From assembly GCA_007753915.1 (NCBI GenBank), contig CP036352.1, forward strand, positions 4,031,306 to 4,095,305: 64,000 nt of DNA, written 5' to 3'. Numbering within the stretch: the first letter of the stretch is position 1; the number at the start of each line of letters is the position of its first letter. The notes beneath the pieces were generated by a model, which worked only from the letters and a program-made list of their open reading frames with translations, was not told the DNA's origin and did not search any database. This document shows, in pieces, positions 1 to 64,000 of the stretch. Made by a program: the position numbers and the translations under genes. Source of the DNA: Phycisphaerae bacterium RAS2. Its GTDB lineage: Bacteria; Planctomycetota; Phycisphaerae; UBA1845; UTPLA1.

Positions 1-1252
1 CACTGTCGGACCCGGCGGTCGAACCGTCGGACCGCTGCTGCGGTTCACCACGGGCGCGCTGGCCGGCCTGGCCACGAACCCGTCGCCGCTCAATAACGCG
101 ATTGAAGTGGCGCCCGACGCTGTCCTCACGTGGACAGCCGGCGTGGGGTCCTCATCGAGCGACATCTACTTCGGGACGAGCCAGTCGGCTGTGAACGCCG
201 CCACGAACTCCGACGCCGAGTTCCGCGGCAACACCGCCGGCACGAACTTCGATCCGTTCGGCGCTTCGCCGATGGCGGCCAACACGACCTACTTCTGGCG
301 CATCGACTCGCGCAGCACCGGCGGGCCGAACAAGGGCACGATCTGGCAGTTTAAGACCGGGCCGGGTCGCGCCACCAATCCCTCACCGGCCAACCTGGCC
401 GCCGGCATCAACAACAGCCCGACGTTGTCGTGGACGGCCGGAATCGGAACAGACAGTCACAACGTGTACTTTGGCGACGACCTTACTGCCGTGACGGACG
501 CCAACACGCTTAGTCCCGAGTTCCGCGGTAACCAGTCGGATACGAACTTCAGCCCCGGTCTGCTCGATGCCGTGACAACGTACTTCTGGCGTATCGATGA
601 AGTTGCCGCCAATGGCGACACGACGAAGGGCATCGTCTGGCAGTTCACGACTGAACTGCCGAAGGCGATCAACCCTGACCCGTCGAACCTCGCCACCGGC
701 GTATTACTCGACGCGATCCTGTCGTGGACCGCGGCCGCGGGCGCTACCTCGTACGATGTCTATTTCGGCACGAGCCTGTCGGCCGTGTCGAACGCGACCA
801 CGGCAGACCCCGAGTTCCAGGGCAATCAGTCAGGCACGCTGTTTGACCCGCCGGGCATGATGACGGCCAACACGCAGTTCTTCTGGCGCGTGGACTCGCT
901 CGGCGGCATGACGTCGACCAAGGGCGATGTCTGGCGCTTTACGACGTTGGCACCGCCGGCACAGGTCAGCGGCCCCACGCCGTTGAACGGTGCGACAAAC
1001 GTCGCCATAACCGTGACCCTTATGTGGGCTGCGGCCGGCAGTGCGACCAGCTACGACGTGTACTTCGGGACGAGCCAGATGGCCGTGCAGAACGCCACGA
1101 CGGCCGATCCCGAGTTCCAGGGGAACCAGCCCGGCATCAACTTCACGCCGGCGGGCCTCGTGAACAACACGCAGTACTTCTGGCGAATTGATTCGAAGAA
1201 CACGGCCGGAACAACCACCGGCAGCGTCTTCGGTTTCACGACGGTACCGTAG
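1..1252 (+). CDS. Fibronectin type III repeat protein, 5' partial
   Basis: C-terminal part of a probably exported surface protein made of tandem FN3-like beta-sandwich modules. The frame is open from base 2 and already reads like the end of a repeat (GPLLRFTT), so the gene starts before the window; the GTG at 107 is internal. Four full modules of about 99 residues begin near 76, 377, 671 and 970. Each runs from an N-P-x-P opening through L-x-WTA, YFGTS, a [ED]F-x-GN segment and TTYFWRIDS to W-x-FTT. The protein stops after the last module with no PEP-CTERM or dockerin tail. FN3 arrays usually act as spacers or binding modules in adhesins and secreted enzymes; what this one carries upstream cannot be seen. 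Confidence 0.85.
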   Translation, partial: TVGPGGRTVGPLLRFTTGALAGLATNPSPLNNAIEVAPDAVLTWTAGVGSSSSDIYFGTSQSAVNAATNSDAEFRGNTAGTNFDPFGASPMAANTTYFWRIDSRSTGGPNKGTIWQFKTGPGRATNPSPANLAAGINNSPTLSWTAGIGTDSHNVYFGDDLTAVTDANTLSPEFRGNQSDTNFSPGLLDAVTTYFWRIDEVAANGDTTKGIVWQFTTELPKAINPDPSNLATGVLLDAILSWTAAAGATSYDVYFGTSLSAVSNATTADPEFQGNQSGTLFDPPGMMTANTQFFWRVDSLGGMTSTKGDVWRFTTLAPPAQVSGPTPLNGATNVAITVTLMWAAAGSATSYDVYFGTSQMAVQNATTADPEFQGNQPGINFTPAGLVNNTQYFWRIDSKNTAGTTTGSVFGFTTVP

Positions 1253-1273
1253 CGGGATGCCGCGACGCAGCTT

Positions 1274-1290
1274 GGTGGGCGGTGCCCACC
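1274..1290. repeat. Palindromic repeat, family A copy 1
   Basis: GGTGGGC, three bases (GGT), then GCCCACC: a perfect 7-bp dyad between convergent genes. The same dyad recurs at 4894-4910 and 60792-60808 with different spacer bases. Confidence 0.8.
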
Positions 1291-1320
1291 CTACGCCGGC
1301 AAGCAAGGACGTGTACACAA

Positions 1321-1351
1321 AAAAGCCCCAGGCATCTTGCCTGGGGCTTTT
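1321..1351. terminator. Bidirectional intrinsic terminator
   Basis: A perfect 13-bp stem (AAAAGCCCCAGGC, 1321-1333, with GCCTGGGGCTTTT, 1339-1351) around a 5-base loop. The stem begins with A residues and ends in T residues, so it can terminate both the FN3 gene on the plus strand and the thioredoxin gene on the minus strand. Confidence 0.92.
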
Positions 1352-1409
1352 CGCTTTCGTACCACGACAATTTGCACCGCGCTGTCGCGCTGATCGGCTC
1401 GACACAAAC

Positions 1410-2510
1410 CTACGGCTTGCTCGCGGCCTCCGCGCCGACTTGCTTCGCCGCTGTGAAGTACTTCAGGATCTTCTCGCTCTGGGTCTTGGTGTCGCCGCTG
1501 GCCAGTTGAACCGCAGCCTTGGCCGACTCGATGGCCGCATCCAGCAGTCCCATCTCCGCCTCGACGCGTGCCCGGACCAGGTGCGCTTCGGCGGACTTGT
1601 TCAACTCGGCTGATCGCCGTGCCGCGGACAGCAGCCGTCGCGGATCGCCGCGCTCTGCCAGTTCCCGGCTCATTTCAATCTGCACGAACTCCATCAGGCC
1701 GCGCGGCGAATTGGCAATTGCCTTATCCATCTCGGACTCCAACGCGGGAATCTTGTCCGCCATGTTGAATTCCGTCAGAACCTGACGCTTGATGAAATAC
1801 GGCTGCATCTCTCCAGGCTTCAGCGCGATGGCCTCGTCGAGCAGCTTCATCAGCTTCGCCGAGTCCTTCGCCTCGTAGGCGGGCCGCAGCTGCATCATTA
1901 CCTCATTATACTTCTTGTCGGTCTCGACCATCTTCTTCGCCGAAGCAGCATCAAGTTTGCCCGCCAGTGCCTGGTCGAGCGCCGAGTCGAACGCCGGATC
2001 CAGCGGGTGACCCGTCCAGACGACCTCGCCGCCCTTGTTCACAATGAACGCGTGCGGGATGCCGTCAATGCCCTCCATCCATTTGCTGTTCGTGCCCTGT
2101 TCGTCGTCGATGCCGACGCTGTAGGGCATGTCGATCATCGTGCCGTCGGGTTTCTTCTTCTTCATGAACTTGTCGACAACATCCGCCTCTTCGTTGCTGA
2201 TGCCCAAGATCACCAACCCGTCCTTGCCGTGCTTGCGATGAAGGTCCGCAAGATGCGGAATGCTTTTCAGGCACGGCCCGCACCAGGTCGCCCAGAACTC
2301 GACGACATAGGTGTGCTTCTCGGCGCCCGCCGCACCGGGTAGCACGGTCGGCGCCTGGTTGAACCACTTGGCGACTTTGATCGCCGGGGCCTTGTCGCCG
2401 ACCTGGGGAGCGGCATCGGCGACCGTGCCACTCAAAACGATGGCTGACGCCGCCAGCCACGTTAGGGATTTCAGACCTTGTACGAATCCTCGCGTCATTG
2501 AATGCACCAT
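1410..2510 (-). CDS. TlpA/ResA-like thioredoxin with helical C-terminal region
   Basis: Exported thiol-disulfide oxidoreductase of the TlpA/AhpC-TSA group, 366 residues. A signal peptide covers about residues 10-34 (LTWLAASAIVLSGTVADA). The thioredoxin fold follows, with FWATWCGPC carrying the redox pair Cys77 and Cys80 and a cis-Pro region at GIPHAF. After about residue 190 comes a roughly 170-residue Ala/Glu/Lys-rich helical part that looks like TPR or similar repeats, making the protein longer than a plain TlpA. It probably reduces or protects envelope protein thiols; the substrate is unknown. An alternative start is the ATG at 2498. It faces the FN3 gene convergently across a shared terminator. 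Confidence 0.85.
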   Translation of the reverse strand: MVHSMTRGFVQGLKSLTWLAASAIVLSGTVADAAPQVGDKAPAIKVAKWFNQAPTVLPGAAGAEKHTYVVEFWATWCGPCLKSIPHLADLHRKHGKDGLVILGISNEEADVVDKFMKKKKPDGTMIDMPYSVGIDDEQGTNSKWMEGIDGIPHAFIVNKGGEVVWTGHPLDPAFDSALDQALAGKLDAASAKKMVETDKKYNEVMMQLRPAYEAKDSAKLMKLLDEAIALKPGEMQPYFIKRQVLTEFNMADKIPALESEMDKAIANSPRGLMEFVQIEMSRELAERGDPRRLLSAARRSAELNKSAEAHLVRARVEAEMGLLDAAIESAKAAVQLASGDTKTQSEKILKYFTAAKQVGAEAASKP

Positions 2511-2662
2511 TATGTCAGAGGTTGGAATTTGAATGCACGGCCTACGAGCCGATCAATAGTAATGATAATCGCTGCGCGGTCGGCCGACCATTGTGTGCAT
2601 GGACGAGGCAGAAACGATGCATCGCCGAGACACAATCGTATCTCGCGGGCCGGTCAGGTCTG

Positions 2663-3901
2663 TCAAACGACCTTTCGGCGAATCGCTACGCCCAGGCAGG
2701 CCAGCAAGAGCAGCCCGGCCGTGGCCGGCTCGGGCGCGGGCGGGTCGAAGGCGACCGTGAGCGCGCCGTTGGAATCGATGTATGAAATCGCGGGCCAGCT
2801 CGTGCCAAAATCGTCGAAGGCCAGGGACGGCCGACGGGCGTGATTGTTCGGCGCGTCGTGCAGGATCGAATCATCCACGAGGCTGTGCTGCCACGTCATC
2901 GCGCCGGTGAGGTAGGCCATCAGCAGGCGCTGGGCGGAGTTGGAATTAACAAAGTTCTCGTAGGCAATCGCCGGCCGGCCGTCGGACAAGTCAAAGGCGA
3001 GCGATACATCGCGGAACTGCTCCGTGGTTGAGCTTAAGAGCTCGGTCGTTTGCAGAAACGATCCGGTGAACTTCGCGTAGAACAGTTTCGATGTGTTCGT
3101 CGCGCTGGTGTGCGTCGTGTAGGTCAATGCCATCCGACCGTCGGTCGGGTCGCGAGCGATGTCGACGCCGGTGATCGCGTCCGCGCTGGCGAGCGTCGCG
3201 GAGGACCACGTGCCGCCGCCGGCCGGTTCCGAAGCGATCATCAGCCCCTGCCCGCCGCCCGATAGGTTGCCGCGCGCGGCGAAATGACGTCGCCCCTGAC
3301 CGTCGGTCGACATCGCGGAATCGTGAACAAGCGTCACACCGGTGAGCGAGAGCATGTCGGCGGTATTGAAGGCCGACCCGGTGTGTCCGATCGAGCGGAA
3401 GTTGCCGGTCGTTGTGCCGCCGAAGAAGCCGCGGGCGTTGCCGGCAAGGTCGTAGCCGAGGCTGATGTTGGGTCGCGCGGCGTTGGCGGCGCCGGTCCCG
3501 GCAATGCTCTGGTTCGCGCCGTAATTGAACTGGCCTTGAACGCTGCCGTCGCCATTGACCCACGCGAGCAGCGGGCGCTCCGAGCGATCGAAGGAGAGCG
3601 CCGCGCGCTTGCCGACATCGTTGCCGGTGATGAGCGTGCGGGTGTTCCACAAACCCAGGCCCGTCATTTGCGAATGGCGCACCGCGCCGTCGTTGGTGTT
3701 CTGGTTGATTTCCGTCCAGCCGACCGAAGCCGAACCATAATGATCGAAGGCCAGGACAGGCGACGAGACATAGGAGTTCGCGCCGGGTGAAGCGACGAAC
3801 GATGAGAACCATACCGGGGTTCCATCAATTGCCACGGCGGGCGATGTAATCATGGCTGCGCAAATCATTGCGAACAAGACGCCGCGTGAGGGAGATGGCA
3901 T
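2663..3901 (-). CDS. PEP-CTERM exported protein of unknown function
   Basis: A 412-residue exported protein. An N-terminal signal peptide (VLFAMICAAMITSPAVA) leads into a body rich in short repeats of the type LAFD...G...V.W/Y, for example PVLAFDHYGSASVGW, LSFDRSERPLLAW and LAFDLSDGRPAIAY. These suggest a beta-propeller-like fold. The C terminus has the PEP-CTERM layout: PAPEPAT, a hydrophobic helix (AGLLLLACLGVAI) and basic RRK. Such tails are recognised by exosortase-type sorting systems. The start is well supported by AAGGAG 7 bases upstream. No catalytic motif was recognised, and the function is unknown. Confidence 0.85.
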   Translation of the reverse strand: MPSPSRGVLFAMICAAMITSPAVAIDGTPVWFSSFVASPGANSYVSSPVLAFDHYGSASVGWTEINQNTNDGAVRHSQMTGLGLWNTRTLITGNDVGKRAALSFDRSERPLLAWVNGDGSVQGQFNYGANQSIAGTGAANAARPNISLGYDLAGNARGFFGGTTTGNFRSIGHTGSAFNTADMLSLTGVTLVHDSAMSTDGQGRRHFAARGNLSGGGQGLMIASEPAGGGTWSSATLASADAITGVDIARDPTDGRMALTYTTHTSATNTSKLFYAKFTGSFLQTTELLSSTTEQFRDVSLAFDLSDGRPAIAYENFVNSNSAQRLLMAYLTGAMTWQHSLVDDSILHDAPNNHARRPSLAFDDFGTSWPAISYIDSNGALTVAFDPPAPEPATAGLLLLACLGVAIRRKVV

Positions 3902-4093
3902 TGTGACGCTCCTTGGAATGAGTAACGGCCCGTGGCCCGCTGACCCCAGCGCGGGAACGTTAGAGTCGCACGGACGCCATCGTCAAGGGCGCGGCGGTTG
4001 GACAGCGCGCGCGGCGCGGGTTAGACTCGCGGGCGATCTCACAACATTTCACAGGCCGTCTCGGCCGGGTCCATCGTGACCAGGAGGTGGAGC

Positions 4094-4840
4094 ATGGGTT
4101 TTCTCGACGGAAAGCTAAGCGTGGTGACGGGTGGGTCTCGCGGGATCGGCCGGTCGATCGCGCTGGCGCTGGCGGCCGAAGGCAGCGATGTGGCACTGAT
4201 TTATGCGCACAAGCGCGAACCGGCGCAGGAAGTGGCCGACCTGATCGCGAAGATGGGTCGCAAGGCGAACGTGTACAAGGCCGACGTGTCGCAGCCCGAG
4301 GAGAACGACCGCGTCGTCGCGGAGATGAAGAACGACTTCGGCCCGGTGCAGATTCTTGTGAACAACGCCGGTATCACGCGCGACAAATCGTTTCTGAAGA
4401 TGAACCGCGACATGTGGCACGAAGTTCTGAACGTGAACCTGACGGGCGCGGCCATGATGATGCACCGGCTCATCCCCGGCATGATCGAGTCGGGCTGGGG
4501 GCGCATCGTGAACATCACCAGCGTCGTCGGCCAGATGGGTAACTTCGGCCAGGCGAATTACGCTGCGGCCAAGGGCGGCCTGGTCTCGCTAACCAAAACG
4601 CTCGCCCGCGAATTCGCGCGGAAGAATATCACGGTCAATGCAGTCGCTCCGGGGTACATCGAGACCGACATGACCGCGAACGTGCCCGGCGACGTGCTGG
4701 AGCATGTTCGACAAATGACGCCGATGGGGCGACTCGGCAAACCCGAAGAGGTCGCGTCGGCCGTGGTCTATCTCGCGTCGCCACAGGCGTCGTTCATCAC
4801 CGGCGAAGTGCTCGGCGTGAACGGCGGCATGTACATGTAG
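4094..4840 (+). CDS. fabG: 3-oxoacyl-ACP reductase (SDR family, FabG-like)
   Basis: A classical short-chain dehydrogenase of 248 residues, the normal FabG size. Motifs seen: TGGSRGIG (NADP binding), NNAG, the catalytic Ser in ITSV, YAAAK (Tyr and Lys) and the C-terminal GEVLGVNGGMYM. The family reduces 3-oxoacyl-ACP to 3-hydroxyacyl-ACP in fatty acid elongation; PhaB-type acetoacetyl-CoA reductase is the main alternative because no other fab gene is adjacent. The ATG at 4094 is chosen because AGGAGGT lies 5 bases upstream; the GTG at 4076 would bury this site inside the gene. It is divergent from the PEP-CTERM gene. Confidence 0.85.
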   Translation: MGFLDGKLSVVTGGSRGIGRSIALALAAEGSDVALIYAHKREPAQEVADLIAKMGRKANVYKADVSQPEENDRVVAEMKNDFGPVQILVNNAGITRDKSFLKMNRDMWHEVLNVNLTGAAMMMHRLIPGMIESGWGRIVNITSVVGQMGNFGQANYAAAKGGLVSLTKTLAREFARKNITVNAVAPGYIETDMTANVPGDVLEHVRQMTPMGRLGKPEEVASAVVYLASPQASFITGEVLGVNGGMYM

Positions 4841-4844
4841 AAAC

Positions 4845-4868
4845 GTCGAAAAGTCGAAAAGTCGAAAA
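4845..4868. repeat. Short tandem repeat GTCGAAAA x3
   Basis: Three perfect tandem copies of the octamer GTCGAAAA, starting 5 bases after the fabG stop codon and just before palindrome 4894-4910. Such arrays vary in copy number by slippage. Confidence 0.85.
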
Positions 4869-4893
4869 TCGAGGCTGAAGCGCGATCCGGTAA

Positions 4894-4910
4894 GGTGGGC
4901 ATCGCCCACC
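4894..4910. repeat. Palindromic repeat, family A copy 2
   Basis: GGTGGGC, spacer ATC, GCCCACC. Same dyad as at 1274 and 60792; this copy lies between two genes on the plus strand. Confidence 0.8.
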
Positions 4911-4928
4911 AGATAAGCTCATCGCTTA

Positions 4929-5333
4929 ATGGAACTCGAACTCGAAACCGGGCCGTGGAACGAGCCGCTGACCGATGACTCCATCGCAATCGCGCTGGGG
5001 CGGCTCGATGGCGATGGATGTTCGTACGCGATTCTCGCGCAGTCAGAGCAGACTTATCTTCAGGCGACCGGCACGCCCGAAAGCGGGTTTGTTCTGGAGT
5101 ACCAGGTCGATGATTACGACCATCACTATCAATCGCTGCGCCAGGACATCCCCCTCACCGAGACCGTCTCTGCCTTCCAGAAATACGCGCGACGCGACGC
5201 GTCGTGGCAGCGCGATCATGAATGGCGCCGGCTGGAGCCGATGGACTTGAGTCCACCGCAGCCGCGCAAAGTGTTCTTTGCGATTATGGTTGTGTTGGTC
5301 GCGCTGGTGACTATTCTTCGCTGTTTCAGATAA
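4929..5333 (+). CDS. Small tail-anchored protein, unknown
   Basis: A 134-residue protein with an acidic N-terminal half (MELELETGPW...) followed by one C-terminal transmembrane helix (KVFFAIMVVLVALVTIL) and a short CFR tail. This suggests a cytoplasmic domain anchored by its C terminus. The N-terminal part (LGRLDGDGCSYAILAQSEQTY) has no family signature that I recognise. No good ribosome-binding site is visible before the ATG, so expression and the exact start are uncertain. It follows fabG after a repeat-bearing 88-bp gap and converges on a lipoprotein gene. Confidence 0.6.
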   Translation: MELELETGPWNEPLTDDSIAIALGRLDGDGCSYAILAQSEQTYLQATGTPESGFVLEYQVDDYDHHYQSLRQDIPLTETVSAFQKYARRDASWQRDHEWRRLEPMDLSPPQPRKVFFAIMVVLVALVTILRCFR

Positions 5334-5361
5334 TCAGCCGATGGTTGCGCGAAACGGGTTG

Positions 5362-6426
5362 CTACTCCGCGCGGAAGCCGACCCGCACCGTGTGCGTGCG
5401 ATGGTGCGCGCTGATGATCGTCATGCGATAAGTCTGGCCTGATGCGCCGCGGAAGGTGAGTGATCGGCCGACACGCAGCTCGCGCACCTTTCGAATTCGC
5501 TCGCCGCCCTTGAGCAGGTCGGCGTCGATATCAATCACGCCGTCGTCTTCGTCGGTGTCTTTCAGCTTGAGCCTGATGCCGTCGATCGCGTCGCCGGTGC
5601 GGGGGAAACGCTGATCTTTCAGGCTGTACGTTTGCACCACTTCAAACGCGGTCTCGCTTCCGGACAGACTCGGGGCGCCGGCTTGCCTCGACGGTCTCTT
5701 CACGGGGCGCTCGGAATGAGCGATGGGTTCCTCGTCCCGTGCGTCATCCCGTGCCGGATCGACCGGAGGCGGCGTCTGTTCGGCAGTCGGCTCGCGCGAC
5801 GTGCGCTCGGCCTCCGATGCCTCAATGCGCTTCGGACGGGGCTGCGGCCTGGCGGGCGGGCGTGGCGGCTCTCGCGGATCGCGCGCTGCAAGCGTGGCTC
5901 CTTCAACTCGCGCCGACGAATCCGCCGGCGGGGTCGCGCGGGGCGGTTCCGAGCGGACGGAACCATGCCCGGCATCCGCCACGCTTCGACGCGGTTCAAG
6001 CTGCGCCCGGGGCAGCGCGGTGTTTCCGCGCTTCAGCCAGTCTTCGCGGGCCATGGCGACCTGGGTCGAATGCTCGGTCTCTAATTGGCGAATCATCTGG
6101 GCCGCCGTCGCGTGATCGGGCTGAATCTCGATCGTGCGCATCCAGCATCGCCAGGCATCGGCATGCCGCCCTTCGTCCGCCGCCGTCAGCGCCAGCCGTT
6201 CCCAGTGCGCTGCGGCCGCCGGGCGGGTTCGCTCGATGCCGTCGGCGACGGTGAGGCTGCCGCGATGGTCCTGCGCAGCGCGACAGTAGTAGTCATACGC
6301 CACGGCCGGGTCGCCGCGTTCCTCGGCCTGGCGGGCGAGGTCGGCGTTGCGTCCGCCGCCGCAACCGCACAACCAGAGGATGCCGACGAACGAGACGATG
6401 GATGCCGATCGAAATTGAAGAGTCAT
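5362..6426 (-). CDS. Lipoprotein with helical N-terminal and Pro/Arg-rich middle, unknown
   Basis: A 354-residue predicted lipoprotein: hydrophobic start (IVSFVGILWLCGC) with a lipobox-like LCGC. Residues about 25-130 look like TPR-type helix pairs (YDYYCRAAQDHRG, WERLALTAADEGRHADAWRCW). A long Pro/Arg/Glu-rich linker of low complexity follows (about 140-250). A compact C-terminal domain ends the protein (about 265-354) with VIDIDADLLKGGERIRKV and a beta-rich end (SLTFRGASGQTYRMTI). I do not recognise this domain. The ATG overlaps the stop of the upstream gene (ATGA, 6423-6426), so the two lipoproteins are translationally coupled. Confidence 0.7.
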   Translation of the reverse strand: MTLQFRSASIVSFVGILWLCGCGGGRNADLARQAEERGDPAVAYDYYCRAAQDHRGSLTVADGIERTRPAAAAHWERLALTAADEGRHADAWRCWMRTIEIQPDHATAAQMIRQLETEHSTQVAMAREDWLKRGNTALPRAQLEPRRSVADAGHGSVRSEPPRATPPADSSARVEGATLAARDPREPPRPPARPQPRPKRIEASEAERTSREPTAEQTPPPVDPARDDARDEEPIAHSERPVKRPSRQAGAPSLSGSETAFEVVQTYSLKDQRFPRTGDAIDGIRLKLKDTDEDDGVIDIDADLLKGGERIRKVRELRVGRSLTFRGASGQTYRMTIISAHHRTHTVRVGFRAE

Positions 6427-7328
6427 GGCGACGCTCCGGGGGCCTGCGCGCCGGACGCCTCAATCACCGAGCGATCCAGCGGATAGGGTTCGGGCGAAAG
6501 CAGCCGCGGGGCAATGACGGCCTGGATAAACCGCCGCGACGAGACGCCCGTATGCGAGCCGCTCCAATCATAACCGACATAAGTCGGCTGCCATGGGAGA
6601 TTAAAGACACGGCTGTAAGCATCGATTGACTCGGTGCTGTCCGCGCGCGCCGGCATGCGGAAACCGCTCAATCCCGCCGGCGGGCCGCTCTTGCCGTCGG
6701 CATTGACGATCAACGTGCTGGCGATCCCGTCGTGGGGGCTGCACGTGGCGTAGAGCTTTCCTCGGACGTGACGCATCGGTCGCGTCAGGTCGTACCGCGC
6801 CGAGCAGGTCGGGGAGAAAAGCACCACGTCATCCACCATCACGCCCTCGTCGAGCCGCTCCAGCGCCATCAGAACCAGCGAAGTCCCGGCGGAGAGGCCC
6901 ATCAGACGTATCGGCGAATCGGCGTCGGCCTTGCGATGGGCTTCGATTCGCCGGGCGAGCCGTTTCGCGAGCAGGCCGCTGCTGGCGTTCACGAAATGAT
7001 CGTGGGCCGGGCCGAGGAAGCTGGTCCAGGTGAAAGTCTCAAAGCGGCCCTCGTACCCCGCGTCGCGCAGCCCGCGTTCGACGCTGCCGGCGCTGCCGCC
7101 CCAACTGGCCCCCTCGAGGTAGATGACGACCGGGCCGCCGGTAGGTCTGGAGCAGCCGGTGGCGAAGCTAATGCAGAGTATTGCCGCGATGGAGATCAAT
7201 CTCCGACGGAATAACGCAGCGGGGATTATCCGCTCTCTCTCGGTTGCAGCACGGTTCGGCGCGCGCAAAACCGGCGCGCGGTCCGTGCGATGGCGGGCGA
7301 GCGGATTGTCAGTTCGGAGTACGGCCAA
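6423..7328 (-). CDS. Lipoprotein with alpha/beta-hydrolase-like nucleophile motif
   Basis: Predicted lipoprotein of the alpha/beta-hydrolase type. The hydrophobic stretch (LISIAAILCISFATGC) ends in a lipobox. GLSAG, in the form of a nucleophile elbow, follows a strand (PIRLMGLSAGTSLVLMALERL), and a possible acid and histidine lie downstream (ATCSPHDG and GSHTG). The substrate is unknown. The listed start is TTG at 7328 and leaves an unusually long arginine-rich leader; another TTG just before ISIAAI is possible, and no ATG exists in between. It lies 6 bases after the ferredoxin stop and overlaps the next lipoprotein by 4 bases, so a three-gene operon is likely. Confidence 0.65.
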   Translation of the reverse strand: MAVLRTDNPLARHRTDRAPVLRAPNRAATERERIIPAALFRRRLISIAAILCISFATGCSRPTGGPVVIYLEGASWGGSAGSVERGLRDAGYEGRFETFTWTSFLGPAHDHFVNASSGLLAKRLARRIEAHRKADADSPIRLMGLSAGTSLVLMALERLDEGVMVDDVVLFSPTCSARYDLTRPMRHVRGKLYATCSPHDGIASTLIVNADGKSGPPAGLSGFRMPARADSTESIDAYSRVFNLPWQPTYVGYDWSGSHTGVSSRRFIQAVIAPRLLSPEPYPLDRSVIEASGAQAPGASP

Positions 7329-7334
7329 GAGGAA

Positions 7335-7688
7335 TCACGTTCCGCCCGGTTCGGGGATGTCCCAGCCCTTGTCGCGCTCTTTCTGCTGGACCTGTTCGAG
7401 CGTGAGCGCGCCGGGCAGGGCGTCCTTCTTCTGGGTCAGGTTGGTGCCCTTCTTGGTCAGTTCGGCGTTCTTTGCCTTCCACTCGGCGTACTGCTCGGGC
7501 AGTTCGTCTTCGGTGTAGATGGCGTGGACTGGGCACTCGGGAATGCACAGGCCGCAATCGATGCAGGTGTCGGGATCGATGACCAGCATCGCCGGGTCGG
7601 TCGTCTCCCAGAAGCACTCGACCGGGCAGACCGTGGCGCAGTCGGTGTAACGGCAATTCACACAGCGTTCGGTGACAATGTGCGTCAT
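7335..7688 (-). CDS. fdxA: 7Fe ferredoxin, [3Fe-4S][4Fe-4S] type
   Basis: A soluble low-potential electron carrier of 117 residues in the FdxA/Azotobacter ferredoxin I family. The first cluster region, CVNCRYTDCATVCPVEC, gives Cys9, 17, 21 and 25 with an extra Cys12. The second, CIDCGLCIPECP, gives Cys42, 45, 48 and 52. The spacing fits one 3Fe-4S and one 4Fe-4S cluster. A Lys/Glu-rich C-terminal extension (about 65-117) follows, as in this family. It is the first gene of an apparent operon with two lipoprotein genes, an uncommon partnership that says little about its redox partner. Confidence 0.88.
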   Translation of the reverse strand: MTHIVTERCVNCRYTDCATVCPVECFWETTDPAMLVIDPDTCIDCGLCIPECPVHAIYTEDELPEQYAEWKAKNAELTKKGTNLTQKKDALPGALTLEQVQQKERDKGWDIPEPGGT

Positions 7689-7904
7689 GGCTGGTTTGGC
7701 CTCCGCATGGTTGGCGACCGAGTGACTACCCCCCGGCCGACTCGGGCTTTAGGAACCCCTATCAAACAATGTAATCGGCTGCGAGTCAACACCAACCCAC
7801 TGTTTGGCCCGCGCAAAATCGTTTCGGCAATTGCCGCATCGTGGCAATTGGGCCAAGATACCGCCCGCAACCGCCCGCTCCCAATCAATCAGACGGAGAT
7901 CACC

Positions 7905-8828
7905 TTGGCGACCATACCCGATAACTTTCTGGGCCTCCCGACGCCCAATGCCGACTATCGCAAGGCAAAGTACGCCGTGCTGCCGATCCCGTACGACTCA
8001 ACGGTGAGCTTCCAGGTCGGCACGCGGAACGGCCCCCGCGCCATCATCACTGCCAGCCAGCAGGTGGAGCTGTTTGACCAGGAGTACGAGCGCGAGTTTT
8101 TTAAGGCCGGCGTGGCAACGCTGGACCCGGTCGCGCCGAACATGGCCGGCCCCAAGCCGATGCACGAGGACATCTACGCTGCGGCGCGGCGCGTCGTGGC
8201 CGATGGGAAGTTCCTCATCGGTCTGGGCGGGGAGCACTCGATCACCAGTGCGCTGGTCCGAGCGGTGCTGACGAAGCACAAGAAGTTGAGCGTGCTACAG
8301 ATCGACGCGCACGCTGACCTGCGCGAGGAGTACGAAGACACACCGTTCAGCCACGCTTCGGCCATGCGGCGCGTGATGGACCTTGGTGTGAAGGTGACCG
8401 GCGTCGGCATTCGCAATTACAGTCTCGATGAGCACCGGTTCATGAAGGCAAAGAAGATCGCACCGATCTCCGCTCGCCAGACGCGCGAGGACGTGGACTG
8501 GATGATGCGCGCGGTCGATTCGCTTAGCGAAAATGTCTACGTCACCATCGACATCGACGGCTTCGACCCGGCCTATGCCCCCGGCACCGGCACGCCCGAA
8601 CCGGGCGGACTGGACTGGTTCCAGGTGACCGACCTGCTCAAGGCGACGGCGATGAGCCGGCGCATCGTCGCGGCCGACGTGGTGGAAGTGATTCCTCTGC
8701 CCGGCAACGCGATGACGGAGTTCCTCGCGGCCAAGCTGATCTACAAGCTCATCGCGCACATTGAGGCGAACGGCGGCGGTGTTACCAATCCGAGCCGCGA
8801 CCGTCAGGGAGCGACAAGAGGCGTTTGA
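7905..8828 (+). CDS. speB: Agmatinase / ureohydrolase
   Basis: Ureohydrolase that probably splits agmatine into putrescine and urea in polyamine synthesis. Manganese-binding motifs are intact: GGEHS (His111), DAHAD (Asp134, His136, Asp138) and DIDGFDP (Asp216, Asp218). At 307 residues it fits SpeB. The start is taken as TTG 7905 because GGAG lies 6 bases upstream (7895-7898) and homology-like sequence begins there; the open frame continues upstream to 7290 but is not protein-like. The last 13 codons and the stop lie inside an inverted-repeat element (8790-8905), giving an arginine-rich tail (SRDRQGATRGV) that is unlikely to belong to the original enzyme. Confidence 0.9.
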   Translation: MATIPDNFLGLPTPNADYRKAKYAVLPIPYDSTVSFQVGTRNGPRAIITASQQVELFDQEYEREFFKAGVATLDPVAPNMAGPKPMHEDIYAAARRVVADGKFLIGLGGEHSITSALVRAVLTKHKKLSVLQIDAHADLREEYEDTPFSHASAMRRVMDLGVKVTGVGIRNYSLDEHRFMKAKKIAPISARQTREDVDWMMRAVDSLSENVYVTIDIDGFDPAYAPGTGTPEPGGLDWFQVTDLLKATAMSRRIVAADVVEVIPLPGNAMTEFLAAKLIYKLIAHIEANGGGVTNPSRDRQGATRGV

Positions 8829-8905
8829 GATTCGGGCCACCCACAGGATCAAGGAGCCGTATTGGGGCGGGCATTGTGCGGCGCTCCATTACGGTTGCGG
8901 CTCGG
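8790..8905. repeat. 116-bp REPIN-like inverted-repeat element, copy 1
   Basis: Two 24-base arms (8790-8813 starting CCGAGCCGCGACCGT, and 8882-8905 ending GCGGCTCGG) form an inverted repeat with 3 mismatches around a 68-base centre. The element at 42230-42345 has the same total length and near-identical arms. It lies between convergent speB and metG and supplies the end of speB. Confidence 0.85.
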
Positions 8906-8926
8906 TAGTTGTGGCGAGACGATTCG

Positions 8927-10705
8927 CTATTCGCTCTTCACCATTTGCCATTCAGACAGATCCAGCTTCTTGAACAGCACTTCCGGCGCAGGGCCGAGCG
9001 CGTGCCCCACCGGCAGCGGCTCGGTCGCCCGCAGCCACGTCCACTGGTCCGGCGGCACATTCATCGACACGCGTATCTTTTCCGCCGCGAACGGCAGGAA
9101 CGGCGACAGCAGCACACCCAGCGTCCGCACCGCCTGAATGCACGTGTGAATCGTCGCAGCCGTGCGCGCCGCGTCCGTCTTGCGCGTTGTCCAGGGGGCG
9201 CGGCCGTCGATGTAGCGATTGCACTCGCGAAAGGCTTCCATCACGCGACCAAGAGCGGCCTTGAACCGCGCCGCCTCGATCTCCTCGCCGACCTTCTCCG
9301 GCAGCGTCGCCAGCATCGCGAGCAGCGCGCGGTCGGTGCCATCCGCTGCGTCGAACGACGGCACGCGCCGCGCGAAATCGTCGGTCACGATCTTCTGCCA
9401 GCGGTTCACGAAGTTGCCCAGCGCGGCGATCAGTTCGCCGTTGTTCCGCTCGACGAAGTCTTCAAAACTCCAGAACGTTCGCTGCGACTCCGGCGCGTTG
9501 ATCGTCAGGTAATACCGCAGCGGGTCGGGATCGAACGACTTGAGATAATCCTCGATCCACACAGCCGTGCCGCGCGACTTGCTGATCTTCTCCTCCTCCT
9601 TGCCGGGAAACTTGATGTTCAGGAACGCATTCGCCACGACGTTGGACGGAAGCTGAAAATGTCCCGCCGCCTTCGGTCGCGTGAAACTGCTGCCGCGGCT
9701 GGCGACCTCGTCCGCCGTGAATTGCGTGCCCAGCAGCATCGCCGGCCAGATCAGGGCGTGAAAGACGATGTTGTCTTCGCCGATGAAGTGGACGATCTTG
9801 CAGTCCGGATTGCGCCACCAGTCTTTATATTTTTCCCAGTCGCCATCGAGCTTCTGGCACAGCGCCGCGGTGAAGCTCACGTACCCGATCGGCGCGTCGA
9901 ACCAGACGTACAGCACCTTGCCCGCCGCGTCGGGGTCATCCAGCGGCACCGGCACGCCCCACTCCAGATCGCGCGTCATCGCCCGCTCGGGAAGGCCCGT
10001 CTTGATCGAGCCGAGCGCGAAGTTGGTGACAATCGGCCGCCAGTCCAGCGACGTAAGGCTGAACCAGTCGGCCAGCATCCCCTGAAACTTGTCCAGCCGC
10101 AGGTACCAGTGCGTCGTGCTGCGCTGCTCGGGAGTGCTGCCGGTGAGCGTGCTGACGGGGTTGACCAGCTTGAGCGGGTCGATGCTGTTGCCGCATTGCT
10201 CGCACTGATCGCCGAGCGCCTGCGGGTTGCCGCAGGGCGTGCCGTCGGGCTTCTTGTGATAGCACGTCCCCGTCACATACCGGTCGGGCAGAAACTTCTT
10301 CGCCTGCGCGTCGTAAAGCTGCTCGGTCGTGCGCTTCACGAAATGACTGTTGGAATGGATCGTGCGGAAGAATTCCTGACTTAGCTTTGTATGCAGTTCG
10401 ACGTAGTCGGGCTGATGCGTGCCGCCGTAAATGTCGAAGTGGACGCCGAGGCCTTCGAAGTCGGCCGCCTGCCGCTGGTTGTAGCGCGTGCAAAGCTCCT
10501 GCGGCGTACTGCCTTCCTTGCGCGCGGAGATTTCAATCGCGACGCCGTTGTCGTCGCTGCCGCAGATGAATCGCACGTCGTCCCCGCGCGAGCGCAGGTA
10601 GCGCACGTAAATGTCGGCCGGCAGATACGCCCCGGCGACGTGGCCGACATGCAGGCGACCGTTGGAGTAGGGCAGGGCGGCGGTGACGAGGAATTTTCGA
10701 CTCAT
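8927..10705 (-). CDS. metG: Methionyl-tRNA synthetase
   Basis: Class I aminoacyl-tRNA synthetase that charges tRNA-Met, 592 residues. Signatures: HIGH variant HVGH at residues 19-22, KMSKS variant KISKS, and a CxxC-type zinc knuckle (CGNPQALGDQCEQCGNS). The anticodon-binding helical domain fills the C-terminal third, and there is no C-terminal EMAP-like tRNA-binding domain. The ATG at 10705 is preferred over the in-frame ATG at 10732 because MSRKFLVTAALPY is the family's usual beginning. A 48-base piece of this start region is duplicated at 12617-12664. It converges on speB. Confidence 0.95.
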   Translation of the reverse strand: MSRKFLVTAALPYSNGRLHVGHVAGAYLPADIYVRYLRSRGDDVRFICGSDDNGVAIEISARKEGSTPQELCTRYNQRQAADFEGLGVHFDIYGGTHQPDYVELHTKLSQEFFRTIHSNSHFVKRTTEQLYDAQAKKFLPDRYVTGTCYHKKPDGTPCGNPQALGDQCEQCGNSIDPLKLVNPVSTLTGSTPEQRSTTHWYLRLDKFQGMLADWFSLTSLDWRPIVTNFALGSIKTGLPERAMTRDLEWGVPVPLDDPDAAGKVLYVWFDAPIGYVSFTAALCQKLDGDWEKYKDWWRNPDCKIVHFIGEDNIVFHALIWPAMLLGTQFTADEVASRGSSFTRPKAAGHFQLPSNVVANAFLNIKFPGKEEEKISKSRGTAVWIEDYLKSFDPDPLRYYLTINAPESQRTFWSFEDFVERNNGELIAALGNFVNRWQKIVTDDFARRVPSFDAADGTDRALLAMLATLPEKVGEEIEAARFKAALGRVMEAFRECNRYIDGRAPWTTRKTDAARTAATIHTCIQAVRTLGVLLSPFLPFAAEKIRVSMNVPPDQWTWLRATEPLPVGHALGPAPEVLFKKLDLSEWQMVKSE

Positions 10706-10765
10706 GGGCGGGGATTCTAAGGCCCGCCCCATCGCGCTGCCACGCGGCGCGGCGGCGTTTGGTCG

Positions 10766-12229
10766 TTAAGGTTTTTGCGCTGCGGAATCGTCCGCGCGAG
10801 TACCCTCGTCGTCCGGAACATCCAGCCCCGTTTGACCTTTGCGCAGAATAGAATTCAGGCGTTTCTTCAAGTCTTCAAAGATCGGCTCGAGGTTCGGATT
10901 GGGGCCGTCCAGCGCGGCGAGCTTTTTCTCCAGCGCCGCGCGGGATTCGGGCGTGCTTTTCAGATCTTTGTTGTCGAGCGTGAATCGCAGTTGAATTTGC
11001 TTCGCTTTCCGCTCCGATTCGGGCTGTGCTGCTTGCCTGCGGCAATCATTGTAAATCCCCCACGCGGCGCGCTTCTGCCGCTCATCGAGCAGGTCCACTC
11101 CCGCCCTGCCCGCCGGTGAATCTCCAATGCTCGGGTCGGAGTGAATCAGAATCCACCGCCGCACGTATGCTTCCCAAAGATTTGATCGTCCTGCGACTTC
11201 AGACAGGCCCAGTTGTCCGCTGGAATCGGTCACCCAATCGGGGTACTTCTTCGCATTCTTCTCGACGTTCGCCAGCCACTCTTTGTACGCCGCGAGGTCC
11301 ACTTCCTGACGCGCGGCTTCAAACGCCTCCTCGGTCACGTATCGGTTGTTGCCCATGTAGTGCACACGGCCCGGCCTGGGCTGCTCCGGGCAAAGGCCCG
11401 CGCGGTCGAAGATCGACACGCCCGGCGGCGCGAGCTCCTCGATACCTCGAAACTTTTGCGGATGCTCGGGCCGGTCAAACTCCGCCGATTCGCACGTTAG
11501 GACGCGCACGACGCTCCCACCCGCGCTAAGTTGCGTTCGCACAGGCCACCAGCGGCCGTCCAGCTGCTCGTACTCACTCTCCGCAAGAAACGAAGGCAAG
11601 TCTTTATTGGACGGATCGCGCGCTTCCATACGGAGAATGGCATAGTCCTTGCGCGGGTCGAGCGTCCATTTCACTTCGTGCGTGGGCGGCTTGGTGGATT
11701 CCGCGCGAACGAGGATCAGCGGACCGCTTTCTTCCACTTTGAATTTGTAGTCCGTCTCCCATTTCGACAGAATGTCGGTCACCGGCCCGGGGTGATCCGC
11801 GTACGACGTGCGCAGGCCGCAGGTCAACGGATTGCCGGCGAGGGCATCCTGACGGCCAAGCTTGTTGGCGTGGAGCGAGTCGGCCGCGCCGAAATGGAAA
11901 AACGTCCGATGGGCCTCCAGCTCGGTGATGACGCGCATCCCGCTGTAGAAGGCGTCGGTGCCGAAACCGGCCCCGCCGCCGCGCGTAGGGAGAACCTTCC
12001 CGTCGTCATCGCCGGAGACGTCGATCAGCATGTCGCCCTTGGTGTCAATGGCGAGCGTGAAATTGCGGACATACGTATCGCCGCGCGCCATGGTCATGTC
12101 GCGGTACTTGGCTCGAAGCGTCCGGATGTTCATTCTCGCTTCGAAGGCCTTGCGCAGTGGCTTGGGGAGCTTGTCGGCCGGTTCGGGCAGCAACAGAGCG
12201 AGGCAAGCGATCGGTAAAAGCAGTGTCAT
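10766..12229 (-). CDS. Exported protein of unknown function
   Basis: A 487-residue protein. A short hydrophobic leader (MTLLLPIACLALLLPEPA) suggests export. The N-terminal half (about 20-230) has alternating strands and resembles outer-membrane lipoprotein-sorting or DUF-type beta domains seen in planctomycetes (YRDMTMARGDTYVRNFTLAI, TKGDMLIDVSG, DPRKDYAILRMEARD). This likeness is only general. The C-terminal part is Lys/Glu-rich and helical (WLANVEKNAKKYPDW to the end) and includes a stretch near RQKRAAWGIYNDCR. The ATG at 12229 is chosen because GGAGGG lies about 10 bases upstream; the open frame extends to 12391 without a good site. No enzyme motif was recognised. Confidence 0.7.
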   Translation of the reverse strand: MTLLLPIACLALLLPEPADKLPKPLRKAFEARMNIRTLRAKYRDMTMARGDTYVRNFTLAIDTKGDMLIDVSGDDDGKVLPTRGGGAGFGTDAFYSGMRVITELEAHRTFFHFGAADSLHANKLGRQDALAGNPLTCGLRTSYADHPGPVTDILSKWETDYKFKVEESGPLILVRAESTKPPTHEVKWTLDPRKDYAILRMEARDPSNKDLPSFLAESEYEQLDGRWWPVRTQLSAGGSVVRVLTCESAEFDRPEHPQKFRGIEELAPPGVSIFDRAGLCPEQPRPGRVHYMGNNRYVTEEAFEAARQEVDLAAYKEWLANVEKNAKKYPDWVTDSSGQLGLSEVAGRSNLWEAYVRRWILIHSDPSIGDSPAGRAGVDLLDERQKRAAWGIYNDCRRQAAQPESERKAKQIQLRFTLDNKDLKSTPESRAALEKKLAALDGPNPNLEPIFEDLKKRLNSILRKGQTGLDVPDDEGTRADDSAAQKP

Positions 12230-12487
12230 CGTGCAGCCCTCCGACGGGGGTACGGATGGTTTATGGCACAGGTTCGTCAACGCACACTTCGCCAAGCCGA
12301 TATTCTTATCCGATGTGCCTTGCCAATCGCGATGCAAGCCTTGATTGATCCTTGAGTTGGCACTGCCAAACGACCATGACACGCCACCCACGGCGTCTCA
12401 AGTTCTTGAATGCCGGCCAGCCGCGATGATTCTTCGCTAACCCAATTCCTGCGCCCCATTGCCCCATTTGTCACAGTCTTGCTTCAT

Positions 12488-12606
12488 CGCCCCAGCGGGG
12501 CGCTGAAATGTAGCCACGGGTGGAGCAAAGTCCGCCGACAGGCGGGTGGAGCGCAACCCGTGGAAAGAGTCGCGCGCTATTGATGCTACCCCGGAGGGGC
12601 AGAGGT
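12488..12606. repeat. Composite palindromic intergenic repeat, family C
   Basis: Three nested or consecutive dyads: CGCCCC-AGC-GGGGCG (12488-12502); CCACGGGT (12514-12521) with ACCCGTGG (12556-12563), enclosing CCGCC-GACA-GGCGG (12532-12545); and CCCC-GGA-GGGG (12589-12599). The pattern resembles the mobile intergenic repeats moved by RAYT/IS200-type transposases. That is recalled from general knowledge, and no such transposase is in the window. Confidence 0.65.
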
Positions 12607-12616
12607 ATCGCGTGGC

Positions 12617-12664
12617 GGCGGCGGTGACGAGGAATTTTCGACTAATAGGCGGGGATTCTAAGGC
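12617..12664 (-). pseudogene. Duplicated fragment of the metG start region
   Basis: 48 bases matching 10676-10723 with only 2 mismatches, at constant offset 1941. It covers the first 10 codons of metG and the upstream bases. One mismatch changes the metG ATG into ATT. The copy cannot be expressed as metG and sits directly between repeat 12488-12606 and the HNH gene. Confidence 0.88.
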
Positions 12665-12732
12665 GCTGCGTCAGATGGTGCTACGAACTGCTCGGTCATG
12701 TACAACGATTTTATAATGGTCCCATTGCTATT

Positions 12733-13542
12733 TCATGCTCCACGTAAAATCGAATTCACTGCTGCTGTAATCAATGGCCCGAGCAGGGGCCCGAGCGAAA
12801 TGATCTTGTTCGATTTCTCAAGGTTATGCCTTGCACACAGAAGCTTGACGTTATCCATTGTTATGCTCGACCCTCCTTTGCTGAATGGCACGTCGTGATC
12901 AAAGTGCAAATTGTCAGTTGCGCCACAGGTCACACAACGTCCCTGATCTCGCTTCCAAACGGCGACTTTCACCGAAGTTGGTATCTGTCGTGAGATGGAT
13001 AGCTCCCGTTCATCTTCGGATGTAGTCGCGTCTGGCGTTGTAGTCGGCCGCAAGAAGAACCGAAATACTTTTCGCGTCTTTGTCCCATTTGGGCTTGTTT
13101 GTACCGTTCTTATCTCGGCGTCAAGCAGCAGATACCTCCCCCTATCGCACCAGATGCCATTTGCGATTTTCTCGTAGACCTGCACGACTTCAGGGTTAGA
13201 CATGCCAGACTTCGCCGCCAGGGCCGCCTGATAAAACTTGCCGTTCTCTGTGAGTGCCCCGCTCGGAAGAGTCATTGGCTGGTCCGTAGATTTTGGATCA
13301 CAGTGCGAGTTGCGATAACGAGGAACATCGTGACCCTCGTATTCGAGCATCCCCGCTCGAGGACTTGTTGTTGAGTCATCGTGCCACTTATCTTGATAAG
13401 GAGCGCCTTTCCGCACACTCATGAGAATAATTGAATAGCCGGCAATACCACCGCGAACGTGGAAGTTCATGCCCTTCTGAAGCGCAATTCCTTCTCGCTG
13501 TACCATTTCTACATACGATATTATTTCTCGAAAACGCGGCAT
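12733..13542 (-). CDS. HNH endonuclease with SRA/YDG-like N-terminal domain (putative modification-dependent restriction enzyme)
   Basis: A 269-residue protein. The C-terminal domain is a clear HNH nuclease: WKRDQGRCVTCG (Cys203, Cys206), HFDHD (Asp215, His216), GGSS, DNVKLLC (Cys236) and RHN (His239). The N-terminal domain (about 30-165) contains GGIAGYSIILMSVRKG, LEYEGHD, STDQPMT, LTENGKF and VYEKIANGIW. This pattern resembles SRA/YDG-like modified-base readers found fused to HNH in McrA-type type IV restriction enzymes; the match is from memory. The ATG at 13542 has GAGGT upstream. The gene is visibly richer in A/T than its neighbours and lies beside repeats, so it was probably acquired. 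It begins 7 bases after the hydrolase stop. Confidence 0.75.
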   Translation of the reverse strand: MPRFREIISYVEMVQREGIALQKGMNFHVRGGIAGYSIILMSVRKGAPYQDKWHDDSTTSPRAGMLEYEGHDVPRYRNSHCDPKSTDQPMTLPSGALTENGKFYQAALAAKSGMSNPEVVQVYEKIANGIWCDRGRYLLLDAEIRTVQTSPNGTKTRKVFRFFLRPTTTPDATTSEDERELSISRQIPTSVKVAVWKRDQGRCVTCGATDNLHFDHDVPFSKGGSSITMDNVKLLCARHNLEKSNKIISLGPLLGPLITAAVNSILRGA

Positions 13543-13549
13543 TGTGACC

Positions 13550-14470
13550 TCATTGCAACCTGTCAATCCAGCATGATAAATCAAGAAGAAACGGCTTCGG
13601 ATCGACATCAAACTCCAGCGTGTGGCAGCCGTCGGGGTAGTCGGTGATGCGGCGGTCGGGAGACGGCAGCGCGCGGAGCCAGGCGCGCGTGCGCTCGTTG
13701 TCGATGATGCGTTCGCGGCCGGCGAGCAGCATGTGGACGGGGTTGCGAAAGGTTGTCTCGCCGAATCGGCGGACGATGCGATCCATGCGCCGCGTGACGA
13801 GCAGAAACGGCGCGGTGACATGCGTGAGAAGTAATTTGTCATTTTCAACAAATCGCACCCGCTCGGGGTTCTCGGTGAAATAGGCCGGGTCGTTCAGCGG
13901 AATGGGAAACGTGCGCTCGCGGTCGTTGATCAGCGCGACGCCGACGCGAAACTTCTGCGCCGTGGTCAGATCGACGCGCGGGAACAGCCCCGGCGCGACC
14001 AGCGAGAGCGACGCGACCTGCTGCGGCCGCTGCGCCGCGAGGCAGACGGCGAGCTTGCCGCCCCAACTGACGCCGACAACGTGCGCAGCTTGACCGATCC
14101 CGCCGGATCGTTCACCGGTCGGATGACCTGTGTCATGCGATGGCTCGCTTGTCGGGTGACCGGCGCCACAGATTGGCCGGCCCGTTTCCGCCAGCAGCAC
14201 ATCCAGCGCGTCGGCGGCGTCGGCGACGGCGCGATCGACGGAGTCAACGTGGCCGCGTTGCGATTGGTTCAGCCCGCTGCCGCGGCGGTCGGGCATCAGC
14301 ACGGTGTAGCCGCGCTCGGCGAGGGCCGCGCCCGATTGCTCGTACCAGCCGCCGTGCGATTGGATGCCGTGGAAGTACAGCACCGCGCCGCGCGGCTTGG
14401 GCGGCCGCCACCAACGCACCGCCGCGCGATAACCGTCGGAAAGCGTGAGGTGCTCGATGGCCGGGGACAT
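13550..14470 (-). CDS. Alpha/beta hydrolase (monoacylglycerol lipase / lysophospholipase-like)
   Basis: A cytoplasmic serine hydrolase of 306 residues. FHGIQSHGGWY provides the oxyanion region, MPDRRGSG the strand after it, GVSWGG the nucleophile elbow (Ser135), and CHTLEF the catalytic His near the C terminus. The lid region and size fit the lysophospholipase/monoglyceride lipase group. An unusual loop at residues about 102-127 contains two GHPT units (104-107 and 115-118) in a low-complexity stretch, which looks like a small in-frame duplication. No signal peptide is seen. The HNH gene follows immediately downstream on the same strand. Confidence 0.8.
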   Translation of the reverse strand: MSPAIEHLTLSDGYRAAVRWWRPPKPRGAVLYFHGIQSHGGWYEQSGAALAERGYTVLMPDRRGSGLNQSQRGHVDSVDRAVADAADALDVLLAETGRPICGAGHPTSEPSHDTGHPTGERSGGIGQAAHVVGVSWGGKLAVCLAAQRPQQVASLSLVAPGLFPRVDLTTAQKFRVGVALINDRERTFPIPLNDPAYFTENPERVRFVENDKLLLTHVTAPFLLVTRRMDRIVRRFGETTFRNPVHMLLAGRERIIDNERTRAWLRALPSPDRRITDYPDGCHTLEFDVDPKPFLLDLSCWIDRLQ

Positions 14471-14668
14471 GCGGGGAGAATAGACACGCGGACGGGAAAA
14501 GTCGAAGCGTCAAAGAGTGGAAGCATCGAATCAGGGGGCGCGGGGTTCGCAAGCGAACGCGGCGAAACAACTTGGTCGCGTCTGCGCGGTTGCGCACCGT
14601 TCGCGTGAATCCCCGCCAGTCGCGTACTTCATGCGTATCCCATCTTGCACAGGCACCGCTTGCGGAAA

Positions 14669-16669
14669 TCACGCTTGCGATTCCTGCTCGGCCGGCGGGT
14701 CGAGCAGCGCCTTCGCTTCGTCGAGTTGCTTGTGCCCGCCGAGCAGAATGAGCAGATCGCCCCCTGCAAAGGCCCACTCCGGCCCGGGGTTGGTCGTCGG
14801 CTTGCCGTCGCGCACGATTGCAATGATCGAGACGCCTGTCGCGGCGCGCAGATCCACTTCGCGGATCGACTTACCAACGGCCGGGCTTTCCGCGGCCACG
14901 AGGTACGTCTGCGTGGCTGTCGCATCAAAGAGTTGAATCAGCTCGGCGCGGCGGGCGGCGGAATCCGGCAGACCGCGCAACATCCCGTAGTGCCCCGCGC
15001 GGATCATGGCGACCTGCGCCTCAATGACATTGTCGGCGACGCCGAGGTGATGGAGCAGATGCGTGAAAATTTCGATGGAGGTTTCAAACTCCTCGGGGAT
15101 CACTTGTTGCGCGCCGAGTCGATGCAGCAGGTCGATCTCGGCGACGTTTCGCGTGCGAGCAAGGATAAACAGATCGGGCCGCCGGGTCCGGGCCTGCGCG
15201 ACGATACGCCGCGTGGCGGCGACGTCATTGATCGCCACGACCATCGCCCGCGCGCGAGCCAGTCCGGCATGTTCAAGAATGACAAGCCGCGTTGCGTCGC
15301 CAGGCACGATCTGCCAGCCATCGTGGCGGGCCGCGCGGACCAGCACTGGATTCATCTCCACGATGCAGAAGGGGATGCCGGTCGCTTTGAGAACGCGCGA
15401 GAGGTTCTGCCCGTTCAATCCGTAGCCGATGATCAAGACATGTTGGTCCCATGCCGTCGCCGCTGCCGGCGTTTCGGCGGGGCGATCGCGCGCGGCTCGG
15501 ACGACGCGCGCCGTCAGAACGTTGGCGATCGGCAGCAGCAGCGCGCCGACCATCATCGTGCCGACGATCACGGCCGTGAGCACGTTCATGGCGCCGGACG
15601 GCAGCAGGTTCAGGCTCTGCGCCTCGCGCGCGAGGATGTAGCTGAACTCGCTGATCGTCGCCAGGCCCAGCCCCGCGAACACGCTCAACCGCGCCGGCCA
15701 GCCCGCCAGGGAAATGCTGACGGCCGTCAGGATCGCCTTCAAGACAAGCGTCGCAAAGATGGCGAGCAGGATGGCGGGCAGGTGCGGCACAACCGTCGTC
15801 ACGTCGACAAGCATGCCCATTGAGATGAAGAAAAGCGCGTTGAACGTATCACGAAACGGCATGATCTCCGCCGAGAGCTGATGGCGCAAATCGGTCTGCG
15901 AGAGCAGCAGCCCGGCGATGCACGCCCCGAGGCCCCACGACCAGCCGGCGCGCCCCGCGACCCACGCACCGGCCACCGCCATCAGCACCGCGAACAAGGT
16001 AATCAGCTCGCGACCGCCATGCAGCGCGACCTGTCCGAGGAACCACGGCAGGATGCGTCGTGCCAGAATCGTGACGCCGGCCAGCGCCGCGAGCGAAAGC
16101 CCGGCCTGGCTCGCCATGCTGATCCACGACACGCCCTCCTGCGCGGCAAGCAGCGGAAAAAAGATCATCGCCAGAATGACGAACACGTCCTGCAAGAGCA
16201 GAATGCCGGTAATGAGCAGGCCGCCGCTTGAATCCGTCTGACGCTGATCGGCAAGTTGCTTGAGCACGATGGCGGTGCTGGACAACGCCAGCGCCATGGC
16301 AAGCACGAGCACCGGCCCAGTCGTGAGGCCGGTCGTCAATCGCAGCACGACAAAGGCCACCAATGCGGTCAGTGACATTTGAAGTCCGGCCGCAAGAAGC
16401 AATCGACTGCCCGATCGAAGCAGCGGCTGCGGCGAAAGCTCCAGGCCGATCGTGAAGAGAAGCATCACGAGTCCCAGTTCGGCGAACTGATGAACGGCGT
16501 CAGCCGAAATGAGCTTCAGGCCGGAAGGCCCGATCAGAATGCCCGAGAAAAGAAACCCGATGACCGCCGGCGCGCGAACGATGCGAAACAACCATGCCAC
16601 GATCAGCGCCGCGCCAAACAGAAGCACGGTGTGCTGTAGGAACTGAAGATCTTGTGCTGCCGCCACCAT
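14669..16669 (-). CDS. Kef-type cation/proton antiporter (CPA2) with TrkA-N and TrkA-C domains
   Basis: An inner-membrane antiporter of 666 residues. The N-terminal part (about 1-385) carries roughly 12 hydrophobic helices typical of the Na+/H+ exchanger fold (VIGFLFSGILIGPSGL, LGLVMLLFTIGLELS, FISMGMLVDVTTVV). From about 405, HVLIIGYGLNGQNLSRVL starts a TrkA-N Rossmann domain that binds nucleotide; a TrkA-C domain closes the protein (REVDLRAATGVSIIAIV, GGDLLILLGG). The family exports K+ or Na+ in exchange for protons; KefB/KefC is the closest known layout, but the ion is not readable from the sequence. It starts 24 bases after the radical SAM gene, likely one operon. Confidence 0.9.
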   Translation of the reverse strand: MVAAAQDLQFLQHTVLLFGAALIVAWLFRIVRAPAVIGFLFSGILIGPSGLKLISADAVHQFAELGLVMLLFTIGLELSPQPLLRSGSRLLLAAGLQMSLTALVAFVVLRLTTGLTTGPVLVLAMALALSSTAIVLKQLADQRQTDSSGGLLITGILLLQDVFVILAMIFFPLLAAQEGVSWISMASQAGLSLAALAGVTILARRILPWFLGQVALHGGRELITLFAVLMAVAGAWVAGRAGWSWGLGACIAGLLLSQTDLRHQLSAEIMPFRDTFNALFFISMGMLVDVTTVVPHLPAILLAIFATLVLKAILTAVSISLAGWPARLSVFAGLGLATISEFSYILAREAQSLNLLPSGAMNVLTAVIVGTMMVGALLLPIANVLTARVVRAARDRPAETPAAATAWDQHVLIIGYGLNGQNLSRVLKATGIPFCIVEMNPVLVRAARHDGWQIVPGDATRLVILEHAGLARARAMVVAINDVAATRRIVAQARTRRPDLFILARTRNVAEIDLLHRLGAQQVIPEEFETSIEIFTHLLHHLGVADNVIEAQVAMIRAGHYGMLRGLPDSAARRAELIQLFDATATQTYLVAAESPAVGKSIREVDLRAATGVSIIAIVRDGKPTTNPGPEWAFAGGDLLILLGGHKQLDEAKALLDPPAEQESQA

Positions 16670-16693
16670 GCGCGTGCCGCTCTCTGTCGCCGT

Positions 16694-17569
16694 TCACGCG
16701 ACGACGCCATAGTATGGCGTGACGGGAACGGGCACGCGAGCGCGAACGATCTGCACGACGCCGTCCAGCTCCGCATCGGTCAGCATCGTCGCATACGGCT
16801 CGGTCGTCTCGCGCGCGATCGTATAAAGCTGAATCATCTCGATCTGCCCGCCGGCCGTGATCAAGTCATTCAGTCGCGCGCAATACGCCTCGATCTCCTC
16901 GTGCGGCGGCGGCGCACCGTGCACGCGCATGAAAAGCGATTGAATCGTGACCGGCCGCACCCGCGCGGCGTCGAGAATGTTCGCCAGCACGTGCGACAGC
17001 GGGTAGTTCGGCCGATTGACGAGGCGGTAGTACTCCTCCGTGCCGGCGTCGAGCTTGGCCCAGATGTGACCGTTGTTCGCGTCGAGAATCGCCAGCGCCT
17101 CGCGCACGGCGAGCCGCGAGAGATAGCAAGCGTCGGTAATCAGCACGAGTTGCGTATCGGTCAGCGCGTGTGCGCTTCGAAGTTCGGCCGCGATCTGCAC
17201 GGCGTCCTTGAACCGCGGATAGGTCGTTGGCTCGCCGTCGCCGCTGAATGCGATGTCGCGAATAACGCGATTGGCCGGCGGCACGCGATCGTAGGGCGGT
17301 TCCTTGAAGATCGATCCATCGACCGCGGCGCGGATGAGTTGATCCAGTTCCGCGCGCACGGCCGCCAGGTCCACATCGCGCGTGACCGGCGGCGTCTTGC
17401 GGTCGACCTGACAGTAAATGCAGTCGAAGTTGCACGCCTTGTCCGGATTGAGGTTGACCCCGATCGAAAGGCCCCCGGAACGCCGAGACACCACGGCATA
17501 GCAGTAGAGGTTTTCCTGCCAGCGGCGATCGTGCTGGCGATAGGCGATGTTGAGCGGTGTGTCTGGCAT
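16694..17569 (-). CDS. Radical SAM protein, unknown substrate
   Basis: A 291-residue radical SAM enzyme. ACNFDCIYCQ gives the CxxxCxxC cluster ligands Cys46, Cys50 and Cys53; FSGDGEPT is the expected Gly-rich SAM-contact segment, followed by a standard TIM-barrel pattern (LVLITDACYL, IWAKLDAGTEEYY, TIQSLFMRVHG). It resembles the COG0731 group (Fe-S oxidoreductases related to the wyosine enzyme), but that tRNA base is not expected in bacteria, so the substrate is open. No second cluster motif is obvious. It is cotranscribed with the Kef antiporter downstream. Confidence 0.8.
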   Translation of the reverse strand: MPDTPLNIAYRQHDRRWQENLYCYAVVSRRSGGLSIGVNLNPDKACNFDCIYCQVDRKTPPVTRDVDLAAVRAELDQLIRAAVDGSIFKEPPYDRVPPANRVIRDIAFSGDGEPTTYPRFKDAVQIAAELRSAHALTDTQLVLITDACYLSRLAVREALAILDANNGHIWAKLDAGTEEYYRLVNRPNYPLSHVLANILDAARVRPVTIQSLFMRVHGAPPPHEEIEAYCARLNDLITAGGQIEMIQLYTIARETTEPYATMLTDAELDGVVQIVRARVPVPVTPYYGVVA

Positions 17570-17666
17570 GAGGATTGCTATGATAATTCAACGGTGAGGG
17601 TCAGCCCCGCGTTGACGCGGCCCGGCTGCCATCCTAGGATGATACCACGCTGACGGACCATCCGGC

Positions 17667-18206
17667 ATGAGAACGAAGACGCCGACATCCCAACGAACCT
17701 TGCTCTGGCGCGGCCTCTGGGCGCTGGTGCTGTTGCTGCACGCCCCGATCACGGTCAGCGTTTTCGCCGTTGCCCTGCGGCTGGAAGAAGGCCGGGCATC
17801 GTGGTCGTCGCTCGTCATCCTGGCCGTTAGCAACGCCTTCTTTATTGTTGAAATCCTGTTCGCCTACTCGCTGCGATTGCTGCGCGATCGGCGGGCCGTG
17901 TTTGTCTTTTTCCTGGTGATTGCCCTGTTGCACGTCGGCGTCATCGAGCGTGGTTTCCCGGCTCTGGTCGCCAATCTCGACCAGCCGGTCGCATGGATTC
18001 TGCTCGGCGTCGTCGGCACGATGGCCGTGCCGTTTTTCGCACGCCAGGGCCTCATTCTCGCGATTCGCCGCTGGGCCGATGCACTGGCTGCAACCGTGCT
18101 TTCACTTGCCCGGCACTATTCAACGCGCCCGCGAAAGCCCATGCTCCGGGTGGCGCAGATTCAATCCATTCCATTTGCCGCGCACCGCGGCCCTCCTCGA
18201 CGCTGA
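17667..18206 (+). CDS. Multi-pass membrane protein, unknown
   Basis: A 179-residue protein with four predicted transmembrane helices: LWALVLLLHAPITVSVFAVAL, LVILAVSNAFFIVEILFAY, AVFVFFLVIALLHVGVI and VAWILLGVVGTMAVPFFA. The N terminus and the C-terminal tail are basic and Arg-rich. No family motif was recognised. It is divergent from the radical SAM gene. No strong ribosome-binding site precedes the ATG. Confidence 0.65.
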   Translation: MRTKTPTSQRTLLWRGLWALVLLLHAPITVSVFAVALRLEEGRASWSSLVILAVSNAFFIVEILFAYSLRLLRDRRAVFVFFLVIALLHVGVIERGFPALVANLDQPVAWILLGVVGTMAVPFFARQGLILAIRRWADALAATVLSLARHYSTRPRKPMLRVAQIQSIPFAAHRGPPRR

Positions 18207-18446
18207 CGTTCGTCGCTGCCGGTGAATCGATTTGCGATTCTTCGCGCGCCTCGCGCGACGGCTGAACGTCCAACCCCACTCTTCTAGACACGGATCGAGC
18301 GACCACTGCCGTTTTCGGCGTGGCGCGGCGGCGCGTGAATCGCGTTTCGACAAGACCGTCAAACCAGCGCGCCGTTCACAGGGTTCCTCGTCGGCTCATT
18401 ACGCCGACGGGGGCATTCGTCGCGGCAATTGGCTGCGCGAGGAGGC

Positions 18447-19805
18447 ATGACGTTGAAGCATTTTCTTCCAGCGCTGGCTGGAGTTCTGATAGCGGCGATT
18501 TCCGCGCGCGGTGCGGAATTTCGCCTGCTCGTAGGAGTGGATGTCGGCCGGTATCCCGGCACAGCGAGGAGTGTTGCGCCGTCGCCGGGGCCGGGTTTCC
18601 CCGGCAGCTTCGCCGACGGAGACCGGCTGGCCGGAACCACGGACACCGGCGCGATCGTCGCGTACCAAGGCATCGGCACGCCACTTTACGCACCGAATCA
18701 CGTCGGCGCGATGAGCATGTTGTTTCGCCGCGGGAGCGTGCCGATCCCCGGATTCGGGCCGCTGCCGCTCATGGGGATCGACTTCCTCGGCGGGCCGCTG
18801 CTTGATCTGGACGGCGATTTGAACAACGGCGTGCGCAGCCTCGTGCCGGTCTCGGGCAATCCCACACCGGTCGAGATTCCGGGCACAGCGAGTTTCGTCG
18901 ATCTGTCGTTCGACTTCGCCGGCGGCCTTGTCACGCTCGTGGGACTGGATGCCACGGGCACGAACGAAGGCGGTCCGTCGATCGGCCCCGGCATCGCAAC
19001 GATTTTGGTGACGCTGGCCGGCACGACGCCGACCGGCGGCGCAGGGGCCGGACCTAACCCGACGTACGACACGCGCGTCGGCACGCTCACGCCCTATACC
19101 GGCGCGGGTGGCACACTAACAGGCGTCTATCGCATCAACGCCCTGCCGCTGGAGTACTGGTACGACTCGATTGAGCCGAACAGCGCGACGGCGTCCGACC
19201 TCGGTTCGCTTCAGCAGTTCGGCGTCTTTCGCGGCTGGCTCGTCGTACGCGACTGCGCGACGGGGCAGTTTCCGGTGATGACCGGTGAGGGACTCGGCGC
19301 AACGCTCTGGCCGATGGTCGACGCCGGAGACGTCGGAAACATCTACAACACCGCGGTCGATGCCTTCGGCGACACGGCGGAAATTTTCGGCGGCGTGCCC
19401 GGCGATCTGTTCACCGCGGCGGGCAACGGCGGTCTGCCGCTGACCGACGGCGGCGGCGATCTCGGCGCGTACTTCGACAACGTCGTGAAGCCGCGCGTCG
19501 CGACCGGCTCCGGTGCTTTTGTCTATCTCGAAGCAGCCGGCTTCGGCATCAACAACAGCGGCGATCCGGTCTTCACCGACACGGTCGGCTACGACGCCGT
19601 GCTGATCGGTGAGGCGGTGAGCGTCTTCGCAACAGGCGACGTCAACGCCGACGGCGCGGTCGACATGCTCGATGCGTCGCTTCTGGCGTCGATTCTTGTC
19701 AATCCAACGGCGCATTCCGCTTGTGAACAGGCGCGGGCGGATGTGAATGGTGACGGCCAGCGCGACGGCCGGGACGTTCGCGCGTTTCTTGATGCAGTCC
19801 TGTGA
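18447..19805 (+). CDS. Exported protein with C-terminal dockerin-type tail (paralogue of next gene)
   Basis: A 452-residue secreted protein. The signal peptide (FLPALAGVLIAAISARGA) is followed by a roughly 370-residue domain that is strongly similar to the next gene: AEFRLLVGVDVG, GSFADGDRLAG, FRRGSVP, GGPLLDLDGDLNN, GNPTPVEIPG and FVYLEAAG-x-G-x-NNS-DPVF. The last 55 residues form two calcium-binding-like loops, DVNADGAVD and DVNGDGQRD, as in type I dockerins common in planctomycetes. ATG 18447 is preferred over TTG 18429 because GAGGAGG lies just upstream. The central domain was not assigned to a known family. Confidence 0.82.
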   Translation: MTLKHFLPALAGVLIAAISARGAEFRLLVGVDVGRYPGTARSVAPSPGPGFPGSFADGDRLAGTTDTGAIVAYQGIGTPLYAPNHVGAMSMLFRRGSVPIPGFGPLPLMGIDFLGGPLLDLDGDLNNGVRSLVPVSGNPTPVEIPGTASFVDLSFDFAGGLVTLVGLDATGTNEGGPSIGPGIATILVTLAGTTPTGGAGAGPNPTYDTRVGTLTPYTGAGGTLTGVYRINALPLEYWYDSIEPNSATASDLGSLQQFGVFRGWLVVRDCATGQFPVMTGEGLGATLWPMVDAGDVGNIYNTAVDAFGDTAEIFGGVPGDLFTAAGNGGLPLTDGGGDLGAYFDNVVKPRVATGSGAFVYLEAAGFGINNSGDPVFTDTVGYDAVLIGEAVSVFATGDVNADGAVDMLDASLLASILVNPTAHSACEQARADVNGDGQRDGRDVRAFLDAVL

Positions 19806-19860
19806 GACGATGGCGACGAACTTTTTTCAGCCCAACCCCCCGAGAGGGAGAAAGATTCAG

Positions 19861-21099
19861 ATGACCAGGATTCAGAGCACAACGATCGTCGCGGCCGCGG
19901 CCGCTTTCAGTTTGTCCGTCTTCGCCGGCGCGGCGCGCAGCGCGGAGTACCAGTTGCTGACCGGCGTCGATGCCGGGTTGGCCCCGGGCGCGGTACGCAC
20001 CGTGTTCCCCAGCGGCGCGGGTGTGCCGGGTTCGTTCGCCGACGGCGATCGCCTTGCCGGCTCGGGCGCGACCTCGTCGGCGGCCTACGTCGGCACGGGC
20101 AGTCCGCTGATCGCGCCGAACGCTTACGGATCGCTAAGTTTCATGTTCCGCCGCGGCAGCGTGCCGGTGCCACAGGTGGGCCAGGCGCCGGTGCTGGCAA
20201 TTGACTACCTCGGCGGGCCGTTGCTCGATCTCGACGGCGACCTGAACAACAGCTCGCGCAGTCTCGTGCCGGTCGGTGGGAATCCGACACCGGTCGAAAT
20301 CCCCGGCTCGCGCAGCAGCATCGGGCTGAACTTCGACTTCGGCGCGGGCGCGGTCTCGCTCGCCGGTTTCGACGCCACGGCCACCAACTCCGGCTTTCAG
20401 GGGTTTGGCCCGAACATCGCCACCACGGTCAATACGTTGTCAGGAACGTTGCCGAACGGCACGAACAGCGGTGCGATTCTGAACCCCGCGCTGGACACGC
20501 GCAGCGGTTCGCTGCTGGCACTCGCGCCGAACGTCTTCGGCATCGCCAACCTCGGCTACGAGATCTGGCAGGACTCGATCGACCCCGCATCCAGCACGGC
20601 CGGCACCCTCGGCACCTTTCAGTATCTCGGCTCCCTGCGCGGACTGGTCGTCACGCGTGACGGCAACGGCAACTTCCCCACGCTCGCCGGGACGGGTCTG
20701 GGCGGCACGATCTGGTCACAAGTGAACTCGGCGCTGGTCGGCGCGAACGTCGCGCAGTCTTCCGGCCCGCCGCCCTTCACCACCATCACCGGCGGCCCGG
20801 CGAATGACAGCTTCCTCGCGCCGAACAACGGCGGCCTGCCGCTGACGGCGTTCGGAGGCGATCTCGGCGCGTACCTCGATGCCGTCGTCGTGCCGCTGAT
20901 CGATCCGCTGTCGCAGAGCTTTGTCTATCTCGAATCCGCCGGCGTCGGTGCGAACAACAGCTTCGACCCGGTCTTCGGCGACACCACGGGCTACGACCTC
21001 GTGCTGATCGCGCAGTCGGCACCGATTCCCGAACCGGCGACCGGACTGCTGGCGCTGATCGGCCTCGCGGCGATGGTCCGTTCGCGGCGGATTGCATAG
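19861..21099 (+). CDS. PEP-CTERM exported protein (paralogue of previous gene)
   Basis: A 412-residue secreted protein. It has a signal peptide (TTIVAAAAAFSLSVFAGAARS), then the same central domain as the gene before it (AEYQLLTGVDAG, GSFADGDRLAG, FRRGSVPVP, GGPLLDLDGDLNN, GNPTPVEIPG, FVYLESAGVGANNS). Instead of a dockerin it ends with PIPEPATG, a hydrophobic helix (LLALIGLAAMV) and RSRR, the PEP-CTERM sorting layout. The ATG at 19861 follows GAGAGGGAG. The two genes are tandem duplicates 55 bases apart whose ends have been exchanged. Confidence 0.85.
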   Translation: MTRIQSTTIVAAAAAFSLSVFAGAARSAEYQLLTGVDAGLAPGAVRTVFPSGAGVPGSFADGDRLAGSGATSSAAYVGTGSPLIAPNAYGSLSFMFRRGSVPVPQVGQAPVLAIDYLGGPLLDLDGDLNNSSRSLVPVGGNPTPVEIPGSRSSIGLNFDFGAGAVSLAGFDATATNSGFQGFGPNIATTVNTLSGTLPNGTNSGAILNPALDTRSGSLLALAPNVFGIANLGYEIWQDSIDPASSTAGTLGTFQYLGSLRGLVVTRDGNGNFPTLAGTGLGGTIWSQVNSALVGANVAQSSGPPPFTTITGGPANDSFLAPNNGGLPLTAFGGDLGAYLDAVVVPLIDPLSQSFVYLESAGVGANNSFDPVFGDTTGYDLVLIAQSAPIPEPATGLLALIGLAAMVRSRRIA

Positions 21100-21144
21100 A
21101 AGAGCTTTCCAGACTGGAGCAGTCGGGCACAGGAGCACAGGATC

Positions 21145-21903
21145 ATGTCGGCAAGAATGACCTATAAACGGCACGTTGGTGGATATCGTCGCGGCGCGTT
21201 CACGCTGATCGAGCTGCTGGTCAGCGTCGGCATCATCGCCACGCTGATCTCCATCACGCTTCCGGCGCTGTCGTCAGCCAAGCGCCAGGCGCAGATCACC
21301 GGGTGCCAGGCCAGGCTGCGAGAGGTGTCGCAGGCGCTGTGGGCTTACTCCGTCTCCAACGACGCGCGCGTGCCGTACATCGTGTCGCCGCTTGTGAACG
21401 GAAAGTTCAACAACGCCTCCGTTCCCGATGCCGACATTGACCCGTTTAATCGTGACCTGTGGCCCGACTCGCTCCAGAACATCCTCATGCCGCTCTACCT
21501 CGGGGAAAACCGAAAGATATTCACCTGCCCCGCCGCGAACCGGGGCTGGCCTCGCCAGTCCGGAATGTTTGAAATGACCTATCGCGACGCCGGCATCAAT
21601 CAGCCCGGAGGCGGCACGTCGCTCGCCGGGTCCTACGAGCGCGAAGCGTTCGGGTTTCTCGACGGCCGACCGATGACCGAATTCCGCCCGAAGTTCAGCG
21701 GAAACATCATTCAGGACGCACAGATCCATAGTTACATGAGAGGGTCGTTCCTTCGCGACATGATCCAGCGCGACGCCACGAAGGTCGTGGGTCCGCATAA
21801 CGGCGGCATCAACGTCATCAATCGGGAATTCGGCGTCGAGTTTCGCGACCGGCGCGAGACGCAGGCGGACCTGGCGCCTAACTTCGGCGGTGTCCAGTTC
21901 TAG
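21145..21903 (+). CDS. Type II secretion / pilin-like pseudopilin with N-terminal methylation motif
   Basis: A 252-residue protein with a type IV prepilin-like start: basic leader (MTYKRHVGGYRR), cleavage motif GAFTLIELLVS with Glu at +5 if cut before Phe19, and a hydrophobic helix (VGIIATLISITLPAL). Planctomycetes have many such pseudopilins, often with a C-terminal H-x9-DG box; here it is degenerate (PHNGGINVINREFG). The globular part contains ENRKIFTCPAANRGW, typical of this group. It follows the two exported paralogues, possibly in one operon. The individual role is unknown: pseudopilus subunit or surface structural protein. Confidence 0.85.
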   Translation: MSARMTYKRHVGGYRRGAFTLIELLVSVGIIATLISITLPALSSAKRQAQITGCQARLREVSQALWAYSVSNDARVPYIVSPLVNGKFNNASVPDADIDPFNRDLWPDSLQNILMPLYLGENRKIFTCPAANRGWPRQSGMFEMTYRDAGINQPGGGTSLAGSYEREAFGFLDGRPMTEFRPKFSGNIIQDAQIHSYMRGSFLRDMIQRDATKVVGPHNGGINVINREFGVEFRDRRETQADLAPNFGGVQF

Positions 21904-22063
21904 GCGTCCTGCTCACATCAGCGGCCACGATCTGGAGCGTCTCCTCTTCCACTACGTCCTAGTTTTCTCGCGAAATCCCCCCGAATCGGAGCCTGTGAAT
22001 TGCTTGCCGTGCCCGCGATGGGGCGGATACAATCGCTCCCTGTGGGCAACTCGTAGCGGGGGG

Positions 22064-22240
22064 CGGCCGATCGTCAAGGCCGGGCAGGACCCAAACGATG
22101 TATGCGGGAGGAACCGCCTAACCGGGCGCGTTGCACGCGAACCGGGAAACAAGGCGGCCGCTATGGGTGCTGGTTGCCTTCCCGGGCCGCACCCGTGGAA
22201 ATGCGGATACTCGGGATTGGACGTGAGCCGGACAGGCTCA
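22064..22240 (+). promoter_or_regulatory. Candidate structured 5' leader RNA of the sugar cluster
   Basis: Consecutive stems precede the Gfo/Idh gene. CGGCC/GGCCG (22064-22068, 22078-22082) has a loop ATCGT (22070-22074) that can pair with ACGAT (22095-22099), forming a pseudoknot. Then GCGG/CCGC (22104-22117), CGCGT/ACGCG (22127-22139), and CCGGG..AAGGC with GCCTT-CCCGG (22142-22155, 22176-22185). This last stem competes with GGGTGC/GCACCC (22165-22170, 22189-22194). Finally TGAGCC/GGCTCA (22224-22240) ends 6 bases before the GAGGAG ribosome site. I do not recognise a known riboswitch. Confidence 0.5.
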
Positions 22241-22260
22241 TCGCACGAGGAGACGTCGCC

Positions 22261-23262
22261 ATGATCGGAGTCGGTGTGATGGGTTTGGGCTACTGGGGTC
22301 CGAACCTCGTGCGCAATTTCGCATCGGCTGAAGGCGCGAAACTCGCGGCTGTCTGCGACAAGGACCCCAAGCGCCTTGAGCGCATCGCGCGGCAATACCC
22401 TGCGGCCGCGACCGTCGAATCGGCTGAAGCATTATTCGAAACGCCGGGCGTGGACCTGGTTGTGATCGCGACTCCGGTTCACACACATTATCCTCTGGCA
22501 AAAGCAGCGCTGGCCAAAGGCAAGCACGTACTGGTCGAGAAGCCGCTGACCAGCGACCCGGCGCAGGCCGAAGAGCTGGTGGACCTGGCGAAGAAGGCCG
22601 GTCGCGTGCTCGCGGTGGATCACACCTTCGTTTATCACCCAGCCGTCGAGAAGCTAAGCGACGTCATCAAGCGCGGTGAGTTGGGCGATGTTTGTTACTA
22701 CGATTCGGTCCGAATCAATCTCGGCTTGTTCCAGTCGGACATTAGCGTGCTGTGGGACCTCGCGCCGCACGACGTGTCGATCATGCAGTACCTGATTAAC
22801 CGCAAGGTGAAGTGGGTGCAGGCGGTCGGCGCGCGACACGCAGGGCAGCCGGTCGAGACGATGGCCTACCTGACGGTTCAGTACGAAGACAACGTTCTTG
22901 CACACTGTCACGTGAACTGGCTAAGCCCGGTGAAAGTGCGGCAAGTGTTCATCGGCGGCAGCAAGCGCATGGCCGTGTACGATGACAACCAGGTGGCCGA
23001 GAAGATCAAGATTTACGACCGCGGCGTGGAGTTGCACGGCATCGACGGGGTACACCAGGCCCGCGTGCAGTACCGCATCGGCGACATGTACGCGCCGGCG
23101 ATTTCCAACGACGAAGCCCTTCGGCGAATGGCGCAGCACGTCATCCACTGCATCCGCGAGGGTAAGTCGCCGATCACCGACGGTGCGGCGGGGTGCATGG
23201 TCGTGAAGATTCTCGCGGCGGCGCAGGCATCCATCGAAACCGGCGACCGACGAGTGTTGTAA
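22261..23262 (+). CDS. Gfo/Idh/MocA family NAD-dependent sugar dehydrogenase (UDP-GlcNAc(A) 3-dehydrogenase-like)
   Basis: A 333-residue oxidoreductase with the two-domain Gfo/Idh layout: Rossmann motif GLGYWGPNL near the start, catalytic EKPL (Glu93, Lys94), and DHTFVYHPAV leading into the C-terminal alpha/beta domain with DLAPHD. This resembles WbpB/WlbA and GnnA, which oxidise C3 of UDP-GlcNAc or its uronate. The neighbours fit the next steps: an acetyltransferase (WbpD/WlbB-like) and a PLP aminotransferase (WbpE/WlbC-like). The ATG at 22261 has GAGGAG 8 bases upstream; the in-frame extension to 22102 lies in the structured leader and is rejected. Confidence 0.88.
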   Translation: MIGVGVMGLGYWGPNLVRNFASAEGAKLAAVCDKDPKRLERIARQYPAAATVESAEALFETPGVDLVVIATPVHTHYPLAKAALAKGKHVLVEKPLTSDPAQAEELVDLAKKAGRVLAVDHTFVYHPAVEKLSDVIKRGELGDVCYYDSVRINLGLFQSDISVLWDLAPHDVSIMQYLINRKVKWVQAVGARHAGQPVETMAYLTVQYEDNVLAHCHVNWLSPVKVRQVFIGGSKRMAVYDDNQVAEKIKIYDRGVELHGIDGVHQARVQYRIGDMYAPAISNDEALRRMAQHVIHCIREGKSPITDGAAGCMVVKILAAAQASIETGDRRVL

Positions 23263-23295
23263 GCGAGTCAGACGCCGCTCCAAGCGAGTCACGAC

Positions 23296-23790
23296 ATGAA
23301 CCCACCTGATTATAAACGCATCGCGCCCGACGTGAAGCTCGGCCAGGACGTACAGATCTACGCCTTCGTCAACCTCTACGGCTGCGAAATCGGCGACCGA
23401 ACCAAGATCGGTACGTTTGTTGAAATTCAGCGTGGGGCCGTCATCGGGCGCGACTGCAAAATTTCGAGCCATTCCTTCATCTGCGAGGGAGTAACCATCG
23501 AAGACGAGGTCTTCGTCGGGCACCACGTCGTTTTCATCAATGATCGGTTCCCTCGCGCCACCAACGTGGACGGCTCGATCAAGACTGCGGCGGACTGGGA
23601 GTGCCGCCGCACGCGCGTCGGTCGGCGCGCCGGCATCGGCAGCGGCGCGATCATCCTCTGCGACGTGTCGATCGGCGAAAACGCCATCGTCGGCGCCGGT
23701 GCGGTCGTCACGAAGGACGTGCCGGCCGGAATGATCGTCGCGGGCAATCCGGCGCGCATCCTCGGTCCCGTCGGCGACAAGGAAAAATGA
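23296..23790 (+). CDS. Hexapeptide-repeat acyltransferase (WbpD/WlbB-like)
   Basis: A 164-residue left-handed beta-helix transferase. The hexapeptide pattern is clear (IGDRTKIGTFVEI, IGRDCKISSHSFI, VTIEDEVFVGHHVVF, IGENAIVGAGAVVT), ending in the typical VPAGMIVAGNPARILG. His residues in HHVVFINDRFPRA match the active-site area of the WlbB/WxcM N-terminal type. The expected reaction is acetyl-CoA-dependent N-acetylation of the 3-amino group on a UDP-linked diamino sugar made by the flanking dehydrogenase and aminotransferase. Its stop overlaps the next gene's ATG (ATGA), so translation is coupled. Confidence 0.88.
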   Translation: MNPPDYKRIAPDVKLGQDVQIYAFVNLYGCEIGDRTKIGTFVEIQRGAVIGRDCKISSHSFICEGVTIEDEVFVGHHVVFINDRFPRATNVDGSIKTAADWECRRTRVGRRAGIGSGAIILCDVSIGENAIVGAGAVVTKDVPAGMIVAGNPARILGPVGDKEK

Positions 23791-24545
23791 TGGCCCCTCC
23801 GAAGTGGTCGGTCGCCGTCATGTGCTACAACGAATCCGGCTCGCTGGAGGCGATGATCCGGCGAACGCTGGCGGTGCTCCGCGCGCGAGGGGAGCCATTT
23901 GAAATCGTCATCATCGAAGACGGCTCCGCCGACGGCAGCCGGGAAATCGCGGCGCGACTGGCCGATGAGAACACGGAAGTTCGCGTTCATCAGCACCCGA
24001 CGAACCTGGGCATCGGTTCGGTGCTCACCGATGGCTACCGCCAGACGCGCGGCGATGTGACGGTGATTCTGCCCGCCGATTTGCAGTTTGCCCCCGAAGA
24101 CCTTCCCAAGGCGATGGCTCACATGATTGAGTCAAACGCCGACGTGGTGATGATCCGCCGCCCCGATCGGCACGATCCGCCAATGCGCCGAATCGTTTCG
24201 GCCTTTGACGAAACCCTGGTCGGCCTGCTGTTCGGCGTCTGGCAGCGCGATCTGCACTGGGTCAAGCTCTACCGCCGAAGCGTGCTGGATCGTGCCACGA
24301 TCCTCAGTACGACGCCCATGGTCGACACCGAACTGCTCGTGCAGGCCCATCGCATGGGCGCGAAAATCGCCTCCATCGACCTGCCGCATCATCCGCGAAC
24401 GACCGGTCAGAGCACCGGCGCGAAGGTCTCTCTGTTGATACGTACGTTCGTCGAGCTATTTCGTTTGCGCCTGCGTCGGATGGGTCGCGTCGAACGCGAT
24501 TCCGGCGGGCGCGCCGTTCAACACCAGGCAAAGAGTCACCCATGA
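23787..24545 (+). CDS. Family 2 glycosyltransferase
   Basis: A 252-residue GT-A fold glycosyltransferase. The N terminus has WSVAVMCYNESGSLE, then EIVIIEDGSADGS (the nucleotide-binding D-G-S segment), and a DxD-like region at ILPADLQFAPEDL. The arrangement resembles dolichol-phosphate mannosyltransferase-like GT2 enzymes that prime or extend lipid-linked glycans. No transmembrane helix is seen except a weakly hydrophobic LVGLLFGVW. The start ATG 23787 overlaps the upstream stop and the end overlaps the next start, so it is embedded in one operon with sugar-nucleotide genes. Confidence 0.85.
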   Translation: MMAPPKWSVAVMCYNESGSLEAMIRRTLAVLRARGEPFEIVIIEDGSADGSREIAARLADENTEVRVHQHPTNLGIGSVLTDGYRQTRGDVTVILPADLQFAPEDLPKAMAHMIESNADVVMIRRPDRHDPPMRRIVSAFDETLVGLLFGVWQRDLHWVKLYRRSVLDRATILSTTPMVDTELLVQAHRMGAKIASIDLPHHPRTTGQSTGAKVSLLIRTFVELFRLRLRRMGRVERDSGGRAVQHQAKSHP

Positions 24546-25660
24546 AGAACATCCCGTTTCTCGATCTCAAGGCGCAGTACCTCCCCCTCGCCGATGAAAT
24601 TCAGCGCGAGCTGAAGGAGGTCTGCGAGACAACTCAGTTCATCCTCGGCGGCAAGGTCAAGGCGTTTGAAGACGCCTTCGCCAAAGCCGTCGGTGCCAAG
24701 CATTGCATCGCGCTCAACACAGGCACCAGCGCGCTTCACCTCGCCATGGACTGCCTCGGCATCGGCGCCGGCGACGAGGTCATCGTCCCTGCGATGACCT
24801 TCATTGCCACGGTCTGGGGCGCCGTCTATGCTCGCGCGACCCCGGTGCTCGTCGATGTCGATCCTGCCACGCGCAACCTCGACCCGAAGAAACTCGAAGC
24901 TGCCATCACACCGCGCACCAAGGCCATCATTCCCGTTCATCTGTATGGGCAGCCGGCTGATCTCGACGCCATCTTCGCCATCGCAACGAAGCACAACATC
25001 CCTGTCATCGAAGACACGGCGCAGGCACACCTCGCGCAGTACAAGGGCAAGATCGTCGGCAGCCTCGGCGTCATGGGGTGTTTCAGTTTCTACCCCGGTA
25101 AGAACCTCGGCGCGTATGGCGAAGGCGGCGCACTGACGACCAATGACGATGCCCTCGCGAAGGCTGCACTTTCGCTCCGCGACCACGGGCAGGCACAGCG
25201 CTACCATCACGATCGAATCGGCTACAACTATCGCATGGACGGTTTTCAGGGCGCGGTGCTCGGTGTCAAACTGCGGCACCTGTCGAACTGGACCGAGCAG
25301 CGCCGCCGGGCCGCCGCGCGATATTCCCAAAAGCTGACTCCGCTGGCTGACAAGGGCTTAATTGAGATCCCCCGCGAGCCGGAATGGTCGCGCGGCGTGT
25401 ATCACCTCTACGTCGTGCTGGTGAAGAACCGCGACGCCGTGAAGGACAAGCTGACGGCCGCCGGTGTGAACGTCGGCCTGCACTACCCGATTCCGCTGCA
25501 TCTGCAAAAGGCGCTGGCGCACCTGAAGCACCAGCGCGGCGATTTCCCCGTGGCGGAGCGAATCGCTGATGAATGCATCAGCCTGCCGATGTTCCCCGAG
25601 CTGTCCGACGCGGACGTCGATTACGTGGCCGACGCGCTGACAGCGTGCCTCGCATCGTGA
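24542..25660 (+). CDS. DegT/DnrJ/EryC1/StrS family PLP aminotransferase (WbpE/WlbC-like)
   Basis: A 372-residue sugar aminotransferase. The N terminus IPFLDLKAQY is typical of the family; GTSALHLAM provides phosphate contacts, IEDTAQAH the Asp that holds PLP, and FSFYPGKNLGAYGEGG the PLP lysine (Lys187). The expected reaction is glutamate-dependent amination at C3 of the keto sugar from the upstream Gfo/Idh enzyme, giving a UDP-3-amino sugar for the acetyltransferase two genes earlier. It overlaps the glycosyltransferase gene by 4 bases. Confidence 0.92.
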   Translation: MKNIPFLDLKAQYLPLADEIQRELKEVCETTQFILGGKVKAFEDAFAKAVGAKHCIALNTGTSALHLAMDCLGIGAGDEVIVPAMTFIATVWGAVYARATPVLVDVDPATRNLDPKKLEAAITPRTKAIIPVHLYGQPADLDAIFAIATKHNIPVIEDTAQAHLAQYKGKIVGSLGVMGCFSFYPGKNLGAYGEGGALTTNDDALAKAALSLRDHGQAQRYHHDRIGYNYRMDGFQGAVLGVKLRHLSNWTEQRRRAAARYSQKLTPLADKGLIEIPREPEWSRGVYHLYVVLVKNRDAVKDKLTAAGVNVGLHYPIPLHLQKALAHLKHQRGDFPVAERIADECISLPMFPELSDADVDYVADALTACLAS

Positions 25661-25702
25661 CGCGGTAAGGAACGACGCCTTGGTCTTGGGAGCCACGTAG
25701 GC

Positions 25703-26458
25703 ATGGCCACCTCGGTGAATCTCGTCGAACTTCAGGACACGCTCTACACGTCGCGCAATCCGACGAGACGGTGGCTGCACACCCAGCGGTTGGAGTGGGT
25801 GCTGTCGGCCCTGGAACGGCACAAGCCCTCGCCCTGTCATCGCGCCCTGGAAATCGGCCCCGGTTCGGGAACGTACCTCCCCACGCTCTGCGCCATGGCC
25901 GACGAAGTCGTCGCCGCCGACATCGAGGACGCCTACCTGGAAAAGGCCAAGTCTCTGACCCAGCGCCTGACGAATCTGCAACCCCTCAAGGATGACATCA
26001 CCGCATCGAAACTGCCGAACGGCCACTTTGACTTGATTCTCTGCACCGAAGTCATTGAGCACATCCCCGGATCGGCGGCCGGACTGCGCGAGATGCGCCG
26101 GCTGCTTCGCCCCGGCGGCGTGCTGGTGCTTTCCACGCCCCAGAAATACAGCACCATGGAGATGATGTGCAAAATCGCCCTGCTGCCGGGCATCATAGAA
26201 ATCGTGCGGCGGATCTACCGTGAGCCGGTCGTTGAATCGACCCACTGCAACCTGCTGACGGCCCGCACGTGCCGCCGTCTGATCGCCGAAGCGGGGCTGA
26301 CAATTGTCGAGCAACACAAACTGGCGTTCTATCTCCCACTCGTCGCGGAGATGACCGGTCGCATCGGCCTGGGTCTGGAACAATGGCTGGAGTCGGGCCT
26401 GCGCAAGACGCCGCTTGACGGCCTGCTCTGGACGCAGTGTTATGTGGCGCAGGCCTGA
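25703..26458 (+). CDS. Class I SAM-dependent methyltransferase
   Basis: A 251-residue methyltransferase. Motif I is ALEIGPGSGTYLPTL, motif II VVAADIEDAYLEKA, the acidic strand FDLILCTEVIEHI, then the post-motif LLRPGGVLVLSTP. It resembles Ubie/Methyltransf_11 enzymes. The second half (about 150-251), with LGLEQWLESGLRKTPLDG, may bind a lipid or sugar substrate. It follows the aminotransferase after 42 bases with GGAG upstream, so it probably modifies the glycan or lipid carrier of this cluster. The substrate is not readable. Confidence 0.85.
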   Translation: MATSVNLVELQDTLYTSRNPTRRWLHTQRLEWVLSALERHKPSPCHRALEIGPGSGTYLPTLCAMADEVVAADIEDAYLEKAKSLTQRLTNLQPLKDDITASKLPNGHFDLILCTEVIEHIPGSAAGLREMRRLLRPGGVLVLSTPQKYSTMEMMCKIALLPGIIEIVRRIYREPVVESTHCNLLTARTCRRLIAEAGLTIVEQHKLAFYLPLVAEMTGRIGLGLEQWLESGLRKTPLDGLLWTQCYVAQA

Positions 26459-26485
26459 TCAGTTCGCGTCGCCTCGCAGCTTTCC

Positions 26486-28294
26486 ATGAATCCGCCGCGG
26501 CCTTCTCCCGAGAGGGTGGCGAACCGATCCAAGTCATGGGTAAGTAGCTTCGGCAAGTCCGGATTGCAATCCAACATGGGCCATGCCCCCGCTTCCATGT
26601 CTAACCGCCAACACGACTCTTCGAGTCGCGTTGGGTCGCAACGATTCGTCGCCGGGATCATCTTGCTGGTAACGATCGCCGTGATGGCGTTCGTCACCTG
26701 GACAAGCAGCCGGCGCGGCGGCCTGCAACCCGACTCCGTGACGTTCCTCGATGCGGCGCAGCGCGTGGCCGAGGGAAGCGGACTCTCCCATCGGTGGGCC
26801 TACTGGGACCCGGTTTATGAAACTGCGACGTTGCCGACCCGCACGACCATGTGGCCGCCGGGTTACACAGCGGCCATCGCGGTGATGATCAAGTCGGGGC
26901 ATTCCGCGTACGACGGCGCGCGACGCGTCGCAGGCATGGCGCTCTACCTGCTGCCTTTCGCGCTCTTCAGTCTGGCGTGTCGAATCGCGACGCCGGGTCG
27001 TGCAGCACTGTGCGTCATCGCAGCCACTTGCTGCTTCCCTGTCTTGCGGTTCGCCGGTGTCGTGCTGGCAGAACCGCTGTTTCTGGTGTTGCTTGTGCTG
27101 ACGCTCGCCGCGGCTTCGCGCGGGGCGGCCGCTTTTTGTGCCCGGTCAGCCGGCATATGGCTTCTGGCAGCCGGTCTGTTGGGGGCACTGGCTTTTCTTG
27201 TGCGTCTGCCCGGGGCGTCGATCGGGGCAGCCCTCGCAGTCGCTGCATTGCTCGCCGGACGGCGATTCGGCCGACGTGCCGGACTCATGTTGCTCTTCCT
27301 TGCTACCGGTCCGCTCGCCCTCGCGATCGGAGGATGGGTATTGAGAAACAGACTTCTGTCTGGTTCAGCGGTCGCCTCCTTTCCCAACGGCCCCTATTCG
27401 CTGCTCGCAAATCTGCGCGAAGTACCGCGAAATGTCCTGTCGGAATGGTTCGGGTGGAAGTCGCTTTACCCTGGGGCGCTGGCACTGCTGCGACCGGTTC
27501 AAGTCGGCCTGCTCTTCGCGCTGGGTGGATTGGCCTTGTGGAATGCGTGGCGTTGCTGGACAACGCGGCGGCGGACGGGCGAATCGAATTCTCCCCAAGG
27601 GTGTGACCGTCAAAGCCCCAGTCAGACCGATCACACGACCGGCACGGTCATCGTTCTCGTATTTCTCGTCGCATACACCGCACTCATTTTCGCCGCGACC
27701 GCCGGCAAGGGCCTCCTGGCCGAGGCGCGCTACTTCGTCGTCGTGTTGCCGCTTGTGACGCTCCTTCTCACAGCGTGGGCGGCTGCTGAAAGCCCCTACG
27801 ATTCAAGTCTCTCCCGAGCTGCGCGAATGCACTTTCTTCGCGCCGCTGGCATCGCCACAACGCTCGTTCTTTGCATCGCACAGGCGATAGCCGTTTTTCA
27901 GTGGTCGCACGATCCACCTCCCGAGGGCTATGTCGTTACCACGCGAAACAGCCCCGTGATCGCATGGTTGCAGAATCATGCCTCGACCAATGAAACGCTG
28001 CTTACCACCGCAGGGGCGGAGATCGCCATGTATCGGCCCAACCCGATCCTGCGCGTCGCCCACCGGCCGCACTCGGCGCGGCAGACGACTTCCTGGATCG
28101 ACGTCGACGATCTGGCCCGCCGAACGGGGGCCAAGTACCTGATTCATTGGAAAGGTTCCGAACCGAACCCCTATGACGCCAAGTCCTCCGAATTCGAGCA
28201 ATCCCTGAACGATCCCGAAAAATTTCCGGATCGAATGCCTGTCTCGCTTGGAGAGCATGTCATTTATCGCGTCGGGGCGCGTACCGGTCCCTGA
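26486..28294 (+). CDS. GT39/ArnT-like polytopic membrane glycosyltransferase
   Basis: A 602-residue membrane protein with about 10-12 hydrophobic helices (FVAGIILLVTIAVMAFVTW, LLVLTLAAASRGAAAF, VIVLVFLVAYTALIFAA). The extracytoplasmic loop after helix 1 has PDSVTFLDAAQRVAEGSG, matching the acidic loop of dolichyl-phosphate-mannose or ArnT-type transferases, and a soluble C-terminal domain follows. Such enzymes move a sugar from a polyprenyl carrier to lipid or protein outside the membrane. The start is unsure: ATG 26486 has no visible ribosome site, and ATGs at 26576 and 26597 are possible. Confidence 0.72.
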   Translation: MNPPRPSPERVANRSKSWVSSFGKSGLQSNMGHAPASMSNRQHDSSSRVGSQRFVAGIILLVTIAVMAFVTWTSSRRGGLQPDSVTFLDAAQRVAEGSGLSHRWAYWDPVYETATLPTRTTMWPPGYTAAIAVMIKSGHSAYDGARRVAGMALYLLPFALFSLACRIATPGRAALCVIAATCCFPVLRFAGVVLAEPLFLVLLVLTLAAASRGAAAFCARSAGIWLLAAGLLGALAFLVRLPGASIGAALAVAALLAGRRFGRRAGLMLLFLATGPLALAIGGWVLRNRLLSGSAVASFPNGPYSLLANLREVPRNVLSEWFGWKSLYPGALALLRPVQVGLLFALGGLALWNAWRCWTTRRRTGESNSPQGCDRQSPSQTDHTTGTVIVLVFLVAYTALIFAATAGKGLLAEARYFVVVLPLVTLLLTAWAAAESPYDSSLSRAARMHFLRAAGIATTLVLCIAQAIAVFQWSHDPPPEGYVVTTRNSPVIAWLQNHASTNETLLTTAGAEIAMYRPNPILRVAHRPHSARQTTSWIDVDDLARRTGAKYLIHWKGSEPNPYDAKSSEFEQSLNDPEKFPDRMPVSLGEHVIYRVGARTGP

Positions 28295-28383
28295 TCCATA
28301 AGTCGCAGCCAAGCAACGCCTTCCGGTCGTACGCTCGCGGAACGGACCGCAGGGTAAAAAAAATCACGCGGTGCGCGAAAAGC

Positions 28384-28412
28384 TTGAACCCCTCCGACGT
28401 TTGTAGTAGCAT
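28384..28412 (+). promoter_or_regulatory. Putative sigma70-type promoter of the blaI-M56 pair
   Basis: TTGAAC (28384-28389) and TAGCAT (28407-28412) are separated by 17 bases, with an A-rich stretch just upstream near 28357-28364. Confidence 0.4.
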
Positions 28413-28436
28413 CAGGCCTACGACGCCCGTAGTAGC
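28403..28436. promoter_or_regulatory. Putative BlaI operator
   Basis: Two direct GTAGTAGC copies (28403-28410, 28429-28436) and a dyad CTACG-ACGCC-CGTAG (28418-28432) overlap the proposed -10. BlaI/MecI regulators bind TAC/GTA-type dyads, so autoregulation is likely. Confidence 0.5.
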
Positions 28437-28497
28437 CAGTTCCCTGTGGAATCGGTCCGCTGCGGTCGGCGAAACGGGGGCAAGGGTTCCGCGAACC

Positions 28498-28908
28498 ATG
28501 ACGGATCGACTTTCCGAGTTGCCCGATGCCGAGCTTGAGGTGCTCAAAGCCCTTTGGGATTGCGGGCCATCCACCGTGCGGGCGGTGCTGAATCACCTGC
28601 ACGAGCGCGGCCGCCGGGTGGCCTACACGACCGTGCTCACCTTCCTTTCGCGCCTGGAGCAAAAGGGACTGGTCCGAAGCGACAAGTCGGACATGGCCTA
28701 CGTCTATCGGGCCAAGGTCTCGCGCGAACAGGTGACGCGATCGCGCGTGCGAAGCCTGATCCGCCAGCTCTACGACGGCGTGGCCGGTCCCCTGGCGGTG
28801 CAGTTGATCAAGGATGAGAAGCTCTCTCGAAAGGAAATTGACGAACTCCACAAGCTGATTGAGCGACTGGATTCCCAGGGGGGATCGAAACGCTCCTCTG
28901 ATGAATGA
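28498..28908 (+). CDS. BlaI/MecI/CopY family transcriptional repressor
   Basis: A 136-residue winged-helix repressor. LPDAELEVLKALWDCGPSTVRAVL is the standard BlaI beginning, RRVAYTTVLTFLSRLEQKGLV the recognition helix and wing, and the C-terminal third is the helical dimerisation part (SLIRQLYDGVAGPLAVQLI). In BlaI systems, the paired M56 metallopeptidase cleaves or inactivates the repressor on a signal. The paired M56 gene follows. The ATG at 28498 is chosen because conserved sequence begins there; the frame is open to 28384. Confidence 0.9.
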   Translation: MTDRLSELPDAELEVLKALWDCGPSTVRAVLNHLHERGRRVAYTTVLTFLSRLEQKGLVRSDKSDMAYVYRAKVSREQVTRSRVRSLIRQLYDGVAGPLAVQLIKDEKLSRKEIDELHKLIERLDSQGGSKRSSDE

Positions 28909-28983
28909 AATGCTGAATGGGTGGCAACCGGTCCAGGAGACCGGTTCGGGTCAATCGCGGTTCGAGCAGGACGACAGCACACC

Positions 28984-31569
28984 ATGCAAGGCTGGATCGA
29001 CTGGACAACCGGATATCTGTGGGCGAACGCCCTCGCCGTGATGTTGCCGGCAGCCCTTGTCGCGCTGCTGACGAGCGGCGGGCGATGCCGGCCCGCGACG
29101 CGGCACGCCTTGTGGTTGACGGTGCTGTTGCTGTTCATCGTGCCGCCGGTTGCGCTCCCGACTTTTTTTTCAGGGGGCAAGCGGGTCGAGAGTGAACCGA
29201 CGACCGCGCCGCCTTCATCGAATGATCACGCGGCAGCGCTGAACTGCCCGCTCATTGAGACTCCACCCCGGACGGGTGTCGACGTCGAGGACTCGGCGTT
29301 GGCTTCGCTCGCATGGACGCCGCCCGCGGCGCGACACCCGTCCCCCACCTTGGAAGCATCGTCCGACTCGCCGGCCGTGGAATCAGCCGCCGCAGCCCCG
29401 ATCGCCGAACATCCCGTGCTCGTTGAACGCGCGCCTTGCGCGCCGGACTGGACACCGGAGTTCTTCACCGCGCCGGACCGCGCGGCAGCGGTTCACGCGG
29501 CACAGACCATGCCCGGCGCGCCCCCGCATAACGCGACAAATGCCGCCGCCGCACGATTCGCCAGGACGACGCAGACCCTCGCACCGCTTGCGGGCACGTG
29601 GCAGACCCTGCGCGGTTACGCGGCGGGGTGGGTCGGCGCGGTCCGGTTCGCCGCATCGCGCATTCCACAAATGCCGACCTCTGTCTGGATACTGGGTACC
29701 GCCCTGATCGTTGCAGCAAGGCTGGCCTCGATCTCGCGCGGCCGTCAACTGCTCGCAGCCTCCAGGCGCGCGCCGCAGAAGATCGAGCGCCTGACCGCAC
29801 GCTGCGCCCGGCAATTGGGTCTGCGCGCCCGGCCCACGGTACGAATGATCGATCGCGCGTGCCCGCCGATGGTGCTGGGGCTCTGGCGGACGCATCTGCT
29901 TCTGCCGGTTTCGCTCTGGGATCAGCTCGATCCGGTCGGGCGACAGGCGATTCTCCTCCATGAACTGGCGCACGTGCGCCGGCGCGACCTCTGGGTCCGC
30001 TGGCTGGAGCGGCTGATTGCGGCGATGTGCTGGTGGCACCCGGTCGTGTGGTACGCCCGGCACCGATTGAACGAGGAAGCCGAGCACTGCTGCGACGCAT
30101 GGGTCACCTGGCTGCTGCCCGGCGCGCGCCGGCGCTACGCGACGGCCCTGCTCCAATCACAGACATTTGTCAATTCAAGTCATCCCGTCGATCCCGCGGT
30201 GGGAATCGGCGTTGTGAGCGTGCGAGCCAAACGCCTTGCCAGGAGACTGACCATGGTCATGACCCATCCTTCGCGCCCCGCGCTGTCCGCCGGGGGCGTG
30301 CTCACTGTTGCCGCCCTCGCGCTGGCCGGCTGGTTCTCCGCGCCCGCCTGGGCCGGATTCCCCGGCGACGCCGTGCAAACGCAACCCACTCCCGCGCCGG
30401 CACCCGACGAACCGGTCTCGCCGGAAGACGCCGAAGCAGTGCCGGAGGAAATTGAAGTGGTTGAACTTGACGTGCCCGGCGCGCCCGTGATCGTCGAGAC
30501 GCAACCGCGCGTCGCGTATCGCGCCGCGTCTCCCGCGGCCACGCTGGCGCCGCTGGTCGCCACCATGCCGATCGGTCAGTCCGGCGACAAGGCGATGGAG
30601 GAGCGCATGCGCCGATTGGAAGCACAACTTCATCGACTCGAAGCGCAGCTTGAGCGAATCGGCGCCGTGCCCGCAGTCGAGGGAGCGGTGAATCGATCGC
30701 TCCTGCCTCCGGCGTCCAGCCGTGTTCGCACGGCGCGACCGTCAGCCCCGGGACAGGCCACGCGACCGGCAACTCCTCGCGCGCCGATGGCGCAGCGCGG
30801 CGGAGTTGGGTTCGGCCGCAGCCAGGGCGGTGGGGCAGGCGGCTCTGCCGGCGGTCAGGCGTCGGCGGGCGAGCAGCCCATGGTCTCGCGCACGTACAAG
30901 CTGTCGCAGGGCAAGCTTGAAGCCCTGCTCAACCTGATGGCGCGCCAGGATGTGCCGATCTTTGTCGCGCGACGAGACGAAGGCATCGAAGTGACCGCCA
31001 CCGCTCGGCAGCACGAGATCTTCTCTGCGTTTGTCGCCATGATCGATCCGGACAATCGCCGCGCCAGTGCCGACGACGAGGCAACGTGGGGCTTGATCGC
31101 CACGACGGAAGCAGCCGAGGCCGGGGCGCTGGCCGCGGAGCTTCGCGCACGCGAACTGGCGATGGTCGAGCGTGAGCGAGCGCTTCATCAACACGCACTT
31201 GCGGAAGACCAGGTTCGCGCGGCGGAAGAACTTCGCGCCGCGGCCGCAGCGCAGCGCCAAGCCGTCGACAAGAGCCGGCACTACTCCGAGGGCTACTCGC
31301 TCTACAACCAGGGCGATTACGTCAGTGCGCTGGACTCGTTCCGCCGCTCGGCCGACGTCAATCACCTGCGCGGCGAATCGCTTTACAACATGGCCTGCTG
31401 CGAGGCGCTGCTGGGCAACCCCGAAGAGAGCCTCGATCTGCTCGAACAGGCTTGGGAGGCCGGGTATCACCAGTTGGAGCACATCCAGCAGGACGATGAC
31501 CTGAACACGCTTCGCGACGACGAGCGCTACAAAGCGTTTGTTGAGAAGCGCTCGAAGGCAGCCCGGTAG
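28984..31569 (+). CDS. M56 (BlaR1-type) membrane metallopeptidase with long C-terminal TPR-bearing extension
   Basis: An 861-residue membrane sensor peptidase. N-terminal helices (ANALAVMLPAALVALL, LWLTVLLLFIVPPVAL) are followed by a long Pro/Ala-rich linker. The zinc site is HELAH (His326, Glu327, His330) with the downstream acidic ligand region NEEAEHCCD. Beyond a helix (GVLTVAALALAGWF) lie a Gln/Glu coiled stretch, a secretin-like or repeat-domain segment (YKLSQGKLEALLNLM) and TPR-like repeats (ALDSFRRSADVNHLRG, YNMACCEALLGN). ATG 28984 is preferred over GTG 28921. It likely senses an envelope signal and relieves BlaI repression; the ligand is unknown. Confidence 0.85.
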   Translation: MQGWIDWTTGYLWANALAVMLPAALVALLTSGGRCRPATRHALWLTVLLLFIVPPVALPTFFSGGKRVESEPTTAPPSSNDHAAALNCPLIETPPRTGVDVEDSALASLAWTPPAARHPSPTLEASSDSPAVESAAAAPIAEHPVLVERAPCAPDWTPEFFTAPDRAAAVHAAQTMPGAPPHNATNAAAARFARTTQTLAPLAGTWQTLRGYAAGWVGAVRFAASRIPQMPTSVWILGTALIVAARLASISRGRQLLAASRRAPQKIERLTARCARQLGLRARPTVRMIDRACPPMVLGLWRTHLLLPVSLWDQLDPVGRQAILLHELAHVRRRDLWVRWLERLIAAMCWWHPVVWYARHRLNEEAEHCCDAWVTWLLPGARRRYATALLQSQTFVNSSHPVDPAVGIGVVSVRAKRLARRLTMVMTHPSRPALSAGGVLTVAALALAGWFSAPAWAGFPGDAVQTQPTPAPAPDEPVSPEDAEAVPEEIEVVELDVPGAPVIVETQPRVAYRAASPAATLAPLVATMPIGQSGDKAMEERMRRLEAQLHRLEAQLERIGAVPAVEGAVNRSLLPPASSRVRTARPSAPGQATRPATPRAPMAQRGGVGFGRSQGGGAGGSAGGQASAGEQPMVSRTYKLSQGKLEALLNLMARQDVPIFVARRDEGIEVTATARQHEIFSAFVAMIDPDNRRASADDEATWGLIATTEAAEAGALAAELRARELAMVERERALHQHALAEDQVRAAEELRAAAAAQRQAVDKSRHYSEGYSLYNQGDYVSALDSFRRSADVNHLRGESLYNMACCEALLGNPEESLDLLEQAWEAGYHQLEHIQQDDDLNTLRDDERYKAFVEKRSKAAR

Positions 31570-31647
31570 TCACCCGAACCGGCGCGCGGCCGATGGCGCG
31601 CCCCGCGCTTTAGCTTTCTTCCAGTTCTTGATACGCTCTCGCCCTGT

Positions 31648-31687
31648 GCCGCGGCGCGAAGGACGCGCCGGCGGCCGGGGCTTTTTT
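31648..31687 (+). terminator. Terminator- or attenuator-like hairpin before galE
   Basis: An 11-bp GC-rich stem with one bulge (31648-31658 with 31664-31675, loop AAGGA) is followed 6 bases later by six T residues (31682-31687), directly before the galE ATG at 31689. It could terminate M56 transcription or attenuate galE. Confidence 0.5.
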
Positions 31688-31688
31688 C

Positions 31689-32687
31689 ATGCACGTACTC
31701 GTCACCGGCGGCGCGGGTTACATCGGATCGCACACCGTCCGCGCCCTCCGCGCCGTGCGGCACGACGTCACCGTGCTGGACAATCTCTCCGCCGGCCACG
31801 CCTCCGCAGTGGACCCCGGCGCGAAGCTAATCGTCGGCGATCTCGAAGACCCGATCCTGCTGCGCGACGTGTTCGCTCTTCGCCCCGTCGACGCCGTGAT
31901 GCACTTTGCCGCGTCGATCGAAGTCGGCGAATCGGTTCGCGACCCGTTGAAATTCTATGCGAACAACGTCGCCAACTCGGTGAATCTGTTTCGCGCCATG
32001 CAGGATGCCGGCGTGAAGCGGATTGTCTTCAGCAGCACGTGCGCCCTCTACGGTGCGCCCGATGCGATGCCGCTCACCGAAGACTTGCCCACGCGGCCCG
32101 AAAGCCCCTACGCCCGCGCCAAGCTGGCCGTCGAGTGGGCGCTGGCCGACAGCGCTGCTGCCTGGGGCCTGGGGTATGTCGCGCTGCGATATTTCAACGC
32201 GGCCGGCGCGGCAGCCGATGCGACAATCGGGGAGGATCACGCCCCGGAGACGCACTTGATTCCCAACGTGCTGAAGGTCGCGCTGGGACAGGCGCCGCAC
32301 GTGACGCTCTTCGGCACGGACTACGACACGCCGGACGGCACCTGCATCCGCGACTACGTTCACGTGGACGACCTGGCCGCGGCGCACGTCCTGGCGATGG
32401 CCGCGATCGAGCCGGGTCGCGGGCGCATCTTCAACACCGGAACCGGGCACGGCGCGAGCGTGAGTGATGTCATCAATGCGGCACGCTCGGTGACCGGTCA
32501 CGCAATTCCCGTGGTCGAATCGGCGCGCCGCGCGGGAGACGTGCCGCGGCTGTACGCCGATTCGTCGCGCCTGCAACGCGAGCTGGGTTGGAAGCCGAAG
32601 GTGCTGCAGCTGGCCGACATCATCGCCAGCGCCTGGGCCTGGCACCGAACGCATCCCAACGGGTTTGACGACCGTCCAGTCAGGTGA
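31689..32687 (+). CDS. galE: UDP-glucose 4-epimerase
   Basis: An extended SDR of 332 residues that interconverts UDP-glucose and UDP-galactose (or the GlcNAc forms). Motifs: TGGAGYIGSH (NAD), FSSTCALYG (catalytic Ser), SPYARAKLAVEW (YxxxK), ALRYFNAAGA, and GTCIRDYVHVDDLA. These are hallmarks of GalE rather than of dTDP-glucose dehydratase. It may supply sugars to the glycan cluster at 22-28 kb. It is followed after 3 bases by moeA, so the two are probably cotranscribed, an unexpected pairing. Confidence 0.93.
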   Translation: MHVLVTGGAGYIGSHTVRALRAVRHDVTVLDNLSAGHASAVDPGAKLIVGDLEDPILLRDVFALRPVDAVMHFAASIEVGESVRDPLKFYANNVANSVNLFRAMQDAGVKRIVFSSTCALYGAPDAMPLTEDLPTRPESPYARAKLAVEWALADSAAAWGLGYVALRYFNAAGAAADATIGEDHAPETHLIPNVLKVALGQAPHVTLFGTDYDTPDGTCIRDYVHVDDLAAAHVLAMAAIEPGRGRIFNTGTGHGASVSDVINAARSVTGHAIPVVESARRAGDVPRLYADSSRLQRELGWKPKVLQLADIIASAWAWHRTHPNGFDDRPVR

Positions 32688-32690
32688 TCC

Positions 32691-33941
32691 ATGTCCGCAA
32701 CGCCACCAACCTGGCACCGCCACGGCCGGCCCCTGACCGAACTGGCCGACGCCTGGGCCGTGTTGTCGGAGAACGCCGAGCCGCTGCCGGTCGAATCCGT
32801 CTCGCTGGATCGAGCCGAAGGCCGCGTGCTCGCGCGAGATGTTTGCTGCAAGAGCGACATTCCTCCGTTCGACAAATCGATGATGGACGGATTCGCCGTT
32901 CGATCGGCCGATTGCGCGGCGCCCGGCGCAGCGCTGAAGCTCATCGGCACGGCTGCAGCGGGGCATGCGGACATGGCCGCGCTCCGGCAGGGTCAGACCG
33001 CGCGAATCAACACCGGCGCGCCGATGCCGGCCGGTGCGGACGCCGTTGCACGAATCGAGGATGCGGCGATTTCGCAGGATGGAACCCGCGTCACGCTCTC
33101 CAGGTCCGTCAAGCCCGGCGCGCACGTCTCCCCGCGCGGCAGCGCGCAGCGTTCAGACGATGTCGCCGTTGCGGCAGCGGTTTGGTTGGGACCGGCGCAG
33201 GTTGCGTCCATCGCCGCCGCCGGCCATACGGATGCGTACGTGTTCGAACAAGCCGGTGTCGCCATCGTCTCGACCGGCGATGAGCTCGTCCCACCCGGCA
33301 CAACACCCCAGCCGGGGCAGATTGTCGAGAGCAACAGCATCCTGATCGCCGGACTGGCCCGACGGTTCGGCGCGCGACCGCAGCCGCTGGGAATCGTCGA
33401 GGATCGCCCCGATGCTCTGCGCGAGCGATTTGCAGCGGCGCTTCAGAGCCGCGTCGTGATTACCTGCGGCGGAATGTCGATGGGCACGCTCGATCTCGTG
33501 CCGCAGACGCTCGAATCACTCGGCGTACGATGGTTGTTTCACGGCGTGAACGTGCGGCCGGCCAAACCCGTCGCCTACGGTCGCGGACCCGCCGGGCAGC
33601 ATGTGTTCGGCCTGCCGGGCAATCCGGGTAGTGCGTTTGTCGCGATGCACGCGCTCGTGCGGCCGCTGCTGGATGGGTTGCACGGACTAGGAGCACGGCC
33701 GCCGCGCTGGCGAACCGCGCGGCTGATCGAAGACATCGCGCCGCACAAGGACCCTCGCCCCGCGGTTCTGCCGGGGTTGATGCTTCATGGTGACGACGGC
33801 GTGATGAAAGTTCGGCTCATGCCCTGGGGCGGGTCGGGCGACGCGATCGGACTCGCCGGCGCGACGGCGCTGATCTTCATTCCACGCCCGAACGACGGCC
33901 TCCGCGCCGGGGCGCTTGTCACATTTCTGGCACTTGATTGA
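32691..33941 (+). CDS. moeA: Molybdopterin molybdotransferase
   Basis: A 416-residue enzyme that inserts molybdate into adenylated molybdopterin. Features: CKSDIPPFDKSMMDGFAV (Mg/ligand region with DKSxMDG), INTGAPMPAGADAV, the central MoCF-type domain with VSTGDELVPPG and SNS, TCGGMSMGTLDLV, and FGLPGNPGSAFV. The C-terminal beta domain is present. This is a full-length MoeA/GephE-type protein. No other molybdenum cofactor gene is in the window. Confidence 0.93.
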   Translation: MSATPPTWHRHGRPLTELADAWAVLSENAEPLPVESVSLDRAEGRVLARDVCCKSDIPPFDKSMMDGFAVRSADCAAPGAALKLIGTAAAGHADMAALRQGQTARINTGAPMPAGADAVARIEDAAISQDGTRVTLSRSVKPGAHVSPRGSAQRSDDVAVAAAVWLGPAQVASIAAAGHTDAYVFEQAGVAIVSTGDELVPPGTTPQPGQIVESNSILIAGLARRFGARPQPLGIVEDRPDALRERFAAALQSRVVITCGGMSMGTLDLVPQTLESLGVRWLFHGVNVRPAKPVAYGRGPAGQHVFGLPGNPGSAFVAMHALVRPLLDGLHGLGARPPRWRTARLIEDIAPHKDPRPAVLPGLMLHGDDGVMKVRLMPWGGSGDAIGLAGATALIFIPRPNDGLRAGALVTFLALD

Positions 33942-33970
33942 TTTGGGGCGATCCGGAGTTAAGAGACCTC

Positions 33971-34005
33971 GCGGGTGCCACTGCTTGAAGCCGTGACACA
34001 CCCGC
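33971..34005. terminator. Imperfect hairpin between convergent moeA and CvpA-like genes
   Basis: GCGGGTG (33971-33977) pairs with CACCCGC (33999-34005), with an inner CACTGC/GCCGTG stem bearing one mismatch and loop TTGAA. There is no T tract. It may be another dispersed palindrome rather than a terminator. Confidence 0.4.
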
Positions 34006-34058
34006 CATCCACATACTTCGACAACTGCGAGCGGGTTACGCAGCGCCCGGTGCAGAAA

Positions 34059-35069
34059 CTATCGCCCGTTTTGCATTTGCTTGCGCAGATTCTCGTATGC
34101 TTCCTGTCGCTGCTCGGCCGACGATTGTGACTGGTTCAAGGCTTCGAATCCTTGGCCGCTCGGAATCAGCTTGAGCAGCTCTTCCAGTCGGGCCTTCGTC
34201 TCCGGGCTAAGGTCATCAAGCTTGATCTGTCCGTCGCGATTGAACTGATTGATCGCGTCGCGCAGAGCGGGAATGCGCTCCATCGGGCTGGTCTGACTGA
34301 CGAAGTTCGACAGGCCGACCGTGCTGACTTCATCCGCAATGCGCAGGATCGCGTCGGCTGTTGCGCGTTGATTCTGCGTGATACGGGTATCGTTCGTGGC
34401 GATGATGCGCGCCGCCGCCGGTCGAATCGCCACAGCCGCCCAGCAGAGCGCCAGTGGGATGAGCGCGCCCTCGGCCGCGCCGATCAACAGTCCGACACTT
34501 CGTTCGAGGCGGTGCAGCATCGGGCGAGATTCGACCGCACTGCGCCGCACGCGCGACACGGTCGTGGCACCGATGAACAGCGCAACCATGCCCGCCACGC
34601 CCGCGACGAGATGACCCGTCACGCCCGGCATGCCGAGCGACGCCGGCAACCGCGCCACTGCGTACGCAACGACGACAAACAGGGGAAGCATCACAACCTT
34701 CCGCAAGCCGCCGCGCCACAGGCCCTGCAAACCACCCAGGCCGATCGCGGTTGCGGCAAGCTGACCCAGCACGACGTCGCGCCGCCAGCTCGCGTAAAAC
34801 AATCCGCCGGCTGCGCCGATCCAAAGAAACGCTGTCAGGAACGGAGGGCCGGCTCGTCGCGCGCTGGGAACGAGATCAAACGACGGCGCCGCATTCGAGG
34901 CCGTGCGTCGTGCGAGTTTCGGCGGCTGCTTCACGGATGAATCCTCCACGCAAGTAGACCAGGGCGGAAGCTCCCGGTACGTCGGGCGATCCACGACCGG
35001 CGCCAGCTCCAGTTCCTCCGGCGACTGCTGTGTATTAGGATCAACGGATGAACTCCGCGTCGTTAACAT
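34059..35069 (-). CDS. CvpA-like membrane protein
   Basis: A 336-residue protein. A Pro-rich cytoplasmic N terminus (about 1-70) is followed by four or so hydrophobic helices in the CvpA pattern: FLTAFLWIGAAGGLFYASW, LAATAIGLGGLQGLWRGG, MLPLFVVVAYAVARL and LVAGVAGMVALFIGATTV. The family motif of small-residue helices with R-x-S near VRRSAVESR is visible, then a soluble helical tail (EALNQSQSSAEQRQEAYENL). CvpA proteins are linked to colicin V production and envelope homeostasis, but their activity is unclear. The ATG has GGAG 7 bases upstream. Confidence 0.7.
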   Translation of the reverse strand: MLTTRSSSVDPNTQQSPEELELAPVVDRPTYRELPPWSTCVEDSSVKQPPKLARRTASNAAPSFDLVPSARRAGPPFLTAFLWIGAAGGLFYASWRRDVVLGQLAATAIGLGGLQGLWRGGLRKVVMLPLFVVVAYAVARLPASLGMPGVTGHLVAGVAGMVALFIGATTVSRVRRSAVESRPMLHRLERSVGLLIGAAEGALIPLALCWAAVAIRPAAARIIATNDTRITQNQRATADAILRIADEVSTVGLSNFVSQTSPMERIPALRDAINQFNRDGQIKLDDLSPETKARLEELLKLIPSGQGFEALNQSQSSAEQRQEAYENLRKQMQNGR

Positions 35070-35269
35070 GGCTGATTCTCCGATGGATGCTCCGGGGCGC
35101 GAGGTCGGTCGGCGCGCTCGCGCAGTCGGTTGTCTATCGGATCGGCCGGGGCACGACGCAAGCTCGCCACGCCGCCGCGGCAGTCGTATCGGCCCTTCAG
35201 ATAATAGCGGGATTTTATAAAGGTGGCGTCCGGCGGGCCCGCCGCGGGGCCGGCCCGGCGGGTCGCGGG

Positions 35270-35713
35270 TTACCGGTCGGCCGTGCCCGTCAGGCTGTCG
35301 AGTTCAACGAGGTCTTCGCGCCGGTCCATGGCGAGGTTGGCGAGTTCGTCGGCGCGCACATTGGCTTCGCGATAGACGTGTGAGACTTTCCAGTCGCCGA
35401 TCGTGCGCAGCCTTTTCATGATCGCGTCGAAGATGCCCTTGAGGTTCTCGCTCTTGACGCGGTATTCGCCGTTGAGCTGGCGCACCATCAGCTCGCTGTC
35501 AGACTTCACCAGCACCGCCGCGGCCCCCGCCGCAATGGCCACGTCCAGCGCGCGAAGCAGGCCGGTGTATTCGGCCACGTTGTTCGTCGTGTGCCCGAGA
35601 AAATAGCCGGCTTCATACTTCGGCTCGCCGGCCTCGTCGCAGATGGAAACGCCCGCGCCGGCCGGTCCGGGATTGCCCCGCGCGCCGCCGTCGGTGTAGA
35701 TCACAAGTCGCAT
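35270..35713 (-). CDS. rnhA: Ribonuclease HI family protein
   Basis: A 147-residue RNase H fold protein that should cut RNA in RNA:DNA hybrids. Catalytic residues are in place: YTDGGARGNPGPAG (first Asp), NNVAEYTGL (Glu), VKSDSELMV (Asp) and ANVRADELAN (last Asp). The basic handle of E. coli RNase HI is absent, as in many bacterial RNase HI-like enzymes that are fused to or paired with other domains. It lies 8 bases after the zinc-ribbon gene, so the two form an operon, an arrangement also known in actinomycetes. Confidence 0.92.
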   Translation of the reverse strand: MRLVIYTDGGARGNPGPAGAGVSICDEAGEPKYEAGYFLGHTTNNVAEYTGLLRALDVAIAAGAAAVLVKSDSELMVRQLNGEYRVKSENLKGIFDAIMKRLRTIGDWKVSHVYREANVRADELANLAMDRREDLVELDSLTGTADR

Positions 35714-35721
35714 GGATGGTC

Positions 35722-36465
35722 TTACCGGCTGGCGGCCGCCCCGGTCTCAAGGTAGAGGATTCGCCCGCAGACGTTGCACTTCACGGCCTCGTCGCGCGAC
35801 AGCAATGCGTTGACCTGTTGCACCGTCACGCTCATGTTGCAGCCCTGGCAGGCGTATTCGTCGCGCTTTGGATTTGTGCGGATGATGCGCGCCATGGCCT
35901 CGCCGTCGTTCTTCGCTGCCACGCGATTGAACATATCCAGCACGCCGGCCGGAATGCCGTCGGCCGCCTCGGTGCGCTGCGCGTTCAGACCGTCGAGACG
36001 GTCCTTCGACTGCACTTCAACCGCCTTTTGCGCCGAGAGGAACTCGTCCACCTTCGCCGTTTCGGCAGCGCGCTGTTCCTGAAGCGCGGCGATTTCCTTG
36101 CGCCGGGCGTCGACCTGCCCCATTTTCTGGAGGGCCGCTTCCTCGATCTTTGAGTTGTCGGCCTTGGTCGTGTTCAACTGCATCAGGATGGCGGAATACT
36201 CTTTGTTGGTTTTCGCGGCGTTCAGGGCCTGGCGAAGCTTGGCGATCTCGGCCTCGCGCGATTTGACATCCAGATCGAGCCGGTCGGCGTCCATCTGTTC
36301 GGATCGAAGCTTGAGCTGGAGGGATGCAAGCTGCGCGTCGATCGTCGCGACGGCTTGCTGCTGTCGGCGGACAGCCTGCGCCTTGCGGGCGATGGCGCGG
36401 TTGATGTCGGCGATTTGAAGCTCGACTTCCTGAAGTCGGTGCAGGGCGTCGAGAACGGCTCCCAT
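35722..36465 (-). CDS. C4-type zinc-ribbon coiled-coil protein
   Basis: A 247-residue protein. Residues 10-175 form a long antiparallel coiled coil (LHRLQEVELQIADINRAI, KLRQALNAAKTNKEYSAIL). The C terminus folds into a zinc ribbon with CQGCN (first pair) and CNVCGRILY (second pair). This is the family found next to or fused to RNase HI in many bacteria and related to the DksA/transcription-factor group of nucleic-acid binding proteins; its exact role is unknown. ATG 36465 has GAGGA 8 bases upstream. Operon with rnhA downstream. Confidence 0.88.
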   Translation of the reverse strand: MGAVLDALHRLQEVELQIADINRAIARKAQAVRRQQQAVATIDAQLASLQLKLRSEQMDADRLDLDVKSREAEIAKLRQALNAAKTNKEYSAILMQLNTTKADNSKIEEAALQKMGQVDARRKEIAALQEQRAAETAKVDEFLSAQKAVEVQSKDRLDGLNAQRTEAADGIPAGVLDMFNRVAAKNDGEAMARIIRTNPKRDEYACQGCNMSVTVQQVNALLSRDEAVKCNVCGRILYLETGAAASR

Positions 36466-36608
36466 GTTCGGCGTTCCTCACTTGCTCCGCGCGGGCGGGA
36501 TCACGTTGCCAATCAAGCTGAAGTATTATGCCCGCGCGCGGGCGTTTCAGCAACCGACCGCGATTTTACGGCCTGCACTGCGGTTCATCCCGCGACCGCT
36601 GCGCATAA

Positions 36609-36642
36609 GCAAGGCCCGTCGGAGGTCGTCCACGGGCCTTGC
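36609..36642 (-). terminator. Hairpin downstream of the GntR-type regulator
   Basis: A perfect 11-bp stem (GCAAGGCCCGT, 36609-36619, with ACGGGCCTTGC, 36632-36642) and a 12-base loop, 56 bases after the regulator's stop codon. No clear T tract follows, so it may act with Rho or as an RNA stabiliser. Confidence 0.5.
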
Positions 36643-36697
36643 CATCCGCCGCGCGTCCGGCGCGACGGGCTTCTCCCACACCAGTCGTCTGTTCGCG

Positions 36698-37879
36698 CTA
36701 CACCGCTACGTCCGTTGTGGCGCGCTGCGGCGTGGCTGCCCCACCGTCGCGCACACACAGCAGACCCGGCACGATGATCTCCACCGGCCGCTGCCCCGCG
36801 CGATGCTCCATCGCCAGTTTCGCCGCCCAGCTTGTCAGCCTCGCCGCGTCGATCTCATACGACGTGATATTCGCCGCGGACGCCTGCGCCTCGCATGGTT
36901 CACTCACCGCCGCAATGGCGATGCGCTTCCCGCGTCGCGCCGCCGTCATCGAAGCGTCGTTGAGGATGGTCCTTAGCGCCGCGCCCGCCGCGATCACGCC
37001 GATCGGTTCGGTGCTCCCACCGGCGGCGATTCGCATCAAAACGGTTGGCGACGCGACTTCGCACGATATCGCACCGCGCCCGGTCCGTGCGGCGCACGCC
37101 TGCGCGCCGGTCCATACCTGATTCAACGCCGATGACCCCACCGCCGACGCAAGAATCGCGATGCGCGTGCAACCTCGCAGGTACAGATACTCCGCCAGGC
37201 GGAAACCGGCATCGACGTAATCGGGCACGACCGAGCACACCTTGCCCGCGCCGGGCGAAGCGCCGATCTGAACGAATGCCAGTTGCCGGCGAAGCACCTC
37301 GCCCAGCACATCCATCGATGGTTCGCCCTGTGACGTTCCGAGCGGATCGGCCGGGATGCAGAAGACACCATCCACGGTTCGCGGGTGAGATGCGGCGGCA
37401 TGGCCGTTTCCGTTTCGGTCCCCGACAACCGATGAATCAACTTTCACCGCGCCGCGGCCGCGCTGCGGACGGTCAAGCGTCACGAGCCGATGGCCGGCGG
37501 CAGCCAGTGCGGACCGCAGGCGGTCGATCAGGGCTGCGCGATGCGGCGCGGCGGTCAGGGCATCGGGCATGTGACAGGAATAGACCCGTGTCGATTGTTC
37601 GGCCGCAGCCGCCGGGCTGATGACGAACGTCCCCCGGCCGATGCGCCGCGCGACCAGCCCTTCGCTGCTCAAGTCGCACAGGGCCTTGTTGATCGTCTTG
37701 GCGTTGGCTTCGAAACGCCGGCCCAGGGCGCGCTCACCGGGCAGTCGGCCGGTCAGCTCGCCGTTGATGATGGCCTGTCGCAGTTGTTCCCGAAGCCGCT
37801 GAAACTTGTAACTCAAGCGAGGAAGATCCGGCGAACCGGACACCGCCCCCTGCGGGCGCGGACCCATCGACGCATGCAT
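36698..37879 (-). CDS. GntR-type HTH / LacI-type sensor transcriptional regulator
   Basis: A 393-residue regulator. The N-terminal GntR winged helix is clear (REQLRQAIINGELTGRLPGERALGRRFEANAKTINKALCDLSSEGLV, given in parts: residues about 30-80; RRIGRGTFV is the wing). The C-terminal domain (about 95-375) is a periplasmic-binding-protein fold as in LacI/AraR regulators (DGVFCIPADP, GKVCSVVPDYVDAGFRLAEYL, GCTRIAILAS, IGVIAAGAALRTIL). Such AraR/DegA-type factors usually sense sugars. It starts in the intergenic space with the epimerase downstream of it on the same strand order, but the two need not be coregulated. Confidence 0.85.
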   Translation of the reverse strand: MHASMGPRPQGAVSGSPDLPRLSYKFQRLREQLRQAIINGELTGRLPGERALGRRFEANAKTINKALCDLSSEGLVARRIGRGTFVISPAAAAEQSTRVYSCHMPDALTAAPHRAALIDRLRSALAAAGHRLVTLDRPQRGRGAVKVDSSVVGDRNGNGHAAASHPRTVDGVFCIPADPLGTSQGEPSMDVLGEVLRRQLAFVQIGASPGAGKVCSVVPDYVDAGFRLAEYLYLRGCTRIAILASAVGSSALNQVWTGAQACAARTGRGAISCEVASPTVLMRIAAGGSTEPIGVIAAGAALRTILNDASMTAARRGKRIAIAAVSEPCEAQASAANITSYEIDAARLTSWAAKLAMEHRAGQRPVEIIVPGLLCVRDGGAATPQRATTDVAV

Positions 37880-38084
37880 GCAGAGACCCCTGCTAAAATG
37901 TCGCGAGGTGAGTCAAGCCGGAACGCTAACCGGCGCACGCTGTGCGACGGGTTACGCATCAAAGGCGTCGGGGCGGGAGAAACCCGGAGATGCCTTCGCG
38001 GCAGGCCGAATGACCGTTCTGCCGTGCGACTCTGCGGGATTATTGGGGCGGACCAGGTGTCCGGCCACCCTTACCGGGGGCTTT

Positions 38085-39158
38085 TCACGCGTTATCGGAT
38101 AGTGTGGGATGCATACGAACGCCAAGCCCGATCCCTTGGCCCAGCGCCAATCGCCCCCCCGCGCCACCGATTCCTTCAAACGGCTCTTCGGAAAGCAGCA
38201 AGTGCCCGTCGAGGTCCAGCCAGTCGACCAACGGCGCGAGTTGCAGCGCCGCCGCGATGCCGAGGCTGCTTTCAATCATGCAGCCCAGCATGATCTTCAT
38301 GTCCAACGTCCGCGCCAGCGCGATCATCCGCAGAGCCTCGCGAATCCCACCGCACTTGCTCAACTTGATGTTGATACCGTCCACGCAGCCGGCCAGCGCC
38401 GCCACGTCGCGCGGCCGCACACTGCTTTCATCCGCCACCAACGGGCAAATACTTCCCGCCCTGCCCGCCTCGCGGCCCAATCGATGACCCGCCTCGCGAA
38501 TGCGCCGTAATCCATCCGCATCGCCCGGTTTGATCGGCTGCTCGACAAATTCAACTCCGTACTTCACCAGCATCGGCAGTTTCGCGATGGTTTCATCCAC
38601 CGACCACGCGGTGTTGGCATCGACGCGAATGACCGCCTTCGGCGCCGTGGCGCGAATCACCGCGAGGTTCTCCTCGTCGCGCGCGGTGCCGACTTTGATC
38701 TTCAACACGGGGTATCCGGCCGCCGCGCGCACGCGATCGGCCAGTTTCTCCGGATCGGCGATTCCGATCGTGTATGAAGTAACGGGTATACATTTCGTCG
38801 ACAGGCCCAGCACCCGCGCCGTGGGGATTTCCAGACGCTTGCCGATCCAGTCATGCAGCGCCGCATCGACCGCACACACCGCCGCGCGCTGCCCGTCGAA
38901 TCGGTCCAGCAGCGCCGCAACGATGTGCTCAACTTCGAACGGGTCACGGTCCGCCAGCAGCGCCGCCATGTCGCGCAGCGCTTCCGACGCCGACTCCAGC
39001 GTTTGGCCGTAGGTGTCCATGGGCACGGCCTCGCCCCAGCCTTCGACGCCGTCATGGGTAACTTTCACCCAAAGCGTTTGCTTGTCGGTACGGGTGGCCA
39101 CGGCGGTGCGGAACTCACCGGCCAAACGAAGATTGATTCTTTGATAGGTCAGATTCAC
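38085..39158 (-). CDS. Enolase-superfamily dipeptide (L-Ala-D/L-Glu-type) epimerase
   Basis: A 357-residue muconate-lactonising-type enolase superfamily enzyme. KIKVG supplies the first catalytic Lys; Mg ligands are RVDANTAWS (Asp), FVEQP (Glu) and ADES (Asp); NIKLSKCGG supplies the second Lys. The ESSLGIAAAL segment closes the barrel. This residue set fits dipeptide epimerases such as YcjG/YkfB, which act in recycling of murein peptides; other racemases of the superfamily are possible. The start is GTG 39158, without a clear ribosome site. Confidence 0.85.
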   Translation of the reverse strand: MNLTYQRINLRLAGEFRTAVATRTDKQTLWVKVTHDGVEGWGEAVPMDTYGQTLESASEALRDMAALLADRDPFEVEHIVAALLDRFDGQRAAVCAVDAALHDWIGKRLEIPTARVLGLSTKCIPVTSYTIGIADPEKLADRVRAAAGYPVLKIKVGTARDEENLAVIRATAPKAVIRVDANTAWSVDETIAKLPMLVKYGVEFVEQPIKPGDADGLRRIREAGHRLGREAGRAGSICPLVADESSVRPRDVAALAGCVDGINIKLSKCGGIREALRMIALARTLDMKIMLGCMIESSLGIAAALQLAPLVDWLDLDGHLLLSEEPFEGIGGAGGRLALGQGIGLGVRMHPTLSDNA

Positions 39159-39500
39159 GATGCAATTGCGGTCATGCTAATGGGTTACAGCATGCAGAGC
39201 CAATATGGCGCTTCCATGCCTCAAATGGATGGGTTCCTGGCACATCATGTCGTGTCGCTAGTTCCATAAACGCTTTATTTACATTAGCTTGTGTGACGCT
39301 AGGGCTATCAGCCAGTTTGAGAAAGAGATAGCCGAAGGCGGTTCCCGGGGTGAGGAAAAAAATGGGCGGGGGACTCCCGCACTGGCGTGGGTTTTGCTAT
39401 CATTCGCAACTTGCCGAATGGGTTGATGAAGGCCAGAATGCGAGTTGGTTGAACCGCTCGGGCAAAGGTTCCGAGATTGGTGTAACGGCTTAGGAGTGCT
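39159..39500. other. 342-bp intergenic region without a recognisable gene
   Basis: The region separates the divergent epimerase and thiolase-fold genes. It is more A/T-rich than the surroundings near 39240-39300 (ATAAACGCTTTATTTAC) and should hold both promoters, but no consensus boxes stand out. No RNA gene or ORF was recognised. Confidence 0.5.
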
Positions 39501-40616
39501 ATGTCCCTGTTACCTGTCAGGATCGCGGGCACGGGTAGTTTTCTTCCCGGGCCGCCGGTATCGAGTGATCGCCTTGAGGCGGTGCTCGGCACGTTGGATC
39601 AGGCGCCGCCGAAAGTAAAGAGCTTCCTGTCGAGCGTTGGACCGAAGATGCTCGGCGAGGGCGGCGTCAAGACGCGCCATTTCGCGGTGGACCCCGAAAC
39701 GGGGAACATGACGCACAATTTCAGCAGTCTGGCCGAAGAGGCCGCGCGTCGCGCCCTGGACATGGCCAAGATGGAGCCGCAGGACATCCAACTGCTCATC
39801 ATCTCCTGTCCCTCGTACGATCAAAGCACCCCGCCGACCAGCGCCCTCCTTCAGGAGCGACTGGGCATTCAGGCTTGCGCCGAGATGGAGATTCACTCCA
39901 ACTGCACCGGAGTCGGCAAAGGCGTACAGGTCGCCTACGACGCACTTCGCACCGGTCGATACAAGACGGCCCTCGTGTGCTACAGCCAGTTGTCATCGAT
40001 CTACCTGCGAAGCTGCTATTTCAAGCAGTCCAAGATGGACAAGGTTCACGCTGCGCTGCGATGGATTCTTGCCGACGGCGCCGGCGCGCTGGTTCTCACC
40101 AGCGGCGACAACGGCAAGCCCGGCCATGAAATCGTCGGCACGTACGTCGAATCGGTTGGCGCGGGTCGCCCCTCCGGCATGACCGCCGGCGGCGCTGCGG
40201 CGGACCTGATGCGAAAGGATCACCAGATCCCAGAGCTGTACAATGACGGCACGCATCACCTGTGGCAGGACTTCACCGCTGTCAACGACAACGCGGCTCC
40301 GCTGCTGTTGCAGGGCCTGATCAATTTCACCACGCAGATGAAGATTGATTCGTCCACGGTGGATCACTACGTCGTGTCGATCCCGACGCTTCAGTTGTAC
40401 GACCGGCACATCCCGGCGTTTCTTGATCGCCTGCGCATCACGCGCGACAAGATCAAGTTCCGCAGCGACAAGATCGGCTACTGCGGCGGCTCTGCGACCC
40501 TGTTGCATCTTGATGAGATGGTGCGCACCGGCGAGCTGAAGCCCGGCCAGTTGGCGATCGTCCATGCCGTCGAGTCCAGCAAGTGGATGACAGCGGGGTT
40601 TGCGGTGCGATGGTAG
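39501..40616 (+). CDS. 3-oxoacyl-ACP synthase III-like thiolase-fold protein
   Basis: A 371-residue thiolase-superfamily protein. SNCTGVGKG carries the nucleophile Cys135, DGAGALVL the conserved dimer-core loop, and the tail has VESSKWMTAGFAVRW as in KAS III enzymes. However, the segments where FabH has its His and Asn read VSIPTLQLY (Ile instead of His at 294) and GYCGGSAT (Gly instead of Asn at 329). Decarboxylating condensation therefore seems unlikely; acyl transfer or a non-decarboxylating Claisen reaction is possible. Overlap with a membrane methyltransferase and a close SDR suggest a lipid-type pathway. Confidence 0.8.
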   Translation: MSLLPVRIAGTGSFLPGPPVSSDRLEAVLGTLDQAPPKVKSFLSSVGPKMLGEGGVKTRHFAVDPETGNMTHNFSSLAEEAARRALDMAKMEPQDIQLLIISCPSYDQSTPPTSALLQERLGIQACAEMEIHSNCTGVGKGVQVAYDALRTGRYKTALVCYSQLSSIYLRSCYFKQSKMDKVHAALRWILADGAGALVLTSGDNGKPGHEIVGTYVESVGAGRPSGMTAGGAAADLMRKDHQIPELYNDGTHHLWQDFTAVNDNAAPLLLQGLINFTTQMKIDSSTVDHYVVSIPTLQLYDRHIPAFLDRLRITRDKIKFRSDKIGYCGGSATLLHLDEMVRTGELKPGQLAIVHAVESSKWMTAGFAVRW

Positions 40617-41185
40617 ACGAGCCGCGGCCTTCGCCGAGGCAGGAAAAGCCCTTCGCCCTACGAGCCGTCGTCTACACGGTCGGCTTCCTGTTTGTCGTTC
40701 TGGGGATTATCCCGTCGCTGTTCTACATCGCCGGCGAGCGCCTCGTTCCGCCCATGAACTGGCCCGACGACTGGCCGATTGAAATCCAATCCTTCTGGCT
40801 GAACTTCCGCTCGCTCGTGGGCATGGCCGTTTTCTCGGCGGGGCTGGCGGCGTATCTGTTCTGTTCGGCCTGGCTCGTGTTTCTTAGCAAGGCGCCGCAC
40901 GTTCAGTTTCACGATCCGCAGGTGTTTGTCGCGACCGGGCCGTATCGCTGGGTGCGCAACCCCGTGGTGCTGACGCTGCTCGTGACCGCCGGCGGTCAGG
41001 CGCTCTACTTCGCCTCGTGGGGCATCGCCCTGTATGTCCTCCTCGGTGTCGGATTTGCACAGTGGCAAGTCACGCGGCTGGAAGAGCCGAACCTGCGACG
41101 CCTGTTTGGCGACAGCTACGACGCGTATTGCCGCCGCGTGAACCGCTGGCTGCCCAAGCTGCCGTCGCCGGAATCGAACGAGTAG
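40610..41185 (+). CDS. Isoprenylcysteine carboxyl methyltransferase / PEMT-like membrane methyltransferase
   Basis: A 191-residue integral membrane protein with helices VYTVGFLFVVLGIIPSLFYI, LVGMAVFSAGLAAYLF and VLTLLVTAGGQALYF. The ICMT/phospholipid-methyltransferase signature is present: ATGPYRWVRNPVVL, then EEPNLRRLFGDSYDAYCRRVNRWLP (EEP-x-L...FG-x-x-Y-x-x-Y). These enzymes methylate lipids or prenyl-cysteine with SAM in the membrane. The ATG at 40610 overlaps the TAG stop of the thiolase-fold gene, so translation is coupled; the ORF opening at 40583 is inside that gene and less likely. Confidence 0.78.
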   Translation: MVDEPRPSPRQEKPFALRAVVYTVGFLFVVLGIIPSLFYIAGERLVPPMNWPDDWPIEIQSFWLNFRSLVGMAVFSAGLAAYLFCSAWLVFLSKAPHVQFHDPQVFVATGPYRWVRNPVVLTLLVTAGGQALYFASWGIALYVLLGVGFAQWQVTRLEEPNLRRLFGDSYDAYCRRVNRWLPKLPSPESNE

Positions 41186-41214
41186 GTTTTTCTCTTTCTG
41201 CATTTTTCATCACC

Positions 41215-42246
41215 ATGACGGCTCTTGTCACCGGCGCCACGGGCTTTTTCGGCAGTCATCTTGTAGAGATTCTCCGCGCCGAGGGCATCGCGGTTCGGGC
41301 GCTGGTCCGGCCGACGAGCGACACGACGATGCTCGACCGGCTGGGCGTGTCCTGCGCGGTCGGTTCGCTCGAAGACGCCGAGTCGCTTCGCCGCGCGAGC
41401 GAGGGATGCGACCTTGTTTATCACTGCGCGGCGCGCGTGGACATCCTCGGCACACCGGATGAGTTCCACGAGACGACGGTCGAAGGCACGCGTCGGATGA
41501 TGCAGGCCGCGCGCGACGCCGGCGTCCGCCGATTCGTGCACGTCAGCTCGTGCGGCATCTATCATCCCGATCTGCTCACCGACGGCCGGACCATCACCGA
41601 GGCCACGCCGACGCCGCTGCCGCCCGACTGGTTCACCTACGCGCGAGCCAAGTATCACGCCGAGCAAGTCGTGAAGGAGTTTGACGGCGGCGCGATGGAA
41701 TGGGTCATCATTCGGCTTGCCTACCTCTACGGCCCTCGCAATCGCGTGATGCACAGCCATCTGCGGCCGGTGCTGGCCGACGGAATCATGATGATCATCG
41801 GCGACGGGTCAAACAACCTCGCGATGATTTACGTAACCGATGCCGCGCGCGCGGCGCACCGGGCGGGGACGGTCCCGGCCGCTGCGGGAAAGGTGCTCAT
41901 TGCCGCGCCGAACGAAGGCGTGACCCAGCGGCAATACTTCGACGCGTTGGCCGACGGCTTCGGCCTGCCGCGCTGTAAGAAATCCGTTCCGTACGGCGTT
42001 GCATTTTTCTTTGCGCGAATGGGCGAGGCGTTCATCAAGTCCGGCCCGCGCGCCGCGGCGATGCGCCGCTCGGCTGTCGCGCTGACCGGCCTGCCGCAAC
42101 GAATCGACTGTACGTTCACGCAGCAATTGCTTGGTTGGACTCCGAACACACCGTTCGCCGAAGGAATTCGGAAATCGTTTGAATGGTATCGAGAGGAATA
42201 TCGAGTGGTGAAGGAGAATCACGAAATTGCCGAGCCGCGACCGTGA
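41215..42246 (+). CDS. Extended SDR, NAD(P)-dependent epimerase/dehydrogenase (3-beta-HSD-like)
   Basis: A 343-residue extended SDR. VTGATGFFGSHLVE is the nucleotide-binding start, VSSCGIYHPD the Ser/Thr region, TYARAKYHAEQ the YxxxK active site, and AMIYVTDAARAA the downstream family motif. The C-terminal substrate domain has hydrophobic helices (PYGVAFFFARMGEAF), as in sterol/3-beta-hydroxysteroid-like and OleD-like enzymes. With the thiolase-fold and methyltransferase genes directly upstream, a lipid beta-keto reduction is a fair guess. It is similar to the SDR at 51621. The last codons (EPRP) and stop come from repeat element 42230-42345. Confidence 0.82.
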   Translation: MTALVTGATGFFGSHLVEILRAEGIAVRALVRPTSDTTMLDRLGVSCAVGSLEDAESLRRASEGCDLVYHCAARVDILGTPDEFHETTVEGTRRMMQAARDAGVRRFVHVSSCGIYHPDLLTDGRTITEATPTPLPPDWFTYARAKYHAEQVVKEFDGGAMEWVIIRLAYLYGPRNRVMHSHLRPVLADGIMMIIGDGSNNLAMIYVTDAARAAHRAGTVPAAAGKVLIAAPNEGVTQRQYFDALADGFGLPRCKKSVPYGVAFFFARMGEAFIKSGPRAAAMRRSAVALTGLPQRIDCTFTQQLLGWTPNTPFAEGIRKSFEWYREEYRVVKENHEIAEPRP

Positions 42247-42345
42247 GGGAGCGCCGAGTAGCGCTTGTGAATCGAGCAACCTTCATCTGTGTTGATTTAC
42301 TCTTGATCGAACATCGCGCGGCGCTCCCTGACGGTCGCGGCTCGG
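42230..42345. repeat. 116-bp REPIN-like inverted-repeat element, copy 2
   Basis: Two 24-base arms (42230-42253 starting CCGAGCCGCGACCGT, and 42322-42345) form an inverted repeat with a single mismatch around a 68-base centre. Arm 2 is, on the reverse strand, identical to arm 1 of the 8790 copy. The centres of the two copies are diverged but still alike near both ends. It lies between convergent genes. Confidence 0.88.
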
Positions 42346-42397
42346 AAGGCCACTGAAGCGCGGAGTGAATCAGAAACCCCAATTCGCTATTCCTGAT

Positions 42398-43810
42398 TCA
42401 CTCCTTCGCCGTCAGTTCGAACTTCTCCCCCGCCGACGGCAACTCGACATCCCCGAAGCCGTCCTCCGCCAGCGCCGACTTCATCGCTTCCATCTGATCC
42501 ACTTCGCCGTGCACCAGAAACGCCCGGCGGCAGCGGCGCGCGGTCGGTTTGCAAAGGCGGCGCAGTTCGTCGATGTCGGCATGACCGGAGAATCCGTTCA
42601 GCACGACGACCTGGGCCTTCAGCGACAGCTTCTGGCCGAAGATCGAGACCTTCGGCTGCTTTTCGACGATGCGCCGGCCCAGCGTGTGCGCCGCCTGAAA
42701 GCCGACGATGAGGATCGTGTTGCGTGGGTTCTGAATGTTGTTGCGCAGATGGTGGACAATGCGGCCGGTCTCGCACATGCCGCTGGCCGAAATGATGATG
42801 CACGATCGCCGAATCCGATTGAGCTTCTTGCTCTCTTCGGCCTCGCGGATGTAAGTGCAGTCGCAGGCGCCGAGGATGTCGCCGGTCTGCCGCTGAAAAC
42901 TCTGCGCCTCGGCGTTGAACAACTCCGGATGCATGCGGAACACCTCGGTCGCGTTCACGGCCAGCGGGCTGTCGATGTAAATCGGCACGCGAGGGATCGT
43001 GCCGGCCGCCTGAAGCTGATGAAGCGAATAGACGAGTACCTGCGTTCGGCCGACCGAGAACGCGGGAATGATGAGCTTTCCTTTGCGCGCGATCGTGTCG
43101 TTGACGACGGCCGCCAGGCGCACGCCGAGGTCGTCGGTCGGGGGATGATGCCGCCCACCATAGGTGCTTTCGACAATGAGGTAATCGGCTTCGGGAAAGG
43201 GCTTGGGATTGCGCAGAATCGGGATGTCGAACCGCCCGACATCGCCGGAGAAGACGAGTGACACGGGTTTGTCGCCATTGGGCTGTTTGTATTCCAGCGC
43301 GACCGACGCCGCACCGAGCATGTGGCCGGACATTTGAAATCGCGCCTTCAGCCGGCGCGTAATCCAAAAGGGCTGCCCACAGGCGACGGTTTGAAAGAGG
43401 TTCATCGCCTGCTGGGCGTCGTCGTCGTCGTAGAGCGGTTCAACGTTCGGCTCGCCGGCGCGGCTCTTCTTCTTGTTCAGGTAGTTCGCATCTTCCTGCT
43501 GAATGTGCGCCGAGTCAGACAGCAGCAGGGCGCACAGGTCGCGCGTGGCCGGGGTGGAGTAGATTCGGCCGCGAAAACCGTTCTTGACCAGCAGCGGAAT
43601 TCGCCCGCAGTGATCAATGTGCGCGTGAGACAGCACGACGGCGTGCAGCTTCGATGCGTCGAAAGGGAACGTCTTGTTCTTCGCTTCGGCTTCGGCGCGG
43701 CGGCCCTGGAACAGGCCGCAGTCGAGCGCGACCTTCATGCCGTCGGCTTCGAGGAGATGAAGCGAGCCGGTGACTTCGCGCGCCGCGCCGCAGAACGTAA
43801 CGTTGAGCAT
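42398..43810 (-). CDS. MBL-fold / beta-CASP nuclease
   Basis: A 470-residue metallo-beta-lactamase fold RNA-processing enzyme. LSHAHIDHCG is the zinc motif, with SGHMLGAASV and FSGDVGRFD the next ligand strands. The beta-CASP part follows: IIPAFSVGRTQ, SPLAVNATEVF, SASGMCETGRI (motif B), FQAAHTLGRRI and NGFSGHADIDEL (motif C), ending with LVHGE. It is of the CPSF/RNase J-related YSH1 group found in bacteria. It could process or degrade RNA. Transcription converges on the SDR gene across the repeat element. Confidence 0.92.
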   Translation of the reverse strand: MLNVTFCGAAREVTGSLHLLEADGMKVALDCGLFQGRRAEAEAKNKTFPFDASKLHAVVLSHAHIDHCGRIPLLVKNGFRGRIYSTPATRDLCALLLSDSAHIQQEDANYLNKKKSRAGEPNVEPLYDDDDAQQAMNLFQTVACGQPFWITRRLKARFQMSGHMLGAASVALEYKQPNGDKPVSLVFSGDVGRFDIPILRNPKPFPEADYLIVESTYGGRHHPPTDDLGVRLAAVVNDTIARKGKLIIPAFSVGRTQVLVYSLHQLQAAGTIPRVPIYIDSPLAVNATEVFRMHPELFNAEAQSFQRQTGDILGACDCTYIREAEESKKLNRIRRSCIIISASGMCETGRIVHHLRNNIQNPRNTILIVGFQAAHTLGRRIVEKQPKVSIFGQKLSLKAQVVVLNGFSGHADIDELRRLCKPTARRCRRAFLVHGEVDQMEAMKSALAEDGFGDVELPSAGEKFELTAKE

Positions 43811-43847
43811 TCGTCCATTACCAGTGCGGCGGCAGGGCTTGTCAATG

Positions 43848-46742
43848 TCACCGCGGGATCGCTCCGCTCGCCAGTGCCTGCAACCCTGCGAAATGCTTCG
43901 GTCGCAGATTGGCGGGCAGCCTCGAAAGCTCCGCCACGGCCTCCTGCGCGAGCGCCGCCATCTCGCGCTGCATGGCCTGCGGCGTCCACTGCTCCGGCGG
44001 CAGGCTGAAATAGATACGATAGTCGATAAACTGGTCCTTCCCCGCCGTCAGGTGCAACAGCGCCGAGAACCGCCATAGCGGCCGCAGCCGCTCCGGAAAC
44101 GCCGTCGGCATGACCTCGCCAAAGACAAATCCGAGTTCGGGCTGCGGATGCGCCAGTCGATCGTGCGGCAGGCCCAGCACGGCGTAGCGCTCGGCGGCGC
44201 GGATGGCTCGAAGCGCCTCGTCGATTCCACGCATTGGATTCATAGCGGGTTCCGACTCGGGGATTTCTCGCGGAATGAACGATCGCCACATGTCGATGCA
44301 CATATGTGCCAGTTGCTCGAAGGCATCGGTTTCCGCTGCGGAAGCACGTCGATGTGGATCGTCTGTTTCCTCCAGCGATTGGTAAGCCTGCGCGCCCCAG
44401 TCCTGAAAGGTCAACGCATTGGAAATCAAGCCGGACTTCCAATCCAGGAATGCCCTTATCCGCATTGCTTCGAGCGCCACACCGTTGAAGTCGTGCTGAT
44501 CGGACGCCTTGCTGCGCAATCGTTGAGCGGCATCGAAATCTGAAGCGATGACTTGAATCACTTCAGAATCGTCGGCCACTTCACGGAGTATCGTGACCAG
44601 GTCCTCATCCATCGCCGATGCACGCAGCGCCCGTTGGACGCAGCGGTACTTCTCCAGCGGCGGCATGCCGGACAGGCTCGCATAAAGCACATTCACGCCC
44701 GCCGAGTAGGGGTCGAGCTTCTCCTCGATCGCGCGGCGTAGCACGAAGCGCGCTTCGGACGGCTTGCGCGCCAACAGCAGCGCCCTCGCGTAATTCTCCA
44801 TCACGCCGGCCAGGCCGGGGATTTCTTCGTACAGCTCGCTCCACGACAAGACCGCCTTTCGCAGATATTCGGCATCGTCATCGGGAAATGCCGCGCTGCC
44901 CGATGGTCGCCGCGGCGCTGCCTGCGCGCGGGCCAGCGCCAATTCAGCCGCTTGGAATCGAGCGAGGATCGTCTTCTCGGAGTAGAGCCGCGCGACGACG
45001 TTGAGCTTGTCCGTATCCGCTTCGCGCGAAGAGTACGCAACCGACTCCGCCGTCGCGGCCAGATACTCCCGGTGCACGACGATGGCGCAAACCAGTGCGG
45101 CGACGATGCCAATTATTTTGCCGCTGCTCGACAGGCTTGGCGAACCCGGCGATGAACCATGAACGGGCTCCGCTTTCGCGGCTGAAGACTTCGGACCAGA
45201 TGTGCTTGCCGCCGGCGACTGCGCTGGGGACGCGGCTGCCGGAGCAGACTCGTCACCGGCCGATGCGGAGAGTGTTGCAGGGCGCGAGCGGCCGGCCGCG
45301 ACGAGCAGTCCGAGCATCGTCCAGTACCACGGCGGCATCATCGGCCCGCGCAGCGTGATGCTGCCGGCTTCCGTGACGACAATCGCCACAACGCCGGCGG
45401 CCAGTGCGACCATCGCTTTGACGCTGAATGCTGCCGCGGACCCGTCGCGTTTTGAGATTTCAAATCTCAAATGAGATGCCGCGCTGCGCAGTGCGATTAC
45501 GACGATCCCGATCGGCAGCGCGAGATAGAGAATCGCCGCCGGCACGCCGAGTTCCACGGCCGCCTGCGCCCATTCATTGTGAACGGCCGCGTCAATCGTC
45601 CCGTGGTAACGATGCGGCATGTCGGCCCGCAGCGGCGCGACGGCGTTGGTCATGTCCACGACGGTCATGTCCGGCCCGATGCCCAGCAATGGGTTCGCGC
45701 GGATCAACTCGCCGCAAAGGCGCAGGTAGCTGAAGCGTAGTGCCACTGGGATGGCCCGTTCGCGCTGGCCGCTGGCCCGCTCGCGCTGGACGTACCACGC
45801 CGCCGATGCGAGGACAACCGCGCCGGCGACGATCACCAGTCCTCGTCGCACAACTCGCCCGCGCGAAGCAACTGCTCCGCCGATCCACAGTCGAAACGCG
45901 CCAATCAGGGCGACGCCCGCGAGGCAGCCGAGCAGCGCCGCGCGCCGACCCGATTGCTGCAAGACGTAAGCTGCGATCCCCCCGGCGACGAGCACCAGGC
46001 CCATGATGACCGCCTCGCGTGCAAAACGGCGCGCTTCCACATGCCCCGCGGCATCTGCCCGGCTCGCCCTCGCTGCTGCAGCATGGCTTGCCGTTTGGCG
46101 GGGCGATATCAGCCAACCGCCTGCCATCGCCGTCCACACCGATGCCAGCGCCGCCGTGATCGTCAGCGTGCCGATGGGCCACGAGAAGTATCGAACACCC
46201 AAGCCGGAGCGATGCGCCAGCGCCAACCCACACGCCGCTACGCCCAGCGCGAGCATGCCGACGGCGACTGACCGCACGGCGCCCGCCGGCAAATACCGCC
46301 CCAGAAGCCATGCCCAGCCCGCGCCGGCCGCGAACCGAATCAGCCACCCGCGCGAAAGGTGCATTGAGTCATTCGACCACGCCGAAGCCATTCCCGTGAT
46401 GAGAATTAAGACAGTAATTGAAATGAGCCAGCGCAGCCCCGGCGACGCTTCGCCGTACGAGTGCCAAAGCGACCGGCCCATGCGCGGCGCGGTAAACGCA
46501 ATCAGCAGCGCGGCGCAGCCCAGCCCGACAAGGGGCATCACATCGCGCACATCGGAGATGCCGCCGGTGGCGATGGGCACCGTCAGCGCGCGGGCAATCG
46601 CCGCGAGCACAGGGTTCCAACCACCAAAGCCGCCCGATATCGCCCCGCCCAGCGGGCCGCCGCCGCTGTATAGCAGCGTCGCACCGGCCAGCGTCGCCAG
46701 CGCGATCCCGGTCAGTCCAAAGCTCAATCGGCGGTCGTTCAT
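43848..46742 (-). CDS. O-antigen ligase-like polytopic membrane protein with large C-terminal repeat region
   Basis: A long membrane protein, 964 residues from ATG 46742 (977 if ATG 46781 is used). About 10-12 helices lie in the N-terminal 550 residues. The Wzy_C/WaaL-type signature is visible around LLGIGPDMTVVDMTN, MPHRYHGTIDAAVHNEWAQ and AVELGVPAAILYLALPIGIVV. A low-complexity Ser/Ala/Pro linker follows, another helix (IIGIVAALVCAIVVHREYL), and a soluble helical region with TPR-like organisation. It probably joins or polymerises surface polysaccharide outside the membrane, perhaps from the 22-28 kb cluster. The start is uncertain. Confidence 0.78.
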   Translation of the reverse strand: MNDRRLSFGLTGIALATLAGATLLYSGGGPLGGAISGGFGGWNPVLAAIARALTVPIATGGISDVRDVMPLVGLGCAALLIAFTAPRMGRSLWHSYGEASPGLRWLISITVLILITGMASAWSNDSMHLSRGWLIRFAAGAGWAWLLGRYLPAGAVRSVAVGMLALGVAACGLALAHRSGLGVRYFSWPIGTLTITAALASVWTAMAGGWLISPRQTASHAAAARASRADAAGHVEARRFAREAVIMGLVLVAGGIAAYVLQQSGRRAALLGCLAGVALIGAFRLWIGGAVASRGRVVRRGLVIVAGAVVLASAAWYVQRERASGQRERAIPVALRFSYLRLCGELIRANPLLGIGPDMTVVDMTNAVAPLRADMPHRYHGTIDAAVHNEWAQAAVELGVPAAILYLALPIGIVVIALRSAASHLRFEISKRDGSAAAFSVKAMVALAAGVVAIVVTEAGSITLRGPMMPPWYWTMLGLLVAAGRSRPATLSASAGDESAPAAASPAQSPAASTSGPKSSAAKAEPVHGSSPGSPSLSSSGKIIGIVAALVCAIVVHREYLAATAESVAYSSREADTDKLNVVARLYSEKTILARFQAAELALARAQAAPRRPSGSAAFPDDDAEYLRKAVLSWSELYEEIPGLAGVMENYARALLLARKPSEARFVLRRAIEEKLDPYSAGVNVLYASLSGMPPLEKYRCVQRALRASAMDEDLVTILREVADDSEVIQVIASDFDAAQRLRSKASDQHDFNGVALEAMRIRAFLDWKSGLISNALTFQDWGAQAYQSLEETDDPHRRASAAETDAFEQLAHMCIDMWRSFIPREIPESEPAMNPMRGIDEALRAIRAAERYAVLGLPHDRLAHPQPELGFVFGEVMPTAFPERLRPLWRFSALLHLTAGKDQFIDYRIYFSLPPEQWTPQAMQREMAALAQEAVAELSRLPANLRPKHFAGLQALASGAIPR

Positions 46743-46810
46743 GGGAGCCGTCCACTCATGTCGCCCATCGTCCCGGCGCATCGGCAGGCTCGCAAGCGCG
46801 AGTCGCGCGT

Positions 46811-46847
46811 AAAAAAAGCAGAACGCAGGCCGAGACCTGCGTTCTGC
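46811..46847 (-). terminator. Strong intrinsic terminator
   Basis: A perfect 12-bp stem (GCAGAACGCAGG, 46818-46829, with CCTGCGTTCTGC, 46836-46847, loop 6) with seven A residues at 46811-46817, which read as a T tract on the minus strand. It ends transcription of the small coiled-coil gene at 47103-47375 and insulates the ligase-like gene. The rest of 46848-47102 shows nothing recognisable. Confidence 0.92.
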
Positions 46848-47102
46848 CTATCCCCCGAGGCATTCGTCACAAATCGTGCGCCGGCTCGTCGCCCCAATCA
46901 ACGGCTGCCGACCCCCCCGAGTAGCAACCGTCCGAGCCTGACCCCCCCAGGCAAAGCTCGAAAGATTCTGTCGGTGCGGGGCGCCGCGCCGGCGCGTGTG
47001 TCATTCCTCGAAGTACATCAGTCTGTCTAAGAAACCATCCCGATCAAGCCAGGCCGCCGCGTATCCGGGCCGGGCGATTGTGACGCCGCGGCGGGCCGAC
47101 CG

Positions 47103-47375
47103 TTACTCTTGTGTCTCGCCTTCCTGCTCGATCATCTTGCGCAGGTAGTCGTTCTCGCGCCGCGTCGCCTCCAGATCGAACAGCAAATACTTGATCGACA
47201 GTCGCAGATAATCAATCGACTCCTGCAGGCTGCTGACCGTGGCTTTCAGTTTGTCCTGGCGCATCTTCGTCTCGACCGCCAGCGACTCGAGCTTGCCCCG
47301 CTGCGTCTCCGGAAGCGTGCCGATCTCGTTCATCAGCTCCGCCAGTTTGCTCTGGAACGTTGTCTCGTCCATCAT
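47103..47375 (-). CDS. Small coiled-coil protein, unknown
   Basis: A 90-residue, strongly charged, helical protein (KLESLAVETKMRQDKLKATV, SLQESIDYLRLSIKYLLFDL, EATRRENDYLRKMI) that should form a coiled coil through most of its length. GAGGGAG lies just upstream of two consecutive ATGs. The gene has its own strong terminator and sits divergently from leuS, so it is probably a real, well expressed small protein. I do not recognise the family; a structural or regulatory partner role is a guess. Confidence 0.75.
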   Translation of the reverse strand: MMDETTFQSKLAELMNEIGTLPETQRGKLESLAVETKMRQDKLKATVSSLQESIDYLRLSIKYLLFDLEATRRENDYLRKMIEQEGETQE

Positions 47376-47739
47376 CCGACTCCCTCGCTCGCAAAGCGAT
47401 GCGACCGGCGGCCGCGCTCGCGCTCTCCTCGTTGCGTCCTCTCTCGCGGAGGTTGTTCAGCAAGGCCCGTGCCGCTGCTTGGGCCCCGCGCCGCGACAAT
47501 TCGAGCATCGCGCCTAACTTGTTGGAATCAATGCAGTAAGCAGCCGATCGCCGAACCGCTCCGTTCCCGGTTTGCGGACGTTGACCGCCGCGCGGCGTTG
47601 CCGGGATGCATCATTTCACCAATGGCGATGTTGCGAAGCGACAACGTTGCCGAGTTCCGGCCGGCTTGCACGGCGGAGTTTGGCCGAGTGGATTCGCCCG
47701 AATAAACTGCCTCATTCACGAACCGAGCCGCGCCCAGAG
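47376..47739. other. 364-bp divergent intergenic region before leuS
   Basis: No gene, tRNA-like fold or T-box motif was seen. It should contain the promoters of leuS and of the coiled-coil gene. A leucine-responsive leader was looked for and not found. Confidence 0.5.
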
Positions 47740-50700
47740 ATGGAGTACGCCCCAGTGACGATGCCCGCAGACTATGACCCGGCCGCGTTGCAATCCAAGT
47801 GGCAGCGCTTCTGGGACGAACATAAGACCTTTCGAACGCCCAACCCCGGCCAACCGGGTTTCGACCCGAGCCGCCCGAAGTTCTACGTCCTCGACATGTT
47901 TCCCTATCCCAGCGGGGCCGGCCTGCACGTCGGCCACCCCGAGGGCTACACAGCCACCGACATCATCGCGCGATACAAACGCATGCGCGGGTTCAACGTT
48001 CTGCATCCGATGGGTTGGGACGCTTTCGGCCTGCCCGCCGAGCAGCACGCCATCGAGACCGGCGAACATCCCGCGATCTGCACGAAGCGGAATGTCGATA
48101 CATTCCGCCGTCAGCTCAAGATGCTCGGCTTCTCGTACGACTGGGACCGCGAAATCTCCACCACGCACGAAGACTACTACCGTTGGACGCAGTGGATCTT
48201 TCTGCAACTGTTCAACAGTTGGTACGACGCAGCCTGCGAATGGACCGACGCCGGCGGACGGAAGACCATCGGTCGGGCGCGACCGATCAGCGAGTTACCG
48301 ATTCCCGACGAAGTTCGGGCGGCGGGCGACAAGGCCGTGCGCGAGTACGTCGACTCGCAGCGGCTGGCCTATCTCGCGGAGGTGCCGGTGAACTGGTGCC
48401 CGGCGCTGGGCACGGTGCTGTCGAACGAGGAAGTGACCAACGAAGGGCGCAGCGAACGGGGCAATCATCCGGTCTTCAAACGGCCGCTCAAGCAATGGAT
48501 GCTGCGGATCACGAAATACGGCGACCGGCTGGAGAATGACTTGGAAGAACTGGCCTGGCCCGAGAGCGTGAAGATCATGCAGCGGAACTGGATCGGCCGC
48601 AGCGAAGGCGCGCAGGTTCGCTTCGCGTTAGCTGATCATTCGGCGACGCTTGAAATCTTCACGACGCGACCCGACACACTCTTCGGCGCGACGTACATGG
48701 TGCTCGCGCCGGAGCATCCATTGGTGGAGCGCATCACGACGGCCGAGCATCGCGCCGCCGTACAAACCTATTGCAACGCCGCGAAACAGAAGAGCGACCT
48801 CGCCCGCACGGCGGATGCCAAAGAAAAGACCGGCGTCTTTACCGGAGCGTATGCAATCAATCCGGTGAACGACGCTCGCATCCCGATCTGGGTGGCAGAT
48901 TATGTGCTGATCTCCTACGGGACCGGGGCGATCATGGCGGTGCCGGCGCACGACCAGCGGGATTTTGAGTTCGCCAAGCAGTTCAAGCTGCCGATCGTGG
49001 CCGTGGTGAAGCCACCGGAAAGCTGGCTCCGGCAGCAGGTCATTTCAGGCGGAGTGGACATGGCGTATGCGCGCGCCGTGGGGCGCGAGCGCCAGGCTGA
49101 AATCCTGATGAATTCCGCGGCCTCCGCGGCTGCGACCGTCAGCGGTGTGACCGTCCAAAATGCACAGGCCTTGCTCGACGGAGACGCCGGCTGGCTGCAG
49201 CAGGTCGCCGAGCCGAGCTACCTGGCCGATCCCGGACTGTTCTATGAGACTTTTGTAGATGATGGAGCAGCGATCCACTCCGGCGAGTTCGACGGCCTGC
49301 CCACGGCGCAGTTCAAAAGGAAGATCATCGCCTGGCTCGAATCGCGCGGGCTGGGTCGCGGCACGGTGAACTACAAACTTCGCGATTGGCTGTTCAGCCG
49401 CCAGCGCTACTGGGGCGAACCGTTTCCGATTCTGCACGGGCCGGACGGCGAAATCGTGCCGCTGGATGAAAGCGAGCTGCCGCTCACGTTGCCGCCGATG
49501 GATGACTTCCGCCCGACGGTCTCACACGAGGTCACATCAGGACAGCTAGAGGCATCCGTAGGGGCAGTTATACGAGGTGGTCCGGACGAGCAATCGGTGC
49601 CCGAGCCGCCTCTGGGCCGCGCGAAGCAATGGGCGACCGTGACGCGCAATGGAAAGACCTACCATCGCGAGTTGAACACGATGCCGCAGTGGGCCGGCTC
49701 GTGCTGGTATTACCTGCGATTCCTCGACGCGCGAAACGAAGCGCGTTTCTGCGGAAGCGAGGCCGAGCGATACTGGATGGTCTCGCCGCGCAAGGACGGC
49801 ACGCCGCACATCGGCGGAATTGACCTCTATCTCGGCGGTGCGGAGCACGCCGTGCTGCATTTGTTGTATGCCCGCTTCTGGCACAAAGTGCTGTTCGATC
49901 TTGGCCACGTCAGCACGCCCGAGCCGTTCGGCAAGTTGTTCAACCAGGGAATGATTCGTGCGTTCGCCTATCGCGATGCGCGCGACGTGCCGCATGCGTA
50001 CGACGAAATCGACTTCCGCGACGACGGCACGGCGCACCTGAAGGCCGGCGGCGAGAAGCTATCGGCCACGGTCGAGAAGATGTCCAAGAGCCTCAAGAAC
50101 GTCATCAATCCTGAAGACGTGGTGGGGGAGTACGGCGCCGATTCGTTGCGGCTGTACGAGATGTTCATGGGTCCGCTGGAAGCGAGCAAGCCGTGGAACC
50201 CGCGCGACGTGCCCGGCGTGTTTCGATTTCTCCAGCGCGTGTGGCGGCTGATGATTGACCGCGAGACCGGCGCGGTATCGAGCGCGATCGTAACGGCGGG
50301 CGTGAGTCTCGATGCGAGCAACGAGCTGGAGCGCCACCTGCACCGCACGACCAAGAAGGTCGCGGACGATATCGACAACATGGCGTTCAACACCGCCATT
50401 GCCGCGATGATGGAATGGGTGAACGCGGCCTACAAAGCGAAGCAGGTTCACCAGAGCCAGGCAGAGCGATTCGTGCTGATCCTCGCGCCGTTCGCGCCGC
50501 ACATCGCGGAGGAACTGTGGGAGCGGTTGCGTTCGCGTGTCGCGGGTGACAAGGGGCCAACGAGCCTCGCCTACGAGAGTTGGCCGGCCTGGGACGCGGC
50601 GATGGTTGTCGAAAGCGAAGTTGAGATTCCGGTGCAGATCAATGGCAAGCTCGTTACCCGGATGAAGATCGCCAAAGATGCGACCGAGGACTCGGTGCGC

Positions 50701-50805
50701 ACCGCCGCATTGGCCGATGCGAAGGTCAAGGATCGCATCGGCACGAGTGAGATCGCCAAGACGGTCTATGTTTCAGGGCGCATGTTGAACCTGGTCGTGA
50801 AGTAG
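47740..50805 (+). CDS. leuS: Leucyl-tRNA synthetase
   Basis: A class I synthetase of about 1021 residues. HVGH (HIGH) follows [11 protein letters not shown], the CP1 editing domain is present ([37 protein letters not shown]), [13 protein letters not shown] precedes the catalytic core, and [10 protein letters not shown] is the KMSKS loop. It is longer than the E. coli enzyme. There are extra segments near 48970-49250 and an A/T-rich insert near 49530-49610 ([19 protein letters not shown]) between the catalytic-core parts. ATG 47740 is used; ATG 47761 is also possible. Confidence 0.95.
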
Positions 50806-50811
50806 TCTGCG

Positions 50812-51417
50812 ATGCCAGTCGAAATCGAGTTGAAAGTCCACGTCGATTCGCATGAGCCAATCCGCGCGGCGCTGGCGGCTGCCGGGGCGAAGCGCTTCGG
50901 CGCAGTCGTTGAAACCAATCATTTTTTTGATTCGCCCGATATGGGGCTGCTCGGGCGCGGCGCGGGGCTGCGCGTCCGCGAGGTAATTTCCATCGGGTCT
51001 TCCGATGAAAACGGCCCGGCGATGGTGACGCCGATTCAAGCAACGACTCACACAACCATGACCTTCAAGGGGCCGCAGCAGGTCGGTCCGTTTAAGACGC
51101 GCGGCGAAATCGAATTCGCGGTGGGGGGCGCGGCGGCGGCGATCAATCTGCTGACCGCCGTCGGCTTCGTGGAAACGTTGCGATTTCAAAAGCGTCGTGA
51201 GAGCTGGACGCTGGGCGACTGCAACGTTGAGCTTGACGAATTGCCGCGGCTGGGTCGCTTCGTTGAGGTCGAAGGGCCGACCGACGACGCGATCCGCGCG
51301 GTTGCGCTCAAGCTCGGTCTCGATCCGTCGGCATCCATCCGCGAGAGCTACGCCGCGCTGCTGGCGGCGACCATGCCGCCCGACTCGCCGCGGCCGCTCG
51401 TAATCGCCTTCGATTAA
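50812..51417 (+). CDS. CYTH domain protein (class IV adenylate cyclase / triphosphatase type)
   Basis: A 201-residue CYTH-fold protein. EIELKV at the N terminus is the ExExK signature, followed by HFFDSPD, GLRVRE (Arg in tunnel), TFKGPQ, RGEIEF, FQKRRESW, ELDELPRLGRFVEVEG and a C-terminal helix. The family includes CyaB-type adenylate cyclases, thiamine triphosphatases and inorganic triphosphatases; the sequence alone does not decide. It begins 6 bases after the leuS stop and is probably cotranscribed. Confidence 0.85.
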   Translation: MPVEIELKVHVDSHEPIRAALAAAGAKRFGAVVETNHFFDSPDMGLLGRGAGLRVREVISIGSSDENGPAMVTPIQATTHTTMTFKGPQQVGPFKTRGEIEFAVGGAAAAINLLTAVGFVETLRFQKRRESWTLGDCNVELDELPRLGRFVEVEGPTDDAIRAVALKLGLDPSASIRESYAALLAATMPPDSPRPLVIAFD

Positions 51418-51620
51418 GCATGGACTGCGGCGTCGCAGAATCGATACACGTTCGATCAGATGGTTGCACGTGCAATGAACAGCCGCGCGGGTCGCCATAG
51501 CGACTCGCCTTGGGAGAGCTGAAGCCCGCGGCTCATTGGATTGGACACCAGTACAAGCTTGACGCAATGCAGGGCGGCGGCTACGTTGGACGAACAGAAT
51601 CACATGGAGCAATGATCGCA

Positions 51621-52658
51621 ATGAATCTCGTCACCGGCGGGACCGGACTTCTGGGCAGTCACATCGTAGAACAACTTCGCAAACGCGGCCGACCCGTCCG
51701 CGCGCTGGTGCGCCGGGGAGCCGACACGAGCTGGCTGCGCACGCAGGGCGTCGAACTGGCCGAGGGCGACATCACCGATCCCGCATCGCTAAAGAAGGCC
51801 TGCGCCGGCGTGCAATGCGTCTATCACGCCGCGGCGCGCGTCGGCGACTGGGGGCCGTGGCACGAATTCGTGAGCATCACCATCGAGGGCACGCACAACC
51901 TGTTCGACGCGGCCGAGCAGTGCGGCGTGCAGCGGCTGATCCACGTCAGCAGCATCAGCGTCTATGGCCACGTGAATCAAAAGGGATTGGTGGTCGATGA
52001 GACCGCGCCGCTCGGCGTGAATGTTCACAAATGGTCGTATTACACGCGCGCGAAGGTCATTGCCGAAGAAGAACTCTGGCGGCGCCACCGCGCCGGCGGC
52101 TGCGTCAAATACTCCGTCATCCGCCCGAGCTGGTTGTACGGCCCGCGCGACCGCGCCACGATCGCCCGGCTTTCCACGATGATTCGCACGCGCAAGGCCA
52201 AACTCCTCGGAAGCGGCGACAATCGTCTGAATGTAGTTTACGCCGGCAACGTCGCCGAGGGCTGCATCCTCGCGGCCGACAACCCCGCCGCCGTGGGCCA
52301 GGCCTACAATTGCAGCAACGACGGCGAGCTGACCCAGCGCATGTACTTCGATCTTGTCGCCAAGGCCATCGGCTGCCCGCCGATCACCAAACGCGTGCCG
52401 TTCAAGGTCGCCTACAACGCCGCGTTCTTTCTCGAGTGCTGCGGCCACCTGTTCAATTGGAAAAAGCCGCCCATGATCACGCGCTACGCCGTCTGGCTCA
52501 TGGGCCGCGATACGTTCTTCTCGGCCGACAAAGCCCGTCGCGAACTCGGCTGGAAATCGACCGTTGGATACGAAGAGGGCATCCCCGCCACGATCCGTTG
52601 GTATGAGGACAACGCGCGACGCGCCGCGGCCCCCGCCGGCGCCGCCGTCCCGGCTTAA
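51621..52658 (+). CDS. Extended SDR, NAD(P)-dependent dehydrogenase (3-beta-HSD-like), paralogue of the 41215 gene
   Basis: A 345-residue extended SDR. VTGGTGLLGSHIVEQL, YHAAARVGDWG, VSSISVYGH and YYTRAKVIAEEE give NAD binding and the YxxxK site. The same group motif (NVVYAGNVAEGCI) and a hydrophobic C-terminal helix occur as in the SDR at 41215. ATG 51621 is taken because GGAG ends 11 bases upstream (51606-51609); ATG 51612 is too close to it. Its stop overlaps the PII gene on the opposite strand by 4 bases. Confidence 0.85.
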   Translation: MNLVTGGTGLLGSHIVEQLRKRGRPVRALVRRGADTSWLRTQGVELAEGDITDPASLKKACAGVQCVYHAAARVGDWGPWHEFVSITIEGTHNLFDAAEQCGVQRLIHVSSISVYGHVNQKGLVVDETAPLGVNVHKWSYYTRAKVIAEEELWRRHRAGGCVKYSVIRPSWLYGPRDRATIARLSTMIRTRKAKLLGSGDNRLNVVYAGNVAEGCILAADNPAAVGQAYNCSNDGELTQRMYFDLVAKAIGCPPITKRVPFKVAYNAAFFLECCGHLFNWKKPPMITRYAVWLMGRDTFFSADKARRELGWKSTVGYEEGIPATIRWYEDNARRAAAPAGAAVPA

Positions 52659-53011
52659 ATCGCCTGGCCGCCGCGTTCGCCCGTGCGGATGCGCACGCAG
52701 TCTTCCAGCGGCATGATGAAGATTTTTCCGTCGCCGACTTCGCCCTTGCCGCTGCGCGCACCCTGGACGATCGCCTGAACGGTCGGCTCGACGTAAGGAT
52801 CGTTGACGCCGATGGTGATTTGCAGCTTGCGCGCCATCGGCGCGCGAACCACCTGCCCGCGGAAGAACTCAACCTCGCCCTGCTGCTGGCCGTGGCCCTC
52901 CACCGAGGCGATGGTCATTCGATAATTGTCGCCCTCGTCCAGCACGGCGCGCAAGGCCGCCTGAACCGCTTCGAGTTGTTCGGGACGAATGATGGCGATA
53001 ATGAGTTTCAT
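52655..53011 (-). CDS. glnB: PII-family nitrogen regulatory protein
   Basis: A 118-residue PII signal protein that binds ATP/ADP and 2-oxoglutarate and acts on the ammonium channel. It begins MKLIIAIIRPEQL and has the C-terminal signature GDGKIFIMPLEDCVRIRTGE. The T-loop region reads GHGQQQGEVEFFRGQ: the position of the uridylylated Tyr51 of E. coli is Phe, so covalent control by GlnD is not possible here. The gene is cotranscribed with the Amt gene upstream; the Amt stop and the glnB start share one base. Confidence 0.93.
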   Translation of the reverse strand: MKLIIAIIRPEQLEAVQAALRAVLDEGDNYRMTIASVEGHGQQQGEVEFFRGQVVRAPMARKLQITIGVNDPYVEPTVQAIVQGARSGKGEVGDGKIFIMPLEDCVRIRTGERGGQAI

Positions 53012-54273
53012 CAGTGGTGATACCCCCGCTCGCCGTGGAGCATGATATCCAACCCGTCGCGCTCCTGCTGGTCGGTGCAGCGCAGGCCCATCGTCTTCAT
53101 CACGATCAGGCCGATCACGAGCGTCCCCACGAACGAATAGGCCGCCGCGGTGACCACACCCAGCGTCTGCAACCCGACCTGTCCCAGATTCCCATCAAGC
53201 AGCCCCTTCACCGGGATCGTACAGAAGATGCCCGTCGCGATTGCGCCCCAGATGCCGCCGACGCCGTGAACCCCGAACGCATCGAGGGAATCGTCGTACC
53301 CCATGCGCCCTTTCAACTGCACGGCGCCATAACAAAGCAGCGAAGCTACGCCGCCGATGACCAGCGCCGACACGGGCTGGACGTGGCCGGCCGCCGGCGT
53401 GATCGCGACAAGCCCCGCGACGATGCCCGAGGCAATCCCAAGGCTTGTCGTCTTCCCGCGGTGCCACCATTCCAGCACAATCCAGGCCAGGGCCGCCGCA
53501 GCCGCCGCGGATTGCGTCGTGGTGAATGCAAGCCCGGCGACGTATCCCGCCGCGGGCCACTCCACCGCGACGGCGCTGCCGGCGTTGAATCCGAACCAGC
53601 CAAACCAAAGGAGCCCCGCGCCGGTGAGAGTGAGCACGAGGCTGTTGGGCATGATCGCGCCGCGCGGGTAATCCCGCCGCCGACCCATGAGCAGAATCAG
53701 CGCCAGTGCCGAGACGCCCGCGGTAATGTGCACGACCGTGCCGCCGGCAAAATCGAGCACGCCGCGCTCGAAGAGCCAGCCGCCCGGCGCCCAGACCCAG
53801 TGACAAACCGGATCATAGATCAGCGTTGACCAAAGGAGGATGAACACCACGTAGCTGGAGAACTTCATCCGCTCGGCCACCGCGCCGCTGATGAGCGCGG
53901 GCGTGATAATGGCGAACTTGCCCTGAAACATGACAAAGACCAGCTCGGGGATCGCCTTGTCGCCATACGTCGCCGTATGCGAGACTTCGCGAAGAAAGAG
54001 GTAAGCCCGGTCCCACCCGAAGAGGCCGCCGACATCCTGCCCGAACGACAGGGCGTAGCCGACGACGACCCATTGCACGCCGATGACAGCCATCGCCACG
54101 TAGCTGTGCATCATGGTCGTCAGAACGTTCTTCTGCCGGACCATGCCGCCGTAGAACAGGGCAAGCCCCGGCACCATGAGCAGGACGAGGGCCGATGACG
54201 CGAGCAGCCACGCCGTGCTGCCGGAATCCAGTTCAGCGGGTTTGGCTTCCGCCAAGAGTGATGTCCATTCCAT
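53011..54273 (-). CDS. amt: Ammonium transporter (Amt/MEP/Rh family)
   Basis: A 420-residue polytopic channel that conducts NH3/NH4+. About 11 helices; signatures FYGGMVRQKN, VIGVQWVVVGYALSF, DFAGGTVVHITAGVSAL (pore His), FNAGSA, and DDSLDAFGVHGVGGI (second pore His). A short Glu/Lys-rich N terminus is present. No export signal or fused regulatory domain is seen. It lies directly upstream of glnB, the standard amt-PII pair for nitrogen-responsive blocking of the channel. Confidence 0.95.
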   Translation of the reverse strand: MEWTSLLAEAKPAELDSGSTAWLLASSALVLLMVPGLALFYGGMVRQKNVLTTMMHSYVAMAVIGVQWVVVGYALSFGQDVGGLFGWDRAYLFLREVSHTATYGDKAIPELVFVMFQGKFAIITPALISGAVAERMKFSSYVVFILLWSTLIYDPVCHWVWAPGGWLFERGVLDFAGGTVVHITAGVSALALILLMGRRRDYPRGAIMPNSLVLTLTGAGLLWFGWFGFNAGSAVAVEWPAAGYVAGLAFTTTQSAAAAAALAWIVLEWWHRGKTTSLGIASGIVAGLVAITPAAGHVQPVSALVIGGVASLLCYGAVQLKGRMGYDDSLDAFGVHGVGGIWGAIATGIFCTIPVKGLLDGNLGQVGLQTLGVVTAAAYSFVGTLVIGLIVMKTMGLRCTDQQERDGLDIMLHGERGYHH

Positions 54274-54391
54274 GGGCGGGGACTATACCAATGCGACAGG
54301 CTCGGGGCCAGCCGCAAGGGCCAGATCGCTTCACAATCGGCCGACCCTCGCGGTTGGACCAATCCGGCGCATCGCCGGAGAACTCCTTACA

Positions 54392-54829
54392 ATGCCCAAC
54401 ATGAACGCGGGCCGAACCGAACAACCCAATCGCACGGACAAAACGCCGGTCACTTACGGCATTCTCGGCATCCTGCAGCGCGACGGTCGCGTGCTGCTGA
54501 TCCAGCGGTCTCGGCATGTGCGCGTGCCGCTGGCATGGTGCTTTCCCGGCGGCACGATCGAACCCGGCGAATCGCAGCCTGATGCCCTCGTGCGCGAACT
54601 GCATGAAGAAGTGAACCTGATCGTTCGCCCCGGCCGACACCTGATGACGCAAACCAAGCACGACGGGCGGCTGGTGCTCCATTGCTGGTCGGCGGAGATT
54701 CTCGACGGCGACCTGCGCCCCAACCCGCAGGAAGTCGCTGATCTGGCGTGGCTCACGCCCGCGGAAGTGCGAAGCAAGGCAGGCGTCCTGCCGGGCACGA
54801 CCGACATCCTCGACGGCATCGGCCTGTAA
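54392..54829 (+). CDS. NUDIX hydrolase
   Basis: A 145-residue pyrophosphohydrolase. The Nudix box is GGTIEPGESQPDALVRELHEEVNL, given here as positions: G-x5-E, then R-E-L-x-E-E at its end; the usual final Gly is Asn. The fold around it (YGILGILQRDGRVLLIQRS) is standard. The substrate (oxidised nucleotide, NADH, ADP-sugar, dGTP or similar) cannot be told. ATG 54392 has GGAG 11 bases upstream. It is divergent from amt. Confidence 0.88.
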   Translation: MPNMNAGRTEQPNRTDKTPVTYGILGILQRDGRVLLIQRSRHVRVPLAWCFPGGTIEPGESQPDALVRELHEEVNLIVRPGRHLMTQTKHDGRLVLHCWSAEILDGDLRPNPQEVADLAWLTPAEVRSKAGVLPGTTDILDGIGL

Positions 54830-54837
54830 CGCTCGCG

Positions 54838-55563
54838 CTATTTGTCACAATTCGACGGCGCGGCACCAGCGCGCAGCAACTCCGCCTGGCGCGGATGTGC
54901 CCCCAGCCACGTCACCTGTGCCGAATCGATGTCATACACAGCCCCGACGACCTTCAGACGGCCGTCTGCCATGAATCGGCGGATGTCCGGGCTGCCGGAC
55001 AGCAGTTCCTCCACGCTGTGCCAGACGTTTCGCTCGACGGCTGCATGAAGCAGCGCCTCCCCCGAAAGCTCCGGGCGCTCGCGCCGCACCGCATCCACGG
55101 CCGGCCGGATGCGCGCAATGAGCTTTTCGAGGCTGCCGTGTTCGTGCGCCCCTTCCGCGACGGCCTTAACCGCCCCGCATTGTTCATGGCCCAGCACAAC
55201 GACCAGCGGCAAATGAAGGTGCTCAACGGCGTACTCAATCGACCCGGCCTCATCGACCGCGCACACATTGCCCGCAACGCGAATGACGAACAAGTCGCCG
55301 ATGCCCTGATCAAAGAGCAGTTCCACCGGCACGCGGGAATCGCTGCACGCCACGATCGCGGCGAAGGGGTGCTGTCCGTCGCGAGCTGTTTCGTGTCGAC
55401 GGTCCGAGTTGGCGTGCGGATGCCGCGCATGATCGCAGGCAAATCGATCATTGCCCTCGCGTAGCGCCTGCTCGGCCTGCGGTGGCGTGCGGGGAATCGC
55501 CTCGGGCTGCATACAACCACCGACGACCAGCAAGGCGAGCGAAATGACGGCGCTGCGTCTCAC
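54838..55563 (-). CDS. Beta-class carbonic anhydrase, predicted lipoprotein
   Basis: A 241-residue beta-carbonic anhydrase. Zinc ligands: CSDSR (Cys73) and GHEQCGA (His126, Cys129). It hydrates CO2 to bicarbonate. Unusually, it starts with a lipoprotein signal (MRRSAVISLALLVVGGC, lipobox VGGC, Cys17), so the enzyme should sit at the membrane on the outer side. The start overlaps the HAD gene stop (ATGA, 55560-55563), so the two are translationally coupled. Sulfate permease-like partners are absent. Confidence 0.85.
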   Translation of the reverse strand: MRRSAVISLALLVVGGCMQPEAIPRTPPQAEQALREGNDRFACDHARHPHANSDRRHETARDGQHPFAAIVACSDSRVPVELLFDQGIGDLFVIRVAGNVCAVDEAGSIEYAVEHLHLPLVVVLGHEQCGAVKAVAEGAHEHGSLEKLIARIRPAVDAVRRERPELSGEALLHAAVERNVWHSVEELLSGSPDIRRFMADGRLKVVGAVYDIDSAQVTWLGAHPRQAELLRAGAAPSNCDK

Positions 55564-56210
55564 GACAAGAGCTGGGCCACATAGGCCGGTTCGATCTCGT
55601 TCAGTGCGTTGACCACGCGGTCCGCGCGATCGAGCGTCGGGGCAACGTGCGTGCCAGCCAGGGCGATGACCCTCATGCCGGCCGCCCGCGCCGCTTCAAT
55701 CCCCACCGGCGCGTCTTCCACCACGACGCAACGGTTCGCGGGCATTCCGATTCGCTCGGCCGCGATGAGGAACACCTGCGGATCGGGCTTGCCGCGCGTC
55801 ACGTCATCGCCCGTGACCACCGCGCGAAGAAACGCGCCGATGCGCAGTTCTTCGCACACCAGCGACACGTTCTCCGCCGGGCCGGATGACCCCACGGCCA
55901 GCGCCGCCCCGGCTGCGTGAAGCGTCGCGACCAGCTCCTTCGCACCGGGCATCGCCGGCACACGGCCCCGAATCAATTCGCGGTAGATCTCCTCTTTCCG
56001 CCGTTCAAGTCGTTTGACTTCATCAAGGTCCGGCACGCCAAGCGTTTCGTGGATGAACTCCCAACTCGTCCGGCCGAACCCGCCGGCAAACTCACGCTCG
56101 CCGATCGGCCGGCCGATCTCCGCGCCAAGTCGCACCCAGCTCTCCAGGTGCGCGGCCCGGCTGTCCACCAGCACGCCGTCCATGTCGAAGATCACGCCGA
56201 TTGAATGCAT
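55560..56210 (-). CDS. HAD-superfamily phosphatase/phosphomutase (beta-phosphoglucomutase-like)
   Basis: A 216-residue HAD subfamily I protein. IGVIFDMDGVLVDS holds the nucleophile Asp9 and acid/base Asp11; AVGSSGP is motif II; KPDPQVFLIAAERI is motif III; VVVEDAPVGIEAARAAGM is motif IV. The helical cap (about 20-85) is of C1 type. It may be a beta-phosphoglucomutase-like mutase or a sugar-phosphate phosphatase. The start is taken as ATG 56210 rather than the longer frame to 56447. It overlaps the carbonic anhydrase gene by 4 bases. Confidence 0.88.
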   Translation of the reverse strand: MHSIGVIFDMDGVLVDSRAAHLESWVRLGAEIGRPIGEREFAGGFGRTSWEFIHETLGVPDLDEVKRLERRKEEIYRELIRGRVPAMPGAKELVATLHAAGAALAVGSSGPAENVSLVCEELRIGAFLRAVVTGDDVTRGKPDPQVFLIAAERIGMPANRCVVVEDAPVGIEAARAAGMRVIALAGTHVAPTLDRADRVVNALNEIEPAYVAQLLS

Positions 56211-56350
56211 AGGCAGGTCGTGGAACGATACACGATTCCTGCAGCGTTGTGGAGCGGTTGCGAGGTGGCGTGACCTGCCAATTCGTTGCGGGCAGAGAGT
56301 CGCCGTGGCGGCCCGCTTCACGAATGGTGAGAGAAGATCTGCAACCGGTT

Positions 56351-57256
56351 CTAGGAACAGGTCTCCGCTGCCAGCAGCGCATCGACGAACCCCTGAATGT
56401 CCAGCGCGTTGAATTCGCGGTCTCCGTTGAAGTCGCCCCGGCAACACGGCTTCGGCGTGTCGAGCGTCGTGAAGTACGCGGTCGTGCTCCGATAGAACTC
56501 CGCGCCGGATGTCGCGCCGTTGAACCCCGCATTGGGCGTCAGGACCACGTTGTAGTAAGTGAGGCCGATGCTGTATCCCGCACCGGCGACCAGTGTGTCA
56601 GCGGGAATCTCGAAGGTGGTTTCCGAGGGATCAAGCGAGACCGAAATGACCGACCCGGGCGTGTTGTCCTGAACGACGGAAAGCTGGATCGCGCCGATGT
56701 CCGTTGAGGGGTTGAGCGTAAAGCCGTTGAATGTCAGAACCATCGGCTGCGTCACGTCATAACTTTGCAGCTGATCATACGTATCCCCCGTGAAGTACGG
56801 AATCGCTTCGCAGTAGAGGTCCGCGGCAAGAAAGACGTCACCGGTCTCCGGTCCGGCGCCGCGGTCCACCGTGAGCGTGTAGGTCGTGACCGGGTAATCG
56901 AGCAGGAACGCAGGGTCGTCGCTGTAAAACGGGGAGAGGTATTGATAGGCCGTCGCGATCGCCTGGAACAGGTCGTACGAGAGCACCGGGGGTCGGTCGA
57001 AGCTGACCGTCGCGGAGACGACTTCGTTGGGCACGTCGGTAATCACCAGCGCGATGAAATGCCAGAATTCAAACGTCGTGGGCTGTGCGTTGGAGTCCTG
57101 CGTCGCGGATATCGTCCGCGACACAGCATAGTCGGTGACGTCAGCCCGAGCGGCCCCGGCGAAGAGGCTCCCGGCGATGAGGCACGCGGTCATCCAGACT
57201 ACGGACGGCAGTCTTCCGGGCATGTGACGATTCTTGTCGAGATTGACGGCGTTCAT
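56351..57256 (-). CDS. Exported protein with single dockerin-type C-terminal repeat
   Basis: A 301-residue exported protein. A signal peptide (MPGRLPSVVWMTACLIAGSLFAGAARA) is followed by a beta-rich body (VSATVSFDRPPVLSYDLF, VISVSLDPSETTFEIPA). The end is CCRGDFNGDREFNALDIQGFV, one calcium-loop dockerin-like unit with Cys residues, the GC-type anchor often seen in planctomycetes. ATG 57256 is strongly supported by AGGAG 6 bases upstream. No enzymatic motif was recognised. It is divergent from the ECF sigma gene. Confidence 0.8.
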   Translation of the reverse strand: MNAVNLDKNRHMPGRLPSVVWMTACLIAGSLFAGAARADVTDYAVSRTISATQDSNAQPTTFEFWHFIALVITDVPNEVVSATVSFDRPPVLSYDLFQAIATAYQYLSPFYSDDPAFLLDYPVTTYTLTVDRGAGPETGDVFLAADLYCEAIPYFTGDTYDQLQSYDVTQPMVLTFNGFTLNPSTDIGAIQLSVVQDNTPGSVISVSLDPSETTFEIPADTLVAGAGYSIGLTYYNVVLTPNAGFNGATSGAEFYRSTTAYFTTLDTPKPCCRGDFNGDREFNALDIQGFVDALLAAETCS

Positions 57257-57471
57257 GGGTTCTCCTGAATTCGCCTTGCGGCGGGGTTGAAAGGACTGGA
57301 ACTTCGACGGACGGCACGATTCGCCGCCTGACAAAGGGTTCTGCGACGCCCGTCCCTCCGGCTTCACGCCTGCCCCGACCGTTTTTGAACGCGGCAACCC
57401 CCCATCAGTTACCCCCGGTCGGCATTCCTCTCGTCGGGAGGGTAGAATGATGACCGCGGAGCATTACCGGC

Positions 57472-58107
57472 ATGGCCCCACCCCCCCACGAGCTGGACAC
57501 CCTTCGACCGCTCGTCGAGCGCGCTGCGGCGGGCGACCCCGACAGCCTCGGCGAACTTCTGGCTCGATTCGGCCCGCGTGTCGAAGCGCATCTCCGGATC
57601 GGGCGACTCTGGCAGACGATGCTCGAGCCGGGCGACGTGATGCAAGTGACGTATCTGGAGGCCTTCCTGCAGATTTCCAGTTTTCGGCCCGAGCAATTCA
57701 ACCAGTTCGAAGCCTGGCTTGCTCGGATCGCGGAGAACAACCTGCGTGACGCGATTCGCGGATTGGAACGCCAGAAGCAACTGCCCCCATCCCGGCGCAT
57801 TGCCGAACCCGGCGCATCAGACTCCTGCGTCGGCCTCTATGAGCAACTCGCCGCGACCAGCACCACGCCCAGTCGACTCGCGGCACGCAAGGACATCGAA
57901 CGCCTCATGCAGGCCGCGATCGACCGACTGCCTCCCGACTATGCCACCGCCATCCGGCTCTACGACCTGGAGGGCCGACCGATGAGCGACGTCACGACAA
58001 CGATGAAGCGATCCGCCGGGTCGGTTCACATGCTGCGTGCCCGCGCCCACGAGCGATTGGGTGAGCTGCTCGGGTCCGCCTCGGCGTGGTTCGAATCGCG
58101 CGGGTGA
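57472..58107 (+). CDS. ECF-type RNA polymerase sigma factor
   Basis: A 211-residue sigma-70 family factor of the extracytoplasmic-function type. Region 2 has PGDVMQVTYLEAFLQISSF and FEAWLARIAENNLRDAIR; region 4 has LPPDYATAIRLYDLEGRPM and SDVTTTMKRSAGSVHMLRARA. The N terminus (HELDTLRPLVERAAAGD) resembles the planctomycete ECF group found beside Ser/Thr kinases. The kinase gene follows 127 bases later, which suggests that phosphorylation or scaffolding by the kinase controls it. No anti-sigma factor is in the neighbourhood. Confidence 0.9.
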   Translation: MAPPPHELDTLRPLVERAAAGDPDSLGELLARFGPRVEAHLRIGRLWQTMLEPGDVMQVTYLEAFLQISSFRPEQFNQFEAWLARIAENNLRDAIRGLERQKQLPPSRRIAEPGASDSCVGLYEQLAATSTTPSRLAARKDIERLMQAAIDRLPPDYATAIRLYDLEGRPMSDVTTTMKRSAGSVHMLRARAHERLGELLGSASAWFESRG

Positions 58108-58234
58108 GTCAACGCATCAGTCGGCGCGCGAATCATGGCGTGCACACATGCATGGCGTGAACCCGCGCGTGGATTTGTCGCATCCCACAAGGGGGCGACG
58201 CAGCGCGAGGTCGCGTTGACATCGGAGAGGTCCG

Positions 58235-60742
58235 TTGAGCAGCGCACGGGAACCGGACGATCGGCACGAACGCTGGATCGCGGCCGCGCGCGAGCAGTTT
58301 GAACGCGCCGGGAGCGATGCGGTTCGTCTGGGTGGATCCTCCAACCCGGTCCCGCTGCACGATGTGCGCGCCGGCGGGGCACTTTCCCCAAGAGCGCTCT
58401 CCGCACGGGCGCTTCCGACCCTGCCGGGCTACGACGACCTGCGGGCGCTTCACCGCGGTGGGCAGGGCATTGTCTATCAGGCCGTTCAACAAACGACCGG
58501 CCGCACGGTCGCGATTAAGGTTCTCCGCGAGGGGCCGTTCGCCGGACCGGCCGACCGGCTTCGCTTCGAGCGCGAAGTCAGCATCCTGGCGCACCTGAAC
58601 CACCGCGGCATCGTCGGGATTCTCGACCGTGGCGAAGCATCGGGCGTGCACTATCTGGTGATGGACTTCGTCGAGGGCCGGGCGCTGGATCGTCATGCCT
58701 TCGAGAACGGGTTGCCGCTCGTCGAGCGCCTCAAGCTGTTCATCAAGGTTTGCGATGCCGTCAGCGCCGCCCACTTGCGCGGGGTGATCCACCGCGACCT
58801 GAAGCCGGGGAACATTCTTGTCGACGCGGCGGGCGAGCCGCGCGTGCTGGATTTCGGGCTTGCCAAGTCCGCGGCAGATGATTCGTGTGACGAGCCGGCC
58901 GCGACGCGCACCGGGCAATTCGTCGGCTCGCTCGCGTGGGCCTCGCCGGAGCAGGCGATGGGCCGGCACGCGGAAGTAGATATTCGTAGCGATGTCTATT
59001 CGCTGGGCGTCATTCTGTACCACCTGATGACCCATCAGATGCCCTATGCGACGGCGTGCGATCTCGATCAGGCGCTGACCAACATTCGCAGCGCCGAGCC
59101 GGTGCGACCTTGCACGCTCTGCCGCGAGATCGATGCCGACCTCGAAACCATCGTGCTGAAGAGCCTTGCGAAGGAGCCGGGCCGCCGATACCAGTCGGTG
59201 GGGGAGCTGTCGCGTGACATCGCGCGGGCACTTCGGGGCGAGCCGATCGAGGCGCGGCGCGACAGCAGCTGGTACGTCCTTTCGCGCACCCTTCGCCGGC
59301 ATCGCCTCACGGTCTCGATCGTCGCCGGCTTCGTCGTGCTCTGCGCCACATCGGCCATCGCGATGAGCGTGCTCTACGCGCGCAGCCAGAAGCTGGTTGG
59401 TGAACTGGGGGTCGCGACGGCCGACGCACAAAAGGAAGCCGCCAAGGCGAAACGGGTTTCTCAATTCGCGCAGGGAATGTTGAGCGGCATCGACCCCGCG
59501 CGGGCCGGTGCAATGGACAAGCAGTTGATGCGCTCGGTCCTGGACGAGGCCGCGGCAAAAGTGGACTCCGACCTGGCCGACTCGCCCGAGGTCGAAGCCG
59601 CCATCCGCAACACCATCGGCAAGGCCTATCAGGCAATCAGTGAGTTTCCAGCCGCGAAGCGGCACTTGGACAAGGCGCTGGCGATTCGACGTGAACAACT
59701 CGGAGAAACTCATGCGGACACGCTGGAGTCGATGGACAGCCTGGCCACGCTCCTGATCGACATGGCTTTGTACCGCGAGGCCGAGATTCTCTGCCAAAAG
59801 ATCGTCGACGCGCGCACCGCCTCCATCGGGCTGGACCATGAAGCCACGCTTCTGGCGATGAGCAATCTTTCGGAAGCGATTGCCGTGCAGGGCCACTTTG
59901 CGAATGCCGCAGAATTGGATCGGAAGGTCCTGGCGCTGCGAACCCAATTATTGGGGCCGGAGCATCCTCACACGCTGACCTCGATGAACAACCTCGCGTC
60001 GAATCTCATGTGGCTCCAGCAATTCGATGAAGCCGAGTCGCTTTACCTCAAAGTCATCGCAACCGAGAAGCATGTCAAAGGGGAGTATCACCCGCACACG
60101 CTTCGCACCATGAGCAATCTCGGCCTGATGTATCAGGAACAGCTCAAGATGGACGAGGCGGAGAAATGGCATCGCGAGACGCTCGCCCGCCGCCTGCAAG
60201 CCATGGGGGAGAACCATCTCGACACCTTCGAATCGCAGGCCAATTTGGCGATCGTACTGCGCGCCAAGGGCCAGGTGGCGGAGGCGGAGACGATGTTGCG
60301 CAAATTGGAGGAATCCGAGCGCCGCGTGCTGGGACCGAAACATCCGTTTCTGGGTTCGACGCTTTTCGTGTTGGCCTCGATCCACGCGCGGCGGGGAGAG
60401 TTCACCGAGGCGGTCGAATTGCTCAACGAAGTGGTTGCCGTGTATGAATCTTCGCTTTCACCCACGCACATTAAGATGCAGACCACTCTGATTGCGCTGG
60501 GAACGTGCTACGCTCGCATGGGAAAGTACCTCGACGCGGAACGCATCCTCCTGACCGGCTACGAAACACTGCAAGGCCGAGCGGATGTCAGCAGCGACTG
60601 GCGCGAATCGTCAATTCGGTACCTGGTCAATCTCTACGAAGAGTGGGACAAGGCCGAGCCGTCCAGCGGCAAGGCGGAAAAAGCCGCCCACTGGCGCGCG
60701 ATGCTCCCGCCGCCGACATCAACCACGGCGCCGGGATCGTGA
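58235..60742 (+). CDS. Membrane Ser/Thr protein kinase with TPR sensor domain
   Basis: An 835-residue receptor-type kinase. The kinase domain spans about 65-340: ALHRGGQGIVY, AIK with Lys95, HRDLKPGN with Asp188, and DFGLAK (Asp206). A transmembrane helix lies at about 358-381 (TVSIVAGFVVLCATSAIAMSVL). Outside there are tetratricopeptide repeats from about 450 to 790 in the long 42-residue form (LGPEHPHTLTSMNNLAS, YHPHTLRTMSNLGLM). The start codon is TTG with GGAGAGG upstream. This ECF-kinase-TPR layout is a known planctomycete signalling format; the signal is unknown. Confidence 0.9.
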   Translation: MSSAREPDDRHERWIAAAREQFERAGSDAVRLGGSSNPVPLHDVRAGGALSPRALSARALPTLPGYDDLRALHRGGQGIVYQAVQQTTGRTVAIKVLREGPFAGPADRLRFEREVSILAHLNHRGIVGILDRGEASGVHYLVMDFVEGRALDRHAFENGLPLVERLKLFIKVCDAVSAAHLRGVIHRDLKPGNILVDAAGEPRVLDFGLAKSAADDSCDEPAATRTGQFVGSLAWASPEQAMGRHAEVDIRSDVYSLGVILYHLMTHQMPYATACDLDQALTNIRSAEPVRPCTLCREIDADLETIVLKSLAKEPGRRYQSVGELSRDIARALRGEPIEARRDSSWYVLSRTLRRHRLTVSIVAGFVVLCATSAIAMSVLYARSQKLVGELGVATADAQKEAAKAKRVSQFAQGMLSGIDPARAGAMDKQLMRSVLDEAAAKVDSDLADSPEVEAAIRNTIGKAYQAISEFPAAKRHLDKALAIRREQLGETHADTLESMDSLATLLIDMALYREAEILCQKIVDARTASIGLDHEATLLAMSNLSEAIAVQGHFANAAELDRKVLALRTQLLGPEHPHTLTSMNNLASNLMWLQQFDEAESLYLKVIATEKHVKGEYHPHTLRTMSNLGLMYQEQLKMDEAEKWHRETLARRLQAMGENHLDTFESQANLAIVLRAKGQVAEAETMLRKLEESERRVLGPKHPFLGSTLFVLASIHARRGEFTEAVELLNEVVAVYESSLSPTHIKMQTTLIALGTCYARMGKYLDAERILLTGYETLQGRADVSSDWRESSIRYLVNLYEEWDKAEPSSGKAEKAAHWRAMLPPPTSTTAPGS

Positions 60743-60791
60743 CGCGGCATGCCGAGCAGCGGGGCAGGCGCCAGCCACAGATGAGTGGTGG

Positions 60792-60808
60792 GGTGGGCAC
60801 CGCCCACC
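60792..60808. repeat. Palindromic repeat, family A copy 3
   Basis: GGTGGGC, spacer ACC, GCCCACC. Same dyad as at 1274 and 4894; it lies between convergent kinase and rplT genes. Confidence 0.8.
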
Positions 60809-60930
60809 GATTGGATGACATTGGTCGGGCAAGGCATGGGGCCGTACAATCGGCATACGCTGCCGGCCTCATGACTGCAGATATCTGTGTCGGAAAAGAA
60901 TCCCCAATCGGTGTTTTCTCTTAAACATAA

Positions 60931-60958
60931 AAAAACGCCGCTTGGAGAAGCGGCGTTT
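60931..60958 (-). terminator. Intrinsic terminator of the thrS-infC-rpmI-rplT operon
   Basis: A perfect 11-bp stem (AAACGCCGCTT, 60933-60943, with AAGCGGCGTTT, 60948-60958, loop GGAG) preceded on the plus strand by an A run, i.e. a T tract on the minus strand. It sits 36 bases after the rplT stop codon. Confidence 0.93.
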
Positions 60959-60993
60959 GGTACAACGAATCGATTGGGGCTGCGAAGCGGCGA

Positions 60994-61368
60994 TCAGGCC
61001 GCCTTGCCGGTCTTGCCGATTTTCTTGCGGGCCAGTTCCACGATCGCGTCAAACGCCTCGGGGTCGGCAATGGCGATCTCGCTAAGCATCTTGCGATTGA
61101 GTGTGATGTTGGAGAGCTTCAAGCCGTTGATGAACTTGCTGTACGACAGCCCCCGCGCGCGGCAGGCGGCGGTGATGCGCGTGATCCACAGCGAGCGGAA
61201 GTCGCGCTTTCGGGCGCGGCGATCGCGGTAGGCATACACGCCGGCACGCAGCACGGTGTCCCGCGCCGGGCCGAGCAGCTTGCTGCGCGCGCCGTAGTAC
61301 CCTTTGGCGGCCTTGAGAATCCGCCGGACCTTTTTCTTATGTGCGACGTGTGTCTTCGTGCGTGGCAT
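60994..61368 (-). CDS. rplT: 50S ribosomal protein L20
   Basis: 124 residues. PRTKTHVAHKKKVRRILKAAKGYYGARSK (first 30 residues, given in parts), YRDRRARKRDFRSLWI and FINGLKLSNITLNRKMLSEIAI are diagnostic of bL20. It binds 23S rRNA early in assembly of the large subunit and is the repressor of this operon in well studied bacteria. It follows rpmI in the conserved infC-rpmI-rplT order. Confidence 0.97.
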   Translation of the reverse strand: MPRTKTHVAHKKKVRRILKAAKGYYGARSKLLGPARDTVLRAGVYAYRDRRARKRDFRSLWITRITAACRARGLSYSKFINGLKLSNITLNRKMLSEIAIADPEAFDAIVELARKKIGKTGKAA

Positions 61369-61419
61369 GACGCCGGTTCTCCGTTGCGATGCTGCTTCGC
61401 GGTGCTGCGCTGCGCGGGC

Positions 61420-61617
61420 TTAGGCCTGCAACGCCGTGGCGATCTTGCGGCTCAAGGCCTTGTTCGCCAGAATTCCCTTGCTCGTCAGGCGACGGCGGCG
61501 ATTGCCGCCCTTCCCGCTCATCAGGTGACCCATGTTCGCCTTGCGGTACTTCACCTTCCCGCTGGCCGTCACCTTCACACGCTTGGCAAGCCCCTTGTGC
61601 CGTTTCATCTTGGGCAT
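61420..61617 (-). CDS. rpmI: 50S ribosomal protein L35
   Basis: 65 residues: MPKMKRHKGLAKRVKVTASGK followed by KYRKANMGHLMSGK and RRRRLTSKGIL, a normal bL35. The ATG at 61617 is chosen because AGGAG lies 9 bases upstream and the mature protein starts MPKMK; the longer frame to 61749 is not used. It lies between infC and rplT. Confidence 0.97.
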   Translation of the reverse strand: MPKMKRHKGLAKRVKVTASGKVKYRKANMGHLMSGKGGNRRRRLTSKGILANKALSRKIATALQA

Positions 61618-61789
61618 GAAATCTGCTCCTGAAAAGCCGCTCGCCGCTCTTCGCTCGCGGTTTGCGAAGCCCCGCACTATAAACGCCTTCCGGCTGGTTG
61701 ACAACCGATCGCCGGCAACGACTTCCTGAACGCGATCGCCCCCGAACACCGCTGCTCCAACCGCCCGCTCCGGCTGGAGTTATCGGCCG

Positions 61790-62494
61790 TCAGCTACCCG
61801 TTGTCGTGGCCGCCGGGTTGGGAGCCGGTGGAGAAACAGGATCCGGTGTGGCCGTTCCCATCGCGGCCGATCCCGCTTCGGCGCTACCCTCTGCGGGCTT
61901 GGCTGTCGGCTTGGGAGGCTTCGGTTTGCCGTCGGACTTGCTCCCTGCGCTCTTGCTCCCCACGGGCTTGCTCCCCACGGGCTTGCCGGGGGTCGGCACT
62001 TTCAGCGGGATCATGATCATCGTCATTTTTCGGCCGAGCATTTTCGCGTCGCGCTCGACCTTGCCGACATCGGTCAGCCCGGCGGCAATCTCGTTGAACG
62101 ACTCCTGACCGATCTCCTGATGGAACCGCTCGCGGCCCTTGAAGATCATGGTGAACTGGACTTTGTCGCCGCGCGAGAGAAATTCGCGTGCGTGCTCCAG
62201 CTTGATCTTCCGATCGTGCGGATCGGTTTTCGGGCGAATCCGCACCTCTTTCATCTTCTGCTCGTGATGTTTGTGCTTCTGCTTCTTGGACAGCAAGTAC
62301 TTGTGCTTGCCATAGTCCATGATCTTGCACACCGGCGGGCGCTCGTTGGGCGAGACTTCCACCAGGTCCAGGCCGGCCTCCCGCGCCATGCGCAGGGCCT
62401 CGGCTGTTTCAACTACGCCGCGCTGCTCGCCCTGATCGTCGATCAGGCGAATGGGCGACAGGCGTATCTGCTCGTTGCATCTCAAATTCGTAAT
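61790..62494 (-). CDS. infC: Translation initiation factor IF-3 with basic C-terminal extension, AUU start
   Basis: IF-3 of about 234 residues. The N domain (CNEQIRLSPIRLIDDQGEQR, DLVEVSPNERPPVCKIMDYGK) and C domain (KEVRIRPKTDPHDRKIKL, FLSRGDKVQFTMIFKGRER) are both intact. The start is taken as ATT (AUU) 62494: the sequence AGGAAGGTGA ends 6 bases upstream, and AUU is the classical autoregulated start of infC. TTG at 62485 would be the alternative. A low-complexity tail of about 65 residues (GKPVGSKPVGSKSAG and a Pro/Ala end) goes beyond the normal IF-3. Confidence 0.93.
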   Translation of the reverse strand: MTNLRCNEQIRLSPIRLIDDQGEQRGVVETAEALRMAREAGLDLVEVSPNERPPVCKIMDYGKHKYLLSKKQKHKHHEQKMKEVRIRPKTDPHDRKIKLEHAREFLSRGDKVQFTMIFKGRERFHQEIGQESFNEIAAGLTDVGKVERDAKMLGRKMTMIMIPLKVPTPGKPVGSKPVGSKSAGSKSDGKPKPPKPTAKPAEGSAEAGSAAMGTATPDPVSPPAPNPAATTTGS

Positions 62495-62500
62495 GGTCGA

Positions 62501-62510
62501 TCACCTTCCT
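62501..62510 (-). promoter_or_regulatory. Strong Shine-Dalgarno site for the AUU start of infC
   Basis: Minus-strand AGGAAGGTGA, 6 bases before the ATT codon at 62494-62492. Its position decides the start: the next usable codon, TTG at 62485, would be 15 bases away. Confidence 0.8.
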
Positions 62511-62522
62511 TTCTTATTGTTC

Positions 62523-64000
62523 TCACCGCGACGGCCCCGGGACACTCTCCCGCTTGAGCCGCTCCACAAACGCATCCAGTCCCATGTTCTCGCTCTTGCC
62601 GGCGCGATCGTTCACGTTCACCGCGCGGGACGCAGCCTCCTGCTCGCCGACCACGACGATGTACGGAATCTTCATCTGCCGGGCGCGATGCTTCTTCGGG
62701 CCGATCTTCTCCGCCGTGTCGTCCAGCTCGACGCGAAAGCCGCCATCCTTCAACCGCTGCGTCACCTCGCGCGCATACGGCTCGCTCTTCTCGCTGATGC
62801 TCGCCACCACCGTCTGCACCGGCGCCAGCCAGACCGGGAACGCGCCCTCGAAATGCTCGATGAGAATCCCGATGAACCGCTCCATGCTCCCGAACGGCGC
62901 CCGGTGGATCATCACAGGCCGATGCATGCGGTTGTCCCGCCCGACGTACTCCAGGCCGAACCGCTCCGGGCCGTTGTAATCGCACTGCACCGTGCCAAGC
63001 TGCCATTCGCGGCCGATGCAGTCTTTCACCACAAAGTCGATCTTCGGCCCGTAAAACGCCGCCTCGCCGACTTCCTCCGTTGCGCGCATGCCGCTGGCCG
63101 CCGCGGCCGCTCGAACCGCCGCCTCGGAATCAGCCCAGCCTTTGGGATTGTCAATAAACTTTTTGTCCTTCGGGTCGTGCAGGCCGATCCGCACGCGGTA
63201 CTCCGTCAAACCGAGCATCTCCAGCACGTAGCGCGTCAGGCTCAAGCACTTGGCCAGTTCATCCTGCAACTGCTCGGGCGCGCAGAACAAATGCGCGTCG
63301 TCCTGCGTGAAACCGCGAACGCGCGTCATGCCCGACAACTCGCCCGACTGCTCGTAGCGATAGACCGTGCCGAACTCGGCCAGCCGAAGCGGCAGATCGC
63401 GGTAGCTGCGCGGCTCGCTGGCGTACAGGCGCATGTGATGCGGGCAGTTCATCGGCTTGAGAAGGAAACCGTCTTCAACCTTCAGGTTCTCCCGGATCAC
63501 CGCGAGGTTGTGTTCGCGATTTCCCGGCGCGGGATGGAACCGCCGCGCCGCGGGCTGCTCCGCGTCGCCCAGCAGCTCATTCCATAGACGACCGTTCGCC
63601 GACTTCAGTTCATCGAGCAATCGCTGCTCGCCGGCCGGCATCGGTTGATCGTCACCGCGCTCGTACTCCGCGACCCACAACTCGTTGAGAATCCGCGCCG
63701 TGTCCGTCTCGTACAACGGGGGAAACTGCGCGTCGCGGTAATACGGGAAGTGACCGCTCGTGCGATACAACTCCAGACGACCGATGTGCGGTGTGAAAAC
63801 CGGCTGGTAACCCTGCTCGCGCAGCTTGTCGCGGAGATGCTCCTCGAGGAGCAGACGTACGATGGCGCCCTTGGGCTTCCAGAGGATGAGGCCGGACCCG
63901 GAGAGCGGATCGATCGTGAACAGGTTCAGCTCCTGCCCGATCTTTCGGTGATCGCGCTTTTTCGCTTCTTCGATGCGCGTCAGGTAGGCGGCCAGGTCTT
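62523..64000 (-). CDS. thrS: Threonyl-tRNA synthetase, 5' part beyond window
   Basis: C-terminal 492 codons of a class II synthetase; translation is still open at the window edge (YLTRIEEAKKRDHRKIG), so the N-terminal TGS and editing domains lie outside. Seen here: the zinc-site MNCPHHM and later DDAHLF and IHRAPFG (Cys and two His), motif 2 YRYEQSGELSGMTRVRGFTQ, motif 3 GSMERFIGILIEHFEGAFPVWLAP (positions near 62830-62900), and the anticodon-binding domain (VVASISEKSEPYA, KIPYIVVVGEQE). It is the first gene of the thrS-infC-rpmI-rplT operon, 28 bases before infC. Confidence 0.96.
   Translation of the reverse strand, partial: DLAAYLTRIEEAKKRDHRKIGQELNLFTIDPLSGSGLILWKPKGAIVRLLLEEHLRDKLREQGYQPVFTPHIGRLELYRTSGHFPYYRDAQFPPLYETDTARILNELWVAEYERGDDQPMPAGEQRLLDELKSANGRLWNELLGDAEQPAARRFHPAPGNREHNLAVIRENLKVEDGFLLKPMNCPHHMRLYASEPRSYRDLPLRLAEFGTVYRYEQSGELSGMTRVRGFTQDDAHLFCAPEQLQDELAKCLSLTRYVLEMLGLTEYRVRIGLHDPKDKKFIDNPKGWADSEAAVRAAAAASGMRATEEVGEAAFYGPKIDFVVKDCIGREWQLGTVQCDYNGPERFGLEYVGRDNRMHRPVMIHRAPFGSMERFIGILIEHFEGAFPVWLAPVQTVVASISEKSEPYAREVTQRLKDGGFRVELDDTAEKIGPKKHRARQMKIPYIVVVGEQEAASRAVNVNDRAGKSENMGLDAFVERLKRESVPGPSR

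Follow-up and report, generated by a model that had tools for sequence, protein, structure and literature searches.

The RNAs nearest in genomic role to the element that we describe here are wcaG (RF01761), manA (RF01745) and epsC (RF01735). The wcaG and manA motifs are leaders of exopolysaccharide or sugar-metabolism genes and are regarded as riboswitch candidates (PMC2864571), but they are known from marine samples and cyanophages and neither matches our leader up to E = 10. The epsC/EAR RNA is likewise a structured leader tied to exopolysaccharide operons, but it is Bacillus-type and its covariance model has no match to the leader. Like our element, translational riboswitches have a core that is compact and conserved and, after it, a stem holding the Shine-Dalgarno sequence, whereas switching in our leader is only predicted and the element occurs in two genomes only. 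RfaH/ops and UpxY systems also act in polysaccharide-operon leaders, and the genome studied here has an UpxY-like NusG paralogue, although no element is common to the leader and the paralogue's own locus. The Rhodopirellula-1 motif is a listed candidate RNA of planctomycetes and proteobacteria, which stands without an Rfam number in the table of that paper (PMC2864571). Gene regulation in planctomycetes is poorly described, RNA leaders that sense nucleotide sugars are barely known from them, and literature searches on planctomycete riboswitches and NusG-dependent polysaccharide leaders yielded no description of the element.

We analysed a 64,000-nucleotide stretch of Phycisphaerae bacterium RAS2 (the window, to whose positions all coordinates refer) and compared the source genome (G000) with that of a sister species (G001), the only other member of the genus compared, such that the comparative test is one pair of genomes. 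In our best explanation, in which we have moderate confidence, a genus-restricted structured mRNA leader of about 220 nt acts in cis to control how a WbpB/D/E-like nucleotide-sugar/polysaccharide operon is translated. Because the fold is strongly conserved in the sister species and the ribosome-binding site lies within a stem, we read this leader as a probable RNA switch of its operon, small, as yet without a name and riboswitch-like in layout. If confirmed, it would add an unnamed structured leader for a surface-sugar operon and supply a defined sequence with which to screen for ligands or proteins. Its parts and the genes that follow are these:

22004 to 22033, plus strand: sigma-70-like promoter, TTGCCG-18-TACAAT (one site, against 0.1 expected in shuffles)
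22040 to 22109, plus strand: 5' part of the leader, invariant over 70 bases in the two species
22065 to 22081, plus strand: hairpin H1, GGCC/GGCC (sequence and two-sequence consensus fold; invariant, no covariation)
22070 to 22074 with 22095 to 22099, plus strand: candidate pseudoknot of the H1 loop with ACGAT (sequence; invariant; chance rate 49%)
22082 to 22092, plus strand: hairpin H2, GGG/CCC with loop CAGGA (sequence and consensus fold; invariant)
22104 to 22117, plus strand: hairpin H3, GCGG/CCGC (consensus fold; a single G001 change, in the loop)
22122 to 22145, plus strand: hairpin H4, CCGG(CGCG...CGCG)CCGG (consensus fold; three G001 changes, all in the apical loop)
22115 to 22119 with 22152 to 22156, plus strand: alternative stem enclosing H4 (U22119-A22152 becomes G-C in G001)
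22151 to 22159 with 22172 to 22180, plus strand: hairpin H5, 9 bp (consensus fold; a compensatory and a one-sided change)
22220 to 22224 with 22253 to 22257, plus strand: outer stem of the Shine-Dalgarno domain, GACGU/ACGUC (one compensatory change in G001)
22225 to 22229 with 22235 to 22239, plus strand: inner hairpin of the Shine-Dalgarno domain, GAGCC/GGCUC (one compensatory change in G001)
22248 to 22252, plus strand: Shine-Dalgarno sequence AGGAG, identical in G001
22261 to 23262, plus strand: first gene, a Gfo/Idh/MocA sugar dehydrogenase, WbpB/WlbA-like (Pfam)
23296 to 26458, plus strand: rest of the likely operon, with a hexapeptide acetyltransferase, a GT2 glycosyltransferase, a DegT aminotransferase and a methyltransferase

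Evaluating the genes, we found that the best NCBIfam match of the first one is UDP-GlcNAc 3-dehydrogenase, under the cut-off, that its orthologue in G001 is 97% identical, and that the DegT aminotransferase is close to WbpE and QdtB. We take the dehydrogenase, acetyltransferase and aminotransferase, on general knowledge of these families, to fit a WbpB/D/E-type route to UDP-2,3-diacetamido sugars. Orthologues in other genera sit in different contexts, and the leader is absent before them, both by eye and by covariance model (one model match, inside a gene).

The syntenic leader in G001 is 83% identical overall, with the identity distributed very unevenly. The block 22040-22109 is 100% identical over its 70 bases, ranking first among noncoding identical runs and seventh among all identical runs in the aligned parts of the window; the promoter region reaches 84%, the upstream spacer 51% and the spacer 22179-22260 67%, while neighbouring genes are 86-89% identical. 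The fully identical block contrasts with flanking spacers at 51-67%, and conservation and covariation in the leader, outside the exclusive pair of the preliminary description, do exceed chance. A coding origin of the block is unlikely, as by our own arithmetic 23 codons without a synonymous change are improbable at gene-level divergence and, in the alignment, its frames end differently in the two species. Likewise, 22066-22095 was considered as a gene remnant, given IVKAGxD-like coding stretches in several matches, and set aside since the proteins are unrelated and the frame is lost in G001. No conserved leader peptide of the kind used by attenuators was found, the short frames from 22098 and 22102 ending differently in G001.

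Both promoter hexamers are kept in G001 even though identity drops to 51% in the spacer farther upstream, and the predicted transcription start, about 22040, coincides with the start of the invariant block. No intrinsic terminator (GC-rich hairpin plus U-run) was found in 21800-22400; therefore attenuation by such a terminator between core and gene, one of two layouts offered in the preliminary description, is unlikely, and, as judged from the sequence, the conserved Shine-Dalgarno stem speaks for control at the level of translation. The promoter-like site and the 140-nt conserved body with its hairpins would also suit an independent small RNA gene that merely happens to lie upstream of the operon, an explanation that we consider quite improbable given that there is no terminator and that the covarying stems reach the start codon of the operon's first gene.

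To evaluate the leader's structure, we compared its folding with shuffled sequences and its pairings with those of G001. For the single sequence, folding energy is unremarkable, both for the leader (22040-22264, z -0.5) and for its core (22040-22178, z -1.3). The two-sequence comparison revealed Watson-Crick compensatory changes in four stems, where column shuffles lead one to expect 0.4 (P about 0.0007), and a consensus fold of 22110-22263 with z -3.6, where 40 neighbouring control windows had a mean of -0.5 and a minimum of -2.7. Locally, H5 reaches a consensus-fold z of -5.6, with A22152-U22179 replaced by C-G in G001 (compensatory) and G22157-U22174 by A-U (one-sided), and the Shine-Dalgarno domain has a joint column-shuffle P of 0.0003; in the consensus fold of the whole leader, a plain count of 3 compensatory pairs is not significant (P 0.39) and the energy is (z -3.4). 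These covariation and fold figures are limited by their basis in one two-sequence comparison, by the manual alignment of the Shine-Dalgarno piece and by the post hoc choice of test pieces. All substitutions in 22110-22145 fall outside the stems of H3 and H4. An earlier model of ours, R1, had long closing stems P1 and P2, which were demoted once H5 showed covariation.

These changes also bear on whether the conservation acts at the level of DNA, as sites for a regulator 3' of the promoter, the stems then being chance products of a GC-rich sequence. Such a reading would account for 70 invariant bases that yield no covariation, and for a pseudoknot and exclusive stems of kinds that are frequent by chance, but it sits poorly with four compensated stems (P about 0.0007) and with a length of 140 bases, long for protein sites, and we regard it as very unlikely.

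The preliminary description had proposed a structured leader on the grounds of a pseudoknot and of two mutually exclusive stems, which together were said to make chance less likely; the element is genuine, but those grounds are partly wrong. All of the named pairings occur in the sequence: the loop ATCGT (22070-22074), in hairpin GGCC 22065-22068/22078-22081, is complementary to ACGAT (22095-22099); the further stems 22104-22107/22114-22117 and 22122-22130/22136-22145 are present, as are the exclusive pair 22142-22155/22176-22185 (CCGGGAA+GGC, with a 4-base bulge) and 22165-22170/22189-22194; and the last 6-bp stem, TGAGCC/GGCTCA (22224-22229/22235-22240), ends 7 bases 5' of AGGAG. Yet among 2000 dinucleotide shuffles of 22064-22240, 49% contained an H-type pseudoknot (a hairpin loop pairing downstream) and 86% had 6-bp stems that exclude each other, random pieces of the window gave rates equal to the shuffles, and the count of 6-bp stems was ordinary (P 0.39). 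Because they are common in shuffled sequences, the two features prove nothing alone. The named exclusive pair is moreover not conserved, since the alignment with G001 breaks 3 of the 6 pairs of 22165-22170/22189-22194 and 2 of the 10 pairs of 22142-22155/22176-22185. The hairpins and the pseudoknot are kept in G001, where the pseudoknot is uninformative for covariation because its positions never vary. What stands of the proposal, a structured, promoter-proximal leader before a nucleotide-sugar operon, is carried by conservation, the promoter-like site and compensatory changes, the stated reasons being at chance level or not conserved. The comparison for compensatory changes that had been suggested, made here with one relative, places them elsewhere than in the exclusive pair, and H5 and the nested Shine-Dalgarno stems, which the preliminary description missed, are the features that such changes support.

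Several alternative pairings are kept in both species. The 3' arm of H5 (22172-22178) can pair with the 5' arm of H5 or with invariant 22045-22051, and CGAUG (22096-22100), which overlaps one arm of the pseudoknot, has a possible partner in CAUCG (22239-22243), adjoining the Shine-Dalgarno domain. Base 22152 covaries with 22179 in H5 and with 22119 in the stem around H4, a stem that is exclusive with H3 and H5. We treat the alternative pairings of 22172-22178, of 22152 and of 22096-22100/22239-22243 as candidate switch contacts.

In the translational switch that we favour, transcription would start near 22040, the first about 140 nt would make up a core resembling a sensor (H1, perhaps with its pseudoknot, then H2, H3, H4 and H5), and the last about 40 nt would form two nested stems holding the Shine-Dalgarno sequence directly 5' of the start codon. 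A closed Shine-Dalgarno domain would limit initiation, and the core or a bound partner would probably alter how often that domain opens, the link between core and platform perhaps running through competing pairings of 22172-22178, of 22152 and of CGAUG 22096-22100 with CAUCG 22239-22243. Within the domain, AGGAG sits between the inner hairpin and the 3' arm of the outer stem, and because in silico folding leaves it mostly unpaired within its stem, the degree of repression is uncertain. At the level of sequence, then, this account has conservation, a promoter-like site, covarying stems and a Shine-Dalgarno sequence inside a covarying stem, and a riboswitch function is plausible.

A more specific form of the same account, in which the core is a metabolite aptamer for a nucleotide sugar or precursor that opens or closes the Shine-Dalgarno domain, draws on the layout (conserved core, variable linker, Shine-Dalgarno stem), the conserved alternative pairings and an operon that makes and uses nucleotide sugars. 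Database and genome searches weigh on the other side. Zero Rfam 15 covariance models matched the window at gathering score, in line with the lack of a known class in the preliminary description, and the sole result of a permissive Rfam search of 21850-22400 was an opposite-strand snoRNA match of 12 bits. Our covariance models R1 and R2, run against genomes of relatives, family, class and phylum, found the element in G000 and G001 only, in searches that covered several hundred planctomycete-group genomes with a coarse first pass that may miss distant relatives; the weaker matches inspected lay inside genes or in unrelated sequence. A 35-letter pattern with 3 mismatches occurred in G000 and G001 only among 114 genomes of the order, and a loop pattern gave 31 matches over 84,980 species, none retained by the covariance model. 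The phage and plasmid search gave no match, and an exact match of 23 letters to a viral contig fell in a helicase gene and was dismissed as chance. Known riboswitch classes are usually widespread, whereas this element is in two genomes only and has no Rfam match, such that we hold the metabolite-riboswitch form as a tentative and rather doubtful one. Its boldest version, a new lineage-restricted class sensing a nucleotide sugar (for instance UDP-diacetamido-uronate or a precursor) and gating how its own biosynthesis operon is translated, two exclusive covarying stems sharing base 22152, would be an unlikely outcome. Narrow-lineage RNAs escape family databases, as this case shows.

A protein could instead be the partner, for example if the leader were a loading site for an UpxY/RfaH-like NusG paralogue that helps RNA polymerase to traverse the operon. 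In both species, a polysaccharide locus contains the gene for a second NusG-domain protein (L135:7726-8298, at G000:C1 about 1.804 Mb, with an orthologue in L136), the best NCBIfam match of this UpxY-like paralogue is the UpxY antiterminator family, below cut-off, and our leader heads a polysaccharide-type operon. The paralogue lies at another locus, though, about 2.2 Mb away; the genome holds no second copy of the element and none precedes the paralogue's locus; no noncoding 11-mer is common to leader and locus, where a shorter site is possible; and other genera with such paralogues are without the element. What we take to be a resemblance to ops, six letters only (GTAGCG), we also count against this reading. 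We judge a protein-binding leader of this kind improbable, with the UpxY/RfaH-like NusG paralogue encoded elsewhere in the genome as the reason to keep it in view. The locus of the paralogue also carries a conserved noncoding island (L135 about 9465-9590, G000 against G001), 5' of a Polysacc_synt_3 flippase-like gene, which is possibly another leader.

Elsewhere in the window, the longest identical run with G001 (36398-36498, 101 bases) covers the beginning of gene 35722-36465, on the minus strand, together with the region upstream of it. The region 46813-47571, upstream of a 1077-aa frame, is a long stretch that has no clear gene and no Rfam match at gathering score, and several runs in it, 35-62 bases in length, are identical in G001, the longest at 47381-47442. 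At 18429-21099 are two adjacent proteins of similar sequence, with a dockerin type I domain at the end of one and a PEP-CTERM-like tail on the other. At 28420-31569, a regulator of the BlaI/penicillinase-repressor family precedes a large protein that carries an HELAH motif, the latter judged by sequence reading alone, and the two resemble a BlaI/BlaR1-type pair.
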